Assembly: GCA_020850475.1 (NCBI GenBank)
Contig: JADZEO010000006.1
Coordinates: forward strand, 1 to 32,533
Origin: Bdellovibrionales bacterium
GTDB taxonomy: Bacteria > Bdellovibrionota > Bdellovibrionia > Bdellovibrionales > UBA1609
Length of the DNA: 32,533 bases
Direction of reading: 5' to 3'
The position numbers were made by a program, and so were the translations under genes. Position 1 is the stretch's first letter; every line of letters starts with the position of its first letter. Shown here in pieces: positions 1 to 32,533 of the stretch. Under the pieces are notes generated by a model. It was not told where the DNA came from. It searched no databases and worked only from the letters and a program-made list of their open reading frames with translations.

Positions 1-272
1 ATATCCGGAAGCTCTTTGTCTTTGACGGACTCCACCGCCACGGCAAACTTCTTGTACTGAGCCTCGGTCATTAATGGTTTGAGACGTTCCAAAAACTCAC
101 CGACCGAAATGCGTTTGGCATCGGCTGGTGCGCGCTTGCCGTAGTTCAAACCCAATTGACTTGCCAGCACCTTCATCCGGGCGTTCACTGAAGGCGGGGA
201 CTCCGCCAGCGGAGCTGTGGTCCAAACCAAACTGCAAATCAAAGCGATCATCAAACGAACTGCGGTCTTCAT
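1..272 (-). CDS. Secreted protein of unknown function, N-terminal part only
   Basis: The reading frame starts at ATG 272 and is still open at the left edge, so about 90 N-terminal residues are visible. A Shine-Dalgarno sequence (GGAAGGA) sits about 7 bases upstream of the ATG. The first ~23 residues form a clear Sec signal peptide: MKTAVR, a hydrophobic stretch LMIALICSLVW, then a probable cleavage site near APLAES. The mature part is polar, with no Cys pattern or motif that I recognise. It is therefore probably periplasmic or exported. It lies 169 bases downstream of a response regulator gene on the same strand, with no convincing terminator between them. I do not recognise the family. Confidence 0.7.
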   Translation of the reverse strand, partial: MKTAVRLMIALICSLVWTTAPLAESPPSVNARMKVLASQLGLNYGKRAPADAKRISVGEFLERLKPLMTEAQYKKFAVAVESVKDKELPD

Positions 273-441
273 AAAGTGATCCTTCCCAATCTGAGAAACT
301 TATCGGAATAATTGAGGAATTGCCTTAGGCCGACTCACTCCGCCGTCTCGAGGCATCATTATTATGAATAATTTCAATATCTTAAGACAGGACAAAGGGC
401 TCGCCCCGTAGTCGTTGGTGTCGACCGAGGAAACCTCGACC

Positions 442-939
442 TTAGCTATTGAGGTGAAGTAACGTCTGAACCGTTTTGCGGATCTTTTCCACGTCGAAGG
501 GTTTTTTAATGTAATCCACCGCCCCCAACTCAAAACCTTTACGCATATCCAAGTCGGTCGCCCGCCCAGACACAAAAATAAGGGGAATCTTGCGCAGCTC
601 GGGATCTTCCTTCATGAGCTGCGCCAACTCGAAGCCGTTAATCCAAGGTAAGCCGATATCTAAAATCACCAGATCAATCGGCGAATCATCCATTACTTGC
701 GTGAGGTGAGTCCCGTCAGCCACGGTTACAACTTCAAAGCCGTCGGCCACAAAGATCCGCTTAAGAGCCGCGCGCATGGTCTCATCGTCTTCAATGATCA
801 GAATTCGATGAGGCTCTTTTTTTTGCAAACCTCGAAAGGAGTCCAACGAGACCACTTTGCCCTCGGACATTCGATCCTTCGCCATCCGCTTCACTTTGTC
901 GACGAAGTCGCGTGTATTGATCTTTTTTCCCTTCGACAT
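442..939 (-). CDS. Single-domain response regulator (receiver domain)
   Basis: This 165-residue protein has a basic N-terminal extension of about 44 residues and one CheY-like receiver domain (about 45-163). The acidic pocket E50/D51/D52, phospho-acceptor D94 (in VILDIGLPW), S124 and K146 (in IKKPFD) are all present, so it should be phosphorylatable. No DNA-binding or enzymatic output domain follows. It therefore probably acts by protein contact, or its N-terminal tail is the effector. The frame is open further upstream into trxB. I chose ATG 939 because AAGGGA lies 8 bases before it and longer versions would overlap trxB. It follows trxB by 28 bases on the same strand, so co-transcription is likely. 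No histidine kinase is nearby. Confidence 0.88.
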   Translation of the reverse strand: MSKGKKINTRDFVDKVKRMAKDRMSEGKVVSLDSFRGLQKKEPHRILIIEDDETMRAALKRIFVADGFEVVTVADGTHLTQVMDDSPIDLVILDIGLPWINGFELAQLMKEDPELRKIPLIFVSGRATDLDMRKGFELGAVDYIKKPFDVEKIRKTVQTLLHLNS

Positions 940-967
940 TGCTTTGTCCCTTCCGTGGTACCGCAAA

Positions 968-1906
968 TCAGTCGTGTCCCTGTGACTCCAGCCAACGCTC
1001 GCAATCAATAGCGGCCATACAACCGGTTCCCGCCGCCGAAATCGCTTGGCGGTAAACATGATCTTGCACGTCACCACAAGCGAACACTCCTTCGACTGAG
1101 GTGTAAGTACTCTTAGGTTTGGTCACTAAGTAGCCGGTTTCGTTCATGGTGAGTTGATTCTTGAAAATCTCGGTATTGGGTTTGTGACCGATCGCCAGAA
1201 ACACGCCATCCAAGGCAAGATCCTGGGTTTCCTTCGTCACTGAGTTGTACAGCCGAATGCCGGTGACGGAGTCCTCACCCAAAACATCTTTGAGCTCGGA
1301 ATTCCAAATGACTTCAATTTTCGGATTGCTAAGCACTCGGTCCACCATAATTTTTGAGGCGCGAAATGAATCACGCCGATGGACAACCCAAACTTTTGAG
1401 GCAAAGCGGGTTAGAAAGGTCGCCTCTTCCATCGCCGTGTCACCGCCGCCCACGACCGCAACACTTTGATTGCGGAAAAAAGCTCCATCGCAGGTCGCAC
1501 AAGCCGAAACTCCACGCCCCAAAAGTCGCTTTTCGTTGGGAAGTCCCAAGTACTTGGCGCTCGCGCCGGTGGAAACAATAATCGCCCGTGACTGGAAAAC
1601 CTCTTTGCCCACGGTTACCTTAAACGGGCGTCGAGATAAATCCACTGCCGAGACATTTCGCGATACAAACTGGGCCCCAAAGCGCTGGGCTTGCTTGCGA
1701 ATCAAGGCCATCAACTCCGGGCCGGTGACCCCATCCGGAAAGCCCGGAAAATTTTCGACATCATTGGTGGTCATCAATTGCCCGCCGGCCTCTTCGCCTT
1801 CGATCACCAAGGGCTGAAGATTGGCCCGAGCGGCGTAAATCGCCGCCGTCAATCCGGCTGGTCCGGAACCGATGATGATGACACTTCGGACGGCTGAATC
1901 ACTCAC
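968..1906 (-). CDS. trxB: Thioredoxin-disulfide reductase
   Basis: This FAD-dependent cytoplasmic enzyme passes electrons from NADPH to thioredoxin. The 312-residue length is typical of the low-molecular-weight bacterial type. Visible motifs are the FAD-binding GSGPAG (13-18), the redox-active CATC (C136, C139), the NADPH-binding GGGDTA (153-158) followed by HRRDSFRA, and the C-terminal FAD motif around GVFACGDV. The start is GTG 1906, supported by AGGAG seven bases upstream. A receiver-domain gene follows 28 bases downstream, and a short-chain dehydrogenase gene ends 84 bases upstream on the same strand. No thioredoxin gene is in the window. The peroxiredoxin at 23955 is a plausible indirect client. 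Confidence 0.97.
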   Translation of the reverse strand: MSDSAVRSVIIIGSGPAGLTAAIYAARANLQPLVIEGEEAGGQLMTTNDVENFPGFPDGVTGPELMALIRKQAQRFGAQFVSRNVSAVDLSRRPFKVTVGKEVFQSRAIIVSTGASAKYLGLPNEKRLLGRGVSACATCDGAFFRNQSVAVVGGGDTAMEEATFLTRFASKVWVVHRRDSFRASKIMVDRVLSNPKIEVIWNSELKDVLGEDSVTGIRLYNSVTKETQDLALDGVFLAIGHKPNTEIFKNQLTMNETGYLVTKPKSTYTSVEGVFACGDVQDHVYRQAISAAGTGCMAAIDCERWLESQGHD

Positions 1907-1990
1907 AAAACGACTCCTAAGTTGACGAGGAATATCTAAGGTCGAGCCAGTTTAGCCAAACGAAGCCAAAAATCAATGGCCGCTCAGTCA

Positions 1991-2689
1991 TCACTTGTAA
2001 ATCAAATGAAAGTCGCTGGGCTCCTCGTTGGACCATTTCCACAAAACATCAGCGACTTCGATTGGAGATTTCATCTCCTCGGAATGACGCGGCGGCGCGT
2101 GAGCTGGCAAAAGGTCGGTATCCATATAACCCGGGCTAAACAATCGCAAATCAAAGGCAGGATTTTCCATGTGAATGCTGCGTACCAGTCCCAAGAGAGC
2201 ATGTTTTGCCGCGCTATAACTGGCCCCTCGAGGGTCCCCCTGGGACTCGGAAATTGCAGAGCCCACCAGAATGACCTGTTCCACATTGTGTTGCATCGCC
2301 CAGTGCACCACTCGAGCGGCAAAGACATAGGTGACTGTCCAGGCCCACATGTGATCTTTCCAATCCATTTTCTCAAAGGCACCGTATGGGCCGCCGCCGG
2401 CGAAATAGAAAATTCGCTCGGGATGAAACATCTCGAGCTGCTGAAACGCCAGAACGTGGCCCTCTTCGCGGGAAAAGTCGCAGGTGAAAAACTTGACCAA
2501 CTCGCCGCGCGTGTTCATGTCCTTTTTGGTGTTATTCAAATATTCTTTGAGTTCGGCTAACAGTTCCGCTTTGCGAGCCATCAATAGCAGTCGACGATCA
2601 ACGGAGTCGTCCCAAATCCGATGACTGAAGGCGCGGCCAAAACCGCGACTTGCTCCCATGATTGCGACGCTCTTGTTTCCTGTTCCCAT
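1991..2689 (-). CDS. Short-chain dehydrogenase/reductase (SDR) family protein
   Basis: This 232-residue classical SDR has a Rossmann fold. The cofactor loop GASRGFG (12-18) is present, FAGGGPYG stands where the NAG motif normally lies, and the catalytic triad is S144, Y158 and K162 (YSAAK). All catalytic residues are kept, so it should be an active NAD(P)(H)-dependent oxidoreductase. The substrate cannot be read from the sequence. The start ATG 2689 has no obvious Shine-Dalgarno sequence, but the glycine-rich loop begins only ten residues later, so little room exists for another start. It diverges from the ferredoxin gene at 2784 with 94 bases between them, which probably hold promoters for both, although I could not pick convincing -10/-35 boxes. 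Confidence 0.9.
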   Translation of the reverse strand: MGTGNKSVAIMGASRGFGRAFSHRIWDDSVDRRLLLMARKAELLAELKEYLNNTKKDMNTRGELVKFFTCDFSREEGHVLAFQQLEMFHPERIFYFAGGGPYGAFEKMDWKDHMWAWTVTYVFAARVVHWAMQHNVEQVILVGSAISESQGDPRGASYSAAKHALLGLVRSIHMENPAFDLRLFSPGYMDTDLLPAHAPPRHSEEMKSPIEVADVLWKWSNEEPSDFHLIYK

Positions 2690-2783
2690 GCAATTTCAAA
2701 TTTAACATAGTGACTGGTCCGCGCCAACTTGAGGTTTGGTGAATTTAGGTGCGAAACATTCAAAGTGTGACTAATCTGGTCTT

Positions 2784-3071
2784 ATGCCTAAAGTAACTTT
2801 GCGTCGCCTTGGCGAAATCATTGAAGCGGAATCTGATGAAACCTTAATGGAAGCAATTCTTAACTCTGGACGTCCGGTCGCTAGTTCTTGCCAGGGAGAA
2901 GGGATCTGCGGACGCTGCCGCCTCCTCGTGATCTCCGGAGCCGATCACCTCACTGAGGAAACTTCGTTGGAGGCTCGCCGTCGACTGGAACTCTCCATCC
3001 CCGAGGATGAGCGCTTGAGTTGCCAGACCTATGTCCTTGGTGATGTCGCGGTCGATGCCCCGTATTGGTAA
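2784..3071 (+). CDS. 2Fe-2S ferredoxin
   Basis: This 95-residue protein has a plant/adrenodoxin-type ferredoxin fold. The four cluster ligands are C36, C42, C45 and C80. The first three form the CX5CX2C spacing (CQGEGICGRC) and the fourth lies in LSCQTYV. It would carry one electron between a reductase and an oxygenase, hydratase or Fe-S assembly client. CX5CX2C resembles the adrenodoxin/Isc group more than photosynthetic ferredoxins, but it does not sit in an isc operon here. The ribosome-binding site is weak. The downstream lipoprotein gene starts 47 bases later with its own strong ribosome-binding site. The partner of this ferredoxin is not evident in the window; the hydroxylase at 28851 uses a pterin, so it is not an obvious one. 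Confidence 0.92.
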   Translation: MPKVTLRRLGEIIEAESDETLMEAILNSGRPVASSCQGEGICGRCRLLVISGADHLTEETSLEARRRLELSIPEDERLSCQTYVLGDVAVDAPYW

Positions 3072-3118
3072 ACGCGTGGCCCCGCCTTTGCTTAGGTCGG
3101 TTACCCGGGAGGTAACTT

Positions 3119-4552
3119 ATGACCTATTTGCATTCAATTTCATTCTTATCCGCCATGGCCGGACTCATTCTCGGACTCGGGTCCTGTTCACCGGAAAAAT
3201 CTCATCCTTCATCCACTGGACCGGTCGAACTCAAAGTGATTCCGCCGGTATTACTCCGCGAAAGCCGAAGCGACAGCCCTTCGTTGGCTGCCCTTGAGCA
3301 AACGCTCGTGGTTTCTGCCCTCGACTCCATTTCCTTTCCCGGATTTGCGACACGCTCCTCGAACGCTCCTGTGCAGCTTCGCTGGAATACCAACTGTCGA
3401 TTGGGCGACAAGCCTCTGACAATTAAGAACGCCGTTTCTTGGCGCGAACAACTGCAGGTTTCGCAGCTCCTGCCGCCGGAGTTGTTCTTTACACCACCTT
3501 CCGCGTCCTCGGCAAAAATCCATTGTGACTTTTCGATTACCGCCTATCAGCCCGCAACCTTGGCCCGCCACGATTTTGGCTTTTCCAGCCAAGTGACCGT
3601 TCCTGCCACAACACCAACGGCGTTGCGTCTGTTGTTTGCTGGTCGGGCGAGCGAACGGCAAGTCCTCCCGCTGGAGCTATCCACAACCGACTTTGGTGAT
3701 CTCGAAATTCTCTCCGACCGGGCCACCGAGTTCCACCTTCACTGTGACAGCTTTGTCAGCACCCTCGAGCATCATAACCGCGGATTCTCGGTTTCTTCGC
3801 CGGCCTGGATTTCACCCCAAATCCGTTCGCCAAATCCTCATCTAGAGGACCCCCTCCAGCGGTGTCGCCTGCTGGGCCTACGGGACGGATTTATCACGAC
3901 CTGGTCAGCCTATTTCGAGCTCAAGGAAAAAGTCGAAGGTCCTTCTTATACCTGGGAAAGCTCCACGGCTCCCATCGTTTATCGCAGTCGGCGTGAATTC
4001 CCCTCCGTTTCGGTGGGAACCTTGTCTCTCCACAATCCCCACCCTTATCCACAGTTGGTCCGCCTGACTCGGTCCATTCCCGTTGAGCTCATTCCCTTTT
4101 GCCTTCCCTTCGTCAAAGCTGAAAACTTAAACCGAACGGCTGTCGCTCAATTGCAGAACTTCGGCGAAGTTGAAATTCTCAACGAAGTGACGGACGCCCT
4201 CTTCGTGCGCCTCGGCTCTGGCGGTCGCCTTCAAGCCACTTATTCCTTTGCGGGCCAAATTGAGTGCCACTGCCCGGACTCTTCAGCGCCGTTCATCGAC
4301 CGACGCCGAATCCCCTCGCCGGTGGGAGATCATGAAGCAGGTTACTTCTTCCGCCTCACCTCCACTCCGCCGCTGGTGGAGCTACTCGATTGGCAAAACG
4401 GCCATCCGGATCGTGGCCTGGCCATCGTTGTTCCACCGATGGTGTCAGGGTTTCGCTGGGCCGGAAATCTCCCGCCGCGATTTACCATTCCTCTAAGGGT
4501 TGAGGAGTCAATGATTGCAACTCGGCCGGTAACGCCGGGATTGTGCAAATAA
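3119..4552 (+). CDS. Predicted lipoprotein of unknown function
   Basis: This 477-residue protein begins with a lipoprotein signal peptide ending in the lipobox LGSC, so C23 is the lipidated residue. Ser follows at position 24, not Asp, which in proteobacteria favours outer-membrane sorting. GGGAGG lies 5 bases before ATG 3119. The rest is rich in Pro, Ser, Thr and short alternating hydrophobic stretches, consistent with a beta-rich extracytoplasmic protein. Several scattered Cys pairs (for example CHCP near residue 382) could form disulfides. No enzyme motif is visible and I do not recognise the family. It follows the ferredoxin gene but has no functional link that I can see. Its gene ends 25 bases from the convergent trmB. 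Confidence 0.78.
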   Translation: MTYLHSISFLSAMAGLILGLGSCSPEKSHPSSTGPVELKVIPPVLLRESRSDSPSLAALEQTLVVSALDSISFPGFATRSSNAPVQLRWNTNCRLGDKPLTIKNAVSWREQLQVSQLLPPELFFTPPSASSAKIHCDFSITAYQPATLARHDFGFSSQVTVPATTPTALRLLFAGRASERQVLPLELSTTDFGDLEILSDRATEFHLHCDSFVSTLEHHNRGFSVSSPAWISPQIRSPNPHLEDPLQRCRLLGLRDGFITTWSAYFELKEKVEGPSYTWESSTAPIVYRSRREFPSVSVGTLSLHNPHPYPQLVRLTRSIPVELIPFCLPFVKAENLNRTAVAQLQNFGEVEILNEVTDALFVRLGSGGRLQATYSFAGQIECHCPDSSAPFIDRRRIPSPVGDHEAGYFFRLTSTPPLVELLDWQNGHPDRGLAIVVPPMVSGFRWAGNLPPRFTIPLRVEESMIATRPVTPGLCK

Positions 4553-4577
4553 TTTTTCTCGGAGTGCGGCTTATCTC

Positions 4578-5351
4578 TTAGACACCGGCTGAGGGGCTCT
4601 TTCGAAGTAGAGCGTAATGAATCGGGAGCCCCTGGCGTAAAAAGATCTGCTCAAAGTGAGTCACAAAATTCTCTTGAGCAAATTCGGATTGGTGCAAATC
4701 AAAACTCACTCGCTCAAGGCGGTAGGGGCTGCCTTTAAAGATCTCCAGCGCCCAATCAAAATAAGATCGGCTATCCGTCTTAAACTCGATCAACGACCCC
4801 GGCTGCTGAAGAGTGTGCAACAGGTCCATATACTCTTTTTGAATCAGTCGATGTTTTTGTTGGCGCTTTTTTTCCCACGGATCGGGAAAGTGAATGAACA
4901 CTTGGTTGAGTTCATTGGGCGCAAACAAATTCCCCAAGAGGCGAGCGTTGTAGCGAACGCCCCTCATGTTTTCAGCTTGGGCATTGATGGCGCGACGAAC
5001 ACTTTGAATGAGGGGTTTGTATTTGAGTTCGATTCCTACCAGGTTTCTCTCGGGAAACTGGGCCGCACGATGGGCAAAGTGGTAGCCGTTCCCCGTACCG
5101 ATTTCGAGATCAAGTGGGCTTTCTGGTGGGACCTCAAAAACTTCGGCCCGCCAGCTCCCGCGCTTAAGCGGAGCTTCTTCCTCATTAAAGGCCCAACGTG
5201 AATACTCGCCCTTGAGTGCCTGTACGTACTCATTCGGATTGGGAATGTCCTTGGTCCGGAACAACCGGAGTTGTGCGCTTCCTGCCATTGCCACCGTGTA
5301 CCAAATCCATTTTAACTGAGCAACATGGGGCTGAGTAAAATGTCCAGGCAC
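4578..5351 (-). CDS. trmB: tRNA (guanine-N7-)-methyltransferase
   Basis: This enzyme methylates G46 in the tRNA variable loop using S-adenosylmethionine. The SAM-binding loop DLEIGTGNGYH and the TrmB signature FPDPWEKKRQQKHRLI are both clear, as is the C-terminal FEQIFLRQGLPIHY block. The longest frame starts at GTG 5351 and gives 257 residues. GAGGGGGA lies directly before that GTG, so I kept it. An ATG at 5288 (MAGSAQLRLF) gives 236 residues, closer to the usual family size, but has only a weak ribosome-binding site. The protein is certain and the start is not. The gene is monocistronic between the convergent lipoprotein gene and the divergent ggt. Confidence 0.93.
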   Translation of the reverse strand: MPGHFTQPHVAQLKWIWYTVAMAGSAQLRLFRTKDIPNPNEYVQALKGEYSRWAFNEEEAPLKRGSWRAEVFEVPPESPLDLEIGTGNGYHFAHRAAQFPERNLVGIELKYKPLIQSVRRAINAQAENMRGVRYNARLLGNLFAPNELNQVFIHFPDPWEKKRQQKHRLIQKEYMDLLHTLQQPGSLIEFKTDSRSYFDWALEIFKGSPYRLERVSFDLHQSEFAQENFVTHFEQIFLRQGLPIHYALLRKSPSAGV

Positions 5352-5433
5352 GTCCCCCTCAACAGGCCTTTCAGTTGAAAATAAGCCCCAACAATGACAG
5401 ATTAGGGACCACCATTCATGAGGAGAGATGTAA

Positions 5434-7089
5434 ATGAAAGCGCGAGCTTACCCCGTTTTCGTCCTGGTTCTTTCGATTGTCGTTTCGTTGAAATCTGGGG
5501 CCGTTCCGGCCGAAGGTACCAAAGTCATGGTGGCGGGTCCCTCTCCCCAAGCGGTTGAGGTGGGTAGAGCCGTGGCGGAAGAAGGCGGCAACGTCGTCGA
5601 CGTGGCGGTGGCCATGGGCCTGACTCTCACGGTGACCAGCCCTTATTTTGGAGCCCTCGGTGGCGGTGGCTTTGCCCTGATCAAAATGGATAAAGAAGTC
5701 ATTGCTTTGGACTTTCGCGAAGTGGCCCCTAAAGCCACCTCGCCCACGTTTTATGTTGAGCGCGGCAAGGACTCTTCCATCACGGGTGGGGCCGCTGTTG
5801 GCGTTCCTGGATTTCCTGCGGGACTCTGGGAAATGCACAAAAAATACGGCAAACTCCCCTGGGGTCGTTTGTTCAAAGGCCCGATGCAGCTGGCGCAACA
5901 GGGCTTTCGCGTATCCGGCGAATGGCATCGCAAAACTGTTGAATCTGAGCCGCGCTTTAATACCGGCGGTAAAAAGTCCTTTTTTAAGAAAGACGGTAAG
6001 CCCTATCTGCCAGGCGAAGTTCTCCAACAAAAAGCCTTGGGCCAAGCGCTCAACCTCTTTCGTAGTAAGAACGTCAAAGGATTTTACTCTGGCGAAGTCG
6101 CCCGCGACATCGTTGATACCGTTAAGCGCACCGGTGGCGTGATTGAACTTGAAGACCTTGCCGCCTACAAAGTTCGTTGGCTGAAACCCTTAGAAACCCA
6201 ATTTAAGGGCTACCAGGTTTACCTCATGCCTCCTCCGTCGAGCGGCGGCGTCGTTATTAAATCTGCCCTGAACCTCATCGAACAGGTTCAACTGGAAAAG
6301 CTCGCTCCCTTCAGCGTTGACGAGTTACACATGTTCGGTGAAGTGCTCAGTCGCTCTTTTCGCGGCCGTGCTCTTCTCGGCGATCCGGACTTCCACAAAA
6401 ATCCCCTGGAGCGCTTACTTTCAGAAGGCTACCTCAAGGAAATGGCCAAAAGTATCAGTGCTAAGAGTAGCTCGAAGCTCGATCCTTTGAGTGAAGACGC
6501 TCCGGCCGACAGCGCCAACACGACTCACTACTCAGTGCTCGATAGCGAAGGACGCTCCGTCGCCCTCACTGTCACCCTCAACGGCAACTATGGGTCCGCG
6601 GTGGTGAGTGACAAATTTGGAATCGCGCTTAACAACGAAATGGATGATTTTACCACGCAACCCAATGAGCCAAATATGTACGGCTTGATTCAAGGTAAGG
6701 GTAATCTCGTTCAACCCGGCAAGCGCCCCTTGAGCTCGATGAGTCCGACATTGGTTGAAAAAGACGGCAAAGTCGTGTTGTCGGTGGGCTCCCCCGGAGG
6801 CCCGCGCATCATTAGCGGGGTGATTCAGGTGCTTTATCGAAACCTCGTGAATGGTCTGAACATGGACCAGGCAATCCAAGCTCCTCGCATTCACCACCAG
6901 TTCCTGCCCCACAAGCTTTTTATCGACACCTCTCGCTTTGCTCCAGAAACCATCAGCGGACTCAAGACCAAAAAACACGAAGTCGAAGAGAGTTGGATGG
7001 GCCGGGTCTACGGCGTGCGCCTGACTGACAAAGGTGTTCTAGAGGCGGCTCACGATGCTCGCGGCGAAGGGGCTTCAGGCGGCTACTAG
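5434..7089 (+). CDS. ggt: Gamma-glutamyltranspeptidase, periplasmic
   Basis: This enzyme cleaves the gamma-glutamyl bond of glutathione and related peptides by hydrolysis or transpeptidation. The family is made as a proenzyme that self-cleaves before a nucleophilic Thr. Here that is T363 in NTTHYSV, dividing a ~337-residue large chain (after signal removal) from a 189-residue small chain. R95 in LDFREVAP matches the conserved substrate-carboxylate Arg. NEMDDF, PLSSMSPT and GSPGGPRI are the small-subunit substrate motifs. A Sec signal peptide covers about residues 1-25. The length, 551, is slightly short of the E. coli enzyme. GAGGAGA lies upstream of ATG 5434. The gene stands alone, divergent from trmB and convergent with the CDF gene 13 bases away. 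Confidence 0.96.
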   Translation: MKARAYPVFVLVLSIVVSLKSGAVPAEGTKVMVAGPSPQAVEVGRAVAEEGGNVVDVAVAMGLTLTVTSPYFGALGGGGFALIKMDKEVIALDFREVAPKATSPTFYVERGKDSSITGGAAVGVPGFPAGLWEMHKKYGKLPWGRLFKGPMQLAQQGFRVSGEWHRKTVESEPRFNTGGKKSFFKKDGKPYLPGEVLQQKALGQALNLFRSKNVKGFYSGEVARDIVDTVKRTGGVIELEDLAAYKVRWLKPLETQFKGYQVYLMPPPSSGGVVIKSALNLIEQVQLEKLAPFSVDELHMFGEVLSRSFRGRALLGDPDFHKNPLERLLSEGYLKEMAKSISAKSSSKLDPLSEDAPADSANTTHYSVLDSEGRSVALTVTLNGNYGSAVVSDKFGIALNNEMDDFTTQPNEPNMYGLIQGKGNLVQPGKRPLSSMSPTLVEKDGKVVLSVGSPGGPRIISGVIQVLYRNLVNGLNMDQAIQAPRIHHQFLPHKLFIDTSRFAPETISGLKTKKHEVEESWMGRVYGVRLTDKGVLEAAHDARGEGASGGY

Positions 7090-7102
7090 GGCCGCCCCGC
7101 CA

Positions 7103-8143
7103 TCAGGACGGCGGCTGAGTACCGAGCCCTTGATACTCACGAGGCTCCTCTTTGTCTCGTAAGTGATCCAAGCGAACCGGCATACGTTTGGTAAAAGCCT
7201 CTTCCCGAATCGGACATTGCGCAAGGTCGCAAACTTGGCAGTAAGCCCTCCGACAAGGATCAAGGTGAAAGTTCATTTCTCCGCCGTAAGGATAATTTTT
7301 TATCACGGCTGCCTCAAAAGCGTCGGTTCGCGCGTGGGCGCGAGCAATGTCCCAAAACTCAGGGATGACTAAGTGAGCATCAATATGATGATAGGCTCCC
7401 GACCGAATCACTTTGACGTGATGAATCTGGATAACCCCCTCCGTCGCCAGCGGAGTGAAGATCTTTTCCAATTGCTTGAGCGTCTCTAGGTCTTCGGCGT
7501 CAAGCAAGCCGCCGACCGAGCTTCGCACCAGCCGCAAACCTTCTCGCGCCAACAACAAACCCACAAGAATAGCCGTCGCACTGTCGAGCCACTTGATCCC
7601 AGTCCAAACCACCATCGCCAGGCCCACAACCACGGCGACACTCGTAAAAAAATCGGACAACAAATGTTTGCCGCTCGCGACGAGCGCCACTGAACCGCGG
7701 GCCTTTCCGATGCGCAACAGAGTCAAGCCTAACAGCAGATTGCCCAAACCAGCGCCCACCACCACCGCCAGGCCTAGCTGGGGGTTGAACAGCGTTCGGT
7801 CTTGCACCAAAGCTGAGATCGCTTCAGCGACAATCACCAACCCCGCAAAGGTGATCAGGCCACCCTCAAAGGCTGCCGAAAAATACTCCGCCTTACCATG
7901 TCCGTAGGGGTGATCCTCATCGGCGGGCTTCGAGGAATAGATGATGACAAACAACAACAACCCCGAAGCCACCACATTAACGATGCTTTCCATGGCGTCA
8001 GAGAACACCGCTTGCGATGAGGTTTGAATATAGCCCCAGAACTTGACGCCCATAAGAATGATGCCACCGAAGACGGACGAAATCGCCGCCGCCTTAACAA
8101 GTTGGGTACCCTCGGGAGGGCTGTGGTCATTAACTGGGCTCAC
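7103..8143 (-). CDS. Cation diffusion facilitator (CDF) metal exporter
   Basis: This 346-residue inner-membrane protein has the CDF fold. About six membrane segments span residues 15-205, followed by a cytoplasmic ferredoxin-like domain. Metal-site signatures are SDAMESIVN in the second segment and HLLSD (HxxxD) in the fifth. GAYHHIDAHL lies in the C-terminal domain. Substrates of the family are Zn, Fe, Co, Mn or Cd, exchanged for protons, and I cannot tell which applies. A C-terminal addition carries C297, C302, C305 and C310 (C-x4-C-x2-C-x4-C), which is not part of the core family. The start is GTG 8143. Its GGAG lies inside the last codons of the esterase gene, which ends 6 bases upstream, so translation is probably coupled. 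Confidence 0.92.
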   Translation of the reverse strand: MSPVNDHSPPEGTQLVKAAAISSVFGGIILMGVKFWGYIQTSSQAVFSDAMESIVNVVASGLLLFVIIYSSKPADEDHPYGHGKAEYFSAAFEGGLITFAGLVIVAEAISALVQDRTLFNPQLGLAVVVGAGLGNLLLGLTLLRIGKARGSVALVASGKHLLSDFFTSVAVVVGLAMVVWTGIKWLDSATAILVGLLLAREGLRLVRSSVGGLLDAEDLETLKQLEKIFTPLATEGVIQIHHVKVIRSGAYHHIDAHLVIPEFWDIARAHARTDAFEAAVIKNYPYGGEMNFHLDPCRRAYCQVCDLAQCPIREEAFTKRMPVRLDHLRDKEEPREYQGLGTQPPS

Positions 8144-8149
8144 CTAATA

Positions 8150-9181
8150 TTATCTCCATTGCGCTTGAAGCCATTCCCACAGCTGGGGACGACGCTCGCC
8201 AATATCAAAATGATTGCCTTCAAATTCCGAATAGTGCAATCGAACTCGCATTTGGCGCAACAATTTGCGTAATTGGCGACTTCCCCACTGCAATTGAAAC
8301 TGATCCTCTGTTCCGACATCAAGGTAAACTCCCTTGAGTTGGCGCAGTTGACTCCGGCGGGCAGGCAAAAAGTGAAGCGGATCATGTTTGAGCCAGCGCT
8401 TCCAGGTCTTCAATTTGAGTTCGCCGGTCGCTTCGTCGATGGGAAAGTCCACCTGCCGGGGATGAGACGAATGAGGAGCATAGCAAAGGCCCATCGCAAT
8501 ACTGTTGAGAATTTCATGGCTATCTCGGCGGCCATGAAACCGTCCCTGTCTCATTAGTTCGGCGATTCTCTTGATCCCACCGTTTTTTTTGATGAGAGGA
8601 AGCGTTGAATAAAGTTCCGGCAACAAGCTGATGGCAAAAAAACAGTCTGGAGCAATGGCTCCCACCCAAGGAAACACCTCAGGAAATTTGCTTCCCAAGT
8701 GAAGCGCCCCGTAACCACCGCTGGACCCGCCCATGACACAAACGCGCTTGCTGTTTAAAGGAAAGGCTCCTTTCACCATCGGCAGGAGCTCGTCGACAAT
8801 GTGGTCCTGATACCGTCCCATCCCTGGTGAGTTGATAAACTGCGAGCCTCCCCAAAAAGTCATTGCATCCACAAACAAAAATCCGGCTCGCGGTGCGCGG
8901 CCAGCAACCACACAACGATCGAGCTTTTGCACAAAATTGTCTTCGAAACTACGCAGCGAGAAGTACTGGGTTCCATTGCCGGTAAATCCCGCCAACACCA
9001 CCACTAAGGGCCATCCTTGGGGCGGGGCCTTCCCCTGGGGCAGCAAAAATCCGTGCACTCGAGTTGCTGGATCACGCCACGGATTGGACCGCAACACGTG
9101 ACTTTCCAATTTAAGAGTGAATATTTTGAAAGCCCGGAGCTGTAGGAGATCAAGGTTGGGTGAAATCAAACCACTGACCAA
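8150..9181 (-). CDS. Alpha/beta-hydrolase, esterase-D/feruloyl-esterase-like
   Basis: This 343-residue alpha/beta-hydrolase has a nucleophile elbow at GGSSGGYGA (S153 most likely), a probable acid in DVGTEDQF and a catalytic His in EGNHFD near the C-terminus. GFTGNG near residue 65 supplies an oxyanion-hole-like loop. The arrangement resembles the esterase D / S-formylglutathione hydrolase and secreted feruloyl-esterase groups. No signal peptide is visible, so it is probably cytoplasmic, and the substrate is unknown. The start TTG 9181 is preceded by GGGAG within the 16-base gap after the broken cyclase gene. A GTG or TTG further in is possible, because the first ~30 residues look unconserved in character. 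It lies between the cyclase and the CDF exporter on the same strand. Confidence 0.85.
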   Translation of the reverse strand: MVSGLISPNLDLLQLRAFKIFTLKLESHVLRSNPWRDPATRVHGFLLPQGKAPPQGWPLVVVLAGFTGNGTQYFSLRSFEDNFVQKLDRCVVAGRAPRAGFLFVDAMTFWGGSQFINSPGMGRYQDHIVDELLPMVKGAFPLNSKRVCVMGGSSGGYGALHLGSKFPEVFPWVGAIAPDCFFAISLLPELYSTLPLIKKNGGIKRIAELMRQGRFHGRRDSHEILNSIAMGLCYAPHSSHPRQVDFPIDEATGELKLKTWKRWLKHDPLHFLPARRSQLRQLKGVYLDVGTEDQFQLQWGSRQLRKLLRQMRVRLHYSEFEGNHFDIGERRPQLWEWLQAQWR

Positions 9182-9197
9182 TGCCTCGGCTCTCCCG

Positions 9198-10196
9198 TTA
9201 CGACGAGCGGATCTTACGAAGGAGGTCCGGCTCCATCGGTTCGTCGAGGTCGCTGGATTGCGTTTTCATGTCAAACACGACAACACAATCACGTCCTTCG
9301 TTTTTGGCTTTATAAAGCGCCCGATCCGCATAGCGCACCAAGCCGCGCGCATCGATGGTCTGACTGCCTTTATCGGTCACGGCCAGGCCAATACTCACCG
9401 TTTGCCGAGCCTGGTGGTCGCCTTGGGAAAAAACGTGATCTTTAATCAACAACCTCAACCGTTCGGCGAAGATCTTGGCACCTTCAAGAGAAATCTCGGT
9501 CAGCACAATCAGAAACTCATCGCCTCCGTAGCGGGCGGCAAAATCGACACTGCGAATATTGTTGCGGATGATCTTACCGACTTATTGGAGAACAAAGCTG
9601 CCAAACAAATGGTCGTTGGAATCATTCACGTTCTTGAAGTGGTCCATGTCCATCATGATCACGCACACGCTGCGACCAAAGCGACGAGCCCGGTTGAGCT
9701 CATTGTCCAACTTTTCATACAGCGATCGCATATTGAACAGACCCGTAAGATCGTCCTTATCGACCAGACTCTTCAGCTTTTTGTTTGCTGCCTTAAGATT
9801 GTCGTTGAGTTGTTTGATGCGCAGTTGGGTGCGCACTCGAGCCAACAGCTCTTTGGCATCAAACGGTTTTCGTATGTAATCGTCGGCCCCCGCGTCTAAA
9901 CCCCGGACGACGTCATCCACATCTGAACGGCCCGTCACAAAGATCGTCGAAACGTAGTGGTTGCGGGCACGCAAGTATTTTAGGGTATCAAGCCCATTCA
10001 GGCCCGGCATACTGACGTCCAACAACACCAAATGGGGACTCCAGTCCGACATTTCTTTAATCGCCTGCTTGCCGGAATTTGCCGTCAGAACTTGGTAGCC
10101 GTCACATTCCAAGGCCAGCTTAACCAGTTTGGCGCTGGCCGGATCATCGTCGACCACGAGAATCTTAGTTTCATCATTGATCTGGTGAGCACTCAT
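9198..10196 (-). pseudogene. REC-GGDEF diguanylate cyclase gene interrupted by an in-frame TAA
   Basis: The frame opens at ATG 10196 and continues to a TAA at 9198-9200, which would give 332 residues. One in-frame TAA at 9582-9584 falls at codon 205. Before it lies a receiver domain with D16-D18 pocket, phospho-acceptor D60 (LLDVSMPG), T88 and K110, then a coiled linker and the start of a GGDEF domain (DDLTGLFN, MDMDHFKNVND). After it the same frame continues VGKIIRNNIRSVDFAARYGGDEF, with the active-site motif at 224-228, and the rest of the cyclase. The stop sits where family members usually have Glu (LQ-E-VG), so one G-to-T change would explain it. The truncated product would be a receiver with a dead half-domain. 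A sequencing error is the main alternative. Confidence 0.85.
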
Positions 10197-10274
10197 GCTT
10201 CTATCATACCGGCTGATGTTCAGTCGTTGGGAGGGATTTTTGCGCCCCTGGCCTTTGGCCAGCCCCGCCCGAGG

Positions 10275-10303
10275 TTGACTGGCCCCCACACCTGGACTAT
10301 TTC
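10275..10303 (+). promoter_or_regulatory. Possible sigma-70 promoter of leuS
   Basis: TTGACT at 10275-10280 and TATTTC at 10298-10303 are separated by 17 bases, about 85 bases before the leuS ATG. The -35 box matches consensus at five of six positions, the -10 box only at three. It lies in the 191-base gap between the divergent cyclase gene and leuS, where a promoter is expected. Confidence 0.3.
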
Positions 10304-10387
10304 CTGGGAACTCTGAGCAACCTTTCGTGACTCCTGCGATGCGGCCTTTTGATAGTCTCGCGTCCAATTAGTTGGTAGAGTGTTTTT

Positions 10388-12790
10388 ATGGCGTACAATC
10401 ACAATGAAATTGATAAAAAGTGGCAGCAGGTGTGGGAGACTCAAAAATCCTTCCGAGCCGAAATCGACTCGAAAAAACCAAAGTACTATGCTCTTGATAT
10501 GTTTCCTTATCCGTCGGGCGCTGGACTTCACGTTGGTCATCTGGCCTCTTATACGCCGACGGACATTGTTGCTCGGTTTAAGCGCGCGCAGGGCTTTAAT
10601 GTTCTTCACCCGATGGGGTACGACGCCTTTGGTTTGCCCGCCGAACAGTATGCGATCAAGACGGGAATTCACCCGGCCGAGACTACCAAGAGCGCCATTC
10701 AAAATTTTCGCCGCCAACTCAAGTCCTTCGGTTACAGCTTTGACTGGGATCGAGAGGTTTCGACCTGTGAGCCAGACTTTTACAAGTGGACCCAATTTAT
10801 TTTCTTGAAGCTCTTCGAAAAGGGCTTGGCCTACCAAAAAGAAGTTCCCGTCAATTGGTGCCCTGCTTTGCGCACCGTCTTGGCTAACGAAGAGGTCGTC
10901 GATGGGGTCAGCGAGCGCGGGGGACATCCCGTCGAGCGAGTCCCGATGAAGCAATGGATGCTCAAGATTACTGCCTATGCCGAGCGCCTGTTGAATGATT
11001 TAGATAAGGTGGATTGGCCCGAACGCTCTAAAGAGGGCCAACGGAATTGGATCGGAAAGAGCGAAGGCGCGCATGTGCGGTTTACGGTTGAAGGCGGCAA
11101 TGCGTCTCTTGAAGTATTCACCACACGACCTGACACTTTGTTTGGCGTGACCTTTATGGTGATTGCTCCGGAGCACCCTCTGGTCGCGCAAGTAACGACT
11201 TCGGGCCAAAAGAAGGCGGTTGAAGCTTACTGTCAGGCCACGGCCGCTAAGTCCGAAGTCGACCGCAAAGCCGGGGCCGAGAAGTCCGGTGTTTTCTCTG
11301 GTACCTATGCCCTTAATCCGGTCAACCGTGCCAAAGTGCCGATTTGGATCGCTGATTATGTTCTTATGGATTACGGGACCGGCGCTATCATGGCCGTACC
11401 CGGTCACGACACGCGTGATTTTGAGTTCGCCAAAAAACACGGTCTCGAGGTGATTCGTGTGCTGGAGTCCCCTGAAGATCTCCCGTTTGAAGGTGATGGT
11501 AAGCTGGTTAACTCCGACTTTCTCAATGGCCTTGATAAGCCTCAAGCCGTTCGCAAAATGATCGAATTTTTGGAAAAACAAGGGCTCGGCAAAGCTCAAG
11601 TTCAGTACAAGCTCCGAGATTGGCTGTTCAGTCGGCAACGCTATTGGGGAGAGCCTTTCCCAATCGTTGAGTTGGCGTCCGGTGAAATGAAGGGCCTCGC
11701 CCCCGATGAGTTGCCCGTCCTGCTTCCCGAAGTCGCGGATTATGAGCCCTCGGAGCAAGGCGAACCACCCTTGGCCCGGGTGGGGAGCTTTGTAAATTAC
11801 AAAAATCCCAAGACTGGCGAATCCGGGCGGCGCTGCACTGACACGATGCCTGGTTCGGCCGGCTCTTCTTGGTACTTTTTGCGTTATACCGACCCGCGAA
11901 ACCACTCCCAACCCTTTAGCCCCGAGGCCCAAAAGTATTGGATGCCGGTCGACCTCTACGTTGGCGGTCCCGAACACACCGTCGGTCATCTGTTGTATGC
12001 CCGCTTTTGGCAGAAGGTCCTGTTTGATGCGGGGCTGGTCACCCATGACGAGCCCTTTCGCAAATTAGCTCACCAGGGCGACGTCCTAGGTCCAGACGGG
12101 CGGCGCATGTCCAAGTCCCGAGGCAATGTCGTAAACCCAGATGACGTCCGCGAGGAATTCGGGGCCGACGCCTGCCGGGTCTATATTTGCTTTATGGGAC
12201 CCTTCGATAAGGCCAAACCCTGGGCCAATCAGGGGATCGAAGGCGTTCGACGTTTCCTGGAACGGGTGTGGCGGCTTGCCTTGAATGAGGCCGGCACGGT
12301 GATCGCAGACCCCTCAGCTCCCTCCGATGCAGTCCATCGCCTTTTGCACAAGACGATTAAAAAGGTCGGAGAAGACATCGAGACCATGAATTTTAACACG
12401 GCGATTTCTGCCATGATGATTTTGGTCAATGAAATGTACAAGGAGACCTGCCGGTCGCGGACGGTCCTCACCACCCTTGCCCAGCTCTTAATGCCTTTTG
12501 CCCCTCACGTCGCGGAAGAGCTTTGGCAGCGCTTGGGACAACCCGGGTTGGTCTCTTTGGCCCCCTGGCCGACATTCAATCCCGACCTCTGTCGTGATGA
12601 ACTCGTGACCGTGGCTGTTCAGGTGAACGGAAAAATGCGGGGTACTATCGAGGTGGCGCCAGATTCTTCCGAAGAATCAGCTGTCGATGCAGCTAAATCA
12701 TTGACAGCAGTCGCAAATGCGATAGATGGAAAGAGTTTTGTTAAGATTATTTATAAGGCCGGTAAGATTCTCAATCTTATTGTGAAGTGA
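10388..12790 (+). CDS. leuS: Leucyl-tRNA synthetase
   Basis: This cytoplasmic class I aminoacyl-tRNA synthetase charges tRNA-Leu. The catalytic signatures are HVGH at 48-51 (HIGH box, in PYPSGAGLHVGH) and RMSKS at 573-577 (KMSKS box). The inserted CP1 editing domain is present, with TTRPDTLFGV and GTGAIMAVPGHDTRD, so mischarged tRNA should be hydrolysed. The C-terminal anticodon-binding region and the VQVNGKMRG block complete it. At 800 residues it is somewhat shorter than the E. coli enzyme (860), but no core motif is missing. The ribosome-binding site is weak (GGTAGAG). speA follows 37 bases downstream, then an antiporter, all on the same strand. Confidence 0.98.
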   Translation: MAYNHNEIDKKWQQVWETQKSFRAEIDSKKPKYYALDMFPYPSGAGLHVGHLASYTPTDIVARFKRAQGFNVLHPMGYDAFGLPAEQYAIKTGIHPAETTKSAIQNFRRQLKSFGYSFDWDREVSTCEPDFYKWTQFIFLKLFEKGLAYQKEVPVNWCPALRTVLANEEVVDGVSERGGHPVERVPMKQWMLKITAYAERLLNDLDKVDWPERSKEGQRNWIGKSEGAHVRFTVEGGNASLEVFTTRPDTLFGVTFMVIAPEHPLVAQVTTSGQKKAVEAYCQATAAKSEVDRKAGAEKSGVFSGTYALNPVNRAKVPIWIADYVLMDYGTGAIMAVPGHDTRDFEFAKKHGLEVIRVLESPEDLPFEGDGKLVNSDFLNGLDKPQAVRKMIEFLEKQGLGKAQVQYKLRDWLFSRQRYWGEPFPIVELASGEMKGLAPDELPVLLPEVADYEPSEQGEPPLARVGSFVNYKNPKTGESGRRCTDTMPGSAGSSWYFLRYTDPRNHSQPFSPEAQKYWMPVDLYVGGPEHTVGHLLYARFWQKVLFDAGLVTHDEPFRKLAHQGDVLGPDGRRMSKSRGNVVNPDDVREEFGADACRVYICFMGPFDKAKPWANQGIEGVRRFLERVWRLALNEAGTVIADPSAPSDAVHRLLHKTIKKVGEDIETMNFNTAISAMMILVNEMYKETCRSRTVLTTLAQLLMPFAPHVAEELWQRLGQPGLVSLAPWPTFNPDLCRDELVTVAVQVNGKMRGTIEVAPDSSEESAVDAAKSLTAVANAIDGKSFVKIIYKAGKILNLIVK

Positions 12791-12827
12791 GCCTTTTAGC
12801 AGAACTTGCTCAACTAGGGTTAGGGTG

Positions 12828-14726
12828 ATGAGTTGGACGATTGACAAAAGTGCGGAGCTCTACGGGATTAACACCTGGGGTACTTCTTACTTTGGCATCA
12901 ATCAAAACGGTAATATCGAGGTCACCCCCAAAGGGAAGGCGGGTCCCCGTCTAGACCTCTTTAACCTGGTCAAAGACCTCTGCGAGCGAGGCATTCGTCC
13001 GCCGATCTTGATTCGCTTTCCTGACATAGTTGAGTCCCGCATCCAGCTGATTGCCAGTTGTTTCGAAAAAGCCGCTAAGGAACACAATTATCAAGGCCTT
13101 TTCCGCGGCGTTTACCCGATCAAGGTCAACCAACAAAGTCGTCTGGTAAAAGAGATTGTGGCTTTTGGTAAGAACACCAAACTCGGTCTCGAGTGCGGCA
13201 GCAAACCTGAGCTGCTCGTCGCCTTAGCTCTTATGGACACGCCCGACGCGCTCATTATCTGTAATGGCTTTAAAGACTGGGAATACATTGAGACGGCGCT
13301 GCTCTCTCGCAAAATGGGCCGCGACACCATCATCGTGGTCGACCGTCGCACCGAGCTCGACACCATTGTGGCTGTTTCCAAACACCTCGGTATCAAACCC
13401 AAGATCGGTTTGCGCGGAAAGTTAAACACTCAAGGCTCAGGTCGTTGGGTGGAGTCTTCGGGAGCTAAGTCAAAGTTTGGTCTTACTCCTTCAGAGATCG
13501 TTGCCTGTGTCGAAAAACTCAAACAAGAGGGCATGATTGATAGCCTGGCCTTGCTCCACTATCACATTGGATCACAAATCCCGAGCATTCAGGCCATCAA
13601 AGGGACAATGAAAGAAGGGGCTCGCCTGTACACCGAGTTGTACGCCCTGGGCGCAACCCCGTCCTACATCGACGTCGGTGGCGGCCTTGGAGTTGACTAC
13701 GATGGTACTGGACGCAGCGAAAGCTCCACTGATTATAGCGAGCAAGAGTACGCCAACGACATTGTGTCGATTCTTCAGTCAGTTTGCGATGAAAAAGGGG
13801 TTCCACATCCTCACATCGTAACTGAGTCTGGCCGGGCTTCCGTCGCTCATAGCGCCTTGCTGGTATTTAATGTTTTAGGCCTCAACGAGCTGTCCAAAAA
13901 AGAACTCACCGTCGAGAGAAATCCTCAGGACTGCCGCCTGGTCAAAGAACTCTTTGATATCTACAACAATCTGACTCCTAAAAACTTTAATGAGTCCTAC
14001 AACGATCTGGTTGAAAAAAAGCGCGACACCCTTCAGCTTTTCACCTATGGAGTCCTCACTCTTGAGCAGCGAGCCAAAGCCGAGGACATTTGTTGGTCCA
14101 TCACCACCAAAATGGCGGGCATGGCCAAAGAGATCGGCGAAGACTCCGTCTTTTGGGATCTTGAGAAAGAACTCTCCGACACCTTTTACTGTAACTTCTC
14201 GGTGTTTCAGTCGCTCCCCGACTCCTGGGCCTTGAATCAAATTTTCCCGGTCGTGCCGATTCACCGTCTTGCTGAAAAACCCGATCGCCGAGCCATTTTG
14301 GTCGACTTGACTTGCGATTCGGATGGCAAGATTTCCAAGTTTACCGACACCACCACCGGCGAAATCCAGAATTACCTCGAAGTTCACACGCTCAAGGAAC
14401 ACGAGACCTACTACTTAGGCGCCTTTCTGTGTGGTGCGTACCAAGAAATCTTGGGTGATTTGCATAATCTCTTCGGCGACACCGACGCGGTCCACGTTTC
14501 GGTCAATGACAATGGTTGGTCCCTCGACCACGTGGTCGAAGGCGATACCGTCTCTGAAGTCTTGTCCTATGTTGAGTATCAAAGGGGCGAGTTAATGGAG
14601 AGCATTCGACGTGGCGTTGAAACCGCCATTTCTGAAACTCGGTTAACTCCCCAGGAAGCCAAACAACTGCTCAAGAATTTTGAGGTTGGCCTTTCTGGCT
14701 ATACGTACCTAGAGGATCCGGAATAA
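12828..14726 (+). CDS. speA: Biosynthetic arginine decarboxylase
   Basis: This PLP-dependent enzyme of the alanine-racemase fold converts arginine to agmatine, the first step of the ADC route to putrescine. K99 in RGVYPIKVNQQ is the PLP lysine. HYHIGSQ (244-250), GGGLGVDYDG (284-293) and ESGRA are cofactor-pocket motifs, and SVFQSLPDSWA is the conserved substrate-side block. At 632 residues it has the family's usual length and is complete. I chose ATG 12828, with AGGG 8 bases upstream, rather than the overlapping GTG 12825. leuS ends 37 bases upstream and the antiporter starts 34 bases downstream. The next enzyme of the pathway, agmatinase, is encoded at 20092, beyond the transporter operon. 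Confidence 0.97.
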   Translation: MSWTIDKSAELYGINTWGTSYFGINQNGNIEVTPKGKAGPRLDLFNLVKDLCERGIRPPILIRFPDIVESRIQLIASCFEKAAKEHNYQGLFRGVYPIKVNQQSRLVKEIVAFGKNTKLGLECGSKPELLVALALMDTPDALIICNGFKDWEYIETALLSRKMGRDTIIVVDRRTELDTIVAVSKHLGIKPKIGLRGKLNTQGSGRWVESSGAKSKFGLTPSEIVACVEKLKQEGMIDSLALLHYHIGSQIPSIQAIKGTMKEGARLYTELYALGATPSYIDVGGGLGVDYDGTGRSESSTDYSEQEYANDIVSILQSVCDEKGVPHPHIVTESGRASVAHSALLVFNVLGLNELSKKELTVERNPQDCRLVKELFDIYNNLTPKNFNESYNDLVEKKRDTLQLFTYGVLTLEQRAKAEDICWSITTKMAGMAKEIGEDSVFWDLEKELSDTFYCNFSVFQSLPDSWALNQIFPVVPIHRLAEKPDRRAILVDLTCDSDGKISKFTDTTTGEIQNYLEVHTLKEHETYYLGAFLCGAYQEILGDLHNLFGDTDAVHVSVNDNGWSLDHVVEGDTVSEVLSYVEYQRGELMESIRRGVETAISETRLTPQEAKQLLKNFEVGLSGYTYLEDPE

Positions 14727-14733
14727 GGTTTGG

Positions 14734-14748
14734 GCCTCATCACGAGGC
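14734..14748 (+). other. Small hairpin between speA and the antiporter gene
   Basis: GCCTC and GAGGC form a perfect five-base-pair stem around a five-base loop, directly upstream of the AAGGA ribosome-binding site of the antiporter. No T-run follows, so it is not an intrinsic terminator. It could modulate translation of the antiporter, but a stem this short may be chance. Confidence 0.25.
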
Positions 14749-14760
14749 TAAAGGACCGAA

Positions 14761-16119
14761 GTGGCATACGCATTGATTGGGCTAGCCATTTTATTTTTCC
14801 TCGGGCATGCGCTCAATCGCTTGTTTATTGCTACCAAAATTCCCGATGTCTTGATTCTCGTGGCCCTGGGTTACTTGGCCGGCCCGGTTTTTGGCTGGCT
14901 TGACGCGAAGGATTTCGGCAAGGTCGGCCCGATCGTTTCCACCATGGCCTTGGTGATCATTTTGTATGAGGGTGGTCTCCACCTCAGCGCGCGTGAGCTT
15001 TTTCGCTCAAGCCTCCCGGCCCTCAAGCTGGCGGGAGTGGCCTACGTGCTGATTGGGATTGCCAGCTTTGCGATTGCGACGCTCGGGGCTCGCCAGCCTT
15101 GGTATGTCTCGATGCTGCTCGCTCTCAATCTGGGCAGTACCGCTTCAGCAATTGTGATTCCCATGGTGAAACACTTAAACATTCGGCAAAGCTCAAAAGC
15201 CATCTTGAGTTTGGAGTCCGCGTTCAATGACGTCTTGATTATCGTCGCGGTAATCGTTTTTATTGATTCGCTTTCAGCCGGGCAGTTTAGTACGGCGGCT
15301 GTGGTTTGGGGGATGGGACCTAAGCCCATTATCGCCGTGGTGTTAGGCGGTGGACTGGGTGTGCTTTGGGCTTTTATCCGCAAACGCCTGGGCCAAATGG
15401 CCTCGATGACCTTTGCCAGCGAAGCTTGGGCGCTTTTTGTTTACGGCATACTTGAAACCGGTGGCTACAATGGTGCTCTGGGAGTTTTGGCTCTCGGTTT
15501 TGCTCTCGCTAACCTGGATCTGCTCCCCTTGCACTTTCGCCGTCACCTTGACCCGGCGCCGGTTTCGTTAAACGAAAAAGGTCTCTTAGGCGACATCGCC
15601 TTTATCTTGAGGACCTTCTTTTTTATTTTTCTTGGTCTCCAAATTCACTTTGGCTCTAGCCAAATCGTCTTGGTGGCCTTTGCGATTACCGTGGCCATTT
15701 TTATCACTCGCTTTATGTCGGTCTACTTGTTGTTTAAGCCCGAACAAATGCCTCGCTTGGATGCCTTGACGATTACGGCCATGGGTCCTCGCGGGTTAGC
15801 TACGGCCGTGATTGCCACTCTTCCCATGCAACGTGGGCTCCCCGGGGGACAGTGGTTACAGGACGTAGTTTTTGCCACGATCCCGATGACAATTATTTTT
15901 ACCGCACTCTGTGTGAGCTTTGCCGAGCGCCAGTGGTTTCGTAAATATGTCGAAATGTTATTTGAACCCTATCTCGACGAAGTCCAGGCCGCCCAACTTC
16001 CCGAGATGACGGTCACAGGCGTCTCGATGACAGGAATCACCGCAACGGGGACGTCCTCTAGGCCTTCCGAGGGTCAAACGCATCCCGGACCCCCTCGCCG
16101 ATCAGATTCAGAACAGTGA
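14761..16119 (+). CDS. CPA1-type sodium (or potassium)/proton antiporter
   Basis: This 452-residue integral inner-membrane protein has about twelve hydrophobic segments between residues 3 and 400. The ESAFND motif (N156, D157) is the Asn-Asp ion-binding pair typical of the electroneutral CPA1/NhaP branch, and MGPRGLATAV near residue 341 is the second conserved helix. It would exchange Na+ or K+ for H+; the ion cannot be decided. The start is GTG 14761, with AAGGA five bases upstream. The hydrophilic C-terminal tail is rich in Thr, Ser, Pro and Gly. Its last 21 codons are encoded on the complement of the conserved 3' end of the convergent permease gene, so the tail sequence is probably constrained by that gene. 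It is likely co-transcribed with leuS and speA. Confidence 0.92.
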   Translation: MAYALIGLAILFFLGHALNRLFIATKIPDVLILVALGYLAGPVFGWLDAKDFGKVGPIVSTMALVIILYEGGLHLSARELFRSSLPALKLAGVAYVLIGIASFAIATLGARQPWYVSMLLALNLGSTASAIVIPMVKHLNIRQSSKAILSLESAFNDVLIIVAVIVFIDSLSAGQFSTAAVVWGMGPKPIIAVVLGGGLGVLWAFIRKRLGQMASMTFASEAWALFVYGILETGGYNGALGVLALGFALANLDLLPLHFRRHLDPAPVSLNEKGLLGDIAFILRTFFFIFLGLQIHFGSSQIVLVAFAITVAIFITRFMSVYLLFKPEQMPRLDALTITAMGPRGLATAVIATLPMQRGLPGGQWLQDVVFATIPMTIIFTALCVSFAERQWFRKYVEMLFEPYLDEVQAAQLPEMTVTGVSMTGITATGTSSRPSEGQTHPGPPRRSDSEQ

Positions 16120-17077
16120 GTGTTAACACCATCGCGACGGATGGATAGACGGCCAACCACCAGGCAATCGTAAAATAATTATTGGCCTGCTGGAGCAATT
16201 CACCCCAGCTCGGAGTCGGCGGGGGCAAACCAAAGCCGAGATAGTCGAGAGCCGCCAGCGAATAAATGTAGCCGGCAATGGAAAACGGCGAAAAGGTCAA
16301 GATCGGGCCGAGCGCGTTCGGCAGGACATGACGAAAAATCACCTGCAAGCGCGAAACACCCAAGGCTCTGGCCGCCTCGACAAACTCCCGTTTTCGCAAC
16401 TTCAAAAACTCTCCTCGAATGTAGAGCGAAATCATCATCCAGCCGAAGACCGAGGAAAAAATCACCAAGCTCCACAAGCCCGCACCAAAAATCGACACCA
16501 GCGTAATCAGCAGAATAAAAACCGGCATGGACTCAAAGATCTCCACCAACCGCTGGCCCACTAGGTCCGTGCGGCCACCCAAAAAACCCATGATCGATCC
16601 GGAAATCACACCGAGCAAATACGAAAAAAACCAAGCTAAAACCGCAAAGCCAATGCTGTACCGAAAACCATAAATCAAACGCGAGAGCACGTCGCGGCCC
16701 CGATCATCGGTGCCGAACCAATTGTCGGTCGACGGCCCGCCGGGGTAGGTGGTCACCGCTTGGTTCGACTCAAAAGGATCCCACTTCACCAAAGGCCACA
16801 GTGCCCAGTTCTCGCCGCTTAAGTCCAAGCGGCGGTAGTCCGTTACATAGATATCGGTTTGGCCGAATACTGATGGATGATAAGTACGAATCACCGGAAA
16901 ATAGAGCGAACCTTGGTAGCTCATCATGATCGGCATGGAGTTGGCCCAAAATTCGGCAGTGAGGCTCAAGAACAACAAGAACATCAAAATCCAGGTCGAA
17001 ATTGTCGCCCGCTTGAGCTTTTTAAAGCGCCGCCACCGTTTGAGATTAAGATCATTTTTAATCAGGCGCTCGATCAT
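16058..17077 (-). CDS. yejE: ABC importer permease, YejE/OppC type
   Basis: This inner-membrane permease belongs to the peptide/opine/nickel importer family. The 339-residue length and layout match YejE: one N-terminal membrane segment (~27-47), a periplasmic insert up to ~125 ending in the conserved NWFGTDDRGRDVLSRL, then five further segments. The ATPase-contacting EAA loop is FVEAARALGVSRLQVIFRHVLPNA. The C-terminus (NLIGEGVRDAFDPR) is the family's standard ending. Its ATG overlaps the stop of the yejB-like gene by four bases (ATGA), so the two are translationally coupled. Its 3' end overlaps the convergent antiporter gene by 62 bases. Substrate is probably oligopeptides or peptide-like compounds. 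The symbol is by family resemblance. Confidence 0.9.
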   Translation of the reverse strand: MIERLIKNDLNLKRWRRFKKLKRATISTWILMFLLFLSLTAEFWANSMPIMMSYQGSLYFPVIRTYHPSVFGQTDIYVTDYRRLDLSGENWALWPLVKWDPFESNQAVTTYPGGPSTDNWFGTDDRGRDVLSRLIYGFRYSIGFAVLAWFFSYLLGVISGSIMGFLGGRTDLVGQRLVEIFESMPVFILLITLVSIFGAGLWSLVIFSSVFGWMMISLYIRGEFLKLRKREFVEAARALGVSRLQVIFRHVLPNALGPILTFSPFSIAGYIYSLAALDYLGFGLPPPTPSWGELLQQANNYFTIAWWLAVYPSVAMVLTLTVLNLIGEGVRDAFDPRKA

Positions 17078-18096
17078 GTGAAATCAATCCTGGGATCAAT
17101 CAAGGTGTAGCTGATGTCACTTAAAAAACGTCCCACTAGCATCAACATACTTTCAAAAAAGATCAGGCCCATCATTACGTTGTAGTCGCGCGCCAGGGCC
17201 GACTTGTAACTCAGCATGCCCATGCCATCCAAGTTAAACACCTGTTCGATAATCACTGAGCCGGCGAAGAAAAAACCCAAGAACGACGCCAAGCCCGTGG
17301 CAATGGGAATTAAGGCATTTCGAAGCGCATGCTTGTAAACCACGGCACTCTCTGGCAGCCCCTTGGCCCGGGCGGTGCGCACATAATCGAGTTTGATTTC
17401 CTCAATCAAAGAGTTCTTCATCAAAAAAGTGAGGACCGTGAAGTTACCAATAACATAACAGATCAAGGGCAAGATAAAGTGGTGAACCCGATCCCAAACC
17501 TGGTCCCAAAAACCCAAATCGTAGTAATTGTCTGAATACAAATCGCCTAGGGGAAACCAATCCAGGAAGGCCCCGCCGGCCAGATAGACTCGTAGTAAAA
17601 TCGCCAAAATCAGCGGTGGAATCGAGTAAAGGATCATCAACACCACGCTCGTGGCGACGTCAAACCCCGAGCCATCTTTTACGGCCTTGGCAATACCGAG
17701 AGGAATACAAATCAAATAGGTCAGCAAGAGGGAGATGACCCCAAACTGCAAGGACACTGGAAACCGTGCGGCGATCACGTCGACCACTGGCTCCTCGTAA
17801 CTAAAGCTGTTGCCAAAATCGAGAGTGACAATGTTTTTGAGCCAAATTCCGTACCGCACATGAAGTGGTTTATCAAAGCCGTATTGCTTTTTTAGCGCCT
17901 CAAGGACGTCTTTGGAAACCCCGTGCTCGCTCTGTCCGCCCGCACTCGCGCCCATGCCGCCACCAAAACGCATCTGCATGATCTTCTGCTCGACGGGGCT
18001 GCCCGGCGCTAGATTAATAATCACAAACGACAGCAAGGTAATTCCGATCAGAGTCGGAATCATCATTACCAATCGGCGCAGGATATACTTAAACAT
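17074..18096 (-). CDS. yejB: ABC importer permease, YejB/OppB type
   Basis: This 340-residue partner permease begins MFKYILRRL with the usual first membrane segment and NLAPGSPVE. It carries a periplasmic loop (~40-130) and five more membrane segments. The EAA loop is DYVRTARAKGLPESAVVYKHALRNA, followed by FNLDGMGML near the end, a family hallmark. The frame extends upstream to 18147, but those codons are low-complexity Arg/Leu/Ala. I chose ATG 18096, with GAGG about 9 bases before it. The gene lies 63 bases after the substrate-binding protein gene and overlaps the yejE-like gene by four bases. No YejF-type ATPase follows, so the energising subunit must be encoded elsewhere. Confidence 0.92.
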   Translation of the reverse strand: MFKYILRRLVMMIPTLIGITLLSFVIINLAPGSPVEQKIMQMRFGGGMGASAGGQSEHGVSKDVLEALKKQYGFDKPLHVRYGIWLKNIVTLDFGNSFSYEEPVVDVIAARFPVSLQFGVISLLLTYLICIPLGIAKAVKDGSGFDVATSVVLMILYSIPPLILAILLRVYLAGGAFLDWFPLGDLYSDNYYDLGFWDQVWDRVHHFILPLICYVIGNFTVLTFLMKNSLIEEIKLDYVRTARAKGLPESAVVYKHALRNALIPIATGLASFLGFFFAGSVIIEQVFNLDGMGMLSYKSALARDYNVMMGLIFFESMLMLVGRFLSDISYTLIDPRIDFT

Positions 18097-18159
18097 GGCG
18101 ACCGCCCTCAGTCGGGCTGCGGCGCCAAGCCGCAGCCTCAAGCCCAAACAATCTCAGGT

Positions 18160-19815
18160 TCAGTTGCCGATCCACCAAGTCTCAACACCCAGGTCGTAGG
18201 CGTAGTTAGGTTTGTCCATTTTCATTTTGGCCGTATGGGCAAAGAGAAAAAACTTGTTGTTAAACAAGAATACATAGGGAGCGTCGTCGGCAATCGCCTT
18301 GTAAATCTTTTGATAGATCTGGATGCGCTTGGCTTTGTCCAACTCTTCTCGGCCCTCATCGATCAGCTTATCCACGGTGGGGTTAGAGTAAGAAATAAAG
18401 TTGGAGCCGCCCGCTTGGGAGCTCGTCGAGTGCCAAATTTGCTTGGGATCGTTGTCGACGCTGCCACCGCTCCAGCCGAGCATGACGGCGTCGAACTTTT
18501 TCTCGTCCATCGACTTAACAAACGTAGTCCACTCGACCAGCTTGATTTCCATGTCGATGCCGGCCTTCTTGAGATCTTCTTTGTAAATCGTCATGTATTT
18601 TTCAGAGTCTTTGTTGGCCATGAGCAAGGTGAAGCGGAAAGGTGTTTCCTTGCCATTGATCGTTTTTTCCAAAATTCCGTCTTTGTTCGCATCCGCCCAC
18701 CCGGCTTTGGTCAAAATCTCTTGGGCCTTCTTGGGATCAAAAAGGAGGGGCTTAACCGACTTGTTCGCATAAGGACTTTGTAAATACCAAGGACCCGTCG
18801 CCGGCAATGACATGCCAAAACGGAATTTCTCGATCATCAATTCGCGATTCGTTAAATGAGCTAAGGCAACCCGCACGTCGCGATCGGCAAAGATCGGGTT
18901 TAAGAAATTCCAGCCCACAAAGTTGTAGGGGCGGGGTCCCAGGTGATCAACCTTCTTCTTGAGAGCTGACTTTCCCCAGGGCTCGTGGTTGGTCTTCTGC
19001 ATATAGGCCTCAGGACTGATAGCGTCGATAAAATCCACTTCGCCCTTTTCGAGGCGAGCCAGCTGGGCCATTTCTTCCTTCACAAAACGGAACTGCACTT
19101 TGTCCCATTTGTAGAAACCCGCATAGCGAGGATCAGAAAAACCCCACCAATCAGGATTGCGCTTTAATACGATCCCCTTGCCTTTGTCATAGCGGTCCAC
19201 CATGTAGGGACCTGAACCCACCAGGGTTTTGGTATTCTTGTTTTTTGAATCACCGTAGATGTGTTTGGGAACAATCGCCATAAAGCCACCACTCGCCAAC
19301 ACATTAAAGTTATAGAAGTACTTTTTCTTGATCGTAAATTTAATAGTTAAAGGATCGATAATTTGGGCGCCCTCAAAGTTTTCAAAGTACGGGCGAATGT
19401 GGGCCGTATCAAAACCCAGCTTATCGTCAAAGATGGCATCAAAACTAAACTTGACGTCCTCAGCTGTAACCGGTTTGCCGTCGTGCCATTTGGCGTTCTT
19501 ACGAAGATGGAAAATGTACCACATGCCCTTGGGGTCGGCTTCATACGACTCCGCCAAGCCAGGTTCCTGGTCATAGGTTTCCAAGTTGGTCCGCATGAGT
19601 CCGTCAATAACAAAGCCATGAACTTGTGAAGCGTAGTTATCGGTACTCGTCAGCGGATTGAGCTTTTCGGGTTCAGCACCCATCACCACATAGAAAGTGC
19701 CTCCAACGGGCGCCTTGGCGTTACCCAGAATTGGATTTTCCTTCTTCGTCGGAGCCGCCAACGCCGTCACCGTCGCCAAACTCAACATCAATAATGAAGT
19801 TGCGATTCGTTTCAT
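18160..19815 (-). CDS. Periplasmic peptide-binding protein of the ABC importer (SBP family 5)
   Basis: This 551-residue extracytoplasmic solute-binding protein is of the OppA/DppA/YejA class. Residues 1-21 form a signal peptide with likely cleavage after TALA. The family block NAKWHDGKPVTAEDVKFSFDAI is plainly visible near residues 110-130, followed by VGSGPYMV and the two-lobe domain typical of the family. I chose ATG 19815 because GGGGAAGGGAA stands directly before it. The open frame upstream to 19857 would bury the signal peptide. It is the first gene of a three-gene operon with the two permeases. The ligand could be oligopeptides. Its position between speA and speB raises agmatine, polyamine or arginine-containing peptides as alternatives, but that is inference from position only. 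Confidence 0.93.
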   Translation of the reverse strand: MKRIATSLLMLSLATVTALAAPTKKENPILGNAKAPVGGTFYVVMGAEPEKLNPLTSTDNYASQVHGFVIDGLMRTNLETYDQEPGLAESYEADPKGMWYIFHLRKNAKWHDGKPVTAEDVKFSFDAIFDDKLGFDTAHIRPYFENFEGAQIIDPLTIKFTIKKKYFYNFNVLASGGFMAIVPKHIYGDSKNKNTKTLVGSGPYMVDRYDKGKGIVLKRNPDWWGFSDPRYAGFYKWDKVQFRFVKEEMAQLARLEKGEVDFIDAISPEAYMQKTNHEPWGKSALKKKVDHLGPRPYNFVGWNFLNPIFADRDVRVALAHLTNRELMIEKFRFGMSLPATGPWYLQSPYANKSVKPLLFDPKKAQEILTKAGWADANKDGILEKTINGKETPFRFTLLMANKDSEKYMTIYKEDLKKAGIDMEIKLVEWTTFVKSMDEKKFDAVMLGWSGGSVDNDPKQIWHSTSSQAGGSNFISYSNPTVDKLIDEGREELDKAKRIQIYQKIYKAIADDAPYVFLFNNKFFLFAHTAKMKMDKPNYAYDLGVETWWIGN

Positions 19816-20091
19816 TTCCCTTCCCCTTCGTTTCATCATAAAAAAGCCACCACTCACTTGCCGCTGCCGCGCACAAAGAGTTTGAAGAACTCAATTTATC
19901 GAAGTAAAAAAATTATTCAAGTCGATTGGAAGATTGCGGTGGAACCCAAGTCCCGTTGGTCTTTGTGCGTCAGCAAAGAACAAGTTCAAGCGGCGTTTCT
20001 CGAGGAGTTTGGGTTCGCAGTTTGTAAAGATCCTGATACAAACTCCCACCTCAGTCCCCGTGGCGACGGAGATAAAAAGTTGGAGACCCTT
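19816..20091. promoter_or_regulatory. Divergent intergenic region between the ABC operon and speB
   Basis: This 276-base gap separates the starts of two divergent transcription units, so it should hold both promoters. I could not assign -10/-35 boxes with confidence. Part of it (from TTG 19858) is open in the speB frame, but the encoded residues resemble no agmatinase N-terminus that I know. speB has a better start at 20092. A perfect 8-base inverted repeat lies at 20019-20044. Confidence 0.5.
20019..20044. promoter_or_regulatory. Perfect inverted repeat in the speB leader, candidate operator
   Basis: AGTTTGTA (20019-20026) and TACAAACT (20037-20044) are perfect reverse complements separated by 10 bases, ending 47 bases before the speB ATG. 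Spacing and arm length fit a dimeric repressor site, or an mRNA hairpin just ahead of the ribosome-binding site. No second copy was noticed elsewhere in the window. Confidence 0.4.
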
Positions 20092-21153
20092 ATGGACACA
20101 TTCAATCCGAGCGAACCCCTGTCGAGTGAGTTTGGCATTTTTGGCCTGCCGATTAAACGGCACGAAAGCAAAGTGATTTTGATTCCGGTCCCATGGGAGG
20201 TAACGACCTCCTATGGAAGTGGGGCCTCCTTGGGCCCTGAGGCCATTCGTCGTGCCAGCTCCCAGGTTGACTTGTTTGATCTGGAGCTCGGCAAGTCCTA
20301 TGTCGCCGGCTTTTATATGGAAGCGATCAACCAAAAGATGCTCGGCCTAAACAACGAGCTCAAGCCCTTCGCCCAACGGGTGCGCGACGAGCTCGAAGGC
20401 GGCGGCCTCACGGATCAGGGTCGAGCCTACCAACAGCGGGTGAATGATGGTTGCAAGGAGATGGTCGACTGGGTTTACCAAGGCTCTAAGCGCATCATCA
20501 GTGACGAGCACAAGCTCGTTGGGATCGTCGGCGGAGACCATTCCACTCCCCTCGGAGCCATCCGCGCGATCGCCGAAAATCTCAAAAAAGATTATGCCAT
20601 CATTCATATTGATGCCCATGCCGACCTCCGCCAATCTTATATGGGCTTTACTCACTCCCACGCATCCATCATGTACAACGTGATGAATTCGGACTTCGCT
20701 CCTCAAAAACTGGTGCAAGTTGGTGTTCGAGATTTTTGCTGGGAAGAAGCCGACCTCATTCAACGGGACGAGCGAATTCGCCCACTGTTTAGCGAAGACA
20801 TCAAACGCCGGCAGTTTTCAGGTGAAACGTGGAAGTCCATTTGCGATGACATCCTTTACGGCCTGCCCGAGTGTGTTTACATTTCTTTTGACATTGATGG
20901 CCTGTCTCCCGAATTCTGCCCTCACACCGGCACGCCCGTGCCTGGCGGCCTACACTTTGCTGAAATGATTTTTCTTTTGAACGCGATCGGCCATTCTGGT
21001 CGGCGCATCGTCGGATTTGATTTGGTCGAAGTGGCTCCCGGTCCAGACGACGATGAATGGGACGGTAACGTCGGGGCCCGGCTCCTGTATCGAATGTGCG
21101 GATGGTTGGCGGCCTCGAATGGCTTGCTGGCGAAACCGTCGGCCCGAGTGTAA
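20092..21153 (+). CDS. speB: Agmatinase / arginase-family ureohydrolase
   Basis: This dimanganese ureohydrolase most likely hydrolyses agmatine to putrescine and urea. The metal-binding motifs are complete: GGDHSTPLG, IDAHADLR, SFDIDGLSPEFCPHTGTPVPGG and FDLVEVAPG. With speA at 12828 it completes arginine to putrescine, which favours agmatinase over arginase. I chose ATG 20092 (353 residues) because GGAG lies six bases upstream. The frame is open back to TTG 19858, which would add 78 residues of uncertain reality. The protein is longer than the usual ~300 residues because of an insertion around residues 75-125. The stop codon is embedded in the T-tract of the convergent terminator at 21151-21178. 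Confidence 0.9.
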   Translation: MDTFNPSEPLSSEFGIFGLPIKRHESKVILIPVPWEVTTSYGSGASLGPEAIRRASSQVDLFDLELGKSYVAGFYMEAINQKMLGLNNELKPFAQRVRDELEGGGLTDQGRAYQQRVNDGCKEMVDWVYQGSKRIISDEHKLVGIVGGDHSTPLGAIRAIAENLKKDYAIIHIDAHADLRQSYMGFTHSHASIMYNVMNSDFAPQKLVQVGVRDFCWEEADLIQRDERIRPLFSEDIKRRQFSGETWKSICDDILYGLPECVYISFDIDGLSPEFCPHTGTPVPGGLHFAEMIFLLNAIGHSGRRIVGFDLVEVAPGPDDDEWDGNVGARLLYRMCGWLAASNGLLAKPSARV

Positions 21154-21178
21154 AAAAAGGCCGCTGATTCAGCGGCCT
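21151..21178 (-). terminator. Intrinsic terminator of the dksA-like gene
   Basis: Read on the minus strand, AGGCCGCT and AGCGGCCT pair over a five-base loop (stem 21158-21178; with its inner bases the repeat is 10 perfect pairs). Seven Ts (21152-21158) follow at once. This is a textbook intrinsic terminator for the gene ending at 21211. On the plus strand the stem lacks a T-run, so for speB it could act only weakly. The T-tract overlaps the speB TAA stop codon. Confidence 0.85.
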
Positions 21179-21210
21179 CATTATTCACCTTGAACAAACA
21201 AATCCAAATC

Positions 21211-21582
21211 TCAGCGCGCGTACTTCTTGCGCATGCTCTCGCGAATCTCTGCGCCTTCGATACTTAAACGCGTCCAAGGAATGGCTAACAAGCGATCATG
21301 CTCGATAGGCTCCTCAGTTTCTTCACAAATTCCGTAACTGCCGCTCTCAATGCGCGACAAGGCAATTTCAATTTCCATGAGTTGCTTGCGCAGTCGCTCA
21401 GTCATGCTCAAGAACTCGCTCTCAGCGAGGGCCCGCATGGTTTGGTCGCCCTCATCGCCACCACGATCTTCAGTCGTATGTAAATCCATCCGGGCTTCTT
21501 TCACCCGGTTAAGCAGCTCAGCTTTTGCTTCGAGAAGCTTCTGGCGACACTTGGTAACTAGGTCTTTTGGCAAGTTGGTCAT
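21211..21582 (-). CDS. DksA/TraR-family protein with a degenerate zinc finger
   Basis: This 123-residue protein resembles DksA, which binds the RNA polymerase secondary channel and, with ppGpp, retunes rRNA and amino-acid promoters. Residues ~5-80 form the coiled-coil with an acidic tip (EDRGGDEGDQ), and the C-terminal globular part has SYGICEETEEPI and RLLAIPW. The four zinc-ligand positions (CxxC-x17-CxxC spacing) are C86, T89, S107 and G110, so only one Cys remains. Zinc binding is therefore unlikely, as in the zinc-independent DksA2 of Pseudomonas aeruginosa. I chose ATG 21582, preceded by GGGGAGGG. It appears monocistronic, with its own candidate promoter and terminator. Whether it is the main DksA or a paralog cannot be told from this window. 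Confidence 0.88.
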   Translation of the reverse strand: MTNLPKDLVTKCRQKLLEAKAELLNRVKEARMDLHTTEDRGGDEGDQTMRALAESEFLSMTERLRKQLMEIEIALSRIESGSYGICEETEEPIEHDRLLAIPWTRLSIEGAEIRESMRKKYAR

Positions 21583-21635
21583 ATTTAGAGTCCCTCCCCT
21601 TGCTGTGTTCACAGTGCCAAAATGGAACTGCACCA

Positions 21636-21664
21636 TTTACACATGGCCCTCGTGGCCTTGGCAA
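21636..21664 (-). promoter_or_regulatory. Likely sigma-70 promoter of the dksA-like gene
   Basis: On the minus strand TTGCCA (21659-21664) and TGTAAA (21636-21641) are separated by exactly 17 bases. They match five and four of six consensus positions. The -10 box is about 53 bases upstream of the ATG at 21582, leaving a short leader with the GGGGAGGG ribosome-binding site. Confidence 0.4.
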
Positions 21665-21707
21665 GTAAATTTCTTAAAACCTCTTAAATCTCCTAAGCCT
21701 TTGACTA

Positions 21708-21730
21708 GCAAGAAAATTCTTGTTTCTTGC
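21708..21730. repeat. Eight-base inverted repeat upstream of the dksA-like gene
   Basis: GCAAGAAA and TTTCTTGC are perfect reverse complements around the seven-base spacer ATTCTTG. It lies about 45 bases upstream of the candidate -35 box, where an activator or repressor could bind. No T-run follows on either strand. Confidence 0.3.
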
Positions 21731-21903
21731 GCGCACAGTCGAAATTCGAAAGCATTTAATCTTAAATTTTATTTCAAGCCTTTTAAACATAAATCAACCC
21801 TCTGACTCAACTTGAGACACACACCAAAGCCTCTCTGGTTAAAAAATAAGCAGACTTTCCCCAAATTATTGTTAGCAGTGATTAATTGTTCGTTTGCTTC
21901 GCG

Positions 21904-22377
21904 CTAAAAACCAACGCGACTCACGGTCACCGGCCGCCACACCGTCGAGTTGTGAACCCAAAAACGAAGTCCCAACTCATCTTCCACTTGGTACCAATCA
22001 TCCTTTAAGTCCACGCGTTTAAAGGGCGTGTACTTGTCGGCAGAACCATAGTGCAGCGAAGGATAAGTGGTGCCCGGACCAGACCTCAGATTGGCCGTTG
22101 CTTCTTTGACCGAGACACATTGATAGGCCGTGGTCACGAGCGAACTCAACACCCAATGCTTCTCGCCGTCTTGATCCTCGACTTGAGTCCATCCGCCCGA
22201 CTTGTCGACCTTAATGAGCGGCGTGAATTTCCCTACCGTCCAAGTCACAGGATACTTCCCGCCGGGACCTTTGCGCAGATTGGCTTCCCACGCATCCACG
22301 CACAGGGCCCGCGCGAGGGAGCCCGCCGTTAGAAAAATCAAAATGACGATCACTCGACCGAGCGGACGAGCGGACAC
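21904..22377 (-). CDS. Secreted tandem bacterial SH3 (SH3b) domain protein
   Basis: This 157-residue protein has an N-terminal signal peptide (~1-24, VIVILIFLTAG core) and two consecutive SH3b repeats. The first runs ~26-82 (NLRKGPGGKYPV, WTQVEDQDGEKHWV) and the second ~87-148 (NLRSGPGTTYPS, WYQVEDELGLRFWV). Such repeats usually bind peptidoglycan or stabilise periplasmic proteins. No catalytic domain is attached, so a cell-wall-binding or signalling role is the best guess. The start GTG 22377 is preceded by AGGAGG four bases upstream. It lies 118 bases downstream of fxsA on the same strand and 321 bases upstream of the dksA-like gene. The two repeats are close relatives of each other, consistent with internal duplication. 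Confidence 0.85.
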   Translation of the reverse strand: MSARPLGRVIVILIFLTAGSLARALCVDAWEANLRKGPGGKYPVTWTVGKFTPLIKVDKSGGWTQVEDQDGEKHWVLSSLVTTAYQCVSVKEATANLRSGPGTTYPSLHYGSADKYTPFKRVDLKDDWYQVEDELGLRFWVHNSTVWRPVTVSRVGF

Positions 22378-22495
22378 GAAACCTCCTCAGAAACTCCTTC
22401 AGCATATCAAAATTTGCACAAGGATAACAATTGAAGATCTAATTACAAACCCCGTCGAGTTTGCTGAGACCACCACAAATAAAACCCGCGCAGAC

Positions 22496-23005
22496 CTATT
22501 GGTCCTTCCTCGGCCCCTTGTCGGTCTGGGGATCAGGGTCGGGTTCGAGATCAATCACGTCCCGCGTGGGACGCGGCCCCGTTGGTCCCGAGGTGAAATC
22601 CACTCGTTGCGAGGAATTGGTATAGAAACGAACCTGTCCGCGCGCCACGCGCTTAGCCATTTCATGCTTCATCGCCTTGAGAAGGAGGTGGCGTGGTCCC
22701 GGTAAAACGAGCAACAAACCCATCAGGTCCGTCACAAAGCCTGGAGTAATCATCAGGAGGCCACCGACAAAAACCAAGAAACCATGAAACAAACTGTCGG
22801 CGGGCATTTCTCCACGCGCCAATTTTTCATTTACTTGTCGCCAAATTGCTTGTCCTTGGTTGCGCACAATCGTACCGCCGATAATGCCCATCAAGAGCAG
22901 GGCCGCGACTGTGTTCCAGGCCCCGATCACCTGACCCACGCGAATCAAAAAATACAACTCAATCAGCGGCATCACGGTAAAGAAAAAGATCAAATAAAAT
23001 AGCAC
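22496..23005 (-). CDS. fxsA: FxsA family membrane protein
   Basis: This 169-residue inner-membrane protein matches FxsA. The N-terminus is LFYLIFFFTVMPLIELYFLI, followed by GAWNTVAALLLMGIIGG and a third segment FLVFVGGLLMITPGFVTDL with the conserved LLLVLPGPR after it. The C-terminal ~45 residues are charged and Pro-rich. In E. coli, overproduced FxsA relieves exclusion of phage T7 by the F plasmid; its normal job is unknown. The start is GTG 23005. Its GGAG lies in the last codons of the exonuclease gene, whose stop codon is one base upstream, so the two are translationally coupled. Confidence 0.9.
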   Translation of the reverse strand: MLFYLIFFFTVMPLIELYFLIRVGQVIGAWNTVAALLLMGIIGGTIVRNQGQAIWRQVNEKLARGEMPADSLFHGFLVFVGGLLMITPGFVTDLMGLLLVLPGPRHLLLKAMKHEMAKRVARGQVRFYTNSSQRVDFTSGPTGPRPTRDVIDLEPDPDPQTDKGPRKDQ

Positions 23006-23006
23006 A

Positions 23007-23774
23007 CTAAAACTCCATCACCACTTTCACTGGGCAGTGGTCTGAACCCATTTGTTGATCCTGAATATCAATCGACTTCACTTGATTAACCAGCTGGGGC
23101 GTCACGCAAATGTGATCTATCCGCCAACCCCGATTGGCGATGCGAGCGTTTTCACGATAAGACCACCAGGTGTATTGCTCGGTGGTCCGAGGATGAAAGT
23201 GAGCAAACAAATCCACAAAGCCAGTCTCGAGAAATCGTCCAAACCACGCGCGCTCTTCCGGCAAAAATCCACTGACTTTGCTCAGGCGAACCGGATCAAA
23301 AACGTCGGTGTCTCGGTAAGCCACATTATAGTCGCCTACGACCACAACTTCGTGCCCCTCTTGAATCTTCCGCTCCAAGTGCTTACGAAACTTTTCCAAA
23401 AACTCTTGCTTGTAGAGGTGACGCTCCTCACTCGCGGCTCCATTCGGAAAATAAACATTGTACAGCAAAAATTCAGGGTAACGGGTCACCACAAAGCGCC
23501 CTTCAGAATCAAATTTGCGAATCTGAATTCCGTATTGGATTTCTTCAGGTTTTTGTTTGGTGTAAGTGACGGTGCCGCTATAGCCAGCCTTCTGCGCGGC
23601 CGACCAATAGGCTTCCCACCCTGGCGGGTGCAGCAACTCTTCCCCGAGTTGATTGGGATGGGCTTTGGTTTCCTGCAAACACAAAATGTCTGGGGACTCA
23701 CGGCGTAGATAATCGAGTAAGCCCTTGGGGGCACACGCCCGAATGCCGTTGACGTTCCAGGTGACCAGTTTCAC
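23007..23774 (-). CDS. xthA: Exodeoxyribonuclease III (AP endonuclease)
   Basis: This Mg-dependent exonuclease/endonuclease/phosphatase-fold enzyme repairs abasic sites and 3'-blocked ends. Motifs in order are NVNGIRA, LQETK (metal-binding Glu), GYSG, VVGDYNVA (catalytic Asp/Asn), WWSYR, NRGWRIDH and the catalytic GSDHCPV close to the C-terminus. The 255-residue length is normal. The start is GTG 23774, with GGGGAGG four bases upstream. It is the first gene of an operon with fxsA and diverges from the peroxiredoxin gene over a 180-base gap, so two oxidative-damage functions share that upstream region. A short palindrome lies 22-36 bases upstream of the start. Confidence 0.96.
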   Translation of the reverse strand: MKLVTWNVNGIRACAPKGLLDYLRRESPDILCLQETKAHPNQLGEELLHPPGWEAYWSAAQKAGYSGTVTYTKQKPEEIQYGIQIRKFDSEGRFVVTRYPEFLLYNVYFPNGAASEERHLYKQEFLEKFRKHLERKIQEGHEVVVVGDYNVAYRDTDVFDPVRLSKVSGFLPEERAWFGRFLETGFVDLFAHFHPRTTEQYTWWSYRENARIANRGWRIDHICVTPQLVNQVKSIDIQDQQMGSDHCPVKVVMEF

Positions 23775-23795
23775 AACACCTCCCCTTGGCTCGGG

Positions 23796-23810
23796 ACCTA
23801 TCCCATAGGT
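23796..23810. promoter_or_regulatory. Short palindrome upstream of xthA
   Basis: ACCTAT and ATAGGT are perfect reverse complements around CCC. The site lies just upstream of the xthA ribosome-binding site, in the gap shared with the divergent peroxiredoxin gene. It could be a repressor site or part of an mRNA hairpin. At six bases per arm, chance cannot be excluded. Confidence 0.25.
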
Positions 23811-23954
23811 TCTCCCCAGAGTCCAAGATCTCTATGCGCCGCAGAGTATAAGGACCTTGTTCCAGTCCCTCGCCCCTCGGTGTTCTGTACCTTGCCCACC
23901 TCTGTGAACTGTGGCAATCAAGTTGATATTTAGCGTTAAGCCAGGAGGATCTCA

Positions 23955-24479
23955 ATGCCCATGATCGGTCAACCCGCACCTCAGTTTAAAGCCCCAGCTG
24001 TCGTCGATGGTGGAGACTTCAAAGATGTGAGTCTCAGCGACTACAAGGGAAAGTGGGTGGTCCTGTATTTTTACCCCCTCGATTTTACCTTCGTCTGCCC
24101 GACTGAAATCACTCAGTTCCGCGACTTTCTTCCGAAGTTTAAGGAAGTCGGCGCCGAAGTGATTGGTGTTTCGGTGGATTCGGTTCATTCCCACCGTCGG
24201 TGGATTAAAGATGACCTCGGCGACCTCCACTATCCTCTCATTGGTGACATCACCAAGCGCCTGGCGCGCGACTATGGGGTGCTGTTGGAGGATTCGGGAA
24301 TTGCCACTCGGGGCACCTTCATTATCGATCCAGAAGGCAAAGTGCAGTACATGGGAATCCACAACACCAAAGTGGGCCGCGATGCCAACGAAATCCTGCG
24401 CGTTCTAACCGGACTTAAATCAGGCGAAATGTGTGCCGCCGGCTGGAAGCCCGGCGAAAAACACATCAAACTGAAGTAA
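23955..24479 (+). CDS. Typical 2-Cys peroxiredoxin (AhpC/Prx1 type)
   Basis: This 174-residue thiol peroxidase reduces hydrogen peroxide and organic hydroperoxides. The peroxidatic Cys is C48 in PLDFTFVCPTE, with T45 and R119 completing the active site. The resolving Cys is C160 in GEMCAAGW, so it is a typical 2-Cys enzyme forming inter-subunit disulfides. AGGAGG precedes ATG 23955 by six bases. A second ATG two codons later is also possible. It could be recycled by the thioredoxin system (trxB at 968) or an AhpF-like reductase not seen here. The ATP-grasp gene starts 19 bases downstream and is probably co-transcribed. Confidence 0.96.
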   Translation: MPMIGQPAPQFKAPAVVDGGDFKDVSLSDYKGKWVVLYFYPLDFTFVCPTEITQFRDFLPKFKEVGAEVIGVSVDSVHSHRRWIKDDLGDLHYPLIGDITKRLARDYGVLLEDSGIATRGTFIIDPEGKVQYMGIHNTKVGRDANEILRVLTGLKSGEMCAAGWKPGEKHIKLK

Positions 24480-24498
24480 CGTCTCCACCGACGCACGG

Positions 24499-25707
24499 AT
24501 GAGCACGACAGACTTTTATCGCCGCTTGGTCGAGTTGTTTGCGCGGGAGTACCCTTCGGTGCTGCCGCTCGAGCAACACTTTGAACTCCAGTCGACGATT
24601 TCTCCTTATGTTATTCAGCTCGACAAAAAAGTTCTGTCGCGGCTCCGGACTGGAATTCGAAATCTTTATGCTCTGTCTCGCAGCGCTGAGTACCAGGGCA
24701 AAATTGCCGCCAAAGATCGGGAAATTCTCCAGCAGCCACCCCGTCAGCACTCGGTTCTCATGGCTTACGATTTTCACGTTGGCGAGGAACACGACAGCCT
24801 CATTGAGATTAACACCAATGCCTCGATGTTTTTGGTTGCCGATCTCGTTCATCGCGCTCACGGCGACACCTTCCCGTTGCAAGAGCCGGCGCTTCAAGCT
24901 CTGCAAGAGTCTTTTGTTCACGAATACCAATTGTTTTCCTCCTCGTCGGGCGGGCCCCGCCGGATCGTCATCACCGACGAAACCATTCGGGAACAAGGTC
25001 GCTACATCGAATTCCTGATGTACCAAGAACTCTTTGGTCGCTGGGGATGGCAAGCTGAGGTGATCGACTTTGATCAGCTGCGAATGGACAACGCCGCCAA
25101 AGCTCTCCTGACTCCGGCTCAAGAGAAGATCGACTTTTTATATAATCGCTATTGCGATTTTTATTTGGACCGCGCACCCTCGCAACACCTGCGCCAGGCC
25201 TATCTCCAAAAATGGTGTTGTGTCAGTCCCAACCCTTTTGAATATTTGGTGCTGGCCGACAAATCCCGCCTCGTTGAGCTGGCGAGCCCTGATTTTTCGA
25301 CCGGCTTACCGGTCACGCCTGAGGATTGGGCGACGATTCAACAATTTCTGCTGCCCACTTACGACGCGCGCACCTACGGAACTCCCGAGCAACTGTGGGC
25401 CGATCGCAAAAAATTGTTCTTTAAACCCAAGAATCAGTACGGCGGCAAATCCGCCTACCGCGGTGAAAAAATCAGTCGCTCGGTGTTTCAGCGCGCCCTT
25501 GACGAGGATTTCTTGGTTCAACGTTTTGCACCACCCCCAGAGCCACGCTTTCGCCAAAAGGACGTCGACCCCAGCGGCTGGAAGTACGACCTGCGCCTTT
25601 ATGTTTACGAAGATCAGATCCAGAACGTGATCGCCCGCCTTTACCGAGGCCAATTGACCAACTTTAATTCCGAGTGGGGCGGCTTTGCTGCGGTCGAATT
25701 CGTCTAG
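24499..25707 (+). CDS. ATP-grasp-like protein, substrate unknown
   Basis: This 402-residue protein has no family name that I can give, but its C-terminal half reads like an ATP-grasp ligase. FFKPKNQYGGKSAYRG (307-322) is the ATP-binding Lys plus glycine loop, FLVQRF (338-343) the hinge, DLRLYVY (364-370) and IARLYRG (378-384) the Asp/Arg pair, and TNFNSEWGG (387-395) the closing Asn-containing loop. An N-terminal LIEINTNAS (101-109) resembles the Glu-x-Asn metal site that permuted ATP-grasp enzymes carry early in the chain. DFLYNRYCDFYL (212-223) is another typical block. Such enzymes join carboxylates to amines. The start ATG 24499 lacks a good ribosome-binding site, 19 bases after the peroxiredoxin gene, suggesting coupling. 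Confidence in the fold is moderate; I cannot name the reaction. Confidence 0.75.
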   Translation: MSTTDFYRRLVELFAREYPSVLPLEQHFELQSTISPYVIQLDKKVLSRLRTGIRNLYALSRSAEYQGKIAAKDREILQQPPRQHSVLMAYDFHVGEEHDSLIEINTNASMFLVADLVHRAHGDTFPLQEPALQALQESFVHEYQLFSSSSGGPRRIVITDETIREQGRYIEFLMYQELFGRWGWQAEVIDFDQLRMDNAAKALLTPAQEKIDFLYNRYCDFYLDRAPSQHLRQAYLQKWCCVSPNPFEYLVLADKSRLVELASPDFSTGLPVTPEDWATIQQFLLPTYDARTYGTPEQLWADRKKLFFKPKNQYGGKSAYRGEKISRSVFQRALDEDFLVQRFAPPPEPRFRQKDVDPSGWKYDLRLYVYEDQIQNVIARLYRGQLTNFNSEWGGFAAVEFV

Positions 25708-25708
25708 T

Positions 25709-25726
25709 GCCACCTCCTTGGGTGGC
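25709..25726 (+). other. GC-rich hairpin just after the ATP-grasp gene
   Basis: GCCACC and GGTGGC pair over a six-base loop, one base after the TAG stop. No T-run follows, so it is at best a weak or Rho-assisted terminator or an mRNA-stabilising stem. It lies in the 151-base gap before the SelO-like gene. Confidence 0.35.
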
Positions 25727-25858
25727 CTTACGGCTTCACCGAGACGATTTCACCTCTTTTTTGTGAAGAAAAACGCCTAAGCACTGCAGCTGACACACCA
25801 TCCTGCCGATAAATTGAGAAATTGGTACGGTACATTCCGACCAAAGGAGTGTTTCGAT

Positions 25859-27742
25859 TTGAGTCAAAAGAAGGTTTCTCTGGCGCGCCTCAAGCCGCTC
25901 CCTGCGGCCAAGCCCGAGAACAATCGAGATCACGAGTACGTGGCTTTTGACCAGTTGGATGGACAACACCCGTGGATGGATTTCGTTCCCGAAGGTTATG
26001 TTCCTTACCAAGCAAGAATTCTCAATGAAGGCAAGGTGGCCTATTTTAACTTTGAACTCGCTAAAGAAATGGGACTTCTCACCAGCGACCATCCTCACAC
26101 GCTGACCCCGGCACTCAAGAAAAAGATCTTGGATACCTTTTGCCTGCGGATTATTAACGAGTACGACCAGCAGCGAGGTGCCCAGTTTCCCAAGGATCGG
26201 CTCAAGGCGCATCCCTACATGGCGACTCGCTATCTTCAACTCCAACATGATAACAAACAGGGTAAGACCAGCGGCGACGGGCGCTGTATTTGGAATGGGG
26301 TCTTTAAGGGCAACGGCCGCCTGTGGGATGTCAGTAGTCGCGGCGTGGGTGTCACGCGCCTGGCGCCCGGTGCGGTAGAGGCCGGACGGCCACTGCGCTC
26401 GGGTTCGACGGATTTTGGATACGGTTGCGGAATGGCGGAACTCGACGAACTCTACGGCGCCACCATTCTTGCCGAAATTTTTCATCGCCAAGGGATTAAC
26501 ACTGAGCGGATGCTCGCGCTCATAGACCTGGGCGGCGGACTCGGCATTGGCGTGCGCGCCGGCCCCAATCTCATTCGGCCCGCTCACTTGTTTTTGTATC
26601 TAAGGCAGGGCCAACGGGAATCTCTGCAGCGCTCAGTCGACTATCTGATTGTCCGCCAACATCGCAATCGCGAATGGCGCTTTGGTATTCATCATCCTCA
26701 GCGCTACCGACTCATGCTCACCGAACTCTGTCGCTCATTTGCGCAGTTTATCGCCACCCTTGATCGCGCTTACATTTTCGCGTGGTTGGATTGGGATGGC
26801 GACAATGTTCTCGCCAACGCTGGTATTATCGACTATGGCAGCGTCCGCCAATTTGGCGTTCGCCATGACCAATATCGATATGACGATGTCGAACGGTTTT
26901 CGACCACGCTCAATGAACAAATTCCCAAGACTCGAGCGCTGGTGCAGACTTTTGCGCAAATTGTTCATTTCTTGGAAACCGGCAAGCGCGAAAGCTTTGA
27001 GAGCTTTGCCAAACATCCGGTGCTACGCGAGTTTGATCACTTGGTGCAACGTCACTTGCGCGAAGGTCTTCTGCATCAACTCGGTTTCCCGCAGCGCGAG
27101 CGGGATTTGCTGATGAGGCGCTACCGCCGTGACGTGAATCGCCTCTACGATCTCTTCACTGCAATCGAGCGCACCAAAACCAAGCTCGGCGTGCAAAAGG
27201 TGGCCGACGGAGTCAATCGACCGGCGGTCTTCAATATGCGAACACTCGTTCGCATTCTCATTGAGTATTACCATGATCACCAGGCCTCTTTAGAAAAGGC
27301 TCAGTATCCGACGGAGAAGCTGTTCCGCGAAATACTCTCAGAGTACGCGACCCGTAAGGATTCACGACTGACACCATCACTCTCCAAGCAGTTGGACGAT
27401 TTGCAATCGCGGCTTCTGCACCTTCTGAAGATCGCTTTGCGGCGCTCCTCTCTCTCTAAGAGTAAGTTGATGGACACTCTTCTCCAGCGGGCAACGGTGT
27501 TGAACCGCGAAGATCGCATCACGGGCAACGCCTTGATCCACATCGTGGATGAAATCATTGAGTCTCGAAAGAAGGGCTTCTCCGATGCCGATTTGCAAAA
27601 AGTGATGGATGAGTTCATCAAGAACCAAAGCATGCCACCCGAGGCGGTCTCGCCCGACGAGCGCCCCTTTGGGTCAGGCCGTAGGCAAGATCTCATCGAC
27701 TCCCTCCTTTCGCTCGTTGAAAACCACAAAGAGGACATCTAG
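25859..27742 (+). CDS. Divergent SelO/YdiU-family pseudokinase (putative protein AMPylase)
   Basis: SelO proteins use a flipped kinase fold to transfer AMP from ATP to Ser, Thr or Tyr of other proteins, linked to redox homeostasis. Family landmarks here, in order: GDGR (139-142), a glycine loop RGVGVTR (161-167), GRPLRS (176-181), the helix Glu E206 with HRQGINTER, VRAGPNLIRPAHL (R233, R240), the catalytic WDGDN (D315, N316) and IIDYG (D325). Where known members have LKGxG, this one reads SSRGVG, so Arg161 seems to replace the ATP-contacting Lys. The 627 residues exceed E. coli YdiU (478). The C-terminal ~200 residues are helical and charged, without the family's C-terminal Cys/Sec motif. The start is TTG 25859, with AAGGAG 9 bases before it; a TTG at 25814 lacks support. 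Confidence 0.78.
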   Translation: MSQKKVSLARLKPLPAAKPENNRDHEYVAFDQLDGQHPWMDFVPEGYVPYQARILNEGKVAYFNFELAKEMGLLTSDHPHTLTPALKKKILDTFCLRIINEYDQQRGAQFPKDRLKAHPYMATRYLQLQHDNKQGKTSGDGRCIWNGVFKGNGRLWDVSSRGVGVTRLAPGAVEAGRPLRSGSTDFGYGCGMAELDELYGATILAEIFHRQGINTERMLALIDLGGGLGIGVRAGPNLIRPAHLFLYLRQGQRESLQRSVDYLIVRQHRNREWRFGIHHPQRYRLMLTELCRSFAQFIATLDRAYIFAWLDWDGDNVLANAGIIDYGSVRQFGVRHDQYRYDDVERFSTTLNEQIPKTRALVQTFAQIVHFLETGKRESFESFAKHPVLREFDHLVQRHLREGLLHQLGFPQRERDLLMRRYRRDVNRLYDLFTAIERTKTKLGVQKVADGVNRPAVFNMRTLVRILIEYYHDHQASLEKAQYPTEKLFREILSEYATRKDSRLTPSLSKQLDDLQSRLLHLLKIALRRSSLSKSKLMDTLLQRATVLNREDRITGNALIHIVDEIIESRKKGFSDADLQKVMDEFIKNQSMPPEAVSPDERPFGSGRRQDLIDSLLSLVENHKEDI

Positions 27743-27857
27743 AGACGCGCTCTCTTGGTCTTCACGCCCTTACCTTTTGAGTTGACGGCCCGCGCGATAA
27801 GGGTTCCTTTGCGCCGCTTTCCTCTCTCGTGGTAGACCCTTGCTAAGGAGCGAAGGC

Positions 27858-28829
27858 GTGATTGTAGTGACTGGTGCGACAGGATTTATCGGCAGTGCCC
27901 TGGTGTGGGAACTCAATCAGGCCGGCCACACGGACTTGCTCCTGGTCGATCACGTCCAACCTCAGGACCGGCCCGATCTCCTCGCCCAGCGAACTTTTGC
28001 AGATTTTATTTCCGCCCAACACTTGTTCTCCTACCTGCGAGAGAACTCGCAAGATATTTCGGCTATCCTCCACATGGGCGCCTGCTCCTCAACTACTGAA
28101 ACTGACGAAACCTATTTGCGAGTCAATAATACCGAATACACCCAGCAACTTTTTGAGTTCTGTGCCAACCACCAAATTGCCTTTCAGTATGCCAGTAGTG
28201 GTGCCGTCTATGGCGATGGTAAGCGGGGATTTTCTGATCGAACCGCGCCCGAGGAGTTTCGACCGCTGAATCCCTATGGTTGGTCTAAACAACGATTTGA
28301 CGTCTGGGCTCTAAAACAGTCGCACCATCCGCCGCATTGGCAGGGTTTGAGATTCTTTAACGTCTATGGCCCCAATGAATATTTCAAGGGTCCGATGGCC
28401 AGTGTGGCCTACAAGGCTTTTCTGCAAATTCAAGATACGGGACGTCTTAAACTCTTTCGCTCGCATCACCCCGATTACCAAGACGGCAAACAGCTTCGCG
28501 ACTTCGTCTACGTTAAGGACATCACCCGCTGGATGGGGGAGATTCTGGCCGCCAAGGGGAGCGTTCGCAACGGAATTTACAATCTCGGCTTTGGCAAAGC
28601 TCGAACGTGGCTTGATCTCGCACAAGGTGTTTTCTCGGCCTTGGGACTCGAAATCAAAATTGACTGGATCGATGTCCCGGAGAATATTCGCAACCAGTAC
28701 CAATATTTTACGGAAGCAAAAATGGACAAAGCTTTTGGAGAAGGACTTTCTTTGCCCCAATGGCCCTTGGAGCGTGGAGTTGGTGATTACGTTACCAACT
28801 ATTTACTAAAACCCAACTCCTACCTTTGA
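27858..28829 (+). CDS. hldD: ADP-L-glycero-D-manno-heptose 6-epimerase
   Basis: This extended SDR enzyme makes ADP-L-glycero-D-manno-heptose, the precursor of the LPS inner core. Visible features are the NADP loop TGATGFIG (5-12), the HldD signature HMGACSSTTETD, YASSGAVYG and the catalytic YGWSK (Tyr/Lys), then FFNVYGPNEYFKGPMAS, also diagnostic of HldD. The protein is 323 residues, normal for the family. I chose GTG 27858, since AAGGAG lies seven bases upstream and MIVVTGATGFIG matches the usual N-terminus. The frame is open to TTG 27840, which would lie before the ribosome-binding site. No other LPS gene is nearby. It is followed 21 bases downstream by the hydroxylase gene. Confidence 0.95.
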   Translation: MIVVTGATGFIGSALVWELNQAGHTDLLLVDHVQPQDRPDLLAQRTFADFISAQHLFSYLRENSQDISAILHMGACSSTTETDETYLRVNNTEYTQQLFEFCANHQIAFQYASSGAVYGDGKRGFSDRTAPEEFRPLNPYGWSKQRFDVWALKQSHHPPHWQGLRFFNVYGPNEYFKGPMASVAYKAFLQIQDTGRLKLFRSHHPDYQDGKQLRDFVYVKDITRWMGEILAAKGSVRNGIYNLGFGKARTWLDLAQGVFSALGLEIKIDWIDVPENIRNQYQYFTEAKMDKAFGEGLSLPQWPLERGVGDYVTNYLLKPNSYL

Positions 28830-28850
28830 AGTCTTGCGATGGAGAATTTG

Positions 28851-30611
28851 ATGGCACAGGCCAGTCAACCCGCACCCACGATTCCCCACCATCTCAAAAA
28901 GTACGTGGTGGATCAAAATTATGAACGGTACACGCCCGAAGATCAGGCGACTTGGCGTTACATCATGCGCCGACTCATTGATTTTCTCAGCCAGCATGCT
29001 CACCCTTGCTATGTCAGCGGCCTGGAAAAAACCGGGATTACGGCCGAGGAAATTCCACAGATCGAAGAGATCGATCAAAAGCTGCGCGCCTTTGGCTGGT
29101 CGGCTGTTCCGGTGAGCGGTTTTATTCCACCGGCCGCATTTATGGAATTTCAGTCGCTGGGAATTCTACCGATCGCCAGTGATATGCGCACTCTCGAGCA
29201 CCTGCTTTACACTCCTGCTCCGGACATTGTTCACGAGGCCGCCGGCCACGCGCCAATTCTGATCGATCCCGGCTTTGCTCGTTACCTCAAACGCTACGCC
29301 GAGCTCGCGAGCAAAGCCATTATCAGCAAAGAGGATATGGAGCAGTACGAAGCCATTCGAATTTTGAGCGACCTCAAGGAAGATCCGGCGAGCTCGCCGG
29401 CCCAAATTGCAGAGGCGACTCAACACCTTGACGAAGCGACTCGCGCCATTACCTATCTGAGCGAGGCCGCCTTTTTAGGACGGATGAATTGGTGGACCGC
29501 CGAGTACGGACTCATTGGCAGTCTGGACCGTCCAAAGATCTTTGGCGCCGGTCTGCTTTCATCGGTGGGTGAATCGAAGGACTGCTTGCAGCCAAAGGTC
29601 ACCAAAATCCCTTTGACGTTGCATTGTCTCGATTACGCCTATGACATCACGGAGCCTCAACCTCAGCTCTTCGTCACTCCTAACTTTGAAACTCTCGAGT
29701 TGGTGTTGGATGAGTTGGCGGAGAGAATGGCTTTTCGCCAAGGTGGTTTGATCGGTCTCGAAAAAGCCCGCAAAGCCAAAACGGTTAACACCATTGAGCT
29801 GGACACCGGATTGCAAATTTCAGGACAGCTGGACGAAGTGTTAGTGCGCCAAATCGCCGGGCTCGAGGAGCCGGTTTTCTTGCGCCTGCAGGGCCCCGTG
29901 CAACTTTGCTGGAGTGGCCACCAACTCGCGGGACACGGAACCTCCTATCATCAACACGGCTATAGCAGCCCCTTGGGGCGCCTCAAAAATGAAGCCCACT
30001 GTCTGTCGAAAATGTCCAATGAGGAGCTGCAACGCCTCGGTGTGGTTGAGGGGCGCCGAGCGGACCTGTTGTTTGCAAGTGGTATCGCGGTTTCGGGCAC
30101 AGTCCAGACCTTGCTTCGCCAACAAGGAAAACTGATCGTCATCACCTTCACAGACTGTCGAGTCACCGATGGAACCAAAGTTTTGTTTGACCCCAGTTGG
30201 GGCGCTTTTGATTTGGCTGTCGGCACGCAAGTCACTTCTGTCTTTGGTGGTCCAGCCGATCGACCGGCTTTTGGCAACCTAGACGACTTTGTTGCCAAAC
30301 GAGTTCCTGTGCGTAAAATCTCTCCCGAACGTCTCCAGAAATTTGAATTCTACCAAGCTCTACGACTGCTGCGCCATAGTGACAGTCCCGAGACCTCCCG
30401 GGCGAAGCAGCTGGTTGAACTCGTTCAACATTACCAGCGGTCCTTTGCCGCCGAGTGGCTCATGGGTGTGGAGCTTTTGGAAATGGCCCATCGACTAAAA
30501 TTAAAAGACCTCTGCCGAGCACTCGAACAGCATCTTTTGACTAACGCTCCCATCAAACCCGACGAGCGCGAGTGTGTTACCGAGGGGATTCGCTTGGCGC
30601 CCAACTTATGA
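28851..30611 (+). CDS. phhA: Aromatic amino acid hydroxylase (phenylalanine 4-monooxygenase-like), long form
   Basis: This non-heme iron, tetrahydropterin-dependent monooxygenase probably converts phenylalanine to tyrosine. Iron ligands are H128 and H133 (DIVHEAAGHAPIL) and E218 (NWWTAEYGL). The substrate-pocket GAGLLSSVGE follows at 232-241. The catalytic domain ends near residue 300. A further ~285 residues form a C-terminal extension with IELDTGLQISGQL, LQGPVQLCWSG and a helical end, much longer than the compact ~300-residue proteobacterial enzymes. ATG 28851 has GGAG six bases upstream and gives 586 residues; ATG 28839 is the in-frame alternative. Its stop overlaps the next gene's ATG by four bases (ATGA). 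The exact substrate (Phe, Tyr or Trp) cannot be read here. Confidence 0.9.
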   Translation: MAQASQPAPTIPHHLKKYVVDQNYERYTPEDQATWRYIMRRLIDFLSQHAHPCYVSGLEKTGITAEEIPQIEEIDQKLRAFGWSAVPVSGFIPPAAFMEFQSLGILPIASDMRTLEHLLYTPAPDIVHEAAGHAPILIDPGFARYLKRYAELASKAIISKEDMEQYEAIRILSDLKEDPASSPAQIAEATQHLDEATRAITYLSEAAFLGRMNWWTAEYGLIGSLDRPKIFGAGLLSSVGESKDCLQPKVTKIPLTLHCLDYAYDITEPQPQLFVTPNFETLELVLDELAERMAFRQGGLIGLEKARKAKTVNTIELDTGLQISGQLDEVLVRQIAGLEEPVFLRLQGPVQLCWSGHQLAGHGTSYHQHGYSSPLGRLKNEAHCLSKMSNEELQRLGVVEGRRADLLFASGIAVSGTVQTLLRQQGKLIVITFTDCRVTDGTKVLFDPSWGAFDLAVGTQVTSVFGGPADRPAFGNLDDFVAKRVPVRKISPERLQKFEFYQALRLLRHSDSPETSRAKQLVELVQHYQRSFAAEWLMGVELLEMAHRLKLKDLCRALEQHLLTNAPIKPDERECVTEGIRLAPNL

Positions 30612-31357
30612 TTCAGGTCGAGGTCTATTTAGTTCTCGTCGGTACCATGTATCCCACCAACATTGGTGCAACGGCACGCGTGATGGGAAACATGGGGATT
30701 CGGCGGTTGATTTTGGTCAATCCCCAGTGCGAAATCAATTCTAAAGCCCGGCAAGGCGCCGCTGGTGCGCAAGACTTTCTAGAGAACCGCACAATTTATT
30801 CTTCGTGGGCGGAGTTTTACGCTGCCGAAGGTCAGGGCGTCCGAATCGGACTTACCCGTCGCGACGGCAAACTTCGTCAGGCCATGCCATTACCTGAAGT
30901 CCTCGCCCGTATACCGCTGGATCCCCCTGAGCAAACACCACTGCCCATCTACTTGATCTTGGGCCCCGAGGACGATGGCCTTTCAGCCGAAGACCTGGCA
31001 CTGGTTAATTATTGCGCCAGTTTGCCGACCTATGGTGAGTACGCCAGCATCAACCTCTCGCATGCAGCAATGCTCGCCTCGTTCATCACTCAAGATTGGT
31101 GGGCCCGCCAGGTTGCGCTTGAGCCCACGCCCACCACGGAATCTCCTGCTGCTCCAAGTGGCAATCGTCTCTTCTTCCCCGACGGCACAATTCGGGAATG
31201 GCTGGAAGCCATGGGTTTTGATATCGACAAACGCAAGGCCAGCGCCTACACGACACTCAAAAAATTGCTTCTACAAAACTTTCCCACGGAGTCAGAGCTT
31301 TATGTTCTCGAAGCAATTCTTCAACAAAACATTCGCAAGCTGCGCGAGCGGTCTTAA
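30608..31357 (+). CDS. trmJ: TrmJ-type SpoU (SPOUT) RNA 2'-O-methyltransferase
   Basis: This 249-residue knotted methyltransferase most likely acts on ribose 32 of tRNA, as TrmJ does. The three SPOUT motifs are present: NIGATARVMGNMGIRRLILVNP (14-35, motif 1), YLILGPEDDGLS (motif 2) and YASINLSHAAML (motif 3, which forms the SAM-binding knot). The C-terminal region (residues ~185-249) is a helical extension, as in TrmJ. The frame is open upstream to 30572, but ATG 30608 overlaps the hydroxylase stop by four bases and starts directly with the beta-strand VEVYLVLVGT, so translational coupling is likely. It ends 3 bases from the convergent J-domain gene. Another SpoU target (rRNA) cannot be excluded. 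Confidence 0.88.
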   Translation: MIQVEVYLVLVGTMYPTNIGATARVMGNMGIRRLILVNPQCEINSKARQGAAGAQDFLENRTIYSSWAEFYAAEGQGVRIGLTRRDGKLRQAMPLPEVLARIPLDPPEQTPLPIYLILGPEDDGLSAEDLALVNYCASLPTYGEYASINLSHAAMLASFITQDWWARQVALEPTPTTESPAAPSGNRLFFPDGTIREWLEAMGFDIDKRKASAYTTLKKLLLQNFPTESELYVLEAILQQNIRKLRERS

Positions 31358-31360
31358 GAT

Positions 31361-32533
31361 TTATTTCTTAGCGGTTTTTTTGGCGAAGAATTTCCCCAAC
31401 ACCGAGGTGAGTTCGCCCGTGAATGTGTCAGTATTGGCCCCCGGCTTTTTAACGTTTCGCAGGGATGCCACTTCTCTCCGGGCATCGAGAAAGTTGCCAT
31501 CGATAGTGAGGGCTTTGTCCAGTTGGGCCTGAGCTCCCTCGATGTCACCCGCCGCCTTTTTTAACAGAGCACTCACAAATAAATAGTTCGGTGAGCGCCT
31601 TTCTTCATTGGGAACGTCGTCCAACATCCCTTGGACTTCCTTTTGCACTTCGTAAGGAACGTCTCCGGTATAGGATTTTAGCTTCGCCCAGCAGAGCAAA
31701 ACGCCAATACTCGTTATCGGGTTAATTTTGTAGGCCTCCTTGAGGCGCTCAAGGGCATAGGTGGCTCGGCCACGTCGCAACTGCACCATGGCTTCCTCTG
31801 CAATGCCTTCGGCCTTGAGCTGCTTTTCGACTTCTTCTTGGCGTTGCCCACTGACAAATTTTTCGCGCTTCGCTTCGTTGGTCAGTACGTCATAGGCGTC
31901 AGAGACGATCGCATACACCCTGTGCACCGTCTTGCGTACATCTTCGGAAACCGTCGGCGGCAAGAGGTCCGGGTGGTTGGCTCGCGCAAACTCTTTGTAG
32001 ATTTTTTCGACTTCTTTGGGATTGGGGTTGGAGCCCGCCCCAAAATACTCAAAGACTTGAAAGGGATTTTTCTTTTCCACTTCCTTGTAAATGACTTTTA
32101 ACCTCGCCAGCTGCTCTTCAATATTTTTGGAGCGCTTCACATCATCGAACACAATCAAACGGCGCAGGGCAATGATGTGCAAGGCCCTAAAAAAGGCGAG
32201 GCGATCATACTTTTTCTCACTAAAAACTTCGTTGATGGTCAATTCACGATTGAGTGTTTGGACAAAGTCCGGCAGTTTATCCAAAAATCCCAAGGCCATG
32301 ACTTGGTGATCGGCCGCAAACTCCGGTCCCTTACGCATGGGATGCTCCAGCCAATCCTGGTAGAATTTTTCAAACCAATAGATCTGAAAATCGCGATTGA
32401 TAACTTCCCAGAACATCGGCGTCAGGTGCACCGCATTCACCGGTGTGCCTTTGTCTCGAACTCTCTCGGGCACGAAGTTCATCTGTAAGGGATTGTTTTT
32501 TAATAATCCAAGAAGACCATAAATGACCTGTTC
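31361..32533 (-). CDS. J-domain protein with helical repeat-like C-terminus, 5' end missing
   Basis: The frame is open to the right edge (51 more bases without a stop upstream of ATG 32482), so the true start lies outside the window and at least 390 residues are visible. A central J-like domain has the HPD tripeptide (codons at 31967-31975) in KIYKEFARANHPDLLPP, followed by AYDVLTNEAKREKF, so it should stimulate a DnaK-type chaperone. Before it lie ~150 mostly helical residues of no clear family. After it come TPR-like helices (ATYALERLKEAYKINP, GAQAQLDKALTIDG). It resembles regulatory or scaffold J-proteins, not classical DnaJ, as no zinc-finger or Gly/Phe region follows. The C-terminus is Lys-rich. 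Confidence 0.82.
   Translation of the reverse strand, partial: EQVIYGLLGLLKNNPLQMNFVPERVRDKGTPVNAVHLTPMFWEVINRDFQIYWFEKFYQDWLEHPMRKGPEFAADHQVMALGFLDKLPDFVQTLNRELTINEVFSEKKYDRLAFFRALHIIALRRLIVFDDVKRSKNIEEQLARLKVIYKEVEKKNPFQVFEYFGAGSNPNPKEVEKIYKEFARANHPDLLPPTVSEDVRKTVHRVYAIVSDAYDVLTNEAKREKFVSGQRQEEVEKQLKAEGIAEEAMVQLRRGRATYALERLKEAYKINPITSIGVLLCWAKLKSYTGDVPYEVQKEVQGMLDDVPNEERRSPNYLFVSALLKKAAGDIEGAQAQLDKALTIDGNFLDARREVASLRNVKKPGANTDTFTGELTSVLGKFFAKKTAKK

Follow-up and report, generated by a model that had tools for sequence, protein, structure and literature searches.

A candidate glutathione synthetase of the ATP-grasp fold in Bdellovibrionales and its relatives on proteobacterial plasmids

In the window, i.e., the whole stretch of 32,533 nucleotides of a Bdellovibrionales bacterium that was analysed, three genes lie in a row on the forward strand, namely (i) a peroxiredoxin (Prx), (ii) an ATP-grasp protein (AG), and (iii) a SelO-like protein, with gaps of 19 bases between Prx and AG and of 151 bases between AG and the SelO-like gene, which confirms the arrangement given in an earlier sequence-only reading. 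These genes and their relevant neighbours are as follows:

23007-23774, minus strand: exonuclease III-like gene (XthA), divergently oriented next to Prx in a conserved block (PF03372, 9e-33)
23955-24479, plus strand: 2-Cys peroxiredoxin (Prx) of the Prx1/AhpC type (PF00578, 4e-45; C48 in FVCPTE, C160 in GEMCAAGW)
24499-25707, plus strand: AG, uncharacterised ATP-grasp ligase, apparently circularly permuted, candidate glutathione synthetase (AlphaFold, Foldseek and profile matches)
25859-27742, plus strand: divergent SelO-like protein (PF02696, 23.6 bits; model resembling SelO/YdiU, TMt 0.71; hhalign)
27840-28829, plus strand: ADP-glyceromanno-heptose 6-epimerase, located downstream of the trio in the conserved block (TIGR02197 above cut-off; synteny)
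28839-30611, plus strand: aromatic amino acid hydroxylase, located beyond the epimerase in the same block (NF010657, 712 bits; synteny)

The first gene had been taken for a 2-Cys peroxiredoxin, and its Pfam match together with the peroxidatic and resolving cysteine motifs read from the translation bears this out. It encodes an ordinary AhpC-type protein, which attains 166 bits with the NCBIfam AhpC profile without reaching the cut-off of 272 and is distinct from the canonical AhpC encoded elsewhere in the genome. In the analysis of the locus, nothing matched Rfam, and promoter and terminator signals did not exceed those of shuffled sequences.

Synteny and co-occurrence of the three genes

Among 59 related genomes, AG occurs in 46, the SelO-like protein in 41 and a close Prx in 36. 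All three are found in 24, where with few exceptions they follow one another as Prx-AG-SelO on a single strand, and the adjacency of the trio exceeds chance. A conserved neighbourhood had been put forward as a sign of a functional unit; the order does recur across Bdellovibrionales but is uninformative on this point, since the trio is part of a longer block of unrelated genes that is conserved in its entirety, in the named loci agmatinase-DksA-SH3-FxsA-XthA followed by Prx-AG-SelO-heptose epimerase-aromatic amino acid hydroxylase-TrmJ-DnaJ. As the whole block is syntenic, adjacency within it is weak evidence of a common function. In the named loci centred on SelO, Prx and AG are adjacent in 24/24, FxsA and XthA in 21/21, and XthA and Prx in 26/26, while AG and SelO are neighbours in 20/37, no tighter than SelO and the heptose epimerase (22/37), these pair counts being taken over the oriented loci and thus leaving out L001-L030 and L141-L168.

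The sequence-only reading had further proposed that the three genes form one dedicated redox system, in which AG or the SelO-like protein would modify the peroxidase or a thiol partner. The gene order kept across most of Bdellovibrionales, the invariable Prx-AG adjacency and a modest association between Prx and the SelO-like protein (p=0.008 in a test that ignores phylogeny) speak for such a system, which is nonetheless improbable, given that synteny spans the whole block and that AG and the SelO-like protein occur together in 32 of the 59 genomes, exactly as expected by chance (p=1.0), the co-occurrence of Prx and AG likewise not going beyond chance (p=0.75). Four small genomes moreover keep AG, the gamma-glutamylcysteine-forming enzyme GshA and glutathione reductase (Gor) and are devoid of this Prx and of the SelO-like protein. 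At the scale of the phylum (192 genomes), AG is present in 55 genomes, 50 of them Bdellovibrionales, and the SelO-like protein was matched in 102, many belonging to Bacteriovoracia, a few of these matches being weak and some being to canonical SelO; in Bacteriovoracia, the SelO-like protein is widespread without AG. The three-gene unit was accordingly dropped as a lead on the strength of the synteny background and the co-occurrence tests, and nothing was found in favour of a modification of the peroxidase. Prx and the SelO-like protein look mostly like conserved neighbours of AG, and the genes around AG would be long-standing chromosomal neighbours; the two proteins may share a redox physiology with AG, whose proposed step would require neither. 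More generally, conserved adjacency within a syntenic block should not be taken as a system.

Fold and residues of the ATP-grasp protein

AG of the window, a protein of 402 aa, has no match in Pfam or NCBIfam, PF03917 and TIGR01380 included, in line with the earlier statement that the middle gene belongs to no named family; for want of any profile match, its assignment to GshB, RimK or another curated family was ruled out. Its AlphaFold model (pLDDT 93) retrieved with Foldseek, as the top 19 matches, glutathione or homoglutathione synthetases and proteins resembling glutathione synthetase (GSS), with E-values down to 4e-16 and TMq of 0.55-0.70. The best of these are eukaryotic-type GSS (PF03917; 2hgs, 1m0w, 5oes), GSS structures being matched with E-values of about 1e-15; next in the ranking comes glutathionylspermidine synthetase, including YgiC/YjfC (PF03738), with which AG shares a permuted ATP-grasp fold but not the amidase domain. 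Sequence profiles point in the same direction: the sole match of the AG profile among PDB sequences is potato GSS 5oes (E 0.0026), and hhalign aligns AG with four eukaryotic GSS over 276 columns (E 3.3e-6). Among 32 AG proteins, three match PF03917 (best E 0.0028) and two PF03738 (E 0.0037). In one member, residues 54-110 match positions 202-257 of the tubulin-tyrosine ligase (TTL) profile and residues 249-309 match positions 9-71 of YheC/D; a late part of TTL thus lies early and an early part of YheC/D late, as predicted for a circular permutation, and the ATP-grasp of the AG family appears to be permuted in this way. GshB, in contrast, has the non-permuted order and, without any profile match, is not homologous to AG at the family level.

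Weak matches to Pfam TTL in 13/32 members (best 8.6e-6) and to YheC/D in 12/32 could also be read as the mark of an amino-acid ligase of the TTL or RimK kind, whose target would be a protein tail. These matches, however, span generic ATP-grasp motifs, whereas the whole fold and the profile alignments favour GSS, and such a ligase would leave unexplained the complementary distribution of AG and GshB described below; we consider it very unlikely.

The 32 AG proteins have a common signature, in which an E-x-N-T-N loop comes early and a K-P loop late, together with the pattern D-x-R ... R-x-Y-x-G-Q-x-T-N ... G-G. With eukaryotic GSS, AG shares a collinear profile alignment, the E-x-N-T loop, a YxR motif, the KP...GG loop and the circular permutation of the ATP-grasp; it differs in being bacterial, in its length of about 400 aa and in an identity of only ~12-15%. 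In human GSS (the sequence aligned here is identical to 2hgs), gamma-glutamylcysteine is contacted by R267, S151, E214, N216, R125 and S149 (PMC2845819). By profile alignment, AG R217 corresponds to human R267, E103 and N105 to human E144 and N146, and the loop formed by E103, N105 and S109 is kept. On the other hand, AG has A or S in place of human R125, a residue in contact with the Cys moiety, and the region of E214 and N216 differs, Q166 and E171 being invariant there instead. On the glycine side (Arg450 and the A-loop in human GSS), the conserved R380 and GG394-395 of AG appear alike by eye, whereas hhalign gave no support for an alignment of the AG C-terminus with the GSS profile. The reaction of AG cannot be deduced from its fold alone, since nematode proteins of the same fold with an altered gamma-glutamylcysteine pocket have lost glutathione synthesis (PMC5919673).

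Glutathione genes and metal-resistance plasmids

Glutathione is the main redox and metal-binding thiol of the cell. Its first precursor would be supplied in Bdellovibrionales by a GshA of the PF08886 type encoded elsewhere in the genome, found in 55/59 relatives; E. coli-type GshA is absent (0/59) and was rejected as a source of gamma-glutamylcysteine, as were PF04107 proteins, which are patchy where the PF08886 type is near-universal. With true GshB defined by at least 250 bits, GshB was found in 0/46 genomes with AG and in 6/13 without (Fisher p=4e-5, or 1.5e-4 for good genomes only, in a test that ignores shared ancestry). The six GshB-containing genomes without AG fall into about four lineages, i.e., two genera of one family, a second family and one genus of a third, and in three of them Prx and the SelO-like gene are separated by 176-240 bases, AG missing from the slot between. 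Matches to TIGR01380 of 60-80 bits were dismissed as a hidden GshB in AG genomes, that of the source genome being RimK and such matches also occurring alongside true GshB. Across the 192 genomes of the phylum, GshB is missing from 50 of the 55 genomes with AG and present in 114 of the 137 without; the five possessing both all lie outside Bdellovibrionales. As for the use of glutathione, seven genomes with AG and without GshB encode a reductase that shares 36-53% identity with E. coli Gor, and both a glutathione peroxidase and a glutaredoxin are expressed in Bdellovibrio bacteriovorus (PMC12546842). Among open-licence papers, none was found that deals with AG or with the GshB of Bdellovibrio.

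Some genomes depart from this pattern. In two reduced genomes, GshA is missing along with AG and GshB. Neither AG nor GshB was found in five relatives with GshA, two of which are good assemblies (G005 and G033), and these five are unaccounted for by AG acting as the synthetase. In one genome with AG (G007), GshA was not found.

With its GSS fold family, its conserved signature, the presence of GshA and the complementarity with GshB, AG is probably the missing glutathione synthetase of Bdellovibrionales, or else a ligase whose product is closely analogous. It would catalyse the second step of the pathway, i.e., gamma-Glu-Cys + glycine + ATP -> glutathione + ADP + Pi, or the equivalent reaction using a different small amino acid, and would have displaced the ordinary bacterial GshB. 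The role in a low-molecular-weight thiol suggested earlier for the trio thus gains support for AG as a ligase, through the GSS-like fold, GshA and GshB complementarity, and loses it as a role that the three proteins share. Should AG be the synthetase, Bdellovibrio-type predators would no longer show a gap in their glutathione pathway, and a core enzyme would have undergone non-orthologous displacement by a eukaryote-like one.

Relatives of AG with ~31-36% identity are carried by ~31 proteobacterial plasmids, where those read are annotated as hypothetical proteins. Together with the Bacteriovoracia copies, they form a clade apart from Bdellovibrionales AG in a FastTree phylogeny of untested support, and the two clades have 44 positions in common conserved at 90% or more. 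Nineteen plasmid loci were read; the stretch covered includes named genes for copper or mercury at 14 of them and a heavy-metal P-type ATPase at two, the neighbours at the remaining three being limited to RND, CDF or DUF305. As a control, three 38-kb stretches, taken from three of these plasmids, were free of named copper or mercury resistance genes, one of them having an arsenic resistance gene. A thiol product would fit this setting, since glutathione is described as buffering copper in Streptococcus pyogenes (PMC7733945); it is also possible that plasmid AG makes another metal-binding product.

The latter could extend to the whole family, AG ligating a different acid or amine, e.g., turning glutathione or gamma-Glu-Cys into a metal-binding peptide or amide in the manner of glutathionylspermidine synthetase, with the complementarity to GshB being incidental. 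Glutathionylspermidine synthetase belongs to the same fold class, relatives with identical conserved residues reside in proteobacterial copper/mercury resistance islands, Bacteriovoracia copies stand alongside GshB, and the substrate pocket is conserved only in part, all of which would suit a different product. Such a ligase would, however, not account for the GshB step that Bdellovibrionales lack, and AG retains the R267-like and metal-ligand residues and is kept with GshA and Gor in small genomes; on balance, we hold a different product to be unlikely, though less so than the other alternatives. For AG as the glutathione synthetase, a broader reading can be advanced tentatively, at somewhat less than even chances: AG would represent a further class of thiol-tripeptide ligase, i.e., a bacterial, permuted, eukaryote-like GSS replacing GshB in a predatory order, whose sister clade would be a mobile and unrecognised component of copper/mercury islands on proteobacterial plasmids, raising or altering the metal-buffering thiol pool. 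The hypothetical protein that recurs in these islands would thereby receive a function.

The SelO-like neighbour

The open reading frame of the third gene is open from 25814, and its likely start is the TTG at 25859, because the motif AAAGGAG lies nine bases before it. The named matches of its product are Bdellovibrionales MAGs and relatives, Bdellovibrio bacteriovorus among these. Its earlier description as SelO-like stands, as that of a very divergent SelO fold with the catalytic Asp/Asn: PF02696 just meets its cut-off (23.6 versus 22.8 bits), NCBIfam YdiU falls far below (25.6 versus 431 bits), the model adopts the SelO fold and hhalign with canonical SelO gives E 3.5e-13. Like SelO/YdiU adenylyltransferases, the protein has the catalytic pair (D315-N316), the DYG Asp (D325) and two Arg, all invariant. 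Unlike them, by profile alignment, it has R161 (C in Bacteriovoracia) in place of the beta-3 Lys (E. coli K107) and A201 in place of the alpha-C Glu (E130); it also exhibits a different N-terminal motif and an extra C-terminal region, and the C-terminal Cys is missing. The protein may function as an NMP transferase whose nucleotide pocket is altered. The source genome also encodes a canonical SelO, which lies near AhpC and an AhpF-like gene.

Peroxiredoxin, glutathione reductase and known or candidate thiol ligases

Among the genomes encoding AG, the candidate glutathione synthetase, a true glutathione reductase and the close Prx (the adjoining 2-Cys peroxiredoxin) are in no case found together (0/29 versus 7/17, with 59 relatives surveyed; p=4e-4, a statistic which ignores phylogeny). 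In two genomes, G005 and G033 (assemblies 97-100% complete), the first glutathione enzyme GshA was found, and both AG and the ordinary synthetase GshB were not found; there, the thiol is perhaps gamma-Glu-Cys itself, or a different ligase is present.

Within the window's own genome, a further peroxiredoxin-SelO neighbourhood, the second, is located elsewhere, where an AhpF-like reductase adjoins the canonical AhpC and the canonical SelO lies a few kb off:
L191 (G000 C163), 4791-10286, canonical AhpC, AhpF-like reductase and canonical SelO

AG homologues outside the order and on mobile elements

GshB and AG-like copies occur in the same genomes in G177, G146 and G203, all outside Bdellovibrionales (loci L192-L195). 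In L194, the copy neighbours aldehyde dehydrogenase and acetolactate synthase genes, a pair also near a Sphingobium plasmid copy (L226). Copper and mercury resistance islands on proteobacterial plasmids are a repeated home of AG homologues, annotated as hypothetical (L221-L239, of which three are listed below as examples), with named copper or mercury genes close by in 14 of the 19 plasmid loci read. A further AG relative (34% identity) lies close to one end of a contig of 42 kb that is classified as viral.
L222:5935-7125, plasmid pMR68
L232:6556-7827, plasmid pCB4
L239:8884-10134, plasmid pHAL1
L220, 5001-5948, IMGVR_UViG_3300037117_000312

GCS2-like proteins

Several Bdellovibrionales encode a GCS2-like protein of 474-486 aa, in these stretches:
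L186, 1634-3094
L187, 371-2775
L188, 1028-3471
L190, 174-2608
Its gene overlaps an AstE/AspA-like gene in at least L187 and L190, which suggests that the two form an undescribed pair.
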